A stretch of DNA of 64,000 nucleotides. Origin: Rheinheimera sp. D18 (GTDB lineage Bacteria > Pseudomonadota > Gammaproteobacteria > Enterobacterales > Alteromonadaceae). Below the pieces are notes generated by a model. The model made no database searches, was not told where the DNA came from, and worked only from the letters and a program-made list of their open reading frames with translations. Location of the stretch: positions 2,666,001 to 2,730,000 of the forward strand of contig NZ_CP037745.1 of assembly GCF_004345025.1 (NCBI RefSeq). The letters run 5' to 3'. Made by a program: the position numbers and the translations under genes. Below are positions 1 through 64,000 of this stretch, piece after piece; position 1 is the stretch's first letter, and the number at the start of each line of letters is the position of its first letter.

Positions 1-1283
1 TTCACTTGGTTGCCGTGAATAACAATAAGCGGTGGGTTATAACCACCAGCGTGGGCATATTTTAATTTCACCCGACGACCATGCACCAAAGGTGGCTCGT
101 GATCTTCTTGCGCCATTTTCATGATGCGAGTTAATAACGCGGTACTGTGGCGTTTAGTTGCCGAATCAAAGGCTTCTTCTACCGACTCGAACAAGTTACC
201 TACGCCAGAACCGTGCAGTGCAGAGATAAAATGCAAACGGGAAAAATCAAGAAAGCCTAAACGACGGTCTAGCTCGCGTTTAACTTCATCTTTTATGCTA
301 TCGTTTAAGCCATCCCATTTATTCACAGCGATAACTAATGAGCGGCCAGCGTTTAACACAAAACCCAAAATGCTTAAGTCTTGATCAGAAATACCTAAAC
401 GCGCATCTAATACCAAAATAACGACGTTGGCGTCTTCAATAGCCTGCAAGGTTTTAATAACGGAGAACTTTTCTACTACGTCATCAATTTTGCCGCGACG
501 ACGCACGCCAGCGGTATCAATTAAAGTGTAGTCGCGCTCGTTACGCTGCATAGGAATATAAATTGAGTCTCGCGTGGTGCCCGGCATATCAAATACCACT
601 ACCCGCTCTTCGCCTAAAATGCGGTTGGTTAACGTAGATTTACCCACGTTCGGCCGGCCAACGATGGCTAACTTAATGTGCTCGTTACGTAAGCGCGTAG
701 CTTCGGCTTCTGCCTCTTCATCGGTTAACGTTTCAAGCGCTGGGCCTTCTTCTAACTCGGCATCACCAGCTAACGCTTGCTGTTGTTCGGCACTTAATAA
801 CGGTATTAGCGCATGGTTTAATAATGCAGATACACCTCGACCATGTGCAGCCGCAATAGCATAAACTTCACCTAAGCCTAAACCATAAAAGTCAGCAATG
901 GCGGTGTCGGCGTCTAAGCCGTCAGTTTTGTTAGCGACCACAAATACTTTCTTTTGTACTTTACGAATATGCGCAGCTATGGCTTCATCACCTACGGTGG
1001 CGCCGACTCGGGCGTCAACCATAAATAGCACCACATCGGCTTCGTCAATCGCCTTTAGCGACTGCTCAGCCATTTCTACTTCTATGCCCTGCTCGTTGCC
1101 ATCGATACCGCCGGTATCTACCACAATAAACTCTAGCCCCTCAACATTGGCAGAGCCATATTTGCGATCTCGGGTTAAACCAGGGAAGTCCGCAACCAGC
1201 GCGTCGCGGGTGCGGGTTAAACGGTTGAACAACGTCGATTTACCGACATTAGCTCGGCCTACTAAGGCAACGACAGGCAACAT
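1..1283 (-). CDS. der: Ribosome-assembly GTPase Der (EngA), 3' end outside window
   Basis: Der is a tandem-GTPase factor for 50S subunit maturation. The frame opens with ATG at 1283, preceded by a GAGG ribosome-binding site, and runs off the window edge after about 427 codons, so part of the C-terminal KH-like domain is missing (the family is about 490 residues). The first P-loop reads GRANVGKS (residues 8-15) and the second GRPNVGKS (about residues 209-216). The usual Pro of the first loop is Ala here, but the GxxxxGKS pattern is kept. It follows bamB on the same strand, the order seen in E. coli. A hairpin lies between the two genes. Confidence 0.95.
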
Positions 1284-1302
1284 TATGTGAACCTCAAAAA
1301 TG

Positions 1303-1328
1303 ACAAAACAGGCCTAGTTTAGGCCTGT
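1303..1328 (-). terminator. Possible terminator or attenuator between bamB and der
   Basis: An 8-bp perfect stem (ACAGGCCT / AGGCCTGT, 5-base loop) is followed on the minus strand by TTTTGTCATTTTT. It sits between bamB and der, which are co-directional, so it may reduce rather than stop read-through. The U-tract is interrupted, hence moderate confidence. Confidence 0.45.
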
Positions 1329-1355
1329 CTAAAAACTTTAACCGCTAAGCTCGGT

Positions 1356-2537
1356 TTAAGGTGTTTGTAATAAGACTAGCTCACCGTTACGGCTTTGCAC
1401 TAACAGATAAGTACCGTTAGTTACCGCTTCGGTATAAAACCCCGAGCTATCCATGCTTTGGCGGGCGACAAAATCGCCAGTTTCACGATTTAACCAATGT
1501 AAATTGCCTTTGCTATCGCCAATTACTAAGTAATCTTTATATACAGTAGCGCCGGTTACATTATGCTTATTCAAGCCAAACTGGGCCCACTGTTCAGTGC
1601 CGCTACGGCTATCTATTGCGTAAATTCGGCCAACGGAATCAACCAGGTAGATAGTGTCACCTGACATGGCCATATTCCGGAAACTTGAATAGTCGCGTTT
1701 CCACAGTTGACGGCCAGTGCGCAATTCAAGGGCAACTAAAGAACCGTTATAAGCAGTGCTAAATACCGTACCGCCGCGCACTAAAGGTTTGGCATCAACG
1801 TCAGCTAATCGCGATAAATCGGTAGTACCCGATGGCACGCCAACCGCTTCTTCCCATGCCTGATAACCACGCTCAGAAATTAATACACCAACTTGCCCGC
1901 TACCAGAGCCGTATATTATACCACCGGCTTCAACTACTGGCTCACTAATACCGCGCAACGTTAACGACGGCTGCTCGTTCTCGAACTGCCAACGTTGCTC
2001 GCCGGTATCAGGGTGTAACGCAATAATTTTACCTGCACCGGTTGCTACCACAACTAAGCCTTCGCCTATGGCTGGCTTGACTAATACTTCACCGCTAACT
2101 TCAGTGCGCCAAACCAACTCACCGTCGGCTGATAGTGCAACAACGTCGCCATTTTCAGTACCAAAATAGAGTTTGTCATAACCAAAGCTTAGACCGCCCG
2201 ATATGCGCGCATTGTCACCAGACCAAACATCGCCAATACCCTGCCAAAATGAACTGCCAGCAGGTTTACGTAAATCAAACTGCCACTTACGCTTACCGGT
2301 TTCTAAATCAAATGCGGTCACTAAGCCCGCACGGCTTGCTGCATATACGGTGTCTTTAACAATAATAGGCGTTAAGTTAGATTCAAAGTGCCCAACACCT
2401 GAGCCAATGCTTGTTTCCCACACTACACTAGGGTAGATGCTGGTATTAACCTGAGGTAGCACCAGTTTTTCTTTACTGGAACAGCCTGCCAACACTAAGG
2501 TAGCCAGCAATAATGCCTGTTTAACCTGTAATTTCAC
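1356..2537 (-). CDS. bamB: Outer-membrane assembly lipoprotein BamB
   Basis: BamB is the beta-propeller lipoprotein of the BAM complex, which inserts beta-barrel proteins into the outer membrane. The 393-residue product starts with a lipoprotein signal ending in LAGC (Cys19) and continues with repeated PQQ-type blades (for example TGKRKWQF, TGEQRWQF, TGRQLWKR, SGTEQWAQF). The start is GTG at 2537 with a GAGGT site upstream. It lies between yfgM and der in the conserved gammaproteobacterial order. Confidence 0.96.
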   Translation of the reverse strand: MKLQVKQALLLATLVLAGCSSKEKLVLPQVNTSIYPSVVWETSIGSGVGHFESNLTPIIVKDTVYAASRAGLVTAFDLETGKRKWQFDLRKPAGSSFWQGIGDVWSGDNARISGGLSFGYDKLYFGTENGDVVALSADGELVWRTEVSGEVLVKPAIGEGLVVVATGAGKIIALHPDTGEQRWQFENEQPSLTLRGISEPVVEAGGIIYGSGSGQVGVLISERGYQAWEEAVGVPSGTTDLSRLADVDAKPLVRGGTVFSTAYNGSLVALELRTGRQLWKRDYSSFRNMAMSGDTIYLVDSVGRIYAIDSRSGTEQWAQFGLNKHNVTGATVYKDYLVIGDSKGNLHWLNRETGDFVARQSMDSSGFYTEAVTNGTYLLVQSRNGELVLLQTP

Positions 2538-2547
2538 GCTTACCTCT

Positions 2548-3183
2548 TTACACTGCAGTGACGTGTGCTAATTCATCCAGCTTAACTTGTATCAGCTGAC
2601 TATTTTGACCTGCGTTAGTTAATGCTTGCTGGTAAGCAGCTTTAGCTTCAACTAACTTGTCCGCTTGCACTAAAATGTCACCTTTAAGTTCGGCTTGCAT
2701 CGCAGCAAAGCTTTCTGGCATGGTTTTATTTAATGTTACCAAGGCCTCATCTAACTTGCCTTGCTCGCGCTGTAAGCGGGCTAAACGCAATTGGGCAATA
2801 GCGACGACACCTGGCTCTTTAGCATGAGCTAACGCCCAGTTAAGTTGCTCCGCTGCTTTATCATATTGCTGCAGTGCTACCGCGTCTTTAGCGGCAAGCA
2901 AGGCCGCTAGTACTGCGTAGTTATCTACTTTAGACGCCGCAATAAAGCCTTGCGCTTGCACTAGCCAATCTTCACTGGCATTAGCGGTATCGCGCTGTTC
3001 AACTAACTGACTGTACTTAGTTGATGCTTCTTCAGCTGTTGAGCGCTGATCAGCCTGATAAAAACGAAAACCATATAATACGGCCAAGCCTAATACCACA
3101 CCACCGACAATAGCTTTGCCGTACTGTTGCCAAAACCGTTTAATCGCTTCTACTTGTTGTTCTTCGCTGCTGTAAATTTCCAC
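2548..3183 (-). CDS. yfgM: YfgM-family TPR protein, SecYEG-associated
   Basis: This is a 211-residue single-pass inner-membrane protein: a short cytoplasmic N-terminus, one hydrophobic segment at about residues 25-43, then an Ala/Gln/Leu-rich TPR-like helical periplasmic domain. E. coli YfgM is an ancillary SecYEG subunit that cooperates with periplasmic chaperones. The start codon is GTG at 3183, supported by a GGAG motif about 8 bases upstream. It sits 10 bases before bamB, the usual neighbour. Confidence 0.92.
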   Translation of the reverse strand: MEIYSSEEQQVEAIKRFWQQYGKAIVGGVVLGLAVLYGFRFYQADQRSTAEEASTKYSQLVEQRDTANASEDWLVQAQGFIAASKVDNYAVLAALLAAKDAVALQQYDKAAEQLNWALAHAKEPGVVAIAQLRLARLQREQGKLDEALVTLNKTMPESFAAMQAELKGDILVQADKLVEAKAAYQQALTNAGQNSQLIQVKLDELAHVTAV

Positions 3184-3213
3184 TGCGTTACTCCGTTATA
3201 CGTCAAAGGCCTG

Positions 3214-4488
3214 TTATGCACTAAAGGCCAGTGTTTTCGCCAGTTCAGTTAATAAAATAGTTTGCTGTGGTTTATCTTCACGTAACCACTTAACCGTAAT
3301 CTCACCGCGTGCTAATTCGTCTTCACCAACAATTAAACCTATTGCTGCACCAGATTTATCAGCCCGCTTAATTTGTTTTTTTAAATTGCCGCCACCACAA
3401 TGCACCATGATACGCGCGCTAGGCAAGTCGGCTCGCAGCCTTTCGGCAACAGAAAGCGCCGCAAGTTCAGCCTGCTCGCCAAGCGCCATTAGATAGATGT
3501 CTGCGATGGCTGGTAGCTCTGGTAACAACTGCAAACTTTGTAATAATAAGACTAAGCGCTCAAGACCTAAGGCAAAGCCTACTGCTGGTGTTGCTTTGCC
3601 ACCTAATTGCTCCACCAAGCCATCATAACGACCACCAGCACAGACTGTGCCTTGTGAACCTAATTCAGTAGTTACCCACTCAAACACGGTTTTATTGTAA
3701 TAATCTAAACCACGCACTAAACGTGGGTTTACGCTAAATTCAATACCGGCCAAGGTGAGTAATTGCTGCAAGCGCGCAAAATGTGTAGCAGAGTCTTCAT
3801 CTAGGTAATCGGCTAACTTAGGTGCGTTAGCTAAAATCTCAGTCAATGCCGGATTCTTGCTATCTAATACGCGCAGCGGATTACTGTGCATACGTCTTAA
3901 GCTGTCTTCATCAAGCATGCCTTTATGCTGTTCTAAATAGCTAACTAAGGCATCGCGGTAGGCCGCACGCGCCTCGGTAGAACCCAGCGAGTTTAGCTCT
4001 AGTTTGACATAAGGTGTTAAACCCAGCTGTTGCCATAAACGCGCAGTTAACATAATAACTTCGGCATCAATATCCGGCGTGCCTATACCAAAAGCTTCTA
4101 AGCCAAACTGATGAAACTGGCGATAACGCCCTTTTTGTGGCCGCTCATGGCGAAACATCGGCCCGGTATACCATAAGCGTTGCTCTTGGTTATACAGTAA
4201 GCCATGTTCGTTACCGGCTCGCACGCAGCAGGCTGTACCTTCCGGACGCAAGGTTAAGCTATCACCGTTACGATCAGTAAAGGTGTACATTTCTTTTTCG
4301 ACAATATCGGTAACTTCACCAATAGAGCGTTTAAACAGCTCGGTCATCTCAACAATAGGAAAGCGTATTTCGCTATATCCATAACTCGCCGCGGTTTGAC
4401 GCAATATCTGTTCTACATGTTGCCATGCTGGCGTATCTGTTGGCAGACAATCGTTCATGCCTCGAATGGCCTGAATTTGTTTCGACAA
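3214..4488 (-). CDS. hisS: Histidine--tRNA ligase
   Basis: Class II aminoacyl-tRNA synthetase that charges tRNA-His. The 424-residue length matches the bacterial family. The N-terminus carries the [10 protein letters not shown] segment that aligns with E. coli HisRS; the motif-2 region has [16 protein letters not shown] and the histidine-binding loop has [13 protein letters not shown]; the C-terminal anticodon-binding domain follows. The start is TTG at 4488 ([10 protein letters not shown]) behind a GGAAG site. A good sigma70 promoter lies 40-68 bases upstream, so hisS-yfgM-bamB probably has its own transcript in addition to read-through from ispG. Confidence 0.96.
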
Positions 4489-4527
4489 AATTAAACTTCC
4501 ATCAGTGTGAGTTAAAAAACTGCGGCG

Positions 4528-4556
4528 ATTATAGGCGCAACAGCGCTAAACACCAA
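4528..4556 (-). promoter_or_regulatory. Sigma70-type promoter for hisS
   Basis: On the minus strand TTGGTG (4556-4551), a 17-base spacer and a perfect TATAAT (4533-4528) stand about 40 bases before the hisS start. The gap between ispG and hisS is only 82 bases, so this is the obvious initiation site. Confidence 0.65.
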
Positions 4557-4570
4557 GTAGCTTACTTAGG

Positions 4571-5674
4571 TTAGTCTTGTTGTCGTATCGCTATTTTCTG
4601 CTGCAAATAGTCGCGAATTTGCTGTTCTAGCTGATCCGCAACATTATCATTATCTAGCCGTAACTTTTGTCGTTGGCCATTGATGTAAAAACCGCTTTTC
4701 TTACTGGCGCCTGCGACGCCTAAATCAGAGACTAATGCTTCACCTGGGCCATTTACCACGCAACCAATTACAGATACGGTCAGTGGATCAATAATATCCT
4801 CTAAACGCTGCTCTAGCTGATTCATGGTTTTAATTACGTCAAATTCTTGCCGAGAACAACTGGGGCAAGCAATAAAGTTGATACCGCGAGAACGAATACG
4901 TAACGATTTTAAAATATCGAAAGCTACCTTAACTTCTTCTACCGGATCGGCAGCTAAAGAAATACGTAAGGTATCGCCTATTCCTTCAGCCAATAACATG
5001 CCTAAGCCGATAGCCGACTTTACCGCACCTGCTCGTGCACCACCGGCCTCAGTAATACCTAAGTGCAATGGCTGCTTAATTTGTTTGGCCAGTAAACGAT
5101 ATGCCCCTACCGCTAAAAATACGTCAGATGCTTTAACGCTGACTTTAAATTGGTCAAAATTAAGTCGGTTTAAAATTTCAACGTGGCGCATTGCTGATTC
5201 TACTAAAGCCTCAGGCGTTGGCTCGGTATATTTCTCTTGAATGTCAGCTTCAAGCGAGCCTCCATTTACGCCAATGCGAATAGGGATATTGTGATCACGA
5301 GCGCAATCTACCACAGCGCGAATACGGTCTTCGCGACCAATATTACCGGGATTAATACGTAAACAGTCAACGCCGTATTCTGCTACTTTTAGCGCGATAC
5401 GATAATCAAAGTGAATATCTGCCACTAGCGGGATCGGGGATTGTTGCTTTATAAGCTTAAAGGCTTCAGCTGCGTCCATGGTTGGCACTGACACTCGCAC
5501 CAGATCCGCACCAGCTTTAGCAATAGCTTGAATTTGCGCCACAGTAGCAGCAACATCTAACGTGTTAGTGTTGGTCATTGATTGCACGGCTATGGGGGCA
5601 TCGCCGCCAATTAATACATTGCCAACTCGAATTTGTGTGCTTTGACGACGTTTAATTAAATTTTGTGCAAACAT
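4571..5674 (-). CDS. ispG: 4-hydroxy-3-methylbut-2-enyl diphosphate synthase (flavodoxin)
   Basis: IspG (GcpE) carries out the penultimate step of the MEP isoprenoid pathway, using a [4Fe-4S] cluster. The 367-residue protein aligns almost end to end with the E. coli enzyme: VQSMTNT near residue 30, [15 protein letters not shown], and the cluster cysteines in [10 protein letters not shown] (about Cys270 and Cys273) and [10 protein letters not shown] (about Cys305). It begins 2 bases after rodZ, so pilF-rodZ-ispG are probably co-transcribed and coupled. Its demand for Fe-S clusters fits the isc operon about 6 kb away, though that is shared by many genomes. Confidence 0.97.
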
Positions 5675-5676
5675 GT

Positions 5677-6513
5677 TTAGTCTGACTCAGGGATAGTAAG
5701 TTTAGCCACTCGGCCAGCGGCAAGCGCCGACAGATCAATAGCTTGTTTATTAAAGTTTACTTTTACCACGCTAGGGTTACCTAACGTAACGACAAAAGGT
5801 GATTTACCCGTTAATTGCATTATATAGCCAGCTTGCTTGGTGCCAAAGGCTAAGCGGTTACCCTCAGCATCGACTACATCTACCCAGCAGTTTTCACTGA
5901 AGCGTAGCTCTAGCTGATCTCTTTCAGGTACCAGCGTAGTCACCTCTGGCTGCTCAATACTTGCCTCAGGCTCTAATTGCTCCAATAGCACACTTAATTG
6001 CTCAGGCGTTGGTTCTAATGGCTCAGGCTCGGGTTCAGTTATGGCTTTAGCAACTATTGGTGCTATTTGTTGGCTTTCGCTCACTGTCTCATTTTGTTCT
6101 GCGGCTGGGCTTAGCTTATCGGTTTGCCACCACCAGATAAACAACAGTATCACTAACAAAATAATGATACCGTAGGTTAACCACATAAAACGGCTTTCAG
6201 TTGCCTGCTTTGCTGTGCGATTAGAGAAGGTGCGCATAGGCTGCTTGGCAGTAGTTGGTACATTGCCAGTATTAACAGCTAACGCTGCGGCTAACTCCGC
6301 TGCAGATATTTTTAGTAACCGGCCATAGGCCCGGACATAACCGCGAGAATAGGTTTCAAACGCGCCTACCGGTTGATCTTGTTCTAATTGCTCTACTTGT
6401 GCTGGCTTTAAGTTTAGCTGTAACGCGACCTGCTGTACGCTAAGGTTGCGCTGTTCTCGCTTTTGCCGTAGTAGTTGCCCGGCACTTATCGGCTTAGTTA
6501 GCTCGTCGGTCAT
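5677..6513 (-). CDS. rodZ: Cytoskeletal/cell-shape regulator RodZ
   Basis: RodZ links MreB filaments to the cell-wall elongation machinery. The 278-residue protein has an N-terminal Xre-like helix-turn-helix (about residues 12-75), a basic stretch, one transmembrane helix (109-129, very Ile/Leu/Trp rich), an acidic Glu/Pro/Gln linker and a C-terminal beta domain of the DUF4115 type (about 200-275, with [10 protein letters not shown]). It is shorter than E. coli RodZ (337) mainly in the linker. Its ATG overlaps the stop of the PilW-like gene (ATGA), implying translational coupling. Confidence 0.93.
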
Positions 6514-8282
6514 TGCGTTGCACTAGCAGGGTCAATAATATATACCTGCTGCCCGACTGTTAATTTACTATTCTCAGTAAAATTATTCCAACTCATAAAA
6601 CTACTTAAGCGCAAGTTGTAACGATAAGAAATGCCAAACATCGTTTCACCTTTACTTACGGTATGAAAGGGTTCAGTAGCTGTAACCTGCTCACGTTTCG
6701 TTTCCACTTGCTGTATGCGCTCAGCGTCAGAAACTGGGCCTAGCCAAATTTTTTCACCGGTTTTAATCACCGAATCTGGTGTTAACTGGTTCCAATCCAT
6801 TAGGCGCTGCAAGCGAATATTGTGCTGCAGTGAAATAGAGTACAACGATTCAGACGCTTGTACGATATGAAACAGTTGCTCACTTGACTCGGACTCCACA
6901 GCAGGTGTAGCCACATTCTCGCTAATTACCGACTCTACTTCAGCTGCTTGTTCGGCTTCTACCGCAACTAACTCAGCTTTAGCTAATTCAGCCGCCTGCT
7001 CGGCCTCTACCGCAACTAACTCAGCTTTAGCTAATTCGGCCGCCCGTTTAGCTTCTAAGGCTACTTGCTGCGTCTTAGCAAGTTCCGCCGCTGCGGCCGC
7101 GTCTAAAGCAACTTGCTGAGTTTTAGCTTGCGCATCGGCTTGCTGTTGTGCTTCCAATTTAGCCCGTGCTGCATCTTGCTGCTTTTTATAGTCAATATCA
7201 GCCTTGATGGTTTCTGCTGGCAATTGTGCATTATTTGGCAGACTGGCAACGACGGCGCCTGTCGTCGCACCCACCAAACTATTAGCGATGCCTGTGCCGC
7301 TATTTTGTGTTGCTGCAACACCCGAGGTTACAACCGCAGGCACGGCTGAACTGTCGTCGTTTTTGCGTTTAACCACTTTTAATTTTGGGTTAGCTACGGG
7401 TGCCGAAGGTAGTTCTGCTTTAGGTGCATTCTCATCTGGCAACACGATATTAGCCATTAGGCTATCTTTATAACGTTCACGCAGCTGCTCAAATTCACTG
7501 TCTTGTAACTTACCTTGTAAAAACATTCGCGTTTCTGGCGTTTCTATATATAGGGTTATTAGCAATTGCTCAGCGCTACGCATAATTTCACGGTCGCCAC
7601 TTTTTTCAGCTAATAGATAACTCAGCAACACGGTACGCGCTGATACTCGGCCCAAACGTTGTATCCGATCAAGCTGCGTTTTGGCTTGTTTATTATCGCC
7701 CATCGCATAGGCCAAACCTGCCGCCATCGTAAGTGCGGTAATGCGGGTAGTATTATGGCTGATTGATAGATCTAGATAGTGTTTTACTTTACTAAAATTG
7801 TTTTGCTGTAACTGGCATAACGCGAGATTTTCGTAACTTTCTGCTACCCGAATATAACCCGGTCGACTTATTGCTTTAAGCAGTAGCTGTTCGGCTTCGT
7901 CATAGCGATGCAATTGGCAGAGAAACGCACCATAGTTATTATAAGCATCAGCATAGTTATTGTCTTTTTGAATCGCTAAACGAAAATACTCTTCGGCCTG
8001 TTTATCTTCAGCCACGCTTTGATAATAATAAGCCAGCGCGCTATACACCTCGGCAGAATTAGGCGCAAAACTGCGTGCTCGCTCTAGGTTATATTTGGCC
8101 TGTGAGGTATCGCCTCGACGTAAATAGTTTAAACCAAGAGAAATACGAGTGCGGGCAGCTTCGATATTGTCGAAAGTACGTTCTGACACGGGCTTATCAC
8201 TACCAACATAGCTTTGCTCCGACACACAGCCGGTTAATATCAGCAAACTACAGAGTGAAACACCAATCAGAACTTTTTGCAT
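6510..8282 (-). CDS. pilW: PilW/PilF-type TPR pilus lipoprotein with two C-terminal LysM domains
   Basis: The N-terminal half is a type IV pilus biogenesis/stability protein: a lipoprotein signal ending in LTGC and TPR repeats (about residues 35-250, including YADAYNNYGAFL) that in the family help PilQ secretin assembly. A Pro/Lys/Ala linker follows, then an Ala/Glu-rich helical region of about four 16-residue repeats (AELAKAELVAVEAEQA type), and finally two LysM modules (about 470-515 and 540-586). Known PilF/PilW proteins are about 250 residues; this one is 590. I take ATG 8282 as the start; in-frame GTG codons at 8285-8294 are alternatives, with AAGGA just upstream. LysM should bind peptidoglycan. 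Confidence 0.85.
   Translation of the reverse strand: MQKVLIGVSLCSLLILTGCVSEQSYVGSDKPVSERTFDNIEAARTRISLGLNYLRRGDTSQAKYNLERARSFAPNSAEVYSALAYYYQSVAEDKQAEEYFRLAIQKDNNYADAYNNYGAFLCQLHRYDEAEQLLLKAISRPGYIRVAESYENLALCQLQQNNFSKVKHYLDLSISHNTTRITALTMAAGLAYAMGDNKQAKTQLDRIQRLGRVSARTVLLSYLLAEKSGDREIMRSAEQLLITLYIETPETRMFLQGKLQDSEFEQLRERYKDSLMANIVLPDENAPKAELPSAPVANPKLKVVKRKNDDSSAVPAVVTSGVAATQNSGTGIANSLVGATTGAVVASLPNNAQLPAETIKADIDYKKQQDAARAKLEAQQQADAQAKTQQVALDAAAAAELAKTQQVALEAKRAAELAKAELVAVEAEQAAELAKAELVAVEAEQAAEVESVISENVATPAVESESSEQLFHIVQASESLYSISLQHNIRLQRLMDWNQLTPDSVIKTGEKIWLGPVSDAERIQQVETKREQVTATEPFHTVSKGETMFGISYRYNLRLSSFMSWNNFTENSKLTVGQQVYIIDPASATQ
6955..7146 (-). repeat. 48-bp tandem repeat coding the Ala/Glu helix of the PilW-LysM protein
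   Basis: Units 6955-7002 and 7003-7050 are nearly identical; 7051-7098 and 7099-7146 are diverged copies. Each codes 16 residues of the AELAKAELVAVEAEQ type. The unit length keeps the frame, so copy-number change would only lengthen or shorten a predicted coiled or helical spacer. Confidence 0.8.
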
Positions 8283-8306
8283 CACCACACCCACATCCTT
8301 GATTTA

Positions 8307-9431
8307 TTACAAGATTTTAATTTCTATCGGTTGACCTTTTTGCTGCTTTTTGATCTGCCGCTTGGTTCTATCTATTACATCACCCACCAACTGACCACAG
8401 GCGGCATCAATATCATCACCTCGGGTTTTACGTACAATAACAGTAAAGCCATATTCTTGTAAGACTTTGTTAAATCTGTCAATCCGTGAATTGCTTGAGC
8501 GCTTATATGGCGAACCAGGATACGGATTAAACGGTATTAGATTAATTTTTGATGGTGTATCTTTTAGCGCATGCGCTAACTCATGGGCCTGTTCCATACT
8601 GTCATTAATGCCGTCCAGCATGACATACTCTACTGTGACCTTATCATTAGCCTTAGAGTTCTCAACGTAACGTCGCGAAGCCGCTAAAAACTCTTCCATC
8701 GGATATTTGCGGTTCACCGGCACTAGCTCGTTACGTAATTCATTATTAGGTGCATGTAACGAAATAGCTAAAGCAACATCAATTTTTTCGCGCAATAAAT
8801 CTAAAGCAGGTACAACACCAGAGGTGCTTAGCGTAACGCGACGTTTTGACAAACCAAAGCCAAAATCTTCGAGCATCAGCTCCATCGCAGGCACGACATT
8901 ATTTAAATTAAGCAAGGGCTCGCCCATACCCATCATCACGACGTTAGTTACAGGTTTGTCGCCAGTATCACCATAGCTGCCAATAATTTGTGCAACGCGC
9001 CATACCTGACCAATAATTTCAGATACGCTTAGATTACGGTTAAAACCTTGCTGTGCCGTAGAGCAAAATGAGCAATCTAAGGCACAACCAACTTGAGATG
9101 ACACACATAGAGTACGACGTTCTTTCTCTGGGATCCAAACGGTCTCTACTTCTTGTCCACCGCTTAAACCCATCACAAACTTAATCGTGCCATCGCTACT
9201 ATCTTGTCGCGTTACCACAACCGGGGCTTCAATAACGCAGCGAGCTTTTAGTTTTTCACGCAATACTTTATTGATATTGCTCATTTTATCGAAATCATCG
9301 ATACAGAAGTGGTAAATCCATTTCATTACCTGATCAGCTCGAAATGGCTTTTCACCTAATTCGACAAAAAACGCCTGTATTTCAGCGCGGGTTAAATCAA
9401 GTAAATTAATTTTGTTATGTTGCTCAGTCAT
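8307..9431 (-). CDS. rlmN: Dual-specificity 23S rRNA/tRNA adenine C2-methyltransferase RlmN
   Basis: Radical-SAM methylase making m2A2503 in 23S rRNA and m2A37 in tRNAs. The 374-residue protein has the CxxxCxxC cluster motif as CALDCSFC, a GMGEPLLN segment and the C-terminal catalytic cysteine in [10 protein letters not shown] place the start at ATG 9431 (MTEQHNK), because AAGGAG lies about 10 bases upstream; an in-frame TTG at 9461 would put that site inside the gene. It lies between ndk and pilW as in relatives. Confidence 0.96.
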
Positions 9432-9490
9432 TTGCAGAGCACTCCTTACCACAATAAACAATAACCATAAAACACTGTACCAACATGCAA

Positions 9491-9512
9491 TAAGGGGGCT
9501 GTTGCCCCCTTA
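9491..9512 (-). terminator. Hairpin terminator after ndk
   Basis: A 9-bp GC-rich perfect stem (TAAGGGGGC / GCCCCCTTA, 4-base loop) lies 24 bases after the ndk stop. The run after it is ATTGCATG rather than a clean U-tract, so it may be a partial terminator before rlmN. Confidence 0.6.
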
Positions 9513-9535
9513 TCCGTTACCTTAGTAATTAAGGC

Positions 9536-9967
9536 TTAACGGGTGCGGGCGCATAACTCAGCGTCAGTGAAAAAATAGGCAATTTCACGTGCTGCAGATG
9601 CAGCAGCATCTGAACCATGTACTGCGTTTTCGTCAATGCTTGCGGCATAATCTGCACGTAACGTACCAGCAAACGCGTCTTTCGGGTTAGTGGCACCCAT
9701 AATTTCACGGTTTTTACGCACAGCGTCTTCGCCTTCTAATACCTGAACCATTACTGGGCCAGACATCATAAATGACACTAATGCAGCAAAAAACGGGCGC
9801 TCTTTATGCTCAGCATAAAAGCCTTCAGCTTGCTCTTTGCTTAAGTGTAGCATTTTAGCGGCAACGATACGTAAACCAGCAGATTCAAAACGGTTGTAAA
9901 TAGCACCAATAACGTTCTTTGCTACTGCATCCGGCTTGATAATTGAAAAAGTGCGTTCTAACGCCAT
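9536..9967 (-). CDS. ndk: Nucleoside diphosphate kinase
   Basis: Ndk balances (d)NTP pools by phosphate transfer through a phosphohistidine. The 143-residue protein opens with [14 protein letters not shown] and carries the catalytic histidine in [12 protein letters not shown] (about His118). Length and sequence are typical. A TATAAT at 10030-10025 upstream suggests its own promoter, and the preceding gene is closed by a terminator at 10064-10099. Confidence 0.97.
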
Positions 9968-10063
9968 AACAGGCTCCCTGACTAAGTGAGTAATTAAAAA
10001 TATGATTAAAATTTAAGGCGGCAAATTATACGCTAGTTGTAAAAAAAAACCTATTTTTGCTGA

Positions 10064-10099
10064 CAAAAAAGCCGCGGTACTAAGTTAGCAACGCGGCTT
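10064..10099 (-). terminator. Terminator of the porin/PstS-like pair
   Basis: On the minus strand AAGCCGCG, a 15-base loop, CGCGGCTT and then TTTT. It starts 18 bases after the stop of the small PstS-like gene and separates it from ndk. Confidence 0.7.
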
Positions 10100-10116
10100 A
10101 ATAAGTTTAGTTACAG

Positions 10117-10530
10117 CTAGAACGTAGCAACAACTTTAACGCTACCATCTACACTCGCGCTGCTAATATAGCCGATGGCTGAAGCATCGCTTGCTACAGC
10201 AGCTTTTACTGCAGCATCGTCAACCAGCTCTTTGGGTGGTGTGCCTTTACCGGTAAAAACCAACTTTGACCAATAAGCTTTAAGCTGCGACGCCGAACGA
10301 CTTAATACTTTACTATCAAATTCATCTCGTGCTGGCAGACCTTCAGCTAGGTTAAGCGGTGTTGCTTTAGTGCCATCAGCAAAACTTGACGCACGGCCTA
10401 AAAATAAGCGGCTTAACTCATCAGCTGATACCGCATTAGCATTTGCCGGATTAACAACGACAGAAATATCTGCTATTGCCGCACCAGATAATAACGCGCT
10501 TAACAACAGTAATGTTTTTATGATGTTCAT
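10117..10530 (-). CDS. Small exported PstS-like phosphate-binding-type protein
   Basis: A 137-residue protein with a Sec signal peptide (cleavage near GAAIA|D, about residue 20) and one lobe of a PstS-like fold: the VNPANANAVSADELSRLFLGR opening and the AVASDASAIGYISSASV segment, where the family contacts its ligand. Full PstS proteins are more than twice as long, so this is a one-domain homologue. It follows a porin-like gene by 9 bases. Whether it binds phosphate is unknown: an oxyanion-binding or sensing role is inferred from family only. I found no convincing Pho box upstream of the pair. Confidence 0.75.
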   Translation of the reverse strand: MNIIKTLLLLSALLSGAAIADISVVVNPANANAVSADELSRLFLGRASSFADGTKATPLNLAEGLPARDEFDSKVLSRSASQLKAYWSKLVFTGKGTPPKELVDDAAVKAAVASDASAIGYISSASVDGSVKVVATF

Positions 10531-10539
10531 ATCGGCCCC

Positions 10540-11694
10540 TTAAAATACTAAATCGACACCAAGTGCCAATACAGATTGGCGCACATCGGCAATGTTATTA
10601 TCTTCAGAACTGTACTGTACTTTAAAGGCAGCAGAAGGATGGAAGTCATAGCGTAAACCAACGTTATAGGTATTAGCATCGCGATTTTGACTTTGTACTA
10701 TGCCGACAACAGCGCCTAACGTTGGCTGAGGTAATGTTGTCGTATAAGGTGTATAGATCGCCGTTTTTACGTCGCGTTTTTCTTTTTCGTAAGATACATA
10801 AGGCGTTAGCTTATCAAAGCGATGTCCGACTGAACCGTAATAGCTTTCTTTATCGCCAACAAAGCTTTTTGATACTTTAACTGTGGTGTATTCCGCAACA
10901 ACTAACCAATCATTTTTATCTAAGGTAAAACCTAAACCAAGGAAGGCACCATTTTCATCAGCCACGTCAATTTCGCTAACTAAGGCATCAAGACCTGCAT
11001 TTGATAGCCCCGCTAAAACGCCACCAACAGTGGTAGTAGCATTAAGTTGAATGGAGTCAATACCAATAGTCACTTTCGCCGCGAGGTAGGCTGCGCGGAC
11101 ACTAAACCAGTCTTGACTTAGCTCCCAGGTTACGCCGACGATATCGTTAAACTTAACATTAAGGTCATTGCCGCTAATATAGCCTATGCCGTCATAGGTA
11201 CCGGCCACGAACTGTAAGCTAGAGTCAAAACTACCCAGCTGCGTGGTATGATATAACGACACACCTTCAATATTGTCATAGCCTAAACCATACACACTTT
11301 GTGGCACCCTGAGCCAATCGTAGCTGTAACCAACATCACGAAAATCAGAGTATTTATAAAATGGCGTGCGTAATCGACCAGCATTAATGCGCCAGTCATC
11401 ATTGATTTGATAGCTAATAAACGCCCATTCAAAACCGACATCAAAGTCATTTGAGCCCCGGCCCATCAATTGCGCGGTTACTGATAGCTTTTCGCCAAGG
11501 TCAGACATAATTTGTATCGCAAACAAACTCTCATTTTTAAAATCTAAGCTATCGTCATAACCGTACAAACTGTCATTTTTATCAAGTGCGATACCTGCAT
11601 TAATTGATGCAAAACCATTAATAGTAACATCAGCATAAGCTGGTGCCGCGAGCAGACCAGCTAAGGACACTGCAAGCAGGGATTTTTTAAACAT
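10540..11694 (-). CDS. Porin-like outer-membrane beta-barrel protein
   Basis: A 384-residue outer-membrane protein: Sec signal peptide (cleavage after PAYA, residue 21), alternating hydrophobic/aromatic strands through the whole length, and a C-terminal Phe (LGVDLVF), the signature for BAM-dependent insertion. It resembles the porins commonly found with a small PstS-like partner in marine Gammaproteobacteria (recalled, not searched). Substrate is unknown. It heads a two-gene unit with the PstS-like protein and is bounded by terminators on both sides. Confidence 0.8.
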   Translation of the reverse strand: MFKKSLLAVSLAGLLAAPAYADVTINGFASINAGIALDKNDSLYGYDDSLDFKNESLFAIQIMSDLGEKLSVTAQLMGRGSNDFDVGFEWAFISYQINDDWRINAGRLRTPFYKYSDFRDVGYSYDWLRVPQSVYGLGYDNIEGVSLYHTTQLGSFDSSLQFVAGTYDGIGYISGNDLNVKFNDIVGVTWELSQDWFSVRAAYLAAKVTIGIDSIQLNATTTVGGVLAGLSNAGLDALVSEIDVADENGAFLGLGFTLDKNDWLVVAEYTTVKVSKSFVGDKESYYGSVGHRFDKLTPYVSYEKEKRDVKTAIYTPYTTTLPQPTLGAVVGIVQSQNRDANTYNVGLRYDFHPSAAFKVQYSSEDNNIADVRQSVLALGVDLVF

Positions 11695-11796
11695 AATGAC
11701 TCCGTTTATTGTCGTTGTTATTTACAGGTTAGACTAAACATCGCCAAGCGCTAGTCTTACGCTACTTTTTTATTGATTTGTATCAGTTAATTAGCA

Positions 11797-11823
11797 TAAA
11801 AAAAGGCTTTTCAGCCTTTTATT
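11797..11823 (-). terminator. Terminator of the isc operon
   Basis: Minus-strand stem AAAAGGCT, a 2-base loop, AAAGCCTTTT with a continuing T-run lies 23 bases after fdx. It is A/T-flanked on both sides and so could work bidirectionally. It directly ends the operon after fdx, leaving no room for iscX. Confidence 0.8.
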
Positions 11824-11845
11824 AAACGATAACGCTGTAGTAAGC

Positions 11846-12184
11846 TTAATGCCCTTCACTCACCATATTAATAGTATATTTTGGGATCTCTACAACTAGG
11901 TCTTCGTCTGCGACCTTAGCCTGGCAACCTAAGCGTGATTCAGGCTCTAAGCCCCACGCTTTATCTAACATATCGTCTTCTAGCTCGTCGCTTTCATTTA
12001 ACGAATAAAAACCTTCGCGCACAATAATGTGGCAGGTAGTGCAAGCACAAGACTTTTCACAAGCATGCTCAATGGCAATACCATTACGCAATGCCACATC
12101 TAATACCGTTTCACCGGCCTTTGCTTCTAATGCTGCTCCATCTGGGCATAGCTCTGCATGGGGTAAAAATACAATTTGTGGCAT
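11846..12184 (-). CDS. fdx: ISC-type [2Fe-2S] ferredoxin
   Basis: Adrenodoxin-type ferredoxin supplying electrons for Fe-S cluster assembly on IscU. The 112-residue protein has the cluster ligands as CEKSCACTTC plus a downstream Cys in RLGCQA, and the conserved C-terminal region. It is the last gene of the isc operon and starts 3 bases after hscA. iscX, which follows fdx in E. coli, is absent here. Confidence 0.96.
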   Translation of the reverse strand: MPQIVFLPHAELCPDGAALEAKAGETVLDVALRNGIAIEHACEKSCACTTCHIIVREGFYSLNESDELEDDMLDKAWGLEPESRLGCQAKVADEDLVVEIPKYTINMVSEGH

Positions 12185-12187
12185 GTG

Positions 12188-14038
12188 TTATACCTCGTCC
12201 ACGTTATGGCCGGTCAGCGCAGTACGGATCGATTGATCCATACGCCGTGCAGCAAAGTCATCAGTTAATGTGTTGGTGTGCTCAATAGCAGCCTTGATCG
12301 CGGCGGTATCTTCGCTCTGTTTTACTGTAGCTAGATTAGCAAGCGCAGCGCGAATAGCGGCTAACTCTGTTGGGCCTAACAAGGCCGCATCGGCTTTTAA
12401 CGCCTGAGACACCGCTTCTAATACGCGCTCGGCTTCTACTTGTTGCTCACGTAATAAGCGTAGCTGCATATCTTGTCGCGCATATTGCATCGAGTTTTTT
12501 AGCATAGTTGCAACCTGATCGTCGCTTAAACCATACGACGGCTTCACTTGAATATTGGCCTGCACACCGGTTGATTTTTCTTGCGCAGTAACACTTAACA
12601 AACCATCTGCGTCAACCTGAAAGGTAACACGAATATGCGCACCACCCGCTGACATCGGCGGAATGCCACGTAGTTCAAACCGCGCCAGTGAGCGGCAATC
12701 GTCAACTAGCTCACGTTCGCCTTGCACTACATGCAGAGCCATCGCGGTTTGACCATCTTTAAAGGTGGTGAATTCTTGCGCGCGCGCTACCGGTATTACC
12801 GTATTGCGTGGAATAATTTTTTCGGTTAAACCGCCCATCGTTTCAAGGCCCAGCGATAGCGGTATTACGTCAAGCAACAAGGTATCGGTGTCCGCTTTGT
12901 TACCAACCAGCACATTCGCCTGAATTGCTGCACCTATGGCGACGACTTTGTCAGGATCAATTGACGTTAGAGGCTCTGTTGCAAAAAACTCGGCTACTTC
13001 GCTACGTACTAACGGTACACGAGTTGAACCGCCAACCATAACGACTTTAACAATGTCTGCTGTGGTTAAACTCGCGTCGCGCAATACCTGACGACAAGCG
13101 CGGATAGTTTTTTTCACCAATGGCGCCATTAACTGCTCAACTTCGCTGCGAGTTAATGTTGCTGACTTATCGCTGCCGGGTAAAATAAAGCTTAGGCTGT
13201 CACTATCGGTTAACTGCTCTTTAATATCACGTGCTAGCGTTAAATATTGGCGCATAGCTTGATGTGACAAGCTACTATGACCAGTTAACTGCTGCAGATG
13301 GTTCACGATAGCGTGATCAAAATCATCACCACCGAGCGCTGAATTGCCGCCGGTAGATAGCACTTCAAATACTCCACGACGCAGCCGTAATATAGAGATA
13401 TCAAAGGTACCACCGCCGAGATCATACACGGCAATAACGCCTTCTTGTCCAGAATCCAAACCGTAGGCTAACGCGGCTGCTGTGGGTTCATTTAACAGGC
13501 GTAACACATTTAAACCAGCCAATTTAGCCGCATCTTTGGTAGCTTGGCGCTGAGAGTCATCAAAATAGGCTGGCACAGTAATAACTACGCCATTTAATTC
13601 CCCGCCAAGGGTTTCACTTGCAGTATTAGCCAGTGTAGCTAAAATTTCTGCCGATATTTCCACCGGATTTTTTACACCTTGAACGGTGTTAATTGCTACC
13701 AAGCCTTGTTGATCAACCAGTTGGTAAGGCACTTTATCGTTTAACGCCAAGGTTTCGCTGTAGCCTTTTCCCATCAACCGCTTTACCGATAGAATGGTAT
13801 TTTCTGCATCGTCTACTGCTGCTAACTTGGCCGCATTACCTACTATTACTGAGTCGCTAGTGTAACGCACAATAGAAGGCAGCATATCCATGCCTTCTTT
13901 ATTTAACAGCGTTTTAGCTTCGCCACTACGTACAGTAGCAACCAGTGAGTTTGTTGTCCCAAGGTCAATGCCGGCCGCCAACTTGTGCTGATGCGGCGCA
14001 GCGCTTTGTCCAGGCTCTGCGATCTGTAATAACGCCAT
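12188..14038 (-). CDS. hscA: Fe-S assembly Hsp70 chaperone HscA
   Basis: Specialised Hsp70 that acts with HscB to release clusters from IscU. The 616-residue length equals E. coli HscA. Visible signatures are [46 protein letters not shown] and [13 protein letters not shown], followed by the substrate-binding domain and helical lid. It lies between hscB and fdx. Confidence 0.97.
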
Positions 14039-14046
14039 AGTGTCGT

Positions 14047-14571
14047 TTAGTCTTGTAGTTGTTGTTCTATTAGTTCCAGCTCTGACTGAAGCTTAAAGAA
14101 AAATTTTAGTTTACGAATAAGGTCTGCTGCGAGTTGATCTTGCTCGGCACTTTTGGTTTCTAATGCATTTGCTAATTGTTGCAACAGCTGATTTTTTTGC
14201 TGCTGTAATTCACGCTCTATGCTGTTGATGATGGCATCTGGATCAGCACTTTGGCTTATTTCAGCCAATTGCTCACGCAGTTCCATCTGTTGCATTAAAA
14301 ATACCGGATCGGTGAAGCTGCGTTGTTCGTGGCTTATTTTTAAACCGCGAAGCGCCAGCAAATGTTCAGCACGCAATAGTGGCTGCTTTAAACTGTAATA
14401 GGCATCGTTAATATTCGCCGTTTGTTGCACAGCCAACAGCCGGTCGCGCTCTGATCCTGCACTGTGCTGATCAGGATGAAACCGACGTTGTAGTTGCAAA
14501 TAGCGCGATCCGAGCTCGGTTAAATCGAGCTCGAATGTTGCCGGTAGATTAAACAACTGAAAATAATTCAT
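14047..14571 (-). CDS. hscB: Fe-S assembly J-domain co-chaperone HscB
   Basis: A 174-residue DnaJ-type co-chaperone: N-terminal J domain ([13 protein letters not shown] motif in [10 protein letters not shown], about residues 31-33) and a C-terminal helical domain that binds IscU. It stimulates the HscA ATPase. The gene is 8 bases before hscA and 15 bases after iscA, in the standard operon order. Confidence 0.96.
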
Positions 14572-14586
14572 CCGGCCCTTACACGC

Positions 14587-14910
14587 TTATACTGTAAAAC
14601 TTTCGCCACAACCACATTCGCCGTTAACGTTGGGGTTGTTAAATTGAAAACCTTCGTTCAGGCCATCTTTGACAAAGTCTAACTGGGTGCCATCGATGTA
14701 GACTAAGCTTTTGCCATCGACTATCAGCTTCAAGTTATCTTGCTCAAACACTTCATCGTCTTCGTTCAAGGTATCAACAAACTCCAGCACATAAGCTAGG
14801 CCAGAGCAGCCAGTAGTTTTAATACCTACTCGCAAACCAATGCCTTTACCGCGGTTGTGCAGAAAACTGCGCACGCGATCGGCGGCAGCTGCTGTCATCG
14901 AAATAGCCAT
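14587..14910 (-). CDS. iscA: A-type Fe-S carrier IscA
   Basis: A 107-residue A-type carrier, with the three conserved cysteines in TTGCSGLAY and the C-terminal GECGCGES. It passes clusters from the IscU scaffold to target enzymes, such as the [4Fe-4S] enzymes IspG and RlmN also in this window. It starts 5 bases after iscU. Confidence 0.97.
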
Positions 14911-14915
14911 AGTTG

Positions 14916-15299
14916 TTAGCCTCCGTGCTTTTGCTTGTAGTCTGCAATAGCGGCTTTAATGGCATCTTCAGCCAAAATAGAACAGTGAATTTTCACTGGT
15001 GGCAATGCCAATTCTTGCGCAATGTCGGTATTTTTGATTTGCTGCGCTTCGTCTAAGCTTTTGCCTTTAACCCACTCAGTTACTAGCGAGCTAGATGCAA
15101 TAGCGCTACCACAACCATAGGTTTTAAACTTAGCGTCTTCAATAATACCGGCAGCGTTAACTTTAATTTGCAGCTTCATTACGTCGCCGCACGCTGGTGC
15201 TCCTACCATACCGGTAGCAACAGTGGCGTCATCTTTGTCAAATGAACCAACGTTACGTGGGTTTTCGTAGTGATCAATTACTTTATTACTGTATGCCAT
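14916..15299 (-). CDS. iscU: Fe-S cluster scaffold IscU
   Basis: The 127-residue scaffold on which IscS-derived sulfur and iron are assembled. Conserved Cys ligands occur in [21 protein letters not shown] and [10 protein letters not shown], and the LPPVK motif recognised by HscA is present just before the last cysteine. It lies between iscS and iscA. Confidence 0.98.
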
Positions 15300-15328
15300 G
15301 ATAGTTACCTCTTATGCAGCTAGCGCGC

Positions 15329-16543
15329 TTAGTGCGCAACCCAAGCCACAGTGTTTAAATCGATACCGTCTTTATACATATCCCAAAGCGGCGACATATC
15401 TCGTAACTTTTCAATTGCTTGATGCACAATTTTAATGGTGTGATCAATTTGTTGTTCGGTAGTAAAGCGGCCAATACTGAAACGGATAGAACTGTGAGCC
15501 AATTCATCACTCATACCTAGCGCGCGCAGCACATAAGAAGGCTCTAAGCTAGCAGAAGTACAAGCAGAACCTGATGATACCGCAATATCTTTTAGCGCCA
15601 TTATCAGTGACTCACCTTCAACATAGTTAAAACTAATGTTGGTAATATGCGGTACACGCTGTTCGCGGTGCCCGTTTAAAAACACCTGTTCAATATCTTT
15701 TACGCCATTTAATAAGCGGTCACGCAGTGTGGTAATGCGTTTTATTTCGTCGTGCATTTCTAACTTGGCAATTCGAAACGCTTCACCCATAGCCACAATT
15801 TGGTGAGTCGGTAACGTGCCTGAACGCATACCACGTTCATGGCCGCCACCGTGCATTTGCGCTTCTAAACGGATGCGTGGTTTACGACGCACAAATAATG
15901 CGCCAATGCCTTTAGGGCCGTATACTTTATGGCCTGAGAACGACATTAAATCTACTTTTAATGCTTGCAGGTCAATATCTACTTTGCCCGGCGCTTGCGC
16001 CGCATCAACGTGCAGTAAAATACCTTTGCTGCGGCAGAATTCACCAATAGCCGCAATATCTTGCACCACGCCAATTTCGTTATTAACGAACATCACGCTA
16101 AGTACCGTAGTGTCTTTACGTATTGCGGCTTCTAGCATAGCAATAGTAATTAGGCCGTCGGTTTGTGGTTCAAGGTAAGTTACTTCATACCCTTCGCGCT
16201 CTAGCTGACGCATGGTATCTAAAGTGGCTTTATGTTCGGTTTTAACCGTGATCAGATGTTTACCTTTTTTGTGGTAAAAATCAGCGGCGCCTTTAATCGC
16301 TAAATTAATAGACTCCGTGGCGCCTGAGGTAAATACAATTTCACGCGGGTCGGCATTAACCAAATCAGCAATCTGGCTGCGGGCAATTTCTACCGCTTCT
16401 TCAGCTTGCCAGCCAAAACGATGCGAACGTGATGCAGGGTTACCAAACTCGCCGTCCATAGTTAAAAACTGCATCATTTTTTCTGCTACCCGAGTGTCGA
16501 CTGGGGTAGTTGCAGCGTAATCCAGATAAATAGGTAGCTTCAT
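15329..16543 (-). CDS. iscS: Cysteine desulfurase IscS
   Basis: PLP enzyme that takes sulfur from cysteine for Fe-S clusters, tRNA thiolation and other pathways. The 404-residue protein has YLDYAATTP, the PLP lysine in [12 protein letters not shown] (about Lys206) and the catalytic loop Cys in [17 protein letters not shown] (about Cys328). Length and order match the group I desulfurases. It follows iscR by 17 bases. Confidence 0.98.
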
Positions 16544-16560
16544 TCTTTGCTCCGTGTTGC

Positions 16561-17043
16561 CTACAGCTGGCAGCTAACTTTAATATCAGTTGCCGGGTTC
16601 TTTGCAATGCGGCCATTTTGCCGTTTTGCTAGGGTCTGTACATCTTGCTGGTTTACCAGCTCACCCAGCGTAATGCTGGTTAGGAAATCTTGTATGCGAT
16701 GACTAAGGTCGCTCCACAAGGTATGCGTTAAACAGCGTGCACCACTTTGGCAGTCCGACTTACCCTGACACCGAGTTGCGTCAACAGACTCATCTACTGC
16801 AGCAATAACGTCTGACACCGATATAGCAATAGCTTCACGGCTTAATTGATAACCGCCACCTGGGCCGCGCACACTGTTTACTAAACCTTGCTTACGTAAG
16901 CGAGCAAACAATTGTTCAAGATACGATAAAGAAATACCTTGTCGTTCAGAAATATCGGCCAATGACACTGGCCCACTTGCTGTGTGTAAGGCCACATCTA
17001 ACATGGCCGTTACCGCATAGCGGCCCTTCGACGTTAATCTCAT
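16561..17043 (-). CDS. iscR: Fe-S-sensing Rrf2 regulator IscR
   Basis: Rrf2-family repressor that in E. coli carries a [2Fe-2S] cluster and represses its own operon when clusters are abundant. The 160-residue protein has the winged helix at the N-terminus ([20 protein letters not shown]) and the cluster cysteines in [14 protein letters not shown] (three Cys, each six apart). Two IscR-box-like sites overlap the promoter upstream. It is the first gene of iscRSUA-hscBA-fdx. Confidence 0.97.
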
Positions 17044-17070
17044 GGTTTGCTCCCTGAAAACAGTGCCACT

Positions 17071-17098
17071 ATTTTACTTTCTTGACTAATTTAGTCAA
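17071..17098 (-). promoter_or_regulatory. iscR operon promoter
   Basis: On the minus strand TTGACT (17098-17093), a 16-base spacer and TAAAAT (17076-17071), about 28 bases before iscR. The -35 lies inside the proximal IscR-box-like dyad, so binding would block polymerase. Confidence 0.65.
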
Positions 17099-17102
17099 GT
17101 AT
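17078..17102 (-). promoter_or_regulatory. Proximal type 1 IscR-box-like site
   Basis: A 25-bp dyad: minus strand ATACTTGACTAAATT then AGTCAAGAAA. It has a nearly perfect CTTGACT/AGTCAAG inverted repeat, agreeing with the type 1 IscR box pattern (GACT...AGTC core with outer ATA). It overlaps the -35 element. Confidence 0.7.
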
Positions 17103-17104
17103 TA

Positions 17105-17129
17105 ATAACCTAGTAATTTAGTCAAGTAT
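17105..17129 (-). promoter_or_regulatory. Distal, partly decayed IscR-box-like site
   Basis: Minus strand ATACTTGACTAAATT then ACTAGGTTAT. The first 15 bases are identical to the proximal box, while the second half-site has drifted. Centre-to-centre distance is 27 bp. Confidence 0.55.
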
Positions 17130-17147
17130 TCAGGGCTAAGGTTCAGT

Positions 17148-17957
17148 TTAAATATCTGGGTCAAATGCTTCAACATCGCGCTGTCGCGCTTGTGCTGCAC
17201 GCACTTCGGCCAGTTTGAAGTCTTCTTCTTCAATATTAACAACGGGCATCTGATCACAAACATTGCCGCCAAGCTGATTTACGCTATGGCACAACTCACC
17301 CACTTTGTTATCCAGCAATTGGATATGATCGAGCATTCTACCGATGGCATTTGCTACCGGATCAGGATTATCTGCCGCAACCGCATAGGCATCGAAGCCA
17401 AACTTCTGGGCTAATTGTTTACGCTCGGCGCTAACAGGGGTGTCGGCTTTGGCGACTATGCGTCCGGGTATACCAATAACAGTAGCGCCTGCCGGTACAT
17501 CTTTTACCACTACCGCGTTTGAGCCAATACGCGCGTTTTCGCCAACCATTAAAGGCCCCAGCACTTTAGCGCCAGCACCAATTACTACGCCATTACCTAA
17601 TGTTGGATGGCGCTTACCTGGGTTCCAGCTGGTTCCGCCTAAGGTTACGCCATGATATAGCGTTACATCGTCACCAATTTCAGCGGTTTCGCCTATTACT
17701 ACGCCCATACCATGGTCGATAAAAAACCGGCGGCCTATTTTTGCGCCAGGGTGAATTTCTACACCGGTAAACCAACGCGCTAATGTGCTTAAAAACCGTG
17801 CTAACCACTTCCAATTTGCTTGCCATAACTTATGGCTAATGCGATGCCACCAAATTGCGTGCAGCCCGGGGTAGTTGGTTAATACTTCAAAGCTGCTGCG
17901 CGCCGCTGGATCACGCTCAAACACACTTTTGATATCTTCTCTGATACCAGAAAACAT
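17148..17957 (-). CDS. cysE: Serine O-acetyltransferase
   Basis: CysE makes O-acetylserine for cysteine synthesis. The 269-residue protein has an N-terminal helical domain, then left-handed beta-helix hexapeptide repeats (about 90-180) with the catalytic [15 protein letters not shown] and HGVTLGGT segments. The C-terminus ends in an acidic/aromatic tail (FDPDI), which in the family docks into cysteine synthase. GGAG precedes the ATG. Position next to iscR links cysteine supply with IscS, as in many proteobacteria. Confidence 0.95.
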
Positions 17958-17960
17958 CGG

Positions 17961-18701
17961 CTACTCCTTGCTATTTGGTGTATTGCGACCAAAACGCTGC
18001 ACCGACGTTAGTATGCCGCGTAATATATTGTATTCCGGCTCTTCAGGCCGGGCTCGCGTAAACAAACGTTTTAGTTTTGTCATTACTACACCTGGATGCT
18101 GCTTAATAATAAAGCCGGTGTCATTTAAGGTGGTTTCTAAATGCTGATAAAAACTCTGCATTTGCTCACTCGTTGGATAGGCGACATCATCTTCAACAAC
18201 AGGCTGTTGCTGGCTTGGTAAAAAGGCCATGCGTAGCTCATAGCACACTATCTGCACCGCCATTGCCAAATTTAACGAGCTATATTCTGGGTTTGCCGGT
18301 ATGCACACATGATAATTACACAGCTGCAGCTCTTCGTTACTTAAACCGCTACTTTCGCGGCCAAATACAATGGCAACCGGATGTGTTAGCGCTTCTTTTA
18401 CTGCTAATTCTGCACAGTCACGCGGCTCTAGCATTGGCCAGCTTAGGGTTCTCGATCTCGCACTACTGCCAACCACTAAGCCACAATCGGTAATGGCCGC
18501 TTGCAGCGTGTCATATACTTTGGCATTGGCCAAAATGTCACTGGCCCCAGCGGAAAGTGCATAGGCTTGGCCATCTGGTAGCTCTTTGGGCGCGACTAAG
18601 CATAACTGCGACAAGCCCATCGTTTTCATGGCGCGCGCGACTGAACCTATATTACCGGTATGGGTTGTACCTACAAGAATGATACGGATTTGATCTAACA
18701 T
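17961..18701 (-). CDS. trmJ: tRNA Cm32/Um32 2'-O-methyltransferase TrmJ
   Basis: SPOUT-fold enzyme methylating the ribose of position 32 in tRNAs. The 246-residue product has the N-terminal [20 protein letters not shown] segment and the C-terminal knot region [17 protein letters not shown] and [18 protein letters not shown] choose ATG 18701 (MLDQIRI), which matches E. coli TrmJ; the frame stays open 26 codons further upstream without homology. It is 3 bases before cysE. Confidence 0.95.
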
Positions 18702-18861
18702 AAGGTTTCCCGCATAAAAGGGTAGGTATTCTAACACAGCAGAATGCAATTGTTGATGAGAAAATAGCAGTCTGGCCATCTAATGAAGACGATTTATCTG
18801 CCTGCATTTTCCACTTTTTGTTGCTACACTAACGCCTCATTTACGACAGGGATTTACGACA

Positions 18862-19686
18862 ATGAAAACTATAAAACTTGCCACCGTATTATCTGCCTTA
18901 CTGTTAACGCCATTAGCGATGGCGAATAATTATGCCGACGATTTACAACAAGCCGTTAAACATTCAACGCGCAGCGCCAGCAGCATTAGCCGTGACCAAT
19001 ATCGCCACCCTATTGAAACACTTACCTTTTTCGGCATAACACCCACTAGCACTGTGGTAGAAATTTCACCTGGTGCTGGCTGGTATAGCGAAATTTTAGC
19101 GCCATTGCTGGCCGTAAGCGGTACTTACTACGCCGCACACTTTCCGGCAGCAACTACCTCTGATTACTACAAGCGTGGCCGAGCGGCCTTTGTGGAAAAG
19201 TTAGCTAGCGATCCGGCTTATAACCGCGTGCAATTAACCGAATTTGCGCCAAACAACCATAGCAACATTGCTCCAGAAGGCAGCGCCGACGTGGTATTAA
19301 CCTTCCGCAATTTGCATAACTGGTATAGCAATGGCGGTGACGATGGCATGGTCGCTATTTTTAAGGACTTTTATAAAACCCTAAAACCAGGTGGCGTACT
19401 TGGCGTAGTAGAACATCGTTTACCCGCTGATAAAATGACGGGCGACTGGATAAAAACCGGCTATTTTCCACAGCAACTGGCTATTTCTTTGGCCGAACAA
19501 GCGGGCTTTATATTTGAAGCTAGTAGCGAAATTAATGCTAACGCCAATGATAAGGCCGACTATACCGGCGGTGTATGGACCTTGCCACCAACCTTGCAAT
19601 TAAAAGAGCAAGACAAAGAAAAGTACCTCGCTATTGGTGAAAGCGATAGAATGACCCTAAAGTTTCGCAAGCCTGTAGCTAAATAA
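18862..19686 (+). CDS. Exported class I SAM-methyltransferase-like protein
   Basis: A 274-residue protein with a clear Sec signal peptide (MKTIKLATVLSALLLTPLAMA, cleavage near residue 21) followed by a Rossmann-type methyltransferase fold: motif I is VVEISPGAGWYSEIL (about residues 64-78), and ADVVLTFRNLHNW and LKPGGVLGVVEH correspond to motifs IV and VI. It resembles COG4798-type predicted methyltransferases. An exported SAM enzyme is puzzling because SAM is not known in the periplasm, so it may bind another ligand. Function unknown. A direct repeat (TTTACGACA, twice) lies just before the start. Confidence 0.75.
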   Translation: MKTIKLATVLSALLLTPLAMANNYADDLQQAVKHSTRSASSISRDQYRHPIETLTFFGITPTSTVVEISPGAGWYSEILAPLLAVSGTYYAAHFPAATTSDYYKRGRAAFVEKLASDPAYNRVQLTEFAPNNHSNIAPEGSADVVLTFRNLHNWYSNGGDDGMVAIFKDFYKTLKPGGVLGVVEHRLPADKMTGDWIKTGYFPQQLAISLAEQAGFIFEASSEINANANDKADYTGGVWTLPPTLQLKEQDKEKYLAIGESDRMTLKFRKPVAK

Positions 19687-19712
19687 TTGTTAAATAAAAG
19701 ACGGGAAGTTAA

Positions 19713-20999
19713 ATGAAAGTATTGGTAATCGGCGGCGGCGGCCGCGAGCATGCGTTAGCATGGAAAGCGGCGCAATCTCCTTTGGTAACCCAAGTATTTG
19801 TCGCGCCAGGTAATGCGGGTACAGCACGTGAACCCAACCTAAAAAATGTAGCCATTGCAGCTGATGATATTTCTGCACTGTTAGCCTTTGCTCAGCAAGA
19901 AGCTATCGATTTAACCATCGTTGGCCCAGAAGCCCCATTAGCTAAAGGCATAGTCGATGTATTTCGCGCTGCAGGGTTAGCCATTTTTGGCCCAACCAAA
20001 GCCGCTGCGCAATTAGAAAGCTCAAAAGCTTTTGCCAAAGATTTTCTTGCTCGGCATAACATCCCAACCGCTGCTTACCAAACCTTTACCGAAACCGCGC
20101 CAGCTAAAGCCTTTGTGCAGCGGCTGGGTTTACCTATTGTAATTAAAGCCGATGGTTTAGCCGCAGGTAAAGGCGTAATTATTGCCAATACTGAAGCCGA
20201 AGCTTTTGCAGCCATTGACGACATGCTATCTGGCAATAAGTTTGGCGACGCCGGCAGCCGAGTAGTCGTAGAAGAGTTTTTAACTGGTGAAGAGGCATCG
20301 TTTATTGTCATGGTTGATGGCAAAACAGCACTGCCTTTTGCCTCATCGCAAGATCATAAAGCCAGAGATAACGGCGATAAAGGCCCAAATACCGGCGGCA
20401 TGGGTGCCTATTCACCCGCGCCAGTTGTTACGCCAACTGTTCATGACTGGGTAATGCAACAGGTTATTTACCCTACGGTAAATGGTATGGCGGAAGAAGG
20501 CATTGTATTTACAGGGTTTTTATATGCTGGCTTAATGATCGCCCCCGATGGCAGTGCTAAAGTTCTTGAATTTAATTGCCGGTTTGGCGACCCAGAAACT
20601 CAACCTATCATGATGCGTTTAGAGTCTGATTTAGTGGCGTTATGCTTAGCCGCCTGCAAAGCAGAGTTAGCGGATAAACAGATTCAGTTTAGCCGACATG
20701 CCGCAGTAGGCGTTGTATTGGCGGCGGGTGGCTATCCTGACGACTATGCTAAAGGCAAGGTTATTCACGGCTTAGACCACGCAGACAGTGCTAATGCTAA
20801 AGTGTTTCATGCTGGCACCGAGTTAAAAAACAGTGTTGTCGTTACCAATGGTGGGCGTGTACTTTGTGCCACCGCTTTGGGTGAAAATGTTACTGCAGCA
20901 CAACAAGCCGCTTATCAACTTGCTGATAAAGTAAGTTGGGACGGCATGTTTTGCCGCACCGACATTGGCTACCGTGCCATAGCGCGCGAACACAAATAA
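19713..20999 (+). CDS. purD: Phosphoribosylamine--glycine ligase
   Basis: ATP-grasp enzyme making glycinamide ribonucleotide, step two of purine synthesis. The 428-residue protein has MKVLVIGGGGREHALAW, the biotin-carboxylase-like NIVGPEAPL-type segment (TIVGPEAPLAKG) and the ATP-grasp core QDHKARDNGDKGPNTGGMGA and LEFNCRFGDPETQ. GGGAAG precedes the ATG. purD usually follows purH; here it lies about 4.6 kb upstream of purH, with four genes in between. Confidence 0.97.
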   Translation: MKVLVIGGGGREHALAWKAAQSPLVTQVFVAPGNAGTAREPNLKNVAIAADDISALLAFAQQEAIDLTIVGPEAPLAKGIVDVFRAAGLAIFGPTKAAAQLESSKAFAKDFLARHNIPTAAYQTFTETAPAKAFVQRLGLPIVIKADGLAAGKGVIIANTEAEAFAAIDDMLSGNKFGDAGSRVVVEEFLTGEEASFIVMVDGKTALPFASSQDHKARDNGDKGPNTGGMGAYSPAPVVTPTVHDWVMQQVIYPTVNGMAEEGIVFTGFLYAGLMIAPDGSAKVLEFNCRFGDPETQPIMMRLESDLVALCLAACKAELADKQIQFSRHAAVGVVLAAGGYPDDYAKGKVIHGLDHADSANAKVFHAGTELKNSVVVTNGGRVLCATALGENVTAAQQAAYQLADKVSWDGMFCRTDIGYRAIAREHK

Positions 21000-21006
21000 T
21001 GAATAA

Positions 21007-21073
21007 TGCCAGTAATACCAACGTTGCTGGCAAACTTATTACCACAGTTACATTTGTCGCAAAACTAACTGTG
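21007..21073 (+). other. Two inverted repeats after purD
   Basis: GCCAGTAA (21007-21014) can pair with TTGCTGGC (21023-21030, one wobble), and CACAGTTA (21043-21050) with TAACTGTG (21066-21073, perfect). Neither has a T-tract. They may be a weak terminator or regulator sites for the nuclease gene. Confidence 0.3.
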
Positions 21074-21149
21074 ACTAGCGAAACAACCTTGTCACAGTGC
21101 TTTAATCCTTTCAGCCTATACTGCTTTTTTATCTCGAGAACACAGCATC

Positions 21150-22919
21150 ATGAATAACGCATTTGTCTCACTCTCTTTGCTAAGCACGGCAATATTCTCT
21201 GGTGCAACTTTTGCGCAGTGTAACGCCGACTTTACTAGTATTTATACGATTCAAGGCACAGCTAAAAGTAGCGCTTTGCAAGGCCAACAACTGAGTACCC
21301 GAGGCGTAGTTACTGCGCAAATATACTTAGGTAGTAAAGCGGCCGGCATAACACTGCGCGCTATTGAACAAGGTAATGCGCAAGCTTCTGCTAGCCTGTT
21401 TATTGCCGATACTAACGCCGCCACCGCATACCAACCGGGGCAGCTGTTACAAATTAGCGGCATAGTTACTGAGTTACATAGCCAGACTAGCCTAATTGAT
21501 ATCAGTGATATTACGGTTTGTGATACTGGACTTAGTGTTACCGCCCGTGAGGTGCAGCTACCGCTAACCAGTATGAATGAATGGGAAAAGTTAGAAGGTG
21601 AGCTAATACAGTTTAGCCAAACACTTACCGTTAACGATACCTATGATCTGGGGCGCTACGGTGAAGTTATCCTTGCCGATAAACGTTTAATGGTTGCCAC
21701 TGAAATTATGCAACCGGGGAAAAATGCCGCGGCACTAACAGAGCAACAACGATTACATACTGTAGTAGTAGACGATGGTTTATATCAACAAAACCCTGAT
21801 CCGCTGCAATTTGGTGGTAAGACTTTAACCGCGGAAAATACTTTGCGTGTAGGTGACACGGTGCAGAATGTGCAAGGTGTTGTAGTGCAAGATGACCGAG
21901 GCTACCGCGTAGTACCCACTCGTACTCCGGTTTATATAGCCAGCAACCCTCGGCCAGAAAACCCTGCAGCAAAGCCGGCTAAAGCACTACGTATCGCCAG
22001 CTTTAACGTATTAAACTTTTTTAATGGCACAGATCAAACACCTAGCTTTCCAACCCGCCGTGGTGCCGACACCTTAGCTGAATTTGAGCGTCAACAAGCT
22101 AAAACCGTCACCGCGCTGGCCGCGTTAGATGCTGATGTAATTGGCCTGTTAGAAGTAGAGAACAATGGCTATGGCGCCAAAAGCGCACTAGCTAGCTTAA
22201 CCACTGCACTGAATAAAGTAGCCACTAAACCCTACCGTTTTATTATTACTAGCGAGCAACCAGGTAACGACGTTATTAAGGTAGCACTGCTGTATCGCCC
22301 GGCTACCGTAGGCGTTGAAGGCAAAGCGGCGATGCTATTTAATAAACCTTTTGACTGGGGCAGCCGTCCGCCGCTGGCACAAAGTTTCCGCCATCTAGCA
22401 AGTAATGAACTGGTTACAGTAAGCATTAACCATTTTAAATCTAAAGGCAGTTGCCCTAAAGATCGCAGCACAAAAAATGCCGACCAACACGATGGCCAAG
22501 GCTGTTGGAATGCGTTACGCACTACGTCAGCCCAAGCGTTAAGCGACTGGTTAAAAACACAACCGACCGGTGTAAAAACCAATAAACAAATTATTCTTGG
22601 TGATTTAAATGCCTATCGTATGGAAGATCCAGTACAAGCGCTGCGCGACGAAAACTGGCAGTATTTGCATAACAAAGATACCGAGCAATATTCATTTGTG
22701 TATCGCGGCCGCAGTGGCTCGTTAGATCATGCGTTAGCCAGCCCTGAATTAGCAAAACAGTTAAAAACACTGCAACACTGGACCATCAATGCTGATGAAC
22801 CTACGGCCTTAGATTACAACCTTGAGTTTAAAAGCAATGACCAACAACAGCAGCTATACGCACCAAACCCGTATCGCTCGTCAGATCACGACCCGCTAAT
22901 CGCAACCTTTGAGTTTTAA
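21150..22919 (+). CDS. Secreted ExeM/NucH-family endonuclease
   Basis: A 589-residue extracellular nuclease candidate. After a signal peptide (cleavage near TFAQ, about residue 22) comes an OB-fold-like beta domain (about 25-240), then an endonuclease/exonuclease/phosphatase domain (about 275-589) with RIASFNVLNFF, DVIGLLEVENNG, SINHFKSKGSCP, ILGDLNAY and the terminal RSSDHDPLIATF. These carry the metal and catalytic residues of the family. The protein stops right after the nuclease domain, with no GlyGly-CTERM anchor or cell-wall domain. A role in extracellular DNA breakdown, nutrient or phosphate scavenging is inferred. Confidence 0.85.
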   Translation: MNNAFVSLSLLSTAIFSGATFAQCNADFTSIYTIQGTAKSSALQGQQLSTRGVVTAQIYLGSKAAGITLRAIEQGNAQASASLFIADTNAATAYQPGQLLQISGIVTELHSQTSLIDISDITVCDTGLSVTAREVQLPLTSMNEWEKLEGELIQFSQTLTVNDTYDLGRYGEVILADKRLMVATEIMQPGKNAAALTEQQRLHTVVVDDGLYQQNPDPLQFGGKTLTAENTLRVGDTVQNVQGVVVQDDRGYRVVPTRTPVYIASNPRPENPAAKPAKALRIASFNVLNFFNGTDQTPSFPTRRGADTLAEFERQQAKTVTALAALDADVIGLLEVENNGYGAKSALASLTTALNKVATKPYRFIITSEQPGNDVIKVALLYRPATVGVEGKAAMLFNKPFDWGSRPPLAQSFRHLASNELVTVSINHFKSKGSCPKDRSTKNADQHDGQGCWNALRTTSAQALSDWLKTQPTGVKTNKQIILGDLNAYRMEDPVQALRDENWQYLHNKDTEQYSFVYRGRSGSLDHALASPELAKQLKTLQHWTINADEPTALDYNLEFKSNDQQQQLYAPNPYRSSDHDPLIATFEF

Positions 22920-22929
22920 TATATCTTTA

Positions 22930-22963
22930 TAGCCAGCAAGCAGTTAGCACTGTTTACTGGCTA
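22930..22963 (+). other. Two-tier hairpin after the nuclease gene
   Basis: TAGCCAG (22930-22936) pairs with CTGGCTA (22957-22963), with an inner CAGT/ACTG stem around TAGC. It is close to the nuclease stop and could stabilise or end the transcript; there is no U-tract. Confidence 0.35.
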
Positions 22964-23004
22964 GTTATACCTGCTTAACCGAATAAAGAGTTGCACCCGG
23001 TTTG

Positions 23005-23042
23005 CCTGTTGCTTTAAGGTAAGGTTCAGTTAAAGCAGCAGG
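23005..23042 (+). promoter_or_regulatory. 13-bp hairpin reaching into the ribosome-binding site of the prk-like gene
   Basis: CCTGTTGCTTTAA (23005-23017) pairs with TTAAAGCAGCAGG (23030-23042) along all 13 positions with one G-U wobble, around a 12-base loop. The 3' arm contains the first GG of the Shine-Dalgarno GGAAGG (23041-23046), and the ATG is at 23051. In RNA this would partly hide the ribosome-binding site; in DNA it would be a dyad operator. Confidence 0.6.
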
Positions 23043-23050
23043 AAGGGTCT

Positions 23051-23947
23051 ATGTCTCATAAAAATCCGATTATTGCCATTACCGGTTCGTCCGGTGCGGG
23101 CACCACCACTACCACCAATGCTTTTCAGCATATATTCCGCACTCTAGACATAGATGCAGCCTTTGTTGAAGGCGATTCTTTTCACCGCTTTAGCCGCCAA
23201 GAAATGGAAGTCGCCATTCGTAAAGCTAAAGAACAAGGCCGCCATATTAGCTACTTTGGTGCAGAGGCTAACGACTTTGGTGCATTAGAAAACTTCTTCG
23301 CTAGCTATGCAGAAACCGGCAGTAGCAAAATTCGTCACTATTTACACACCTTTGATGACGCCGTCCCCTTTAACCAACTCCCAGGCACCTTTACACCATG
23401 GCAAGATTTGCGCCCTAATACCGATCTATTGTTTTATGAAGGCTTACACGGTGGCGCAGTAACTGACGAACACGATGTTGCCCAGCATGTTGACTTACTG
23501 ATTGGCATGGTGCCCATTGTTAATCTAGAGTGGATCCAGAAAATTATCCGTGACACCTCAGAGCGCGGCCATTCTCGCGAAGCCGTACAAGCCAGTATCG
23601 TGCGCAGTATGGATGATTATATAAACCATATTACGCCACAGTTTTCGCGCACTCATATCAATTTTCAGCGCGTGCCTACGGTAGATACCTCTAACCCCTT
23701 TAGTGCTAAAGACATTCCTTCATTGGATGAAAGCTTTGTGGTGATCCGCTTTCGCGGCATTAAGCATGTCGATTTCCCTTATTACCTGCAAATGATTAAC
23801 GGCTCGTTTATGTCGCGGGTAAATACCTTGGTGGTGCCAGGTGGCAAAATGGGCTTAGCCATGGAGCTTATTTTAACGCCATTGGTAGAAGAACTGATGA
23901 TAAAACGTCGGCAAGCGCGAGGCCAAGTTGACTGGCTGGGTACCTAA
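23051..23947 (+). CDS. Phosphoribulokinase-like kinase (PrkB type)
   Basis: A 298-residue P-loop kinase of the phosphoribulokinase/uridine kinase group: Walker A in TGSSGAGTTTTT (about residues 11-22), an EGDSFHRF segment and FYEGLHGG, both typical of PRK. Length matches the proteobacterial PrkB form that occurs in heterotrophs such as E. coli. No RuBisCO or other Calvin-cycle gene is in the window, so the physiological substrate is open. It is preceded by a strong hairpin over its ribosome-binding site and followed by a 276-base gap before dusB. Confidence 0.85.
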   Translation: MSHKNPIIAITGSSGAGTTTTTNAFQHIFRTLDIDAAFVEGDSFHRFSRQEMEVAIRKAKEQGRHISYFGAEANDFGALENFFASYAETGSSKIRHYLHTFDDAVPFNQLPGTFTPWQDLRPNTDLLFYEGLHGGAVTDEHDVAQHVDLLIGMVPIVNLEWIQKIIRDTSERGHSREAVQASIVRSMDDYINHITPQFSRTHINFQRVPTVDTSNPFSAKDIPSLDESFVVIRFRGIKHVDFPYYLQMINGSFMSRVNTLVVPGGKMGLAMELILTPLVEELMIKRRQARGQVDWLGT

Positions 23948-24004
23948 TTCAGCAACATTAGTACTAACAGTAAGAGAGCCTAAAACACCTCATTTACTAA
24001 CAAT

Positions 24005-24054
24005 CACACTGGTTATAAAAGCATCAACCTATAAATTTTATTCGCACCAGTGTG
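24005..24054 (+). other. 9-bp perfect inverted repeat in the prk-dusB gap
   Basis: CACACTGGT (24005-24013) and ACCAGTGTG (24046-24054) are exact inverted copies, 32 bases apart, in an otherwise A/T-rich non-coding stretch. It could be a 3'-end RNA structure of the prk transcript or paired protein sites. The rest of the 276-base gap holds only the dusB-fis promoter region. Confidence 0.35.
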
Positions 24055-24159
24055 CATGGCAGCACAGCCCTAAGTTTACAAAACTCCATTTTTCAGCCGT
24101 TTAGCGAATGTCAAGACGGCAAAGGCCAGTAAATTTATACTTTTGTTTAAATAATAACC

Positions 24160-24188
24160 TTTTCTTTAGTGGCAAAAATCCGTAAACT
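24160..24188 (+). promoter_or_regulatory. Candidate dusB-fis promoter with GC-rich discriminator
   Basis: TAAACT at 24183-24188 can serve as -10, followed directly by TGGCGCCCC, a GC-rich discriminator of the kind associated with stringent control of fis. The -35 (around 24160-24165, TTTTCT) is poor. The initiation point would fall near 24195, before the chosen dusB start. Confidence 0.4.
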
Positions 24189-24223
24189 TGGCGCCCCTTA
24201 AGGGTAGAGCCTTGGATTCAGTG

Positions 24224-25195
24224 GTGCGCATAGGTCCATATCAGTTAGCGAACAAGGTAATTTGCGCCCCGATGGCTGGGGTAACCGATCATACTTTTCG
24301 CGAGCTTTGTCGGCGTTTTGGTGCAGCTTTGGCTGTGTCTGAAATGCTGTCGAGTAACCCACTGGTATGGCAAAGCGAAAAATCACAAAATCGCATGGGC
24401 CACCGGCAGGAGTCAGGTATTCGTTCAGTGCAAATTGCTGGAGCGGATCCACAACAAATGGCTGAAGCAGCCCAGTACAATGTCGATATCGGCGCCGATA
24501 TTATTGACATTAACATGGGTTGTCCGGCAAAAAAAGTGAATAAAAAACTGGCGGGCTCAGCCCTATTGCAGTATCCCGATTTAGTGCAGCAGATCGTGCG
24601 CGCTGTGGTCGATGCGGTAAAAGTACCTGTTACTTTAAAAATTCGCACCGGCTGGGATACCGACAACAGAAATGGCATTCAGATCGCCCGTATTGCGCAA
24701 GACAACGGCATACAGGCACTGGCTGTACACGGCAGGACTCGTACCTGCATGTACAAGGGTGAAGCGGAATATGACACCATCCGCACCATAAAACAAAGTG
24801 TGTCTATACCGGTTATTGCCAATGGCGATATTACCGGACCGGAAAAAGCGCGCCAGGTGCTGGATTACACCGGTGCCGACGCCATCATGATTGGTCGCGC
24901 GGCACAAGGTCGGCCTTGGATTTTCCGTGAAGTGGTGCACTACTTGGCCACTGGCGACAAACTGGCGCCACCCGCAATCGCGGAAGTGCGTCAGATAATG
25001 CTGGAACATGTGCAGGGTTTACACCAGCTTTATGGTGAGCATGCCGGTTACCGCATTGCCCGCAAACATGTGGGCTGGTATTTAGCCGAGCACGATACGC
25101 TCGGTGTGTTTCGTAGTGAATTCAATGGTATTGAGTGTGCTAAACAGCAGCTTGACGCCTTAAATGACTATTTTTATCAACTAGCAGCAACCTAA
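24224..25195 (+). CDS. dusB: tRNA-dihydrouridine synthase B
   Basis: FMN enzyme reducing a uridine of tRNA to dihydrouridine. The protein matches E. coli DusB closely: APMAGVTDHTFR, INMGCPAKKVNKKLAGSALL with the catalytic Cys, IPVIANGDIT and MIGRAAQGRPWIF. I start at GTG 24224 (323 residues, reading as MRIGPYQL), because E. coli DusB begins MRIGQYQL; an in-frame TTG at 24188 falls in the probable -10 element. fis follows after 17 bases, the standard dusB-fis operon. Confidence 0.95.
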   Translation: MRIGPYQLANKVICAPMAGVTDHTFRELCRRFGAALAVSEMLSSNPLVWQSEKSQNRMGHRQESGIRSVQIAGADPQQMAEAAQYNVDIGADIIDINMGCPAKKVNKKLAGSALLQYPDLVQQIVRAVVDAVKVPVTLKIRTGWDTDNRNGIQIARIAQDNGIQALAVHGRTRTCMYKGEAEYDTIRTIKQSVSIPVIANGDITGPEKARQVLDYTGADAIMIGRAAQGRPWIFREVVHYLATGDKLAPPAIAEVRQIMLEHVQGLHQLYGEHAGYRIARKHVGWYLAEHDTLGVFRSEFNGIECAKQQLDALNDYFYQLAAT

Positions 25196-25212
25196 CGTAA
25201 AAGAGAAAAGCA

Positions 25213-25503
25213 ATGTTTAATTCGAACGTTACTTCGCCATTTATTACTAACGCCCACGTACAAACGCAGGAAAAGCCGCAAGCGCTAAGCAATGCAGCAC
25301 AGAAAGCCGTAGCAAATTACCTGCAGCAATTAAACGGTCAGGACGTTGACGACTTATATGAACTGGTATTATCTGAATTAGAGCGTCCGTTACTGGAAGA
25401 GGTGATGAAATATACTCGCGGTAATCAAACCCGCGCAGCCAACCTGATGGGCATTAACCGTGGTACGCTGCGTAAAAAGCTAAAACAGTACGGCATGAGT
25501 TAA
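25213..25503 (+). CDS. fis: Nucleoid-associated protein Fis
   Basis: Factor for inversion stimulation, a DNA-bending regulator of rRNA promoters, topology and recombination. The 96-residue protein has the N-terminal beta-hairpin arm region and the C-terminal helix-turn-helix ([20 protein letters not shown]), nearly identical to the E. coli protein. It is co-transcribed with dusB and closed by a strong terminator. Confidence 0.98.
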
Positions 25504-25531
25504 CCAATGCGCGGGACCACCCCGCGCCATC

Positions 25532-25554
25532 AAGCACCTTCGGGTGCTTTTTTT
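25532..25554 (+). terminator. fis terminator
   Basis: AAGCACC, a TTCG tetraloop, GGTGCTT and a T-run, 29 bases after the fis stop. A textbook intrinsic terminator separating dusB-fis from purH. Confidence 0.92.
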
Positions 25555-25571
25555 ATGAGAGTTTAAGCATT

Positions 25572-27155
25572 ATGACACGAAGACCAATCCGCCGCGCACT
25601 GCTAAGTGTGTCTGACAAAACCGGTATTGTAGAATTTGCTCGCGCCTTGGCCGCGCAGCAGGTAGAAATTCTGTCTACCGGTGGTACTGCTAAATTACTT
25701 GCTGAGCAAGGTATTAAGGTTATTGAAGTTTCTGACTATACCGGACACCCAGAAATTATGGATGGCCGCGTAAAAACATTACACCCGAAAATACATGGCG
25801 GCATACTAGCCCGTCGTGGCATAGACGAAGCAGTAATGGCAGACAATAGCATTGGCCCAATTGACTTAGTGGTAGTGAACTTATACCCGTTTGCTAGCAC
25901 TGTAGCTAAAGCGGGTTGCACCCTTGAAGATGCCATTGAAAATATCGATATTGGTGGTCCAACTATGGTACGTGCTGCTGCGAAAAACCATAAAGATGTC
26001 ACCATTATTGTTAACGCTAAAGACTACAGTGCAGTTATCGCTGAAATGCAAGCAAACGGTGGTGCAACTAGCCACACTACTCGCTTTAGCTTAGCCATAA
26101 GTGCATTTGAGCACACCGCCCAGTACGACGGCATGATTGCTAACTACTTTGGCGCTATGTTGCCGGCGTACGATGCACCGACAGATCCGGCCAATAAGTT
26201 TCCTCGCACCTTTAACAGCCAGTTTATGAAAAAGCAGGACTTACGCTACGGTGAAAATAGCCACCAAAGCGCCGCTTTTTATGTCCAAGACAATGCAACT
26301 GAAGCCTCAGTGTCTACCGCTAAACAGTTACAAGGCAAAGCACTGTCATACAATAACATTGCCGATACCGACGCTGCGCTTGAGTGCGTAAAAGAATTTG
26401 CTGAACCTGCCTGTGTTATCGTTAAACACGCGAACCCTTGTGGTGTCGCCATTGGCGATTCTATATTAGCCGCGTATAACCGTGCCTACCAAACCGACCC
26501 TACCTCAGCGTTTGGTGGCATTATCGCCTTTAACCGCGAGCTAGACGAAACCACGGCGCAAGAGATTGTTAACCGGCAGTTTGTCGAAGTAATTATTGCC
26601 CCTAGCGCCACCGATGCTGCGGTAGCCGTGATTAGCACTAAGCCAAACGTACGCTTATTAGTGTGTGGCGAATTTAGTGCTGCCGCGCCAACGGTAGACA
26701 TTAAGCAGGTTAACGGTGGCATCTTATTGCAAGACCGTGATCAAGCTAGCGTTACCGCTGCTGATTTAAAAGTTGTAACCAAGCGCCAACCCACCGAACA
26801 AGAGTTAACCGACTTACTGTTTTGCTGGAAAGTGGCTAAGTTTGTTAAGTCCAATGCCATTGTCTATGTAAAAGACAGCATGACTATTGGTGTTGGTGCT
26901 GGCCAGATGAGCCGCGTATACAGTGCTAAAATAGCCGGAATTAAAGCCGCAGACGAGCAGCTAGAGGTTAAAGGTTCAGTTATGGCCTCTGACGCCTTCT
27001 TTCCGTTTCGCGACGGTATCGACGCTGCTGCAGCTGCAGGCATTACTGCCGTTATTCAGCCCGGCGGTTCAATGCGCGACGCTGAAGTTGTTGCCGCAGC
27101 CGACGAGCACAATATGGCTATGGTATTTACTGGCATTCGTCATTTTCGCCATTAA
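25572..27155 (+). CDS. purH: Bifunctional AICAR formyltransferase/IMP cyclohydrolase
   Basis: PurH performs the last two steps to IMP. The 527-residue protein has the N-terminal MGS-like cyclohydrolase domain ([39 protein letters not shown]) and the formyltransferase domain with [13 protein letters not shown] and the C-terminal [10 protein letters not shown] and IQPGGSMRD segments. The ATG at 25572 lies 17 bases after the fis terminator. purD is not downstream here. Confidence 0.98.
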
Positions 27156-27173
27156 GTTCATTGCGTTATTGCT

Positions 27174-27198
27174 AAAAGGCCGCATTGCGGCCTTTTTT
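27174..27198 (+). terminator. purH terminator
   Basis: AAAAGGCCGCA / TTGCGGCCTTTTTT forms a GC-rich stem with a run of T, 19 bases after the purH stop. Confidence 0.9.
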
Positions 27199-27356
27199 CT
27201 GCCTTAGCACTTGAAACACACCAAACGCACCTCATAGTATTTATATAGTACTAACGCTAGCTATTCATAATGCTTATACCCACTAACACGGGTTAGAGCT
27301 TGAGTATCAGGCCAGCTTTGCTAGGCTTTAGCCTTAGCAGAAAAAGGAAATTAAAT

Positions 27357-28100
27357 ATGGCGCAATGGCTTAGCTGCACAGTTACAGATAATCATCACTG
27401 GCACGCCAATTTATTCAGCCTCAAAGTAAAGGCGCCGCACTTTGACTTTATTGCAGGTCAATTTGTGCGTTTAGCCCTAGATACCCCTAGCGGCAGAGTG
27501 CAGCGTGCTTATTCGCTGGTAAATAGCCCAGGCCAGAATGAGCTCGAGTTTTTAGTTAGCACCGTGGCAGACGGCAACCTATCCCCGCTGTTACAGCAGC
27601 TTAAAATGGGCGACAACATTGAGGTAAGCCAACCGGCTTCAGGCTTCTTCATTTTAGACGAAGTGCCAGACGGTAATAATTTATGGCTTATTTCTAGCGG
27701 CACCGGCATAGGCCCCTATTTATCGATGTTAGGCACCCATGGCATATGGCAGCGCTTTAAACATATAGTGTTAGTGCATACCGTGCGCACCGTCGCTGAT
27801 TTAGCCTATCGCGAGTATATTCACAACTGTCAGCGACAATACCCAGGCCAGTTGTATTATCAACCAATAGTTACCCGTGAAGCGCATTCTGGAGCTTTAG
27901 ATAAGCGCATACCTGAGCTAATACAAACTAATGAATTACAACATGCATGCGCTCAAACACTAGACGAGCAGTCACAGATTATGTTGTGTGGTAATCCGCA
28001 AATGATTACCGAAACCAGAACGCTATTGGAAACGATGGGGCTGAAGAAAAATTTACGCCGAGCACCTGGCAATATTACTGTTGAGCAATATTGGAAGTAG
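27357..28100 (+). CDS. fpr: Ferredoxin/flavodoxin--NADP+ reductase
   Basis: FAD enzyme moving electrons between NADPH and ferredoxin or flavodoxin, used by Fe-S and radical-SAM systems. The 247-residue protein has the FAD motif RAYSLVNSP (RxYS), the NADP-binding ISSGTGIGPYLSML and the C-terminal MLCGNPQMI. The start is ATG 27357 behind AAGGAAA; the frame stays open a further 19 codons upstream without homology. The family ends in an aromatic Trp; here the end is QYWK. The stop codon lies in a 9-base tandem repeat. Confidence 0.95.
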   Translation: MAQWLSCTVTDNHHWHANLFSLKVKAPHFDFIAGQFVRLALDTPSGRVQRAYSLVNSPGQNELEFLVSTVADGNLSPLLQQLKMGDNIEVSQPASGFFILDEVPDGNNLWLISSGTGIGPYLSMLGTHGIWQRFKHIVLVHTVRTVADLAYREYIHNCQRQYPGQLYYQPIVTREAHSGALDKRIPELIQTNELQHACAQTLDEQSQIMLCGNPQMITETRTLLETMGLKKNLRRAPGNITVEQYWK

Positions 28101-28128
28101 CGGAAGTAATGGAAGTAATGGAAGTAAC
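28093..28128 (+). repeat. 9-base tandem repeat across the fpr stop codon
   Basis: Four copies of GGAAGTAAY (28093-28101, 28102-28110, 28111-28119, 28120-28128; the first has AGC at its end). In the fpr frame this repeats W/R-K-stop, so there are four successive in-frame stops. Confidence 0.9.
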
Positions 28129-28133
28129 GTAAC

Positions 28134-28156
28134 GCTAGCGCTTAAACGGCGCTAGC
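28134..28156. terminator. Hairpin between convergent fpr and antiporter genes
   Basis: GCTAGCGC (28134-28141), a 7-base loop and GCGCTAGC (28149-28156), a perfect 8-bp stem between two convergent genes. There is no T-tract on either side, so termination efficiency is uncertain. Confidence 0.45.
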
Positions 28157-28161
28157 TTCTG

Positions 28162-29901
28162 CTAGGTATCAGCATTATCGTACTCATCGTCAGATAACAA
28201 TAAAACGCCGACAGTAATAATGCGTTGCCCTACCATATCGCGGACATATAATTGCATATCGGTAAAGTTAGCAACCGCATCAAGTTCTGGTGCCGATGTT
28301 AGAGTTTTCTTTAGCACTTGCTCTAAGCTATCATCATCGTCGGCCGCTAATTTAATACCATAAGAATGCTCTAAATCGGCAACCCTAGTACTGCCTTTAA
28401 TTGTTAGCTCGCGTGCCGGTAACTCATTGCTTTCATCATCACCTATAGTGGCAGAAAATACGCAATCGACAAAGCTACGGGTGCCGGGTTTTAACACAAT
28501 AAATAAATGATCATCTGCACACAACAGCGTTGAGCCTCTTGGTGCGATCACGGTATTGTTCCGAGTAATCATGGCCACTACCGTATTATCTGGGAGCGCC
28601 ATTTGCGATAGTCTACGTCCTACCGCTCGCGATGTTGTTCCTAAGGTATATTCAACAATATCAGCGTCAACTTCACCTAAGGCGGTAATTTCTAAAGTGG
28701 CGGCAGGCGTAGCTGGCGGCGGTATGGTTAATTTTAGTTTTCTAGCCGCCCAAGGCAAAGTTGAGCCTTGTACCGTGGCTGAAATTAACACGACAAAAAA
28801 TACTACGTTAAAAATCAGCGCCGCGCCGGGTAACTCATACAGTAGTGGAAATATCGCGAGAATAATTGGCACAGAACCGCGCAAACCAACCCAAGAGACT
28901 AAAGTGATCTCGCGACGGTTAAAGCCAAATAGTGCTAAGAACGGCACCACGGCCAAAGGCCGCGCAATAAAAATTAATACTAAGGCAATAATTAACCCTT
29001 CAAACCAGACATCTAATAAAGATGATGGGTTAATTAATAAACCTAGCACCACGAACATGGTTATTTGGCTTAACCAAGCCAAACCGTCGTGGAATAAAAA
29101 GGTACTACGCTGAAAGACAAACCGGCTGTTACCTATTACCACACCAGTAATAAAAATTGCTAAAAAGCCACTACCGCCAATATTAGCCGCAATACCAAAC
29201 GACAATAAACCGCAAGCTGCAACCATTACCGGATATAAACCCGAAGCAACCAACTGAATTTTATTAATCATTTTAACCGATAGCCAACCCACCGCCAGAC
29301 CTACGATGGCACCTAAACCCATTTGCGATAAAAACATTAGCAATAAGCCTGTACCAGGCTGCATATCGTGCATTAAAATTTCTAACATACCCACGGTCAA
29401 AAAAATCGCCATAGGGTCGTTAGACGCACTTTCTATTTCTAAGGTTGCTTTAAGCTTTTTATTTAAATTAATACCCGCATTGCGCAATAGTGCAAACACT
29501 GCCGCGGCATCCGTAGAGCCAACAATGGCACCCAGCAATAAGCCATTTAATAAGGGAATATCCAAAACGTAAGCTGCGGCAACTCCAGTTACTGCCGCGG
29601 TAATAAGCACGCCCAAAGTGGCTAAGGTTGCCGCGGGGCGCCAAACTTTTTTAATGGCTCGTAAGGGTGTTTGTAAACCACCATCAAATAATATCATGGC
29701 TAAGGCTAAGGTACCCAACGCATGTGCCGCACCAGCATTGTCAAAAACAATACCGCCGGGGCCATCTTCACCGGCTAGCATACCCACCAATAAAAACAGC
29801 ACTAACACCGGCAAGCCTAACCGAGCGGATAACTTACTCGACATGATGCCAAATAAGATCAGTACCGCCGCCAACAATATAATATGGTCAATCACAAACA
29901 T
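28162..29901 (-). CDS. nhaP2: Potassium/proton antiporter of the CPA1 family (NhaP2/CvrA)
   Basis: A 579-residue inner-membrane antiporter. The N-terminal about 390 residues form 12-13 membrane helices, with GSTDAAAVFALLRN and WVGLRGSVPIILA, the transport-site motifs of the CPA1 group. A TrkA-C-type domain (about 400-475) and a C-terminal CorC/HlyC-like domain follow, the architecture of K+/H+ antiporter NhaP2 (CvrA), which protects against alkaline or high-K+ stress. Cation preference cannot be read from sequence. The gene stands alone, convergent with fpr. Confidence 0.9.
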   Translation of the reverse strand: MFVIDHIILLAAVLILFGIMSSKLSARLGLPVLVLFLLVGMLAGEDGPGGIVFDNAGAAHALGTLALAMILFDGGLQTPLRAIKKVWRPAATLATLGVLITAAVTGVAAAYVLDIPLLNGLLLGAIVGSTDAAAVFALLRNAGINLNKKLKATLEIESASNDPMAIFLTVGMLEILMHDMQPGTGLLLMFLSQMGLGAIVGLAVGWLSVKMINKIQLVASGLYPVMVAACGLLSFGIAANIGGSGFLAIFITGVVIGNSRFVFQRSTFLFHDGLAWLSQITMFVVLGLLINPSSLLDVWFEGLIIALVLIFIARPLAVVPFLALFGFNRREITLVSWVGLRGSVPIILAIFPLLYELPGAALIFNVVFFVVLISATVQGSTLPWAARKLKLTIPPPATPAATLEITALGEVDADIVEYTLGTTSRAVGRRLSQMALPDNTVVAMITRNNTVIAPRGSTLLCADDHLFIVLKPGTRSFVDCVFSATIGDDESNELPARELTIKGSTRVADLEHSYGIKLAADDDDSLEQVLKKTLTSAPELDAVANFTDMQLYVRDMVGQRIITVGVLLLSDDEYDNADT

Positions 29902-30020
29902 TCAGGGTTCTCATTCTTAGCTAAGACTAGCCGATTTTTGTTAGAGATAGGAATAATATAGCAGGTATATATGGGCTTACTACTTGAATTTCAAGTTAAT
30001 TATGAGAGCCAGTTTAGCAG

Positions 30021-30836
30021 TTAAAATATCCCGGCCAGTGATCTGAGTAAACCGTTATGCAAAGGTAGCTCAGCGTCTTTCCACTCTAAGTTAGCTTTAT
30101 TAGCAAAACTGACGACTTTAATCTGGTACTTACGCATGTCAGTATCACGCTGCCATAACTGAGTAAAAGCGCCGCTGCTGCCTTGTAATAACCGGTGTTC
30201 AGTATACTCTTTTACTTTTTGTTCTGAATCTGGCGATATACGTTCGGCTATTTGCACATCAGTAAGCATGGTGTAGTACTTGTCTTTAACTAACTGATTA
30301 CCTATATATTCCGCTCCAGCAAAAGCCGCTAGTACCACCAAGGCTCGGGCAATATCTTTACCATCTAAATTTGTACCGACCGAGGTATCAACAAATACGG
30401 CTGCACCTTGGTTGTAGCGGTTATCACTTTGCTGCGAGGTTTCGCGCGGTGGTGGTGCCATGCCCGGCTGCAACAACGCGTGAGTCTCTTCTGGGGTCAT
30501 ACCATACTCGGCTGCCAATACGATGTCAGGGCGCTCTTTTAGTACAGTGCGTACATTTACTTGCAGCCAATATTGCGCGCTAAGCGGTGAATCAACAATC
30601 AAATAACCACGCTGCAACATAAAGCCACGTACGTCGTCAGCTAACGGTAAGGTATATTCGGCGGTGGTATTTTTAATATCGAGATAAATAGTACGCTGTT
30701 CTGGCTCAACCGGGTCTAAGTATACCGTTTGGCTCATACGTGTTTGCACGTCTAACCGACGCTTGGCAACTGACGTATGCACTGCGGTGCAGGCGGTTAA
30801 TACCTGCACCAGTAACAATAAAAAAACCACGCGCAT
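30021..30836 (-). CDS. TraT-like lipoprotein, diverged second copy
   Basis: A 271-residue lipoprotein (signal ending LTAC, Cys16) related to the surface-exclusion/serum-resistance protein TraT of F plasmids. It shares with its upstream neighbour the opening AVHTSVAKRRLDVQTRMS, YLDPVEPEQR, a YWLQVNV segment and the end KYQIKVVSFANKANLEWKDAELPL. The central Gly-zipper membrane region of the first copy is replaced here by a less Gly-rich stretch with a different hydrophobic segment (ALVVLAAFAGAEYIG). It starts one base after the first copy ends, so it is an old tandem duplicate in one operon. Function here is unknown. Confidence 0.8.
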   Translation of the reverse strand: MRVVFLLLLVQVLTACTAVHTSVAKRRLDVQTRMSQTVYLDPVEPEQRTIYLDIKNTTAEYTLPLADDVRGFMLQRGYLIVDSPLSAQYWLQVNVRTVLKERPDIVLAAEYGMTPEETHALLQPGMAPPPRETSQQSDNRYNQGAAVFVDTSVGTNLDGKDIARALVVLAAFAGAEYIGNQLVKDKYYTMLTDVQIAERISPDSEQKVKEYTEHRLLQGSSGAFTQLWQRDTDMRKYQIKVVSFANKANLEWKDAELPLHNGLLRSLAGIF

Positions 30837-30837
30837 T

Positions 30838-31569
30838 TTAGAATAATCCAGCCAATGCCCGTACCATGCCCTGTGTTAATTCAGGCTCAGCGTCCGGCCA
30901 TTTTAAATTACTTTGATTGGCAAAACTAACAACCCGACTTTGATATTTACGCATGTCCGTAGTGCGGTTATAGCTTGAGGTCGTGCTGCCACTATCGCCT
31001 TGAATTAACTGGTGTTCAGATTTTTCTCTTACCGCACCATCAAAACGTTCCATAATTTGAATATCGGTAATCACGCTGTAATACACATCTTCTACCATGG
31101 CATCAACCACCGTGCCAACAACTGCACCGCCTACAACCGCGCCCACCATAGCACCGCCCGATGCACCACCAGTAGCTCGGTGAATGGCATAACCACTGAC
31201 AGCGCCAGCAGCAATACCTGGGCCGGCTGCTAATGCTGAATTAGTGTCGCGTGCATTGCTACGACCAACTTGTAAAATGTTCGCTTGTAACCAGTAATGC
31301 GCTTGTTTTGGGCTATCAATAACGCGATAACCGCGAGCTTGTAAACTTTGAATCACTTGCTGCTTTAAATCAAATTCTGGTTTATCTGAGGTATTACGTA
31401 TATCAACAAAAATACTACGTTGTTCCGGTTCTACTGGGTCGAGAAATATTGAGCTACTCATTTTGGTTTGTACATCTAAATTCCGCTTAGCCACCGCCGT
31501 ATGTAAGGCGCCACAACCGGCTAGGCTTAATGTCGTCATGACTACCGCAGACATTAATAGGGTTTTCAT
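30838..31569 (-). CDS. traT: TraT-family outer-membrane lipoprotein
   Basis: A 243-residue TraT homologue, the same length class as F-plasmid TraT. It has a lipobox LAGC (Cys19), HTAVAKRNLDVQTKMS, a paired Gly-zipper hydrophobic region (about residues 117-155, GGASGGAMVGAVVGGAVVG) and the conserved AMVEDVYYSVITDIQIMER. Plasmid TraT blocks mating-pair formation and confers serum resistance. No other conjugation gene is present, so a chromosomal role in envelope protection is inferred. A TATAAT at 31635-31630 suggests its own promoter. Confidence 0.85.
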   Translation of the reverse strand: MKTLLMSAVVMTTLSLAGCGALHTAVAKRNLDVQTKMSSSIFLDPVEPEQRSIFVDIRNTSDKPEFDLKQQVIQSLQARGYRVIDSPKQAHYWLQANILQVGRSNARDTNSALAAGPGIAAGAVSGYAIHRATGGASGGAMVGAVVGGAVVGTVVDAMVEDVYYSVITDIQIMERFDGAVREKSEHQLIQGDSGSTTSSYNRTTDMRKYQSRVVSFANQSNLKWPDAEPELTQGMVRALAGLF

Positions 31570-31750
31570 TATTGCTCCTTAACTGAGATAGTATTTTAAT
31601 TTCTAATAAAAATTTTGTTATCTTTAGCGATTATAGCTGAATCGTATCTGAATATTTGTGCAGAAACTATACGTACGAGCATAATGCATACGCTGAGGTT
31701 TGCACTGACTCAATTAACGCAGTGAAATATATAGTGCTATACGTTTTACC

Positions 31751-31778
31751 TTTACATTTTGCGCTTAGCCGTTACAAT
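31751..31778 (+). promoter_or_regulatory. suhB promoter
   Basis: TTTACA (31751-31756), a 16-base spacer and TACAAT (31773-31778), about 58 bases before the suhB ATG. The 266-base gap between the divergent traT and suhB genes otherwise shows only A/T-rich sequence and the traT -10. Confidence 0.55.
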
Positions 31779-31835
31779 ATGCGCCGCTGTTTTGAACGAA
31801 ATTTATACTGCTCTTTTTAAAATAAGGTAATTGCT

Positions 31836-32639
31836 ATGCATCCGATGTTAAACATCGCGGTTCGCGCTGCTCGTAGCGCGGGTAACGTGATCGCTCGTGC
31901 CTGTGGCCAGCTTGATATGGTTCAAAAATTCCAAAAAGGTACGAATGACTTTGTTACCAACGTGGATAAAGAAGCTGAACAAGCTATTGTTCAGGTGTTA
32001 CAAAAGTCTTTTCCTACCCACGGTATTGTTGGAGAAGAGCATGGCGATTACGGTAACAACGACAGTGAGTTCCAATGGATCATTGACCCATTGGACGGCA
32101 CCGCAAACTTTATTAAAGGCATTCCGCATTTCGCGGTGTCTATCGCACTAAAACACCAAGGTAAATTAGACCAAGCAGTGATCTTTGATCCTCTGCGTGG
32201 TGAGCTATTTACTGCATCACGTGGTCGTGGCGCACAGCTAAACGGTACACGTATTCGTGTAAACAACCTAGCTGACATGAGCGGCACGATAATAGCCACA
32301 GGTTTTCCGTTTAAAAACAAAACCCATTTACCGGCTCATAGCGCAATGCTAGCTAGCTTATTAGCTGAAGCTGCTGATGTGCGTCGTACGGGTTCAGCCG
32401 CATTAGATTTAGCCTATGTCGCTGCAGGCCGTTTTGATGGCTTCTTTGAAATTGGTTTAAAACCTTGGGATATCGCTGCTGGCGAGTTAATTGTGCGTGA
32501 AGCCGGTGGTTTAGTTTGCGACTTTGTTGGTGGTAATAACCAATTACGTAGTGGCAACATTGTAGCCGCACCACCAAAAGTGTTAGCGGCTATGTTAAAA
32601 GGTATTCGGCCACATTTGACCGAAACGCTATCGCGCTAA
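31836..32639 (+). CDS. suhB: Inositol-1-monophosphatase/Nus factor SuhB
   Basis: The 267-residue product is the same length as E. coli SuhB, which hydrolyses inositol monophosphate and also acts with NusA/B/E/G in rRNA antitermination. Metal-site motifs are GEEHGDYG (Glu), WIIDPLDGTANFI and KPWDIAAGELIV. In E. coli it lies next to trmJ; here it is about 13 kb away, beside the TraT pair. Confidence 0.96.
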   Translation: MHPMLNIAVRAARSAGNVIARACGQLDMVQKFQKGTNDFVTNVDKEAEQAIVQVLQKSFPTHGIVGEEHGDYGNNDSEFQWIIDPLDGTANFIKGIPHFAVSIALKHQGKLDQAVIFDPLRGELFTASRGRGAQLNGTRIRVNNLADMSGTIIATGFPFKNKTHLPAHSAMLASLLAEAADVRRTGSAALDLAYVAAGRFDGFFEIGLKPWDIAAGELIVREAGGLVCDFVGGNNQLRSGNIVAAPPKVLAAMLKGIRPHLTETLSR

Positions 32640-32660
32640 TTGCTCATCTATATCCGATAT

Positions 32661-32691
32661 AACACAGCTATAACCTAACTATAGCTGTGTT
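32661..32691. terminator. Bidirectional hairpin between suhB and TraB/GumN gene
   Basis: AACACAGCTATA (32661-32672), a 7-base loop, TATAGCTGTGTT (32680-32691): a perfect 12-bp stem between convergent genes, overlapping the last codons of the minus-strand gene. There is no strong T-tract. Confidence 0.6.
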
Positions 32692-33548
32692 AGCTTGTAC
32701 CCTTTCTGTTGTAATAGTTGCAGCAAATTATTTTCTCCCGCTAAATGTAGTGCACCCACCAATACCAATTCCACTTCGGGTGTAGCCAGCATTTTTTCTA
32801 TTTGTGGCAACCAACTTTTATTACGCTGCACTAACAAGATATCGTAAAACTGCTGGCCTTGTGGCGTATCAGTGAACGCCATAGCTAACTTACTTAGTGA
32901 GGCAATGTTACCGGCACGCCACGCACTAATGATCTCGGTTAGCTGCGCTTCGAGCTCAGATAGTTGCTCTAAGTTTTGCTGCACAAATACGTTTTCATTA
33001 GTATCAGAAATATTCAGTAGCATGCTTAATTGCTGCTCTACGGTTTCTAAAAACAGTAATGGCTTGGCATCAGCGATTGCCCGTTGTAAAAAATGACTGT
33101 CAACACCTTCGCCGGCCATACCGGCTTTTTGCAACGCTACTTGCATTAATGTCAGCATAACAAAATCTGGTTTAAAGCTATTTAACGGTGCAAGATCAAC
33201 GCCTTGGCTTTTAGCAAACTGTGCAAGTTGTTGATAGGTTGCAGCCGACAGCACATTATTTAAACTGCGACCATCTTGATAACGTGCATGCTGCATCAGT
33301 AATTGCATACCCTCTGCGGTTTCTAACTCTCGTATATCCGTTTCAAACGCCAAAACCGCTGCAGCTTGATAGGCAGTAGCAAATTCATCTGGCAGTGGAA
33401 ATTGCTCTGGCGGTAATAAGTGCACCGTACCGGCAATGTATAAATGCTGTTCGCCGTTAGTTAGCTGCCACACCGAGGTTTCGGCTTGCGCCGATGCAAC
33501 ACAAAATACTGTCGAAGCTACACCAAGCCATTGTTTAAACCTTAACAT
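32679..33548 (-). CDS. TraB/GumN family protein (exported)
   Basis: A 289-residue protein with a Sec signal peptide (cleavage near SAQA|E, residue 22) and the TraB/GumN (TIKI-like) fold: IAGTVHLLP near the N-terminus, EGVDSHFLQRA in the middle and VLVGALHLAGE near the C-terminus, where the conserved His/Glu residues of the family sit. Relatives are putative metal-dependent hydrolases or pheromone-processing proteins. The name does not imply F-plasmid TraB. It starts 9 bases after the rhodanese gene and probably shares its transcript. Confidence 0.85.
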   Translation of the reverse strand: MLRFKQWLGVASTVFCVASAQAETSVWQLTNGEQHLYIAGTVHLLPPEQFPLPDEFATAYQAAAVLAFETDIRELETAEGMQLLMQHARYQDGRSLNNVLSAATYQQLAQFAKSQGVDLAPLNSFKPDFVMLTLMQVALQKAGMAGEGVDSHFLQRAIADAKPLLFLETVEQQLSMLLNISDTNENVFVQQNLEQLSELEAQLTEIISAWRAGNIASLSKLAMAFTDTPQGQQFYDILLVQRNKSWLPQIEKMLATPEVELVLVGALHLAGENNLLQLLQQKGYKLTQL

Positions 33549-33557
33549 GCACGCTCC

Positions 33558-33938
33558 TTATTGTTGTGCGGTTGGTACATCCAGCGGTAATTTACGTTCA
33601 CACCATTCACGATAGCCGCCAATTAGACTATACACATTGCTATAACCCATTTGTTGTAATGTGTGCGCTGACAGTGCGGAGCGATAACCGCCACCACAAT
33701 ACAGCACTATTTTCTGCTTTGTATCGGCAACGGTTTGTTCAATATCACGCTCAATAATGCCTTTACCTAAGTGCATAGCTTCGGGTAAATGTCCGTTAGC
33801 CCATTCGTGATCTTCGCGAATATCTAATAATACATAAGGCTGATTATGCTCGAGTAACTCGGAAATACTAATTTCTTTAATCTGCGCCCTAGCCTGTTCA
33901 ACCAAGGCAACAAAGCCTGCTGCATGTTGTTTGCTCAT
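33558..33938 (-). CDS. Single-domain rhodanese
   Basis: A 126-residue cytoplasmic rhodanese-fold protein: YVLLDIREDHEWANGHLPEA and the active-site loop YCGGGYRSA with the sulfur-carrying Cys. It may act as a thiosulfate or persulfide sulfurtransferase; the acceptor is unknown. It lies after the sec operon terminator and before the TraB/GumN gene. Confidence 0.88.
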   Translation of the reverse strand: MSKQHAAGFVALVEQARAQIKEISISELLEHNQPYVLLDIREDHEWANGHLPEAMHLGKGIIERDIEQTVADTKQKIVLYCGGGYRSALSAHTLQQMGYSNVYSLIGGYREWCERKLPLDVPTAQQ

Positions 33939-33971
33939 TGCTGTATCCTTATGCGTTTGAATTACGCCATA

Positions 33972-34000
33972 AAAAATGCCAGTATCGAACTGGCATTTTT
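33972..34000. terminator. Terminator of the tgt-yajC-secDF operon
   Basis: AAAAATGCCAGT, a 5-base loop, ACTGGCATTTTT: a 12-bp symmetrical stem 19 bases beyond the secF stop, with T-runs on both strands. Confidence 0.88.
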
Positions 34001-34018
34001 AGCATCTTTAGCGACAAA

Positions 34019-34966
34019 TTACATTAACGCGTCAGTATTTTCGCCTTCTTTCTCTACCGGCGGCGGTGGCAGCATATCTTCACGGCTAATGCCTAAAGTT
34101 TCTGCAATTGCGCTGGCAACATAAATAGACGAGTAAGTACCAATAACGATACCAAACAGCAATGCGGTAGCAAAACCGTGAATTAACGCGCCGCCCATAT
34201 AAAACAGTACCACTAACACTAGCACCGTTGTTAACGAGGTAATAACAGTACGGTTTAACGTAGAGGTAATAGCATCATTAATCGTCTCTGATACCGAGGT
34301 ATCGCGAAGCTTACGGAAGCTTTCACGAATACGGTCAAATACCACTATAGTGTCGTTTATCGAGTAGCCTATTAACGCCAATATTGCTGCTAACACCGTT
34401 AGATCAAATTCAAGCTGCAGTATAGAAAACAGCCCCATGGTTATGATTACGTCATGGAACAGTGATAACACTGCACCGATAGACAAACGCCACTCAAAGC
34501 GCATGCTCACGTAAAGCAAAATACCTATTAGCGCCACTAACATGGCTAGGCCGCCATCTTGTTTTAGCTCTTCACCAACACTTGGCCCAACAAACTCGAT
34601 ACGACGCATAGTTACCGCATCAGCTTGCATTGAGTTCAGCGCTTTAATAACGCTGTCACCCAATGTTGATTGATCAACATCTGTGCGCAGCGGTATGCGA
34701 ATAAGCACGTCACGGCTGGTGCCAAATAACTGCACTACCGCATCGCCATAGCCGACATCAGTTAAGGTTTGGCGCACTGCCGGTAAGTCTGCAGGTTTAG
34801 CGAAGCCAACCTCAATAACCGTACCGCCAGTAAAATCTAAACCCCAGTTAATGCCCTTAGTAGCAATAGACACAAACGAACCTAAAACTAGAATGGCCGA
34901 CAGTATTATTGCTACCCATTTATAACGCATAAAATTGAGTGGCTGAGTAAAATTAAACACTTGCAT
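34019..34966 (-). CDS. secF: Sec translocon accessory subunit SecF
   Basis: Part of the SecDF complex that uses proton-motive force to complete protein export. The 315-residue protein has six membrane helices, the TM1 segment WVAIILSAILVLGSF, the periplasmic domain beginning GINWGLDFTGGT and IGYSINDTIVVFDRIRE in the RND-like core. The start is ATG 34966 behind AAGGAG. secD ends 10 bases upstream. Confidence 0.97.
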   Translation of the reverse strand: MQVFNFTQPLNFMRYKWVAIILSAILVLGSFVSIATKGINWGLDFTGGTVIEVGFAKPADLPAVRQTLTDVGYGDAVVQLFGTSRDVLIRIPLRTDVDQSTLGDSVIKALNSMQADAVTMRRIEFVGPSVGEELKQDGGLAMLVALIGILLYVSMRFEWRLSIGAVLSLFHDVIITMGLFSILQLEFDLTVLAAILALIGYSINDTIVVFDRIRESFRKLRDTSVSETINDAITSTLNRTVITSLTTVLVLVVLFYMGGALIHGFATALLFGIVIGTYSSIYVASAIAETLGISREDMLPPPPVEKEGENTDALM

Positions 34967-34976
34967 GCCGTACTCC

Positions 34977-36830
34977 TTATATTGGCAGTGACTGCACGCG
35001 GCGGCCACCCCAGAATAAATTAACCAATAAGCGAGTACCCACAACGGCGGTAAATATCGACGTTAAAATACCTATTGCCAGTGTTACGGCAAAGCCTTTA
35101 ATTGGGCCAGTGCCAACGCCAAACAAAATAAGCGCAACTAATAAGGTGGTGATATTTGAGTCAGCAATAGTAGCAAAGGCACGGTCATAACCATGATGAA
35201 TAGCTTGTTGCACGGAACGGCCTTCGGTCATTTCTTCACGAATACGCTCAAATATTAGTACGTTAGCATCCACGGCCATACCTACGGTTAGTACAATACC
35301 AGCCATACCCGGTAAGGTCAGTGTTGCACCTGGGATCATGGACATAACACCAACAATTAGCACTAAGTTAGCGACCAAGGCGATGTTGGCAATCATACCG
35401 AAGGCTTTATAGTAAATAACCATAAAGATCAGTACGGCAACCATACCCCATTGAATAGCTTTAACACCCAGCTCGATATTTTCTTTACCCAAGCTTGGGC
35501 CAATGGTGCGCTCTTCAATAATCTGAATAGGTGCGATAAGTGCACCAGCACGCAGTAAGGTTGCTAAGTTTTGCGCTTCACCGGGTGAACTAATACCGGT
35601 AATACGGAAATCACGACCTAAACGCGCTTGAATAGTCGCGTCGTTAATCACTTCCTGCTGTTTAATCAGCACCGGCGTACCATCGGCAGCGATTTCGGTA
35701 CCAGGTTTATATTCAATAAACACCGATGCCATGCGCCGGCCTATTGCATCTTTGGTTGCCGTAGATAATAAACTACCGCCTTTAGCGTCCAGTTTAATGC
35801 TCACTTGCGGCCGACTGTATTCATCATACGCAGAGCTTGCGCCGGTAATATGTTCGCCGGTTAGCATAACGCGTTTTTCTAACAACACCGGGCGTCCATC
35901 ACGGGTATAGTAAAGTTCTGCACCTGGTGGCACACGGCCGTCTAACGCTGCGCCTATATCACCGTCTTCATCTACTAAACGAAACTCTAACGATGCCGTA
36001 GCGCCCAATATTTCTTTGGCTTGCGCGGTATCTTGCACACCTGGCAGCTGCACTACAATGCGGTCAGAACCTTGGCGCTGCACTAATGGCTCAGCAACAC
36101 CAATTTCATTTACCCGATTACGAATAATAGTAATATTTTGCTCAAGTGCATATTCACGAATTTCTTTTAGACGAATCTCACTAATAGTGACAAATACAGT
36201 AAGCTCATCGTTGCCCGGTGCAAACACTAATTCGCGGTCACGCTTTTTCAGGGCAGCTTCAGCCAATGCCACGTCTTCCACATTACGTAAGGTTAACTGC
36301 ACCTGTCCTCGGTCTAAATCAACCTTGGTACTGCGATAGCGAATTTTTTCGGCTTGTAAATCTAGCCGAAATGTTTGCGCCATATCATTTAGGTTTTTGT
36401 CTAATGCCGCTTTCATATCAACGGCCATTAAAAAGTGCACACCGCCGCGTAAGTCTAAGCCTAATTTCATTGGCGAGGCGCCAATGCTGTTTAGCCAATC
36501 TGGCGTAGCAGGCGCAAGATTTAATGCATTAATGTAGCCGCTACCTAGCAACTGAGTGGCAATTTCACGGGCTTGCAGCTGTTCTTCTGTGCTGTTAAAG
36601 CGGGCTAATACTTGGCCATTCTCTAACTCGACAGATTTTGCAGCAATACCAGCAGCGGCAAACGCTTGCTCTAATTCAGAGCGCACATCTTCGGCAACTG
36701 TGCCACCACGGGTAGCGCTAATATTTAGCGCGGGATCTTCTGGGTATAAGTTTGGTAATGCATACACGAATGCTAGCAATAATATGCCAACAACTAAAAA
36801 GTAGCGCCAAACGGGGTTTTGATTTAACAC
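34977..36830 (-). CDS. secD: Sec translocon accessory subunit SecD
   Basis: A 617-residue six-TM subunit with the large periplasmic P1 domain: [15 protein letters not shown], a head region, [15 protein letters not shown] and the C-terminal membrane core [17 protein letters not shown]. Together with SecF it drives late steps of export. The start codon is GTG 36830 behind AAGGA. It follows yajC by 22 bases. Confidence 0.97.
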
Positions 36831-36852
36831 CTGTTTATCCTTAAAATCTGGC

Positions 36853-37194
36853 TTACAGTGACTTCAGTGTACCCTTTGGTAACACCGCGCTGATGGCAGC
36901 TTTTTGCACCGTGACTTCAGTGCTATCGTTTAACGCAACAACAACATAATCTTTGTCTTCAGAAATTTTACTAATACGGCCAACTAAACCACCCTGCGTT
37001 AAAACCTCGTCACCCTTACCCAGTGCCGACATTAAATTGCGGTGGTCTTTAACACGCTTAGCTTGCGGGCGGTAAATTAAAAAGTAAAAAATCAAACCGA
37101 AAGCCGCTAACATAATAATTAGATCAAAGCCGCCACCTGCCGCCGGTGCTGCCGGAGTCGCCTGCGCGTATGCATTACTAATAAATAAGCTCAT
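36853..37194 (-). CDS. yajC: Sec translocon accessory protein YajC
   Basis: A 113-residue single-pass protein: hydrophobic segment [19 protein letters not shown] (about residues 24-42) and a small SH3-like cytoplasmic domain with [14 protein letters not shown]. It associates with SecDF-YidC. It lies between tgt and secD. Confidence 0.96.
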
Positions 37195-37204
37195 AAATGT
37201 TCCC

Positions 37205-38432
<1,228 letters not shown>

Positions 38433-38501
38433 ACTGAACTCGTTAACCTTACTTAGCCAACTGCAGATTGCCACCACGTTAGTGATAAGCGCGTCGACTT
38501 A

Positions 38502-39527
38502 TTAGCTAATAAACATGGCATCGCCATACGAATAAAAGCGGTACTGCTCAGCAATCGCGGTTTTATAGGCCTGCATCACATATTCACGGCGGCTAAACGC
38601 CGATACCAACATAATTAACGTTGATTCTGGCAAATGAAAATTGGTGACTAAAGCATCAACCACTTTAAAGCGGTAGCCGGGATAAATAAAAATTTGTGTA
38701 TCGCCATTATAGGCCACAAGGGTGCCATTACCCTGCTGTACGGCAGACTCTAGTGAGCGTACCGATGTGGTACCTACCGCTATCACTCGATTACCACGCG
38801 CTTTACAGGCAGCTACTGCATCTACTACTTGCTGCGACACCTCAATATATTCGGCATGCATCTTATGCTCTAGCACGTTATCTACCCGCACCGGTTGAAA
38901 CGTACCCGCGCCAACATGTAGCGTAACATAAGCAAACTCAACGCCTTTTGCGCTGAGTTTATCTAGCAACGGCTGGTCAAAATGCAACCCCGCTGTTGGC
39001 GCAGCAACCGCGCCAGGCTTTGCGTTATACACCGTTTGGTAACGCGCTTTATCTTCGTCGTTGTCTGGTCGGTCAATGTACGGTGGCAATGGCATATGCC
39101 CTAAGCGTTCAAGCATAGTGAGCACGGGTTCGTCACTTAGCACTTCTAATTCAAATAATTCTTCGTGCCGTTGGTTCATCCGTACTTCGGCTGAATTTTC
39201 TAACAATAATATGGCGCCAGCTTTAGGCGCTTTACTGGCGCGAACATGGGCTAAAAACCGCTTGTTATCTAACATGCGCTCTACTAGCACTTCAACTTTG
39301 CCGCCGGATAATTTTTGGCCAAATAAACGTGCAGGAATAACTTTAGTATTATTAAAGACTAACAGATCACCCGCTTGCAGTTGATCGGCAAGATCTTTAA
39401 AAATATGATGTTGCAGCTCGCCATTGTGTTTATTCATCACCAGTAAGCGGCTAGATGAACGCTCCGCTTTGGGAAAACGGGCAATAAGCTGCTCTGGCAG
39501 CTCGAATGAGAAGTCTTTAACGTGCAT
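38502..39527 (-). CDS. queA: S-adenosylmethionine:tRNA ribosyltransferase-isomerase
   Basis: Adds the epoxycyclopentane ring during queuosine synthesis, the step after Tgt. The 341-residue protein has [51 protein letters not shown] and [16 protein letters not shown]. It lies just upstream of tgt in the conserved order. Confidence 0.97.
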
Positions 39528-39594
39528 TTTAATTCCTTGGCTTTACCGACCAGAGGGCGCGGCTATAAAAAAACAGCCGTATTTTAGCAGAAGC

Positions 39595-40509
39595 TTAGGC
39601 GGATTGGCATTTGTTCAATAACACTTCGGTAATTAAATCAGCCATAATGCGATAACTCCGCGCCTTGCTTGACGTAGGTCGCCAAGCAACACCAATATCA
39701 CGATACGCATTACCTGCACCCGGTTGTTGCGCAATTAATTCAGTACCGTCAAGTACACCGCTATTAATCGCCATTTGCGGCATAAAAGTAACGCCTAGCT
39801 TGTTATTTACCATCTGGATCAGCGTATGTAGGCTAGTAGCAAAAAACGGGTTTACCTTACGGCTATCCTCCAACTCACAAGCTTTAACAGCATGATTAGT
39901 TAAACAATGTTCGCGCTCTAATAAAAATATACTTTCATCAGGCCATTGATTAATGTCATTGCTAAAACCACGGTCTAGCCAGTCTTGATGCAATACTAGC
40001 TTAAATCCGTCTTGCGCTAACACTTCTGCATGAAAGGTACCGGTTTCATAAGGCAACGCCAGTAATACCATATCTAGTCTACCTTCGCCCAGTGCATGCA
40101 ACGAGTTGTCTGAGGTGTCTTCACGCAGTAGCAATTGTAAATCGGGGTAACGCTCGCGACATAACGCCATTACTTCGCTTAACACAAAAGGCGCGATAGT
40201 AGGTATACAACCCAAACGAAACGGTCCGGCCATCGGCTTACCTTGGCTTTTGGCAAAGTCGGTTAACTCTTCGCACTGCTCAATAATATAACGCGCCTGG
40301 CGCACAATATCCTCGCCTAGCGGCGTAAAAATAAAAGATTTGTGATCACGCTCTAACAGCTGCACCGCCATAGTTTCTTCTAAATTGGCAATAGCAGCGC
40401 TAAGTGTAGATTGGCCGATATAACAGGCGTCTGCTGCTCGACCAAAGTGTTGATATTCGTGCAACGCCAGCAAATACTGCAATTGTTTAATACTTGGCAA
40501 ACGCTTCAT
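39595..40509 (-). CDS. oxyR: Peroxide-sensing regulator OxyR
   Basis: LysR-type activator of peroxide defence. The 304-residue protein has the N-terminal winged helix (PSIKQLQYLLALHEYQHFGRA) and the redox pair Cys202 and Cys211 in EHCLTNHAVKAC, equivalent to E. coli Cys199/Cys208. No catalase or peroxidase gene neighbours it in the window; the targets lie elsewhere. It lies between queA and pit, and the pit unit is closed by a terminator before it. Confidence 0.94.
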   Translation of the reverse strand: MKRLPSIKQLQYLLALHEYQHFGRAADACYIGQSTLSAAIANLEETMAVQLLERDHKSFIFTPLGEDIVRQARYIIEQCEELTDFAKSQGKPMAGPFRLGCIPTIAPFVLSEVMALCRERYPDLQLLLREDTSDNSLHALGEGRLDMVLLALPYETGTFHAEVLAQDGFKLVLHQDWLDRGFSNDINQWPDESIFLLEREHCLTNHAVKACELEDSRKVNPFFATSLHTLIQMVNNKLGVTFMPQMAINSGVLDGTELIAQQPGAGNAYRDIGVAWRPTSSKARSYRIMADLITEVLLNKCQSA

Positions 40510-40622
40510 TATTAATTCCGATTAAAAAAATACTTTATAATTGATATAAGTGTTTAAACTTTACGCCTGATAGCTCCAAGCTGCAACCGTATTAGCTGTT
40601 ATCGTTTTATTAACGCCAATAA

Positions 40623-40648
40623 AAAAGCCCTCTACGTTGAGGGCTTTT
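40623..40648. terminator. pit terminator
   Basis: AAAAGCCCTC, a 6-base loop, GAGGGCTTTT: a 10-bp stem 16 bases beyond the pit stop, with A/T runs on both sides. Confidence 0.88.
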
Positions 40649-40663
40649 GCATATTTAGCGAAA

Positions 40664-41932
40664 TTACACGCTAAATATGGCTCTTAAAATAAAGAAAAAT
40701 ACGATGGCTAACCCCGCGCCAACTGGCAGGGTAATAATCCAAGAGATAAAGATATTGCGCACCACGCCTAAATTGAGGGCTGCAATACCGCGAGCTAAAC
40801 CCACTCCTAATACTGCACCGACCAAGGTTTGCGTAGTTGAGATAGGTAAACCCGTACCTGAAGCAATAACTACTGTAGATGCTGCAGATAACTCAGCGGC
40901 AAAACCACGGCTTGGCGTTAAATGTGTTATCGCCGTACCTACGGTTTTAATGACTCGTGCACCTAGCGTTGCCAAACCCAGCACAATACCGACTGCGCCT
41001 AACGGTAAGATCCACCATGCTAAACTAGCGGTACTAGAAATTTCGCCACCAGAGCTAACTACACTTACTACTGCAGCTAAAGGGCCGATAGCATTAGCAA
41101 CGTCATTTGAACCGTGCGCAAATGCCATACAACAGGCGGTAGTAATCATTAACACGCCAAAAATACGTTCAACATTACTAAACTGGGTTTTTCTATCTGC
41201 TGCAGGGTCAAACTTCAAGCGCGAAATAACCACTTTACCTATTATTCCTACCACTGCGGCTATCGCTAACGCAATAACATAGCCATTCATAGTGCTTAGA
41301 TGCAAGCCAACATGCTTTAAGCCTTTTTGTACTGTCACTAACGACATAACAAAGGCAGCAAAACCCATATAAAACGGCACATATTTTTTCGCATTCGCTA
41401 ACGGGTTATCGGTATCAAAAATAAGTCGCTGCGCACTCATAAAAAACATGTACGCCAGCACACCCGCCAGTAATGGCGTGATGATCCAGCTACCAACTAT
41501 GCCGCCTACTTTGCCCCAATGTACGGCGTCTACGCCAACACCTACTGCCGCAAAACCGATAATAGCACCGACAATAGAATGGGTAGTTGATACCGGCCAA
41601 CCAAAGTAAGACGCGGCAATTAACCAAGTCGCAGCAGCCAATAATGAGGCAATCATGCCATAAGCCATTAACTCTGGTGCATCGACAAAGAATGCGGCGT
41701 CGGTAATACCGCCACGAATAGTTGAAGTAACAGAACCGCCAGCTAAATATGCACCAGCAAACTCAAAAATGGCAGCTATAACAATAGCTTGTTTAATTGT
41801 TAGTGCTTTAGAACCAACTGAAGTACCCATGGCATTGGCAACGTCATTGGCACCAACGCCATAAGCCATAAAGAAACCAAACACCGCGGCAATAATCACC
41901 AGGATTAAACCGTATGATTGTATAATATCCAT
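40664..41932 (-). CDS. pit: Low-affinity inorganic phosphate transporter (Pit family)
   Basis: A 422-residue, about 10-TM permease of the PiT family. The two signature repeats are GANDVANAMGTSVG (about residues 27-40) and GSNDVANAIGPLAA (about 273-286), with a VIASGTGLPISTTQTLVGAVLG segment in the second half. It takes up metal-phosphate by proton symport. The DUF47 gene lies 18 bases upstream, the common Pit partner. Confidence 0.93.
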   Translation of the reverse strand: MDIIQSYGLILVIIAAVFGFFMAYGVGANDVANAMGTSVGSKALTIKQAIVIAAIFEFAGAYLAGGSVTSTIRGGITDAAFFVDAPELMAYGMIASLLAAATWLIAASYFGWPVSTTHSIVGAIIGFAAVGVGVDAVHWGKVGGIVGSWIITPLLAGVLAYMFFMSAQRLIFDTDNPLANAKKYVPFYMGFAAFVMSLVTVQKGLKHVGLHLSTMNGYVIALAIAAVVGIIGKVVISRLKFDPAADRKTQFSNVERIFGVLMITTACCMAFAHGSNDVANAIGPLAAVVSVVSSGGEISSTASLAWWILPLGAVGIVLGLATLGARVIKTVGTAITHLTPSRGFAAELSAASTVVIASGTGLPISTTQTLVGAVLGVGLARGIAALNLGVVRNIFISWIITLPVGAGLAIVFFFILRAIFSV

Positions 41933-41950
41933 CAGAAAAACCTTTTAAAA

Positions 41951-42628
41951 TTAACGAGCTAACATAATTTCGAGACGAGAACCCACTTTAAGTGCAACAT
42001 CAGCTAAGTCGCCAACCCATTCCAAAGTACGATATAAAAACATCACATCTATTGGATTAAGTTCTTGCTCTGTCACACGCAAATCTCTACGCAACTTAAT
42101 TTGCATTGCGTCGGTATCAGCTTCAATTCTATCTAATCGCTCAACCATCTTGATAACCAGGTCAACTTCACGACCACGAAAACCGGTTTGTAGCAATTCT
42201 TCTAACTCGTTAATCACTTCACATGCCAGCGTAGTAGCATCGATACAACGCTGTAAATATAACTTAAAGCCTTCTTGTAAACTGACAGGGATTAGTAGCT
42301 CTCGGCCAAGTACCCTACCTGATATATCCTTCGTTTTGTTCGCAATTTTATCTTGCTGCGACACCAATTCTAAAATATCGGTTCGCTCAACCGGCAGAAA
42401 CAGACCACGTGGTAAATTCACTCGAATTTCCCGCTTTAATATGTCGGCTTCCTTTTCCAACATTACGATTTTTTTGCGTACATCCGCCGCGAGCTGCCAA
42501 TCTTGCTGATACACAGCATCAAAGAAAGGTAACAGCAATTCACTTGCCTCATGCACCTTGCGAATATGTTCTTCTATCGGCTTAATAGGTGACTTGGCAA
42601 ACATGGATAAAAAAGTACTAGCTGGCAT
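41951..42628 (-). CDS. TIGR00153/DUF47 PhoU-like protein, Pit partner
   Basis: A 225-residue all-helical PhoU-related protein of the DUF47 family, normally encoded beside pit and thought to regulate it. I begin at ATG 42628 (MPASTFLSMFAKSPIKP), the usual family start; the frame stays open 18 codons further. Signatures include EKEADILKREIR and VERLDRIEADTDAM. A weak Pho-box-like site lies about 80 bases upstream. Confidence 0.88.
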   Translation of the reverse strand: MPASTFLSMFAKSPIKPIEEHIRKVHEASELLLPFFDAVYQQDWQLAADVRKKIVMLEKEADILKREIRVNLPRGLFLPVERTDILELVSQQDKIANKTKDISGRVLGRELLIPVSLQEGFKLYLQRCIDATTLACEVINELEELLQTGFRGREVDLVIKMVERLDRIEADTDAMQIKLRRDLRVTEQELNPIDVMFLYRTLEWVGDLADVALKVGSRLEIMLAR

Positions 42629-42705
42629 AGCCTGGCCTCGTAAGTTAATTTTGACTGTCGTCGGCGCGCATTGTAACGACATTCAAAGCGCAATAAAAAT
42701 GGAAA

Positions 42706-42723
42706 ATGAATGCAGTATGAAAA
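42706..42723 (-). promoter_or_regulatory. Weak Pho-box-like site before DUF47-pit
   Basis: Minus strand TTTTCAT - ACTG - CATTCAT: two 7-mers with 5 of 7 matches each to CTGTCAT at the correct 4-base spacing. It is weaker than the other four sites in the window. Confidence 0.3.
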
Positions 42724-42780
42724 TGTTCTAAGTCTAGGCCAATTTAAGGCATAGCCTAAACCAGTAAAACACAATAAAAA

Positions 42781-43491
42781 TCAAATGCGTATTTCTTGCT
42801 CAAGCTGCTCTGCGCTGCTATGGCGCACCACTTTGCCCTTAACGAAAAAAATAATATATTCCGCCAAATTTTTGCAGCGATCACCAATACGCTCTATTGA
42901 GCGCGCCGACCAGAGTACATTCATAACTTTAGGAATGGAGTGTGGTTCCTCTGCCATATAGGTCATTAACTGACGGGTGATAACTTCATATTCACGGTCA
43001 ATTTTTTTGTCTTCCTTGTGCACTAATAACGCGGTTTCAACATCCATTCGCGCAAACGCGTCTAGTACATCATGCAACATTTGGCCGACATGACGACCTA
43101 AATTATCGAGATTAAGCAATAACTCTTGTTGTTCGCTATTAAAGGACTCTAATGCCGCCCGCGCAATACGACGCGTTTCATCGCCAATACGTTCCAAATC
43201 AGTAATGGCTTTCATTATGGCAAGCACTAAGCGTAAATCACTGGCAGCAGGTTGACGCTTAACAATAATACTGGTGCATTCTTTATCAATTTGCAGCTGC
43301 CAATCGTTTACCTTTAAGTCGGTATCGATAACCGCTTTTGCTAACTGGGCATCGGCGTTAATAATCGCCTTTAATGCATTGTTTAACTGCTGCTCTAGTA
43401 AGCCACCCATTGCCATCACATGACTGCGTATTTCGGCGATCTCTTCATTAAAAGAGCTAGAAATATGTTTATTTAAGCTTAGCTTATCCAC
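42781..43491 (-). CDS. phoU: Phosphate-signalling regulator PhoU (E. coli-like copy)
   Basis: A 236-residue protein with two PhoU three-helix repeats, very close to E. coli PhoU: LNKHISSSFNEEI, MAMGGLLEQQL, KRQPAASDLRLVL, LERIGDETRRIAR and ARSIERIGDRCKNLAEYI. The start is GTG 43491 behind GGAGAG. Unusually, it lies beside DUF47-pit rather than at the end of pstSCAB, which has a second PhoU. It may couple Pit and the PhoR/Pst system. Confidence 0.92.
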   Translation of the reverse strand: MDKLSLNKHISSSFNEEIAEIRSHVMAMGGLLEQQLNNALKAIINADAQLAKAVIDTDLKVNDWQLQIDKECTSIIVKRQPAASDLRLVLAIMKAITDLERIGDETRRIARAALESFNSEQQELLLNLDNLGRHVGQMLHDVLDAFARMDVETALLVHKEDKKIDREYEVITRQLMTYMAEEPHSIPKVMNVLWSARSIERIGDRCKNLAEYIIFFVKGKVVRHSSAEQLEQEIRI

Positions 43492-43688
43492 TGTGCTCTC
43501 CAGTAAAGCGATTGAGCCTTATCGCCCAACAATTTTTACCGGCGTAGTATAGGCAAAAATAGCATGCTGATACCATATCAGGCAGCAACATAACTAAAAT
43601 GTCATATGCGGCAACCTTAATTGCTGCAACTATTCATACAGAAATTATGGCTAAGCCAATAAATTTGCCTATATTATTGGTGATACAT

Positions 43689-43716
43689 TTGAAAATTTTA
43701 AGTCTACGGCTACACT
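43689..43716 (+). promoter_or_regulatory. Candidate gcvR promoter in the phoU-gcvR gap
   Basis: TTGAAA (43689-43694), 16 bases, TACACT (43711-43716). The 306-base divergent gap 43492-43797 otherwise holds A/T-rich sequence and a small dyad (CTGATA-TGG-TATCAG on the minus strand near 43570); no gene, RNA or Pho box is evident. Confidence 0.4.
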
Positions 43717-43797
43717 CTGAGCGAATTAAACTTTAGCTACATTGCGGTTACGCGCTGACGCTGTAATATTTCTTCACGTATGATAGGACAATATCGA

Positions 43798-44304
43798 ATG
43801 AAGCAGTTAGTACTGACATTAATTGGTAAAGATAAAGCAGGGTTAGTCGAGAAGCTGGCCACGGTTGTTAGCACACATAATGGCAACTGGATGGCGAGCA
43901 ACTTAAGCCATTTAGCGGGTTATTTTGCAGGTATTTTACAAGTTGAAGTTGCTGAACAAGACTTACCGGCGTTAACTGCTGCGTTAGAACAAATTAGCGA
44001 GCTAGATATTAAAATTCAGCAAGGTGTTGCCAGTACCTTACGTACAGAGCAGCAACTGCAATTTGTTATTACTGGTAACGACCGCCCCGGCATAGTGCGA
44101 GAATTGTCGTCAGTGCTTAAACACAAAGGCAGCAACATTATTCACTTTGAGAGCAGCAAGCAAAGTGCACCAAACTGGGGCGTACCACTATTTAATGCTA
44201 TTGCCACCGTTGAGTTATCTGCTGGTATTAGCCGCGACGAAGTGGTGAGAGCGCTCGAGGCTATTGCTACCGACATCGTAGTTGATATTGAAACCGAAGC
44301 CTAA
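43798..44304 (+). CDS. gcvR: Glycine cleavage system repressor GcvR (ACT-domain protein)
   Basis: A 168-residue protein of two ACT domains (KQLVLTLIGKDKAGLVEKLA, then QLQFVITGNDRPGIVRELS), the GcvR architecture. In E. coli GcvR binds glycine and antagonises GcvA. The start is ATG 43798 with AGGA upstream; six codons further upstream an in-frame ATG lacks a site. No gcv genes are nearby. It precedes ppk with an 88-base gap. Confidence 0.82.
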   Translation: MKQLVLTLIGKDKAGLVEKLATVVSTHNGNWMASNLSHLAGYFAGILQVEVAEQDLPALTAALEQISELDIKIQQGVASTLRTEQQLQFVITGNDRPGIVRELSSVLKHKGSNIIHFESSKQSAPNWGVPLFNAIATVELSAGISRDEVVRALEAIATDIVVDIETEA

Positions 44305-44392
44305 ATTCATGCCGCAGCCGAGGTTTGGCTGCCTTTATCTTGTTGCATAAACTTACCATTGCTTAACCCAGTCGTAGTTAGGGAGCTGGACC

Positions 44393-46516
44393 ATGGAATA
44401 CACCGATGCCGTCAGCGAGAGTGAGTATCCTACTTATTCGCGTGAATTAAGCTGGCTGGCTTTTAATGACCGAGTACTGCAAGAAGCGGCCGACGAGCGC
44501 AACCCACCGATAGAGCGCCTACGCTTTTTAGGTATTTACTCAAACAATATGGATGAGTTTTTTCGCGTTAGAGTAGCCGATGTAAAGCGCCGTATCTTGC
44601 TAAAAAAATACCAAAATACTGAGCAAGAAGATGCCGAAGCATTAATGCAGGCGATTCAACAACAAGTATTAAAACTTGGTGCGCGTTTTAATGCTATTTA
44701 TCTTGATATTCAGCTAGAGCTGCGCAAGCACAATATAGAATTAATTGACCACCATAAGTTAACTGATTTGCAATCATTATGGGTACGCCGATATTTTCGC
44801 GACGAAGTGTTAAAGCATATATCACCGATGATTTTATCTGGTGACGAATTCAGTTTACCCAAAGCGCTAGAAGATAACGCTACCTATTTAATGGTCGAAA
44901 TGACCGGCGCTAGTAAGCCAGAATACGCCATAGTGCAAGTGCCAACTAATGAGCTGTCACGATTTATTGAGTTACCGCTGCAACTGAATACGCGAAAAAA
45001 GAACGGTAATTATCGGCGGCAAATTTTGCTACTAGACGACGTTATCGTGCACTGTATTGCCGATTTGTTTTCTGGCTTTTTTGAGTTTGACGCCATCGAA
45101 GCTTACTCATTAAAACTCACCCGCGATGCCGATTACAATATTAGCGACACACTAGATCAGAGCCTGATTGATAAAATGTCTAAAGGCATTCGTCAGCGTT
45201 TAAAATCAGACCCTGTGCGGCTGGTATACGACAATGCGATGCCTGAGCAAATGCTAAAAGTTTTAAGTAAACAGCTTGGCACTAGCAGTAGCGCTGAGTC
45301 ATTAATTCCTGGCAGCCGCTATCGCAATTTTAAAGATTTTATCGGCTTTCCCAACATTGGCCATCAAAGCTTAGCCTTTCCAATACAGCCAGCATTAAAA
45401 AGCCCGGAATTTGAGCAGCATGCCACCAGCTTCGACGCCATTAAAGCCGGCGATATTTTACTTTATTACCCGTATCACAGCTTTGGTTACTTTACAGAAT
45501 GGGTACGCCAGGCTTCATTTGACCCCAAAGTTAGCCAAATTAAACTCACCATGTACCGAGTGGCCAAGCAGTCGCGCGTTATTAACTCATTAATTGATGC
45601 TGCGCGTAATGGTAAAAAAGTAACGGTAGTAGTAGAGCTAACTGCCCGTTTTGATGAAGAAAACAACATCAACTGGGCACGTAAAATGACTGAAGCCGGT
45701 ATTCAAGTGGTATTTGGCTTAACGACATTAAAAGTGCATTCTAAGTTGTGCCTAATTAGCCGTATAGAACGCGGTAAAACCATTAGCTATGGCCACATTA
45801 GTACCGGTAACTTTAATGAGAAAACCGCCCGTATTTATACCGACATCAGCCTATTTACCTGTCATTCAGAAATTACCGCTGAAATTGATCAAGTTTTTGA
45901 GTTTGTTGAATACAGTTACCGTCAATATGAGTTTAAGCACCTTATTGTGTCGCCCACGTGGAGTCGGTCACGCTTAATTCAGCTGATCCAGCGTGAAATA
46001 GATTTTGCTAACAGTGGCGATAAGGCTGAGATTTTTCTCAAACTAAACAATCTTGCTGATCCAGAAATTGTCGAACTACTGTACCGCGCAAGCCAAGCAG
46101 GAGTAAAAATTCGTATTATTGTTCGCGGTATGTGTGCACTGGTTCCCGGCATTAGCGGTATTAGCCAAAATATAAAAATTATTTCTGTGCTCGATCGCTT
46201 TTTAGAACATGCCCGGGTTTATGTGTTCCATAATGGCGGCGACACTAATGTTTACTTATCATCAGCCGACTGGATGACTCGAAACATAGACCAGCGAGTT
46301 GAAGTTGGCGTACCCATTTATGATCCGCGCCTTAAACAGCAAGTATTAGATACGTTAGACATTCAATGGCACGATAACGTAAAGGCGCGTATTATTGACG
46401 CCCAACAAAGCAATGGCTACGTGAAGCGCGGCAACAAGCGTAGCATACGTTCACAACAAGAAATTTATGATTATTTTGCCCGCATAACCTGGCAAAACAG
46501 CGACCAAAGCCATTAA
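44393..46516 (+). CDS. ppk1: Polyphosphate kinase 1
   Basis: Makes inorganic polyphosphate from ATP. The 707-residue protein has the N domain (SRELSWLAFNDRVLQEA), the head domain, and the PLD-like C domains with the phosphohistidine motif in TLKVHSKLCLI and YGHISTGNFNEKTARIYTD. The ppx start overlaps its stop by one base (TAATG), so the two are translationally coupled. This places polyP metabolism beside the Pho genes. Confidence 0.97.
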   Translation: MEYTDAVSESEYPTYSRELSWLAFNDRVLQEAADERNPPIERLRFLGIYSNNMDEFFRVRVADVKRRILLKKYQNTEQEDAEALMQAIQQQVLKLGARFNAIYLDIQLELRKHNIELIDHHKLTDLQSLWVRRYFRDEVLKHISPMILSGDEFSLPKALEDNATYLMVEMTGASKPEYAIVQVPTNELSRFIELPLQLNTRKKNGNYRRQILLLDDVIVHCIADLFSGFFEFDAIEAYSLKLTRDADYNISDTLDQSLIDKMSKGIRQRLKSDPVRLVYDNAMPEQMLKVLSKQLGTSSSAESLIPGSRYRNFKDFIGFPNIGHQSLAFPIQPALKSPEFEQHATSFDAIKAGDILLYYPYHSFGYFTEWVRQASFDPKVSQIKLTMYRVAKQSRVINSLIDAARNGKKVTVVVELTARFDEENNINWARKMTEAGIQVVFGLTTLKVHSKLCLISRIERGKTISYGHISTGNFNEKTARIYTDISLFTCHSEITAEIDQVFEFVEYSYRQYEFKHLIVSPTWSRSRLIQLIQREIDFANSGDKAEIFLKLNNLADPEIVELLYRASQAGVKIRIIVRGMCALVPGISGISQNIKIISVLDRFLEHARVYVFHNGGDTNVYLSSADWMTRNIDQRVEVGVPIYDPRLKQQVLDTLDIQWHDNVKARIIDAQQSNGYVKRGNKRSIRSQQEIYDYFARITWQNSDQSH

Positions 46517-48054
46517 TGAATGACATTACTGCTAACGTAACACGCCCAGAAAACCAAGCCTATATGGCCGCGGTTGATTTGGGTTCAAACTCTTTTCATA
46601 TGGTTATTGCTCGCGTGGTCGATGGCGACATTCAGCCATTACATCGTGAAAAGCAAAAACTTCAACTAGCACAAGGTTTAAACGACCAGTTTGTGCTAAG
46701 TGAAGAGGCCATTGACCGCGGTTTATCCGTCCTAGCGCAATTTGCTGATACCTTAAAGCCCTTTGCGCCACAATCGGTGCGGGTTATTGCTACCTACACC
46801 TTACGCCGAGCAAAAAATGCCGCAACGTTTTTACGCCGTGCTAAATCGGTATTTCCGTTTCCAATAGAAATTATTTCTGGCCAAGAAGAAGCGCGCTTTA
46901 TATACAGTGGTGTGGCTAATTTTGAATATTTTAGCGGTCACCGCTTAGTAATCGATATCGGTGGCGGCAGCACTGAACTCGCCCTTGGGGTGGGTTTGCA
47001 ACCGTTAAAACTAGGCAGCAGAAACATGGGCTGTATTAGCTATGGTTTGCAGCACTTTGCCCAAGGTCGTATTAGTGAAAAACGCTTTGCCCGTGCAATT
47101 TTACAGGCCGAACAAGAGCTAGAACCTATTGTCACTAGCTTTAGAGCGTTAGGCTGGCAACAAGTAGTGGGCACCTCGGGTACGGTCAAAATTATTCGCG
47201 ATATTATTGTTGGTTTAGGCTTAAGTAACAACGCTCTAGAATTGTCGCATCTGTTGGCGCTTAAAGCCCTATTATTAGCGTACAACAATAGCGCGCAATT
47301 AAATTTACCCGGCCTAACAGATGATAGAAAACCACTGATTTGCTCGGGTTTAGCCATACTAATTGCCGCATTTAATCTATTGCAAATCGACCAGCTAACC
47401 TATATCGACGCGGCACTGCGCGAAGGTGTGTTATATGAAATGAGCGATCGTTTGCAACATGTGGATATTCGTGAGCATACCGTTACTAGCTTGCAGCGCC
47501 GTTACGACGTCGATATGGCTCAAGCCAAGCGCGTTCGTAATACCGCATTAGTGCTATTTCAGCAGGTACGCCAGTTATGGCAGCTAAATGACGAAGATGC
47601 CACATTATTAGGCTGGGCCGCAACCTTATATGAAGTTGGTCTGCACATTAATTCATCAGGTGTACAAAAACATTCAGCCTACATTTTAGAAAATGCCAAC
47701 CTACCCGGCTTTAACCAAGAAGAACAACTGCTTATCTCCACCTTAGTACGTTTCCATCGGCATAAAATCCGCTTAGATGACATGCCTACTTTTAGCCTGT
47801 ATCAGCTATCACAGGCGGTATATTTAACGGTACTACTGCGTTTGGCCGTTTTGTTAAACCAAAAACGACGCGATGATATACTGCCACAACTAACCGTTAG
47901 TGCAAAAGTACAGCAGCTACAGCTACATTTAAGCCCAGACTGGCTGGCACAACAACGCTTGCTTGCCGCCGATTTAGTCGCAGAGCAAAAAGTATTAAAG
48001 AAAATTGGTTTTACGCTTGATTGCTTCAACTTAACCACAGTAAAAGCCAGCTAG
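46516..48054 (+). CDS. ppx: Exopolyphosphatase (Ppx/GppA family)
   Basis: A 512-residue sugar-kinase-fold phosphatase: AAVDLGSNSFHMVI and VIDIGGGSTELALG are the two phosphate-binding loops, EIISGQEEARFIYSG is the catalytic region, and the C-terminal HD-like helical domain is present, as in E. coli Ppx (513). Degrades polyP; pppGpp hydrolysis (GppA) is a possible alternative. It overlaps ppk by one base. Confidence 0.95.
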   Translation: MNDITANVTRPENQAYMAAVDLGSNSFHMVIARVVDGDIQPLHREKQKLQLAQGLNDQFVLSEEAIDRGLSVLAQFADTLKPFAPQSVRVIATYTLRRAKNAATFLRRAKSVFPFPIEIISGQEEARFIYSGVANFEYFSGHRLVIDIGGGSTELALGVGLQPLKLGSRNMGCISYGLQHFAQGRISEKRFARAILQAEQELEPIVTSFRALGWQQVVGTSGTVKIIRDIIVGLGLSNNALELSHLLALKALLLAYNNSAQLNLPGLTDDRKPLICSGLAILIAAFNLLQIDQLTYIDAALREGVLYEMSDRLQHVDIREHTVTSLQRRYDVDMAQAKRVRNTALVLFQQVRQLWQLNDEDATLLGWAATLYEVGLHINSSGVQKHSAYILENANLPGFNQEEQLLISTLVRFHRHKIRLDDMPTFSLYQLSQAVYLTVLLRLAVLLNQKRRDDILPQLTVSAKVQQLQLHLSPDWLAQQRLLAADLVAEQKVLKKIGFTLDCFNLTTVKAS

Positions 48055-48131
48055 ATATCAAACAATATCATTGCTTGGCTTTTTCACTATTAGCGCTTAA
48101 GGTAGAAACAGACTAAAAACTTGGAGCGGTT

Positions 48132-49454
48132 ATGCGTTTATCATTGTTAAGTTTGGCATTATTACCACTGCTGCTTTCTGCACCCGCAATGGCCGATAGC
48201 TCAGTTGACAGTAAAACTAAACTGAGTAAACACATTGAGCAGGTTATGCCTAAAGTGATTAGCTGGCGGCGTGATCTACACCAACACCCTGAATTATCTA
48301 ACCGTGAAGTGCGAACTGCCGCAAAAGTAGCTGCACACCTAGAATCGCTAGGCTTAGAGGTTCGCACCGGCATTGCTCATACCGGTGTAGTTGGCATTCT
48401 TAAAGGCGGTAAAGCCGGCCCTGTGGTTGCGCTACGTGCTGATATGGATGCGTTACCAGTAGCCGAACAAACAGGCTTACCCTTTGCGTCAACAGTAATG
48501 GCTGAATTTAACGGCCAACAAACCGGTGTAATGCACGCTTGTGGCCATGATGCGCACGTTGCGATGTTAATGGGTGTGGCTGAAGTACTAAGCAAACAAA
48601 AGGCCGATATTAGCGGCACTATTATGTTTGTGTTTCAACCAGCGGAAGAAGGCCCGCCAAACGGCGAAGACGGCGGCGCTAAAATGATGCTCGCTGAAGG
48701 CCTATTTGCTAACCCTTCGCCGTCGGCTATCTTCGGCCTTCACGTTTGGCCTGGCAACCCTGGGCAAATACAGGTAAAAACCGAAGGTATTATGGCGGCG
48801 GCTGACAGCTTTCAAATTACGGTAAAAGGTAAACAAGTACATGGCTCATCGCCATGGCTGGGTATTGACCCTATCAACGTTACTGGCCAGCTAATTAATG
48901 CGATTAATCTTATTCCGGCACGGCAAATTGATGTGACCAAAGCGCCAGCCGTAGTGTCTTTTGGTCAGGTACATGGTGGTATTCGTTGGAATATTATTCC
49001 TGATGACGTAAAGCTAGAAGGTACTATTCGCACCTTTGACAGCGCTATGCGTGAAGACTTAATTGCTCGCATGACCACCACCAGTGAACACATTGCCAAA
49101 GCCAGCGGCGCCATAGCAGAACTGCATGTGCACAACTTTGCTGCCGTTACTTGGAATGACCCAGCGCTTACCGATTGGGCTATGCCCAGCTTAAAATGGG
49201 CGGCTGGTGATAAAGGTGTTGCCGGCGTTAAACCTATTACTGGTGCCGAAGACTTCTCGTTTTATCAACAAAAAATTCCTGGGGTGTTTTTCTTTTTAGG
49301 TATCTCGCCAGAAGGCAAAACTAACAGCGAGGTTGCCCCTAACCACTCGCCGATGTTTGACGTAAATGAAGATGCACTAATTAACGGCGTGCGCGCATTA
49401 AGTTCGCTAGCGCTAGATTATTTAGACCAAGCGCCAACGCTTAAGCCGCAATAA
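48132..49454 (+). CDS. Exported M20-family amidohydrolase
   Basis: A 440-residue metallohydrolase with a signal peptide (MRLSLLSLALLPLLLSAPAMA, cleavage near residue 21). It is of the M20D hippurate hydrolase/N-acyl-amino-acid amidohydrolase type: WRRDLHQHPELSN, ALRADMDALPV, the metal site MHACGHDAHVAMLMG and PAEEGPPNGEDGG. Most relatives are cytoplasmic; this one should act in the periplasm, perhaps on N-acyl or conjugated amino acids. Its stop overlaps the tag start. Confidence 0.88.
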   Translation: MRLSLLSLALLPLLLSAPAMADSSVDSKTKLSKHIEQVMPKVISWRRDLHQHPELSNREVRTAAKVAAHLESLGLEVRTGIAHTGVVGILKGGKAGPVVALRADMDALPVAEQTGLPFASTVMAEFNGQQTGVMHACGHDAHVAMLMGVAEVLSKQKADISGTIMFVFQPAEEGPPNGEDGGAKMMLAEGLFANPSPSAIFGLHVWPGNPGQIQVKTEGIMAAADSFQITVKGKQVHGSSPWLGIDPINVTGQLINAINLIPARQIDVTKAPAVVSFGQVHGGIRWNIIPDDVKLEGTIRTFDSAMREDLIARMTTTSEHIAKASGAIAELHVHNFAAVTWNDPALTDWAMPSLKWAAGDKGVAGVKPITGAEDFSFYQQKIPGVFFFLGISPEGKTNSEVAPNHSPMFDVNEDALINGVRALSSLALDYLDQAPTLKPQ

Positions 49455-50035
49455 TGATGCCAGTACCAGAGCGCTGCCACTGGGCAGATTTAAGCAAACC
49501 CGATTACGTGGCCTACCACGACACCGAGTGGGGTGTGCCGGTGTATGACGATAATAAACTGTTTGAGTTTTTAGTGCTTGAAGCCGCTCAGGCTGGGCTT
49601 AGCTGGTATACCGTATTAAAAAAGCGTGACAACTACCGCACTGCCTTTGCTAACTTCGACCCGGTAAAGGTGGCGGCATTTGACGAAGCTAAGGTCAGTG
49701 AGCTACTGCTAAACCCAGGTATTATTCGTAATCGGCTAAAAATTGCTGCAGCTATTAATAACGCGTCACGGTTTATTGAAGTGCAGCAAGAGTTTGGTAG
49801 CTTTAGCCAATATCAATGGCGCTTTGTTAATGGTTCACCGCAAGTGAATAACATTGCCAGCGCTGCCGACATTCGTGCTACCAGCCCAGAATCTGATGCT
49901 TTTAGTAAAGACTTAAAAAAACGCGGCTTTACCTTTATTGGTTCAACCATTATGTATGCCTACATGCAGGCCTGCGGCATGGTAAATGACCATCATAATC
50001 AGTGCTTTTGTAAACATGGGGTAAGCACAATATAA
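49454..50035 (+). CDS. tag: DNA-3-methyladenine glycosylase I
   Basis: Constitutive Tag removes 3-methyladenine from DNA. The 193-residue protein has the zinc ligand Cys near the start (ERCHWAD), YHDTEWGVPVYD, LEAAQAGLSWYTVLKKR, ALKKRGF-like LKKRGFTFIGSTIMYAYMQA and the C-terminal zinc ligands in NDHHNQCFC. The start is either ATG 49454, overlapping the previous stop (TAATG), or ATG 49457. It is convergent with phoR. Confidence 0.95.
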   Translation: MMPVPERCHWADLSKPDYVAYHDTEWGVPVYDDNKLFEFLVLEAAQAGLSWYTVLKKRDNYRTAFANFDPVKVAAFDEAKVSELLLNPGIIRNRLKIAAAINNASRFIEVQQEFGSFSQYQWRFVNGSPQVNNIASAADIRATSPESDAFSKDLKKRGFTFIGSTIMYAYMQACGMVNDHHNQCFCKHGVSTI

Positions 50036-50041
50036 GTCAGC

Positions 50042-51337
50042 TTAAAGCACTAGCTCTGGCGGTAGCGTAAAGGAAAAACAGCTGCCTTTGCCGGGCTCAC
50101 TATTAATGACCAACTTGCTATTATGCCACGACAACACATGCTTCACTATAGCCAAGCCAAGACCGCTGCCACCGGTATTGCGAGCGCGCGCTTCATCTAC
50201 TCGGTAAAAACGTTCTGTTAAACGCTTTACATGCTGCAGTGCTATACCCGGCCCATTATCCGTTATCGTAAACACGGCACCATTAGGCTGTCGCTGCCAG
50301 CTAAGCTGAATAATGCCGTTACTAGGCGTGTATTTAATGGCGTTGGTGAGCAAATTAGAAAATACACTACGTAGCTCTTCACTAACGCCGGTTACTTTAA
50401 GCTTGCTATCAACAGCAAAGCTGATTTGATGCTGTTTATCATGGTTCAGCGCCTGCGCTTCTTGCTCTAAGGTCGCAAGCAAGCTTGGTACATCGACTTC
50501 ATTATCAAACGGTACTTTAGTAGCAGCTTCTATTCGCGATAGCGTGAGTAATTGCTGCACTAACAGCTCCATACGTTTGGTCTGATCTAGCATTACGTTA
50601 TGCGCTTTTTTCCACATCGCTTTATCGGGTAAATGCTCATCATCCATAACTTCAAGATAACCTTGCAGCACAGTAAGCGGTGTACGCAATTCGTGCGATA
50701 CGTTGGCAACAAAGTCTTTACGAACTTGCTCAAGCTGCTTTAAGTGCGAGATATCGCGGACGATCAACAAGTATTGTTCAATATCGTAGGGCACCAGATG
50801 AAGCTCAAGTGTTCGCTGCGCGCTCACCGGTGATGGCAGCTCAATCGGCTGGGTAAAGTTTGTTGCCGCTAAGTATTGCTGAAAATCAGGATGGCGAATA
50901 AGGTTATCTAACCGAATGCCTTCATCCGACGGCCAATGTAGGCCAATTAAGGTTTGTGCTAACTGGTTACTCCAAACAATAGTCCAGTCATCACGCAGTA
51001 CTACTACGGCTTCTGGCAATGCTTCTACACCATCGCGAAAGCGCCGTACCATATTTCTAAGTTCACGGCGCTTACGCCGATCTTTGCGCTGCTGGTAATA
51101 TATACCTTCAAATAAATGTGCCCAAATGCCGTCAGCCATCGGCGGTGATAGCTTACGATCTTGCCACAGCCATTTATCCATAAGAAACAAGTGATGATAG
51201 TGCCATAGCAGTAAGGCGATGGTGAAAATAAGTAGCGCCAGCACTAAGCTGTTAGAAATAAAGCCGACCAAGGCCATAAAGCAATATAAAAGAACGAGCT
51301 TGGTATACACCTTATTTTTTGACAGTAGCTGACGCAT
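50042..51337 (-). CDS. phoR: Phosphate-regulon sensor kinase PhoR
   Basis: Membrane histidine kinase that phosphorylates PhoB when phosphate is low. The 431-residue protein has two N-terminal membrane helices (about 14-46), a basic linker, a PAS domain (about 95-200, AVVVLRDDWTIVWSN), the HisKA box with the phosphoaccessible His in FVANVSHELRTPLTVLQGY and the ATPase motifs DNGPGIA and GGSGLGLAIVKHV. phoB is 17 bases upstream. Confidence 0.96.
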   Translation of the reverse strand: MRQLLSKNKVYTKLVLLYCFMALVGFISNSLVLALLIFTIALLLWHYHHLFLMDKWLWQDRKLSPPMADGIWAHLFEGIYYQQRKDRRKRRELRNMVRRFRDGVEALPEAVVVLRDDWTIVWSNQLAQTLIGLHWPSDEGIRLDNLIRHPDFQQYLAATNFTQPIELPSPVSAQRTLELHLVPYDIEQYLLIVRDISHLKQLEQVRKDFVANVSHELRTPLTVLQGYLEVMDDEHLPDKAMWKKAHNVMLDQTKRMELLVQQLLTLSRIEAATKVPFDNEVDVPSLLATLEQEAQALNHDKQHQISFAVDSKLKVTGVSEELRSVFSNLLTNAIKYTPSNGIIQLSWQRQPNGAVFTITDNGPGIALQHVKRLTERFYRVDEARARNTGGSGLGLAIVKHVLSWHNSKLVINSEPGKGSCFSFTLPPELVL

Positions 51338-51354
51338 AACGGCAGTAATTAACC

Positions 51355-52041
51355 TTACTTAGCGGAGAAACGGTAACCAGCACCACGCACGGTTTGCACT
51401 AATCTATCATGCCCGGCTACAGAAATCGCCATACGTAAACGTCGAATATGCACATCCACCGTGCGATCTTCCACATACACATTGGTGCCCCACACGTGAT
51501 CAAGCAACTGTTCGCGGCTGTATACTCGCTCGGGATGGGTCATAAAAAAATGCAGTAGGCGAAACTCGGTAGGGCCAATATCCAGGGTGTGCTCTTGTGC
51601 CGTTACCCGATGCGATACAGGGTCAAGTTTTAAACCTTGCACGTCCAACACTTCGTCTAGGCTAGTGGGTGCTACGCGACGGATAACGGCTTTAATGCGC
51701 GCCATTAATTCTTTAGGTGAAAATGGTTTAGTCACATAATCATCAGCGCCCACTTCTAAGCCACGCACCTTGTCTTCTTCTTCGCCTCGAGCAGTAATCA
51801 TAATAATCGGGATATTACGCATTAGCTCATGCTGCTTCATTTTTTTGGCTATCTGAATACCACTGCCGCCGGGTAACATCCAGTCTAGTAATACTAAATC
51901 AGGATAAGGTTCTACTAGCGCATTAAGTGCCGAGTTATAGTCTTCAGCCGTTGTCGCTTGGTAACCGTGTTGCTCCAAAACAAAACACAGCATATCGCGT
52001 ATTGGCGCTTCGTCTTCTACTACTAAAATTTTTCTTGTCAT
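51355..52041 (-). CDS. phoB: Phosphate-regulon response regulator PhoB
   Basis: A 228-residue OmpR-class regulator matching E. coli PhoB: receiver domain with [12 protein letters not shown] and phosphoacceptor Asp in [14 protein letters not shown] (about Asp53), then the winged helix with [15 protein letters not shown] and [12 protein letters not shown] use ATG 52041 ([11 protein letters not shown]); a GTG at 52053 is in frame but unneeded. A Pho box about 100 bases upstream implies autoregulation. Confidence 0.97.
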
Positions 52042-52138
52042 TAAACCCACCACACTCGATTTATTGTCGGGCTTTTTAGCCGCGCGGCGCTAATTATTAC
52101 TTAACAATTATTTGCTTAACCTAGTATTACCGCAGTTT

Positions 52139-52156
52139 ATGACACTTTTATGAAAA
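52139..52156 (-). promoter_or_regulatory. Pho box of phoBR
   Basis: Minus strand TTTTCAT - AAAA - GTGTCAT, followed by AAAC. It closely resembles the E. coli phoB box (TTTTCAT, CTGTCAT with a 4-base spacer) and faces phoB. Confidence 0.75.
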
Positions 52157-52232
52157 CCAAAGAATAATCTTTAACTACAGCCTGTTTTGATGCTTTGCGT
52201 GGCGTTATTACCCTTTTGTGACAACGACTTTA

Positions 52233-52261
52233 TTGTAATAAAACCGTCATTTTTCTGTTGT
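52233..52261 (+). promoter_or_regulatory. Pho-box array before the beta-helix lipoprotein
   Basis: TTGTAAT - AAAA - CCGTCAT - TTTT - CTGTTGT: three 7-mers related to CTGTCAT (5, 6 and 5 matches of 7) in exact 11-base register, 54 bases before the chosen start. The 11-base period is the PhoB binding pattern. Confidence 0.6.
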
Positions 52262-52314
52262 AGGGTGCATACGACTTATTTGCAGCACCTAAAAAACCAA
52301 ATGGAGAGATGGCA

Positions 52315-53727
52315 ATGGCTTTATGCAAACTATTAAAACTAAGCGCACTAGCATCCGCAATAGCACTGGCTGGCTGTGGTGGTGACCTAGTGGTAAATGC
52401 TGGAAATGGCGGCAGTAATACTGGCGGCACCACACCACCAGCCACTGGCCCCTGCCCTAGCTTTGCTAGCGAAGATAAAAGCTTAGCCAGCATAAATAAA
52501 ACCGTGTGTGGTATTTCCGGCACTATTACTAACGATATCCGCCTAACCGCAAATATTATTTGGTCGTTAAGCGGTAAGGTAACTGTAGGTAACGATAACG
52601 CCAACAGCACTACGCTAACGATTGAACCAGGTGTTACGCTGTTTGGTAAAAGCGGTGCTGACTACTTAGTAGTGGCGCGCGGCTCAAAAATTCAAGCGGT
52701 GGGCACCGCTGCAGCGCCCATCATCATGACGTCTATAAATGACATGCTGGGCTTGTCTAATAACGATTCTGCAGCAGAATGGGGCGGCTTGGTGTTGTTA
52801 GGTAAGGCGCCAACCAACAAATGTAACCAAGCTGATTTAGCAAATTGCCAAGTAGAAGCCGAAGGCGAAGCTGGCCCTTACGGTGGCGCTGATGCCGACG
52901 ACAGCAGCGGCGCATTAAAATACCTGCAAGTACGCTATGCCGGTTACGAAGTTATTCCTGACAACGAATTAAACGGTATTACCTTTGCAGGTGTCGGCCG
53001 AGGCACTCGCGTTGAATATATTCAAGTACACAACAACCTTGATGACGGTGTTGAGTTTTTTGGCGGCACCGTTGACGCCAAATACGTGGTGCTAACCGGT
53101 AATCGCGACGACTCGTTAGACTGGGCCGATGGCTGGTCTGGCCGTATGCAGCATGTACTGGTGCGCCACAACCCCAATAATTCTAAAGCTAACCGTGGTA
53201 TTGAAGCGGACAACCAATCAGGTAACTTTACTGCACAACCGCTATCCAAACCGCGCATTGCCAACATGACCATTATTGGCAACAACTTTGATGGTGAAGA
53301 CGACTCTGAAGGCATTTTATTGCGTGCTGGCACCGCAGCTGAGTTGTACAACATCATAGTGACCGGTCCTGAAGGTATGGGTGAATGCTTTGAAATAAAT
53401 AGCGATGAGTCGATAACCAATGCCAACAACGGCGAAATTGTGTTTCGAAACTCCATTATTGATTGCACCGAACCCTTTAAAAATAGCGTTGATAGCAATG
53501 GCAACGTTACGTTAGACACCGGCGCTTGGTTTCGCGCACAACCGGGCAACCTAGTTGGCAGTGCCTTGTTAGCCGGTTTTATACCCGCAGCTAACTCACC
53601 CGCCTTAACTAATGGCTATAACGTGGCTAACTATGTTGATAACTGGTTTGACAACGTAACGCATATTGGTGCCTTTGATGGCAAAACCAATTGGACCCAG
53701 GGTTGGACCATAGGTTTAACCGACTAA
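52315..53727 (+). CDS. Secreted beta-helix lipoprotein, probable Pho-regulated TonB-receptor partner
   Basis: A 470-residue lipoprotein: signal ending LAGC (Cys21 from ATG 52315), a Gly/Thr/Pro spacer, then repeating short strands typical of a right-handed parallel beta-helix (IIMTSINDM, LKYLQVRYAGYEV, VEYIQVHNNLDDGVEFFGG, AKYVVLTGNRDDSLDW, IANMTIIGNNFDG). It is rich in Asp/Asn turns that could bind Ca2+. I prefer ATG 52315, as GGAGAG is only 0-2 bases from ATG 52309 but 6-8 from 52315. The position beside phoB, the Pho-box array and the following TonB receptor suggest a surface role in phosphorus acquisition; ligand unknown. Confidence 0.75.
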   Translation: MALCKLLKLSALASAIALAGCGGDLVVNAGNGGSNTGGTTPPATGPCPSFASEDKSLASINKTVCGISGTITNDIRLTANIIWSLSGKVTVGNDNANSTTLTIEPGVTLFGKSGADYLVVARGSKIQAVGTAAAPIIMTSINDMLGLSNNDSAAEWGGLVLLGKAPTNKCNQADLANCQVEAEGEAGPYGGADADDSSGALKYLQVRYAGYEVIPDNELNGITFAGVGRGTRVEYIQVHNNLDDGVEFFGGTVDAKYVVLTGNRDDSLDWADGWSGRMQHVLVRHNPNNSKANRGIEADNQSGNFTAQPLSKPRIANMTIIGNNFDGEDDSEGILLRAGTAAELYNIIVTGPEGMGECFEINSDESITNANNGEIVFRNSIIDCTEPFKNSVDSNGNVTLDTGAWFRAQPGNLVGSALLAGFIPAANSPALTNGYNVANYVDNWFDNVTHIGAFDGKTNWTQGWTIGLTD

Positions 53728-53735
53728 GTAAAACA

Positions 53736-53768
53736 CACACTGCCGGTTTAATACTGGCAGTGTTTTTT
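53736..53768 (+). terminator. Intrinsic terminator between lipoprotein and TonB receptor
   Basis: CACTGCCGGT (53738-53747) pairs with ACTGGCAGTG (53753-53762, one wobble) and TTTTTTA follows, 11 bases after the lipoprotein stop. Read-through would set the receptor at a lower level than the lipoprotein. Confidence 0.85.
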
Positions 53769-53826
53769 ATGCCGTCGCGTTACTCAACTAAACAGCGACA
53801 ACCTTAAACCAATAGGAAAAGTTTAA

Positions 53827-56487
53827 ATGAGCAGTATGCCAAAGTTTACTTTTAGCCGTATTGGGCGCGGTGTAGTTTTAGCCCTACACACCGCCGCTGC
53901 TGCCGTGTCGCTAAATGCGGCAGCTCAAGACCCAGCCGAGCCATTAACACCAGATAGCGCAAGTGTTGAACGTATTTCAGTATCGGGCCGCTTGCTAAGT
54001 TCAGCGGCAGCCGCAGCAGCCGAACGCCGTGAGCTGCCTTATGTAGCAGAGCTATTGGGTGCCGAACAAATTAGCCGAGCCGGCGATAGCAATGCCGCTA
54101 CAGCTCTGCGCCGAGTAACCGGCCTTACACTAGTAAAAGATAAATTTATTTATGTGCGCGGCTTAGGCGAGCGTTATTCTAGTACGCTATTAAATGGCGC
54201 TATGGTGCCAAGCCCTGATCCAACCCGTAATGTTATTCCGCTAGATATGTTCCCCGCCGGCATTATTGAAAGCCTAGTCGTGCAAAAGGCCTATTCGCCA
54301 GAATTACCTGCCGCCTTTGGTGGTGGTAACGTTAATATTCGCACCACGTCAATTCCGCTACAACGCAGCTTTAATGTTGCCTTAGGCACCGGGTACAACA
54401 GCCTAAACAATGAACGTGGCGTTAGCTATGCCGGTGGCAGTAACGATTGGCAAGGTAAAGATAACGGCGTACGCGCTATACCAGCCGAACTTGCCATCGC
54501 GCAGCAGCAATATGGTGTGCTAACACCGATTAATATTGCCGAAAACCTTGGTGGGGTTAATGCTGATAATTTAGCGCAGGCAGAAAATACGTTACGCCAT
54601 TTAGGTACGGCTTTTAACCGCAATATCGATATCAATGCTACCAGCATAAAACCGGATGTTGACGGCAGTATCTCGTTCGGTGACCGTTTTGCTCTAACCT
54701 CAGATAGCGTATTTGGCGTAATGACCGGTCTAAGTTACGACCGTTCAACACATAATATTCAAGAGCAAGAGCGTTACTACTCAGTATCGGGCAAAAACTT
54801 AACACCGCTAAACCGTTATGACGATATTAGCGGTACTGAGCATCAGGTTAAGTTATCTGGCATGCTAAGTTTTGGCCTAGATTTAGGTGTTAATCATCAC
54901 CTTGAAACGGCAACAATCTATCTGCGTGATACCAAAGACGAAGTTAAAATTAAACGTGGCGACAGTATTGAAACCATTAACGAGAATAACCGTTCGAACA
55001 CCGATACCAATATTAACTATGAACAGCGAACACTGCTAAGTAATCAAATCAGCGGCAAGCACAATTTTACGCCACTAAACGATTTAGCCCTTAACTGGCA
55101 ATACACCAAAGCTAAAGTGCGCCGCTATGCTCCGGGCCAAATTGAATACCGTTACCTAAACGAAAGCCAAGCTGATGGTTCAGTATTTTCATTTTTGCGC
55201 CGTAACCAAAACGCCGTAAATTATAGTTTCAGTGATATGCAAGACAACACTGAAAACCTAAGTTGGGATACTAAACTGCCACTAACACTGGGTAAGGTTG
55301 AAATGATGTTAAGCACTGGCTATGCGCATTTCGAACGCAGCCGTAACGCCCAAACCGACCGCTTTAACTTTGATACGGTAGGCTTTAACCTTAACCAACT
55401 ATCAGGCCGTTTTTTTGAGATTTTTTCTGATGACAATATTTTAAACCCGAGTAATGGCTTTAAAATCTCAAATGTGACCACGCAAGCTGACGACTATTTA
55501 GCCGCACAAATGATCGATGCCGGCTACCTAGCACTAGAGCTTAACTACAATTACACAGTTCGCCTAAATTTAGGTGTGCGCTATGAAGACTTTAAACAAA
55601 TTTCTATCCCGCTAACTGCCAATAACAGCATCAGTGGCTCAATTACTGACTCAATATTGCAAGCCGATGACTTTTACCCCGCACTAGCGTTAACCTGGTT
55701 TGTTAATGATGATTTACAAGCCCGCTTAGGTTACAGCCAAACCACAGTAAGGCCAGATTTACGTGAAGTAACACCCGTATTGTATATCGACCCACTTACC
55801 GACTTTAACGTTACTGGCTTTGCTAACTTGCAAAGTACCGATATCAACAGCCTAGATGCGCGCTTAGAATGGTATGCAGATAGCAGCAACTATAGCTTAG
55901 GCGTATTTTACAAAGCGTTAAAAAACCCAATAGAAGCAATTGAATTATCAGCGTCAGACGGCAACTTACTCATGTCATTTCGTAATGCACAAAGCGGAAA
56001 GCTGTATGGTATTGAAGCCGACTTTTTACAACCGTTAGGTTTTTTTAGTGACAGCATTGGCCAGTTTGCAGATAATTTTTTTGTAGCGGGCAATATTACC
56101 GTTAGCAATTCCGCCATTACTATTCAACGCTTTCCGGGCGCTAACCTTACCAACCTAACACGTAGTTTAAATGGTCATTCTAAGTATATCGCTAACCTGC
56201 AGTTGGGTTTTGACTCCGATAATAACCAGCATAACGCTACCCTAACCTATAACGTGTTTGGTAAACGCATTGCCTTTGCCGGTGTAAATGAAAAGGGTGA
56301 CGCCTTTGAGCAACCCTTTCACTCGCTAGATCTGACTTATAGTTATGCACCAAGCGACAGCATGACGGTAAAATTAGGCTTAAAAAACTTATTAGATAAC
56401 GACGTAGAAATTTTGCAGCAAAATGAAATTTTGCAAAAACGTATTGAGGGCCAAAGCTACAGTTTAAGCTTTGCCTATAAATACTAA
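53827..56487 (+). CDS. TonB-dependent outer-membrane receptor
   Basis: An 886-residue receptor: signal peptide (cleavage near AAA|Q, about residue 33), TonB-box-like VERISVSG (about 47-54), plug domain (about 65-185, with ALRRVTGLTLVKD, YVRGLGERYSSTLLNG and DMFPAGIIESLVVQKAYS) and a 22-strand-type barrel ending in the aromatic SYSLSFAYKY. It is about 100 bases downstream of the beta-helix lipoprotein with a terminator between, an arrangement like a SusC/SusD pair in logic. Substrate cannot be read from the sequence; Pho linkage makes phosphate, phosphoester or polyphosphate a candidate. Confidence 0.88.
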   Translation: MSSMPKFTFSRIGRGVVLALHTAAAAVSLNAAAQDPAEPLTPDSASVERISVSGRLLSSAAAAAAERRELPYVAELLGAEQISRAGDSNAATALRRVTGLTLVKDKFIYVRGLGERYSSTLLNGAMVPSPDPTRNVIPLDMFPAGIIESLVVQKAYSPELPAAFGGGNVNIRTTSIPLQRSFNVALGTGYNSLNNERGVSYAGGSNDWQGKDNGVRAIPAELAIAQQQYGVLTPINIAENLGGVNADNLAQAENTLRHLGTAFNRNIDINATSIKPDVDGSISFGDRFALTSDSVFGVMTGLSYDRSTHNIQEQERYYSVSGKNLTPLNRYDDISGTEHQVKLSGMLSFGLDLGVNHHLETATIYLRDTKDEVKIKRGDSIETINENNRSNTDTNINYEQRTLLSNQISGKHNFTPLNDLALNWQYTKAKVRRYAPGQIEYRYLNESQADGSVFSFLRRNQNAVNYSFSDMQDNTENLSWDTKLPLTLGKVEMMLSTGYAHFERSRNAQTDRFNFDTVGFNLNQLSGRFFEIFSDDNILNPSNGFKISNVTTQADDYLAAQMIDAGYLALELNYNYTVRLNLGVRYEDFKQISIPLTANNSISGSITDSILQADDFYPALALTWFVNDDLQARLGYSQTTVRPDLREVTPVLYIDPLTDFNVTGFANLQSTDINSLDARLEWYADSSNYSLGVFYKALKNPIEAIELSASDGNLLMSFRNAQSGKLYGIEADFLQPLGFFSDSIGQFADNFFVAGNITVSNSAITIQRFPGANLTNLTRSLNGHSKYIANLQLGFDSDNNQHNATLTYNVFGKRIAFAGVNEKGDAFEQPFHSLDLTYSYAPSDSMTVKLGLKNLLDNDVEILQQNEILQKRIEGQSYSLSFAYKY

Positions 56488-56497
56488 TCGCCAACAT

Positions 56498-56528
56498 AAA
56501 AAACGCCGGTATATAACCGGCGTTTTTT
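56498..56528. terminator. Bidirectional terminator between TonB receptor and porin
   Basis: AAAAAACGCCGGT, a 5-base loop, ACCGGCGTTTTTT: a perfect 13-bp stem with T-runs in both directions between the convergent genes. Confidence 0.93.
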
Positions 56529-56538
56529 ACTAATCAGC

Positions 56539-57441
56539 TTAAAACTTATGCTCTAACCCTAGGGCAACATAGTTTTTGTCTACCGCGTTATAAAAATCAA
56601 AACTAGAATACCACGCAAAGGCTTTGGTATTTTTACCTAACTTATAATCGGCGCCAACGCTAAAGCCCTTATCATCTTCCAGAGCTTGATACTGGGCCTT
56701 TAATTCAAACTTTTCTAGTGGATACGCCACGCTGAATAAATAGCCGTCTTGTTCTAGGCCACTAATTACCGCTTCTTGTGTTTGGTACATAGCACCAAGT
56801 TTAAACTCGGCTACTTTAACTTGCGCACTGGCGCGCACGGTATCAAAGCCCGCTACCTTTGAGTCATAAGCTAAACCAAAATACACATTGCTGCTTTTTA
56901 AGCTCTCATCACCATAGAGTAAGGCCGCAGATATACCGTCGTCAGCATCCGCTGAACCTTCAGCAATATAACTAAACTGGGCGTAAAAACCGGAAAATGA
57001 TGGCGTAAAATAACTAATAGAATTTGTTAGCCGGTTTTCGCCTTGCCATAAGGTTTGTACGTCCGCTTCGTAGTTATTAAACTGATCAATTTTACCCTGT
57101 GATAACTTTAGCGCTGTGTCGTGACGACCTAAACGAATTTCACCGAAACTGCCGGCTAAACCTAAATATTGATCACGGGCTTTAATATTCTTATCACTAG
57201 CTCCGTTGGTTGTCTCTACGCCGAATTCTAACTGATACACTACTTTTAAGCCGTCTTCGAGTGCATATTCGCCTTTAACACCAAAGTTTGACGAGTTGCT
57301 TTTCAATTCAGTAAAACGTCCGTCGCCTTCATCGCTAGATTGCGCAGAGATGTTAATTTTACCGTACACTTCCAATTCTTTGGCTTGTAAAGATAAAGAA
57401 CTGGCCAACATCATAGCTAATACTATTGTCGTTTTTTTCAT
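56539..57441 (-). CDS. General porin, Gram-negative type
   Basis: A 300-residue trimeric-porin-like protein: signal peptide (MKKTTIVLAMMLASSLSLQA, cleavage near residue 20), opening strand KELEVYGKINISAQ, the YQLEFGVET strand, GEIRLGRHDTALK and a C-terminal Phe (GLEHKF). The start is ATG 57441 behind AGGTG; 12 upstream in-frame codons are not needed. It stands alone between the TonB receptor and the pst operon. A phosphate-selective (PhoE/OprP-like) role is suggested by position only; I see no clear Pho box. Confidence 0.85.
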   Translation of the reverse strand: MKKTTIVLAMMLASSLSLQAKELEVYGKINISAQSSDEGDGRFTELKSNSSNFGVKGEYALEDGLKVVYQLEFGVETTNGASDKNIKARDQYLGLAGSFGEIRLGRHDTALKLSQGKIDQFNNYEADVQTLWQGENRLTNSISYFTPSFSGFYAQFSYIAEGSADADDGISAALLYGDESLKSSNVYFGLAYDSKVAGFDTVRASAQVKVAEFKLGAMYQTQEAVISGLEQDGYLFSVAYPLEKFELKAQYQALEDDKGFSVGADYKLGKNTKAFAWYSSFDFYNAVDKNYVALGLEHKF

Positions 57442-57530
57442 ATGTGCACCTAAGTTAATGCAGAATAAATCTGCCATTAGTCTAACCGACTTGGCGATTT
57501 TTTGTATTTTACGCTTATAGAAAATAACAT

Positions 57531-57554
57531 AAAAAAAGAGGCCATAGCCTCTTT
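57531..57554 (-). terminator. Terminator of the pstCAB-phoU operon
   Basis: Minus strand AAAGAGGC, a 4-base loop, GCCTCTTT then TTTT, 24 bases after the phoU stop. Confidence 0.85.
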
Positions 57555-57578
57555 AATATTGTATTTACTTACTTTTAG

Positions 57579-58298
57579 CTACCCTTCATCTACCACTTGT
57601 TGCAACTCGGTATCACTTAAGTGAGCAACATTACGGCTGGTGCGCAAAAATATAGTGTGCTCACAAATATTTCGCGCATGATCACCAACCCGCTCTAACG
57701 CTTTAGCAACCTGCATAATTTGTAAGCTGGTGGTAATTTGTTCGGCATTTTGACGCATATCCTGCAAACACTGCTGGGTAATGCCGGCATAATCCGCATC
57801 AATGGCACTATCTGCTCGCAGTACTGTTAATGCTTCACTGACATCAACACGTTCAAATGCCACTAAGGCACGGCTTAGCATCTGTAACACCTTTGTGCCC
57901 ATTAGCGTTAACTGCCCTAGCTGTGCCGGCTGTGGACGATTACTATCAGGCTCTTTTAGCAGTACTTTAGCAATTCGCTTAGCTAAGTCGCCAATGCGTT
58001 CAATATCATTAACCGCTTTTAGCACTGATAGCACTAAACGCAGGTCACTCGCTGCTGGCTGGCGCCTAGCTAAAATAAGTAAACAATGCTCACTTATCTC
58101 TACTTCAAAAGTATTTACCTTGCGGTCAAACGCTTTTACTTGCTGCGCTAAGGTTAAATTAGCGGTGGTAAACGCTGCCATAGCATCGGTTAGCTGCTGT
58201 TGTGCTAGTGTAGCCATTTGCAATAAGCAGACTACGGCTTGGTGTAATTCTGCATCATAAGCCTGCGAATAATGGCTGCCGAGCTTACTGTTTGGCAT
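57579..58298 (-). CDS. phoU: PhoU-family regulator of the pst operon (diverged copy)
   Basis: A 239-residue PhoU-type protein with both helical repeats (ILARRQPAASDLRLVLSVL, NDIERIGDLAKRIAK; AKALERVGDHARNICEHTIF). It is in the usual place after pstB, but is less like E. coli PhoU than the copy next to pit (for example the N-terminus and the linker between repeats differ). It may be the Pst-dedicated signalling partner of PhoR. Confidence 0.9.
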   Translation of the reverse strand: MPNSKLGSHYSQAYDAELHQAVVCLLQMATLAQQQLTDAMAAFTTANLTLAQQVKAFDRKVNTFEVEISEHCLLILARRQPAASDLRLVLSVLKAVNDIERIGDLAKRIAKVLLKEPDSNRPQPAQLGQLTLMGTKVLQMLSRALVAFERVDVSEALTVLRADSAIDADYAGITQQCLQDMRQNAEQITTSLQIMQVAKALERVGDHARNICEHTIFLRTSRNVAHLSDTELQQVVDEG

Positions 58299-58340
58299 AA
58301 CATTCGTCTCCTAAAATTGTGATAGCGCTGGCCATAACAT

Positions 58341-59111
58341 TTAACCGTAACGTCCAGTAATATAGTCCTCTGTGCGTTTTAACTTTGGGTTAGTAAAAAG
58401 ATCATTGGTGTTACCCAATTCAATTAAATTACCCAAATGAAAAAATGCTGTACGATCAGATATTCTCGCAGCCTGCTGCATATTGTGTGTCACCATCACA
58501 ATAGTGAAATTTTGCTTTAGCTCATCAATAAGCTCTTCAATAATCAAGGTAGCGATAGGGTCAAGCGCTGAACACGGCTCGTCCATTAGAATAACTTCTG
58601 GGCTTACCGCGATGGTTCTGGCAATACATAAACGTTGCTGCTGGCCACCAGACAAACCGGTGCCGGGTTGGTCTAAACGATCTTTTACTTCATTCCATAA
58701 CCCCGCACGGCGTAGGCTCGACTCAACAATGTCGTCTAAATCGGCTTTGCGCGCCGCTAAACCATGCAATTTCGGGCCATAGGCAATATTTTCATAAATG
58801 GACTTAGGAAAGGGGTTCGGCTTTTGAAACACCATGCCCACCTGTGCGCGCAACTGCACGACGTCTAGCTCCGGCTGATGAATATCCTGATTATCAAGCA
58901 AAATGCTGCCTGTAACTCGACAGTGCTCAATGGTATCGTTCATCCGGTTCATACAGCGTAAAAATGTTGATTTACCGCAGCCTGAAGGGCCTATAAACGC
59001 GATAACTTCATTTTGGTATACGTCCATACTGATGCCATGCAGCGCCTGATTATTGCCATAGAACACCGCTACATCTTTTGCGCTAATTTTTATCGGGGCT
59101 GAGTTAGTCAT
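58341..59111 (-). CDS. pstB: Phosphate ABC transporter ATPase PstB
   Basis: A 256-residue ATPase (E. coli 257): Walker [30 protein letters not shown], signature [13 protein letters not shown], Walker [15 protein letters not shown] and the family C-terminus [12 protein letters not shown]. The start is ATG 59111; the frame is open a further 31 codons but those overlap pstA. It energises PstCA. Confidence 0.96.
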
Positions 59112-59170
59112 GCGTTTATCCGTTACCTTAAAATCGAAAATTCTTTTGTTACCGCAGCTGCTTCGCTCGC

Positions 59171-60541
59171 TTACCAGTGCCGCTGATATTTTCTCCGCAG
59201 CCATATCGCTACGCCATTTAAACTTAGCATCATCATTAGCAATACAATAATAGCGGCAGAGGTACGGGCTTCAAAAAAGTTACGCAACTCATTACCCTGC
59301 CATAAATAAATTTGTACTGGTAAAGCACTGGCCTGCTCCAAGGGTGACGCCGGTACTGATGCGACAAAGGACTTCATGCCGATAAGCAATAGCGGTGCCG
59401 TTTCACCCAAGGCTTGAGCGACACCTAAAATGGCACCGGTTAAAATACCCGGTATGGCTAGCGGCAACACATGGTGAAAAATAGACTGCATTTTTGAAGC
59501 ACCAAGCCCCAGTGCTGCCTGACGAATAGATGGCGGTATTGCCTTTAACGTTGAGCGGGTCGCAATAATAACGGTTGGTAACGTCATTAACGACAACACT
59601 AAACCACCAACAATAGGTGCCGACATGGGTAAATTAAACCAGCCAATTAGCACCGACGCTCCGAGTAAACCAAACACAATAGAAGGCACTGCTGCCAAGT
59701 TATTAATATTTACTTCAACTAAGTCAGTCAGTTTATTGCGTGGTGCAAACTCTTCTAAATAAATGGCCGCGCCAACTGCCATTGGCACGGCTAAAAAGAT
59801 CACCACCAACATCATATAAAAAGAGCCCATAAAGGCACCAGCCAAACCGGCTGATGCTAGCGAACTACGTGAATCTGCATTCATAAATAGGGCTAGGCTA
59901 AAACGATTTTTGATCACCCCATTTGCCGCTAATGCATCTACCCAGTCGCGCATGTTGGCACTAAGTTGCTGTTGCTCGTCGGGTAAACTGCGGTCAATAT
60001 TACCTTTTAACCAAACATCAATATTGGCGTCGGTTAACAGGTTTAAACGGCGGGTTTGGCCAATAATACTCGGCTCAGCTACAACCATATCTCGCAAAGC
60101 AAAGCGCTCACCCGATGTTACCAAGCGTGCGAGGTCGCGTTTATGTTTGGTGCCATCTGGCACCAATTTTTGCAAGCTATCGGTTATTAAGCGATTAAAG
60201 TTAATAAAACCGACTTCCGTTTGCCAGGCCAGAAAACGCTGTTGATAATCAGCGGTCAATTCATCAGCGCGACGCTCTGGCTTAGCTGAAATAGCAATAA
60301 TTTGTGGGTCAAAATAAATATCTAAAGTAATAGCAGACTGCCAAAATGCGGGTAACCCTTTAGAAAATATATTGGCAAATAAAATAGCCACTAACGCCAA
60401 GCTAATAAGCACCGCGCTATAACCCAAGCGGCGAAACCAAGTTTCTTTACGCTGACGGTGGCGCAATGAAGCAATCACCTTTTGCTGCACTAAGCTTAAC
60501 GTTGCAGTATGCGGTATAGATTTATCGGTAATTATCTTCAT
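59171..60541 (-). CDS. pstA: Phosphate ABC transporter permease PstA, long form
   Basis: A 456-residue permease. TM1 is at about residues 40-58, then a hydrophilic insertion of about 170 residues of the DUF3333 type (about 65-235), then five membrane helices with the EAA-type loop [18 protein letters not shown]. coli PstA (296) lacks the insertion, which is common in many proteobacteria and should lie in the periplasm. It is 3 bases after pstC. Confidence 0.94.
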
Positions 60542-60544
60542 AGC

Positions 60545-61924
60545 TTACTCGTATTGCTCACGGTATTTACGCACTATCACCAGTGCCATAACGTTTAATA
60601 GCAAGGTAATAACAAATAGGGTTAAGCCTAGGGCAAATGCGACTAGCGATTGCGGGCTGGAAAAGTCGTTATCACCGGTTAGCTGGTTCACTATAGTTAC
60701 CGTAACCGTAGACACCGCTTCAAACGGGTTAGCAGTAAGCGCTGGGCTATTACCGGCTGCGAGTACCACAATCATAGTTTCACCAATAGCGCGACTGGCG
60801 GCTAGTAATACCGCGCCAACAATACCGGGCAAGGCAGCAGGTAATACTACTTTTAAAATAGTTTCTGATTTTGTTGCGCCAAGGCCTAAAGAGCCATCAC
60901 GCATGGCTTTGGGTACCTGAGTAAGAATGTCGTCTGACAACGATGAAATAAACGGAATAATCATAATACCCATCACTACGCCGGCCGTTAACGCTGAGGT
61001 AGCGTTAATATTAAGGCCAAGCGCTGCACCTAAATCACGTAAAAAGGGGCCAACACTAACCAAGGCAAAAAAGCCATAAACAATAGTAGGAATGCCAGCG
61101 AGAACTTCAATTAATGGCTTCGCGATATTACGAAAACGCAATGATGCATATTCTGCCAAATAGACGGCTACCATCAGTCCCAGAGGTATCGCGACCAGCA
61201 TGGCAATACCGGCAATTAGTGTGGTGCCCGCCAACAGGGGCAATAAGCCAAAACTGCCTTGCTGCTGGGTGCCGACTGTTGAAAATCGAGGGTTCCAACT
61301 GGTGCCGAAGAAAAACTCAGTAGGCGGAATATAACTAAAAAACTTTAGCGTTTCGCCCACCATTGATAACACGATGCCAATGGTCGTTAACACCGCAACG
61401 GCAGAGCACAGGATCAGCAAGACTTTAACTACGCGCTCTATTTGCTGCCGTGCTTTTAGTTTGGGTGTAATGCTATACAAGCTAACTAGCATACCAATAG
61501 CCACAATAACGGCCATTAGCGCACTAAGAACAATAGTGCTGTTGGCCTTAAGCTGCCGCAGGTGAACTGCTGCTGCGCGCTCCCAAGGCTCCGCATCAGC
61601 AACTACACCAAAGTTGCCGGCTAAATTACTAATGCGCTGTAGCATTACACGAAGCTCGTCCGCTTTTAAGCTAGTTACATCTATAGGTACTGCCGATAAC
61701 AGCATGCTATTAATCACTGTTGGCGCTAACAACAACCACAGCAGTAAAATAATAAATGCTGGCAGTGCCGCCCATAACGCAACCAACATACCGTAATGAT
61801 GTGAGCGAGAATGCATGGGCACATTAAGCTGCGACTTAGCAACGTTTCGGCTGCGAACCAGACCAAATTGGTAACCTAGCGCCATAACTAGCAATAGCAC
61901 TAAAATTAACGAAAGGTTACTCAT
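60545..61924 (-). CDS. pstC: Phosphate ABC transporter permease PstC, long form
   Basis: A 459-residue permease with an N-terminal extension: helices at about 3-20 and 48-69 and a short periplasmic stretch come before the conserved core (FFFGTSWNP, IPTIVYGFFALV, DGSLGLGATKSETILKVVLP, AIGETMIVVLAAG). It heads pstCAB-phoU and has its own Pho-box array and an upstream terminator that separates it from pstS. Confidence 0.94.
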   Translation of the reverse strand: MSNLSLILVLLLVMALGYQFGLVRSRNVAKSQLNVPMHSRSHHYGMLVALWAALPAFIILLLWLLLAPTVINSMLLSAVPIDVTSLKADELRVMLQRISNLAGNFGVVADAEPWERAAAVHLRQLKANSTIVLSALMAVIVAIGMLVSLYSITPKLKARQQIERVVKVLLILCSAVAVLTTIGIVLSMVGETLKFFSYIPPTEFFFGTSWNPRFSTVGTQQQGSFGLLPLLAGTTLIAGIAMLVAIPLGLMVAVYLAEYASLRFRNIAKPLIEVLAGIPTIVYGFFALVSVGPFLRDLGAALGLNINATSALTAGVVMGIMIIPFISSLSDDILTQVPKAMRDGSLGLGATKSETILKVVLPAALPGIVGAVLLAASRAIGETMIVVLAAGNSPALTANPFEAVSTVTVTIVNQLTGDNDFSSPQSLVAFALGLTLFVITLLLNVMALVIVRKYREQYE

Positions 61925-61975
61925 GGTTGCTCCATAAAAGTCGTTTTTTAGATAAGGTATTCTGGTGCGTAGTGT

Positions 61976-62004
61976 AAGTCAGTTATATTTCAGTTTTATG
62001 ACAA
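61976..62004 (-). promoter_or_regulatory. Second Pho-box array, upstream of pstC
   Basis: Minus strand TTGTCAT - AAAA - CTGAAAT - ATAA - CTGACTT: three 7-mers in exact 11-base register (6, 5 and 5 matches of 7 to CTGTCAT). It lies downstream of the pstS terminator and 52 bases before pstC, so it can drive pstCAB-phoU independently. Confidence 0.65.
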
Positions 62005-62015
62005 TAGCCGTAAGC

Positions 62016-62046
62016 AAAAAAGAGCTATATAACATAGCTCTTTTTT
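62016..62046. terminator. Intrinsic terminator between pstS and pstC
   Basis: AAAAAAGAGCTAT (62016-62028), a 5-base loop, ATAGCTCTTTTTT (62034-62046): a perfect 13-bp stem 19 bases after the pstS stop, able to work on either strand. Confidence 0.92.
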
Positions 62047-62065
62047 AACCGCACATCTGAGCTTA

Positions 62066-63097
62066 CTAGAGTGACGCTTTAAGCTTAATATTCTGCTGCG
62101 TTTGCTCACGTTCAGCATTAGCAAGAGGTATTAAACCGGCACTTTCTAGCACACTGCCAAAGCCAGACATAGTGTCACTAATATGAAATAACGCATATTC
62201 TTGTAAGCCTGGCACTACACCGATATGAGCGCCTTTAATGTATATATACAGCGGGCGCGATACCGGATATTCACCAGCAATAATGGTATCTAAATTTGGC
62301 TCAACACCGGACATGGTGGCTACTTTAATGCGGTCGCGGTTAGCTTCATAAAAACTTAAACCAAATACGCCCAAGGTTTCTTTTTGCGCGGTTAAGCGCG
62401 CTAACGCTTCAGTGTAATCTCCAGCAATTTCAACTACTCGACCATCATTACGGGTGGCAGTGCAAATAGCTTTAGCTTCGCTTTGTTCTAGCGTATTAAT
62501 TTCGGCCAAACTTTCACAGCCGGGGATCACCACTTTTTCTTCATACACTTCTCGCGTACCGTGATTAGAGCCCGGAATAGCCAGGAGTATGTCCTGATCT
62601 GGCAGGTTTTTATCAATTTGATTCCAGCGCGTATAGGGGTTTACTACTAGCTTTCCGGCCTGTGGCACCTTAGCCGCCTGCGCTAAAAATATATGCTGTG
62701 GCTCTAATTTAAACACTGCAGCATCGGTGCGCGACGCAAACACAATGCCATCGTAACCAATTTTTATTTCAATAATTTGTTTTACCCCATTAGCTTTGCA
62801 GGCTTCAACCTCATTGGGCCGAATTTTTCGCGAAGAATTGGCCACATCAATAGTGTTCTCACCGACGCCTTGGCAAAACTGACGTAAGCCACCTGACGAG
62901 CCACCTGAACCAACCACCGGCGTGCGAAACTGCGCAAAGTTATTACCAAACTCCTCGGCGACAATTGACGAAAAGGGCAGTACTGTAGAGGAACCGGCAA
63001 TTTGAATGGTATCGCGACTTTTTGCCTCAGCCATCGCTGATAGCGCTAAAGCGGTTACAGAAATTAGCAACATAGTCGCTTTTTTATTCGGCTTCAT
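62066..63097 (-). CDS. pstS: Phosphate-binding protein PstS
   Basis: A 343-residue periplasmic protein with a signal peptide (about residues 1-25, ending AMAEAK). Phosphate-binding signatures are IQIAGSSTVLPFSS near the mature N-terminus and VVGSGGSSGGLRQFC; the GSNHGTREVY segment is in the second lobe. The start is ATG 63097 behind AAGGAAAAG. A Pho box is about 53 bases upstream. It differs from the E. coli-type PstS and resembles the longer PstS of marine proteobacteria (recalled only). Confidence 0.92.
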   Translation of the reverse strand: MKPNKKATMLLISVTALALSAMAEAKSRDTIQIAGSSTVLPFSSIVAEEFGNNFAQFRTPVVGSGGSSGGLRQFCQGVGENTIDVANSSRKIRPNEVEACKANGVKQIIEIKIGYDGIVFASRTDAAVFKLEPQHIFLAQAAKVPQAGKLVVNPYTRWNQIDKNLPDQDILLAIPGSNHGTREVYEEKVVIPGCESLAEINTLEQSEAKAICTATRNDGRVVEIAGDYTEALARLTAQKETLGVFGLSFYEANRDRIKVATMSGVEPNLDTIIAGEYPVSRPLYIYIKGAHIGVVPGLQEYALFHISDTMSGFGSVLESAGLIPLANAEREQTQQNIKLKASL

Positions 63098-63149
63098 ATC
63101 TTTTCCTTGGCTGTCCAATGTAAATACAGCACTAGTTTGCTGCATATTT

Positions 63150-63167
63150 ATTACAGTAGTATGACAA
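63150..63167 (-). promoter_or_regulatory. Pho box of pstS
   Basis: Minus strand TTGTCAT - ACTA - CTGTAAT followed by AAAT. Both 7-mers match CTGTCAT at 6 of 7; the spacing is correct. An AAATAT/TATGCA stretch follows at about -10 distance. This is the best Pho box in the window. Confidence 0.75.
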
Positions 63168-63225
63168 CGAGGGGGGATTGTTCGATGAGCACTAATACCT
63201 TGCAGTTAAGCTGATAGCACAAATA

Positions 63226-63254
63226 AAAAAGCCCAGCTTATTGCTGGGCTTTTT
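63226..63254. terminator. Terminator of the protease gene
   Basis: AAAAAGCCCAGC, a 5-base loop, GCTGGGCTTTTT: a 12-bp stem 17 bases after the stop of the protease gene. Confidence 0.9.
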
Positions 63255-63270
63255 GGTATTTACATAAAAC

Positions 63271-64000
63271 TTAGTTAGCAGTTACTTCAACCAAAGTTGA
63301 AGCTTGCTTAACGCCGTTAGCATCTTTAAAAGAAACCACACCCAAATAAGGGAATGCGCTTGCAGTCAGGTTATTTGTCATCACAGCAACAATGTTTGGC
63401 CTACCAGCAATAGCACGCGTACTTGCCGACAGTTTTGTCGTCGTTTCTTGTGCGTCAACTACCCAAACTGGCATAGTATAGTTAGCTTTGGCTTGGCCCT
63501 TTAAATCATAACCATGCACAAAGGCTAAGTAGAAATCACCTGCAGCATCATTAGCTGCTGGCTGCGGATTAAGCACGGTAACTACCTCATTACCACCCGT
63601 ATTCAGTGAAGTACCAACCCTAGTACATGAATAAGCAATACAGCGATAAACATGTAAGTCTAAATCGGCACCAGCTACATCAGATAAACCGTCGTATAAA
63701 CTAAAACGTGCAACACTAGTACCCGCAGGCACCAGGAAAGCATGGAAACCTAAGCCTGCTTCATTAAAGGTAAAAGCTCCATCCGCATCTTGCGAAACCA
63801 CACCGCTAGAACCAAATGGTGCACTAACACCGCTAACTTCGGCACTGGTTACACCGCTAAAGTTCATTTGTACGTCAAAGGCAACGCGGCCAGCTTTAGC
63901 TTTTACGAGACCTTTAACCACTTCAGGCGCAACAATTAACTTAGGTGATTCAACCTTTATCGCAATTGGGCTGCGAACAGTATGCACACCATCAGACCAC
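63271..64000 (-). CDS. C-terminal part of a subtilisin-like (S8) serine protease, start outside window
   Basis: About 243 residues open to the window edge. At the edge the frame reads WSDGVHTVRSPIAI, the conserved strand of the Fn3-like domain that follows the catalytic domain in S8 subtilases (cucumisin/C5a-peptidase-like group). A beta-rich region (about 40-238), with GADLDLHVYRC and a pair of Cys, follows. No catalytic triad is visible because it would lie outside. The stop is at 63271. It is upstream of pstS and separated by a terminator. A secreted protease is inferred. Confidence 0.65.
   Translation of the reverse strand, partial: WSDGVHTVRSPIAIKVESPKLIVAPEVVKGLVKAKAGRVAFDVQMNFSGVTSAEVSGVSAPFGSSGVVSQDADGAFTFNEAGLGFHAFLVPAGTSVARFSLYDGLSDVAGADLDLHVYRCIAYSCTRVGTSLNTGGNEVVTVLNPQPAANDAAGDFYLAFVHGYDLKGQAKANYTMPVWVVDAQETTTKLSASTRAIAGRPNIVAVMTNNLTASAFPYLGVVSFKDANGVKQASTLVEVTAN

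Follow-up and report, generated by a model that had tools for sequence, protein, structure and literature searches.

A beta-helix lipoprotein and TonB-dependent receptor pair beside phoBR in Rheinheimera sp. D18: a candidate ElpS/CC0171-type unit of the outer membrane

In Rheinheimera sp. D18, a lipoprotein gene and the gene of a TonB-dependent receptor form a pair that is divergent from phoBR. The pair lies in a 64,000-nucleotide stretch of contig NZ_CP037745.1, which was analysed as a whole and is referred to here as the window. On the far side of the pair from phoBR are a porin gene, phoU, and the pst genes. The porin has no Pho box in its upstream region (best score 7/14). The features of the locus are collected in Table 1. 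An initial annotation of this DNA had described a beta-helix lipoprotein, a terminator, and an 886-residue TonB-dependent receptor directly beside phoBR, and all of these elements are found at the locus.

Table 1. Features of the lipoprotein/receptor locus (positions in the window).
Feature	Position	Strand	Remarks
phoR	50042..51337	-	TIGR02966 and NF008235 above their cut-offs
phoB	51355..52053	-	TIGR02154 score above its cut-off
Pho box towards phoB	52139..52156	-	TTTTCAT-AAAA-GTGTCAT, 11/14; box-like block in the same place in aligned relatives
Pho box of lipoprotein gene	52233..52250	+	TTGTAAT and CCGTCAT, 4-nt spacer; 11/14 against the E. coli-type consensus
Third 7-mer, CTGTTGT	52255..52261	+	In register; more likely spacer running into the -10
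Candidate -10 hexamer, TAGGGT	52261..52266	+	10 nt 3' of the Pho box; putative role
Lipoprotein ORF	52309..53727	+	ElpS-type, single beta-helix domain, 472 aa (470 aa from ATG 52315)
Intrinsic terminator hairpin	53737..53763	+	Between lipoprotein and receptor genes; -17.8 kcal/mol, T tail
Receptor gene	53827..56487	+	CC0171-type TonB-dependent receptor, 886 aa
General porin (Porin_4)	56539..57477	-	Between receptor and phoU; not a member of the pair

The lipoprotein contains the lipobox LAGC with a glycine at position +2. A Shine-Dalgarno-like GGAGA (52303-52307) is located just 5' of ATG 52315, and because of this motif and the upstream alignment of relatives, ATG 52315 is the likelier start. 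The AlphaFold model of the protein is a parallel beta-helix (pLDDT 90.4). A conserved acidic ladder consists of residues 245/246/249, 267/268/271, and 299/301; the third group (299/301) is not retained when the protein is aligned pairwise with the Caulobacter homologue. The lipoprotein is 38% identical over 444 amino acids to a lipoprotein of Caulobacter endophyticus. In the protein database, the tag PF28492 is carried by the window lipoprotein and by the best 120 of its 1842 homologues, and also by the best 120 of the 4076 homologues of the lipoprotein from another locus, L150, with Caulobacter proteins among them. Pfam and NCBIfam gave no match for the window lipoprotein, and the Pfam set searched was apparently without the PF28492 model. 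A PDB sequence search returned one chance-level match (E 0.48), a PDB profile search returned no relative, and Foldseek returned nothing at E <= 0.001 for the model. The weaker Foldseek matches have a beta-helix in common, and no enzyme is assigned from them.

The receptor consists of Plug and TonB_dep_Rec_b-barrel domains (Pfam), and its model has a pLDDT of 82.5. It scores 203.3 bits against TIGR01782 (TonB-Xanth-Caul), below the curated cut-off of 310 bits, and the PDB sequence search gave no relative at E <= 0.01. It aligns at 31% over 893 columns with the receptor of L150. The L150 receptor gene is upstream of gspC, and its gene order, lipoprotein-receptor-gspC-D-E-F, is the published Caulobacter order. 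As in the window, a hairpin with a T-rich tail separates the two genes in related loci, with 27 of 29 intergenic regions, window included, containing one and several having a different stem sequence; this is a raw count with no chance control for the relatives.

The two genes are inherited together. Among 60 genomes, orthologues of both the lipoprotein and the receptor are present in the same 28 (Rheinheimera sp. D18 included) and are adjacent in each by the listed coordinates; the remaining 32 have neither. The receptor orthologues score at least 507 bits, compared with at most 61 bits for the next matches. In a set of 78 loci, the lipoprotein is beside a receptor in 77, the contig of the 78th stopping at the lipoprotein gene; in another 20 loci, a receptor lies within ~1.6 kb of the lipoprotein in every case. 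phoBR is divergent from the pair in 28 of the 78 loci, co-directional in one (L061), and ~2 kb upstream in one of the 20 (L160). Of these 20 loci, 11 have type II secretion genes next to the pair or in its vicinity, and in the other nine none were seen. This recurrent linkage of the pair to phoBR or to type II secretion genes is a new detail.

The initial annotation had proposed that three 7-mers in an 11-base register precede the lipoprotein gene. Sites were scored against three CTGTCAT units in an 11-nt register, a consensus of E. coli type. The array TTGTAAT-AAAA-CCGTCAT-TTTT-CTGTTGT (52233-52261) is present, with a score of 16/21, and is the top three-unit site on the + strand of the window. 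The sole other site scoring 16 on either strand is upstream of pstC (62004, - strand), and in 200 shuffles of the 260-nt upstream region the score of the array was never reached. Only the first two units are conserved in relatives: TGTAAT of the first is kept in 28/28 aligned upstream regions and GTCA of the second in 26/28. The third 7-mer is read as probable spacer because it is absent in eight of the aligned loci (L050-L055, L057, and L058) and overlaps the spacer and the conserved candidate -10 hexamer. At the -10 place, 16 of the 28 regions have TAGGGT, eight have TATGGT, and L032, L045, L047, and L056 have other hexamers.

In a PhoB-dependent promoter, two 7-mers separated by 4 nt stand some 10 nt 5' of the -10 hexamer. 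This arrangement is found at 52233-52250 and 52261-52266 and, as a sequence pattern, marks a candidate PhoB site. The box facing the other way (52139-52156) may serve in phoB autoregulation. In Idiomarinaceae, where the lipoprotein gene is not divergent from phoB, box-like arrays also occur upstream of it (8/15 at shuffle p <= 0.05), with a mean box score of 13.73 versus 10.78 in 128 control upstream regions. Measured against the 95th percentile of controls, which contain other Pho genes, only 2/27 and 0/15 lipoprotein upstream regions exceed it with three-unit scoring, and 14/27 and 3/15 with four-unit scoring. Outside these families of 27 and 15 loci, box detection is poor (5/22 at p <= 0.05). 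No Pho box was found upstream of the receptor gene in the window (best 8/14).

Homologous pairs have been studied in other bacteria. Caulobacter ElpS (CC0170, CCNA_00169) is described as surface-exposed and made specifically under phosphate starvation (PMC2996285), and its induction as PhoB-dependent (PMC5172544). The text available for PMC2996285 states, with data not shown, that the adjoining receptor gene cc0171 is expressed alike in rich and poor media. In Flavobacterium johnsoniae, as PMC8115612 presents it, family FII lipoprotein Fjoh_0546 is paired with the receptor Fjoh_0545 in the phoBR cluster (PUSIV), where lipoprotein and receptor are strongly induced by low phosphate, and family FI lipoprotein Fjoh_3856 is paired with the receptor Fjoh_3857 (PUSIII); its authors relate FI-FIII to ElpS at 31-36% identity. 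By comparison with the C. endophyticus lipoprotein and the L150 receptor, the window pair is an ElpS/CC0171-type unit, a kind already described in Caulobacter (2010) and Flavobacterium (2020), and is not a new candidate system. The pair is widespread, and published work places its relatives in these two genera in the phosphate-starvation response.

The window pair and ElpS/CC0171 share a homologous lipoprotein and an immediately adjoining receptor. A phosphate/PhoB link for the lipoprotein with no clear co-regulation of the receptor is published for Caulobacter and predicted for the window pair. They differ in setting. The Caulobacter pair directly precedes type II secretion genes (PMC2996285), whereas the window pair is divergent from phoBR and no type II secretion cluster adjoins it within the window, and we regard such a cluster as a Caulobacter trait and not a defining one. 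The window pair is also split by a terminator, the Caulobacter intergenic region being outside the comparison. Like the window pair, the Flavobacterium pairs are described as a lipoprotein and TonB receptor near phoBR, but they belong to Bacteroidota and their receptor has an extra domain, pf13715, that the window receptor lacks (PMC8115612). SusCD/PusCD systems likewise partner a TonB receptor with a surface lipoprotein. In contrast to these, the window lipoprotein is a predicted beta-helix with neither a SusD nor any other Pfam match, and the receptor has only Plug and barrel domains, with no N-terminal carboxypeptidase-type domain. BtuB-BtuG of Bacteroides is set apart by its ligand, vitamin B12. 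The available text of PMC6680617, a transcriptome study of Rheinheimera, speaks of TonB receptors and of phosphate genes and does not identify the pair, and that of PMC2536512 on Pseudoalteromonas describes PhoBR and TonB receptors with no link between them.

The module under PhoB control that the initial annotation envisaged is partly supported. Control of the lipoprotein gene is predicted from its conserved, well-placed Pho box, the two genes are inherited as a pair, and published relatives are phosphate-starvation genes (PMC2996285, PMC5172544, PMC8115612). PhoB control appears weaker for the receptor because it has no Pho box, lies behind a terminator, and has a relative, cc0171, reported to be phosphate-independent.

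We consider it somewhat probable that the pair is an outer-membrane Pho-regulon unit of the ElpS/CC0171 type, in which a PhoB-induced surface lipoprotein captures a polyanionic phosphorus polymer that the receptor imports. Directly supported are the genes themselves, the conservation of the box, the co-inheritance and adjacency of the pair, the predicted fold, and the terminator; we infer the metal site, the steps of capture and import, the ratio of expression, and the kind of ligand. Under low phosphate, PhoB would occupy the lipoprotein box and the gene would be transcribed from the promoter with its -10 at 52261. The lipoprotein would be lipidated, routed to the outer membrane, since glycine and not aspartate is at +2, and active at the surface, where its acidic ladder would probably form a metal-assisted site for the polymer. 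The receptor would be made at a lower, steadier level, being encoded beyond the terminator, and would take the ligand held by the lipoprotein for TonB-energised import, delivering it to periplasmic phosphatases and PstS. Phytate, one of the ligands suggested initially, is less likely because the genome search found no beta-propeller phytase, and no PhoX or PhoD either. Porins are the established route of phosphate across the outer membrane. If the proposal is true, many aquatic bacteria would use a PhoB-linked TonB receptor and surface lipoprotein to import actively a phosphorus compound that is too big to pass through porins or too scarce to be gained by them. The window locus, next to phoBR, is a compact form of the unit with one domain, and in this free-living genus the question is directly testable.

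An alternative, which we judge unlikely, is that the lipoprotein is a phosphatase helper that stabilises or activates alkaline phosphatase at the surface or after release, the receptor only anchoring it or importing the freed product. ElpS overexpression raised alkaline phosphatase activity in supernatants and purified ElpS was inactive, but elpS deletion did not lower the activity, for which the authors, in the text available, invoke other phosphatases (PMC2996285). The genome search found one PhoA-type phosphatase, GspC is encoded away from the pair at 3.09 Mb, and the 11 loci with nearby type II secretion genes also fit a helper; yet a helper needs no co-inherited TonB receptor, and one is present in 77/78 and 20/20 loci. 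It is doubtful that the beta-helix instead binds or cleaves a phosphorylated polysaccharide, with the receptor importing the oligosaccharide and phosphorus as just one of the benefits. Import of a non-phosphorus cargo such as iron or a cofactor, with phoBR nearby by chance, is quite improbable: among solved structures, a set rich in such proteins, the receptor most resembles in fold transporters that are mainly for iron, haem, or vitamin B12, but Pho-box-like arrays also occur where phoB is not divergent, phoBR linkage takes more than one arrangement, and relatives are reported as induced when phosphate, but not when iron, is low (PMC2996285, PMC8115612). A receptor that merely displays or anchors the lipoprotein at the surface is very improbable, since its Plug and barrel domains are ordinary and cc0171 deletion left ElpS production unsuppressed, even though the two proteins are co-inherited and ElpS is described as reaching the surface independently of type II secretion by a route unknown to the authors (PMC2996285).

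A tentative and more novel reading is that the lipoprotein, with its beta-helix present once or repeated in tandem two or three times, acts as a lid docking on its own TonB receptor, an architecture besides SusCD and BtuBG that would be dedicated to a phosphorus-rich polymer and PhoB-controlled in Proteobacteria and Bacteroidota. The number of lid domains would then set ligand length or affinity. The range of one to three beta-helix domains in the family lipoproteins is new here, as is the probable loss of one domain in the window lineage. In sliding identity the short window lipoprotein is nearer domain 1 in every block, and in the tree, which has long branches among the Idiomarinaceae rows, it groups with the lipoprotein of G019 (95/93) inside the domain-1 clade. 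This makes the loss of domain 2 a simpler explanation than a hybrid origin from both domains.

The lipoprotein gene and the TonB-dependent receptor gene lie directly beside phoBR, as the initial annotation had described, in a region whose features are collected in the table below. Beyond the receptor gene follow a porin and then phoU and the pst genes on the opposite strand. Storage, sensing and uptake of phosphate seem to be clustered around phoBR, given the polyphosphate kinase-like and exopolyphosphatase-like ORFs a few kb away.

Features of the pho region in the window
Feature	Position	Strand	Remark
ORFs resembling polyphosphate kinase and exopolyphosphatase	44393-48054		named by eye
PhoR	50042-51337	-	curated-model match over cut-off
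PhoB	51355-52053	-	curated-model match over cut-off
Two-unit site facing phoB	52156	-	11/14
Three-unit site	52233-52261	+	16/21; top + strand site of the 64-kb window
Lipoprotein gene	52309-53727	+	divergent from phoB
Hairpin and T tail	53737-53763		between lipoprotein and receptor genes
TonB-dependent receptor gene	53827-56487	+	divergent from phoB, 3' of lipoprotein gene
Porin_4 porin	56539-57477		convergent to receptor, adjoins phoU and pst genes, likewise in several relatives; no recognisable Pho box upstream
Two-unit site facing pstS	63167	-	12/14

By sequence comparison the pair is filed as ElpS/CC0171-type, a kind already known from Caulobacter, and was placed via homologues rather than ElpS and CC0171 themselves. 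This assignment draws on the order lipoprotein-receptor-gspC-D-E-F at locus L150, on identities of 38% over 444 aa between the window lipoprotein and a Caulobacter lipoprotein and of 31% over 893 columns between the window and L150 receptors, and on published phosphate data. The closest named relatives of L150 are Phenylobacterium, and its homologues, among the matches listed, include Caulobacter proteins. Induction of the ElpS promoter under low phosphate is reported to require PhoB (PMC5172544), and the phoBR cluster of F. johnsoniae holds a TonB receptor and a lipoprotein that the authors of that study relate to ElpS, both strongly induced under low phosphate (PMC8115612); a later Caulobacter study counts the type II system among the members of the PhoB regulon, along with an unspecified set of TonB receptors (PMC11208175). 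The third conserved acidic group of the lipoprotein beta-helix (299/301) is lost in alignment with the Caulobacter homologue.

Lipoprotein and receptor are inherited together. Each has one match at E <= 0.001 within its own 3.31-Mb genome; 28 genomes out of 60, the window's among them, have the lipoprotein, and the identical 28 have the receptor orthologue, at bit scores of at least 507 against at most 61 for the next matches, with the two genes adjacent on the same strand in all 28 (listed coordinates, read by eye). A receptor adjoins the lipoprotein in 77 of the 78 loci of the named set, the contig of L094 stopping at the lipoprotein gene. An additional sample of 20 regions, mostly from other families (20 of 65 matching genomes among 396 searched), has a receptor within ~1.6 kb of the lipoprotein in every case and type II secretion genes adjoining or near the pair in 11. 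The more distant receptors share only 25-40% identity with the queries, so that their orthology rests on position.

Co-occurrence beside phoBR, for which the initial annotation had suggested a search, extends across genomes: phoBR is divergent from the pair in 28/78 loci and lies ~2 kb upstream in L160, and in the SAR86 loci L083, L088, L093, L095, L098 and L106 a putative PhoB-like regulator (38-42%) and a kinase stand upstream. At L083:3804-16956 the regulator (40%), kinase, lipoprotein, receptor and GspD-E-F of type II secretion follow in a row. In Aliidiomarina celeris phoBR is co-directional upstream, with a porin before it and PstS- and PstC-like genes after the pair; L061:4702-17007 is a compact Pho island, reading in one direction through porin, phoB, phoR, two-domain lipoprotein, receptor, PstS-like protein and PstC-like permease. 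In L023 (genome G034) and L026 (G032) phoR is just upstream in the direction of the lipoprotein gene, whereas the arrangement is divergent in the genus of the window.

Pho boxes were scored against units of the E. coli-type consensus CTGTCAT in an 11-nt register, with maxima of 21 for three units and 14 for two. The only other three-unit score of 16 in the window is upstream of pstC. The proposed array of three 7-mers is present in register and its first two units are conserved when the window is aligned with 27 related upstream regions (TGTAAT in 28/28; GTCA of the second unit in 26/28, excepting L038 and L067), but the third is missing from L050-L055, L057 and L058; the working box is thus most likely 52233-52250. 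At a fixed distance 3' of the box, TAGGGT (16 of 28) or TATGGT (8) is a plausible candidate -10 of the lipoprotein promoter; L032, L045, L047 and L056 have different hexamers there.

With 200 dinucleotide shuffles for each of 66 upstream regions, the best three-unit site reached p <= 0.05 in 22/27 loci divergent from phoB, 8/15 Idiomarinaceae loci and 5/22 more distant loci, as well as in the window and L020. Compared with upstream regions of other ORFs from the same loci, those of the lipoprotein scored higher, with three-unit means of 14.15 over 27 loci vs 10.88 over 218 controls (p 4e-13) and, for Idiomarinaceae, of 13.73 over 15 loci vs 10.78 over 128 controls (p 4e-8), the species being non-independent. 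These controls include other Pho genes, and their 95th percentile was exceeded by just 2/27 and 0/15 lipoprotein three-unit scores and by 14/27 and 3/15 four-unit scores. Four in-register units are readable in several Pseudidiomarina lipoprotein promoters, and phoB was not found beside the pair in that genus.

The terminator predicted between the two genes was recovered as a hairpin with a T tail. Of 29 related intergenic regions, counting that of the window, 27 carry a hairpin that runs into a T-rich tail (L057 and L058 lack it), a count without a chance control for the relatives, some of which have quite different stems; among more distant regions, likewise without such a control, it occurs in 1/6 and is weak. 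The window scan found no Pho box upstream of the receptor gene (best site 8/14). Terminator and box-less receptor together suggest that the lipoprotein is produced in excess over the receptor. This agrees with PMC2996285, where Caulobacter cc0171, in contrast to elpS, is stated (data not shown) to be expressed whether the medium is rich or poor.

Most likely, the lipoprotein would capture a phosphorus-bearing polymer or complex at the cell surface and the receptor would import it. The literature searched, mostly outside subscription journals and available in part, names no ligand for such a pair. The main rival casts the lipoprotein as a helper of alkaline phosphatase, for which PMC2996285 reports overexpression evidence, together with unchanged alkaline phosphatase activity upon deletion. 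When the window's genome was searched, a single PhoA-type phosphatase turned up; PhoX, PhoD and beta-propeller phytase were looked for and not found.

The lipoprotein itself varies among relatives. G032 (L026) has an in-frame TAA inside the match of its second lipoprotein domain, and a second, more distant copy stands apart from the main pair at G018:C2:612454 (43%) and G026:C6:361262 (42%). Three tandem beta-helix domains are present in L079, L080, L081, L089 and L160, at lengths of 1267-1301 aa, with a 1398-aa frame in the L160 genome.
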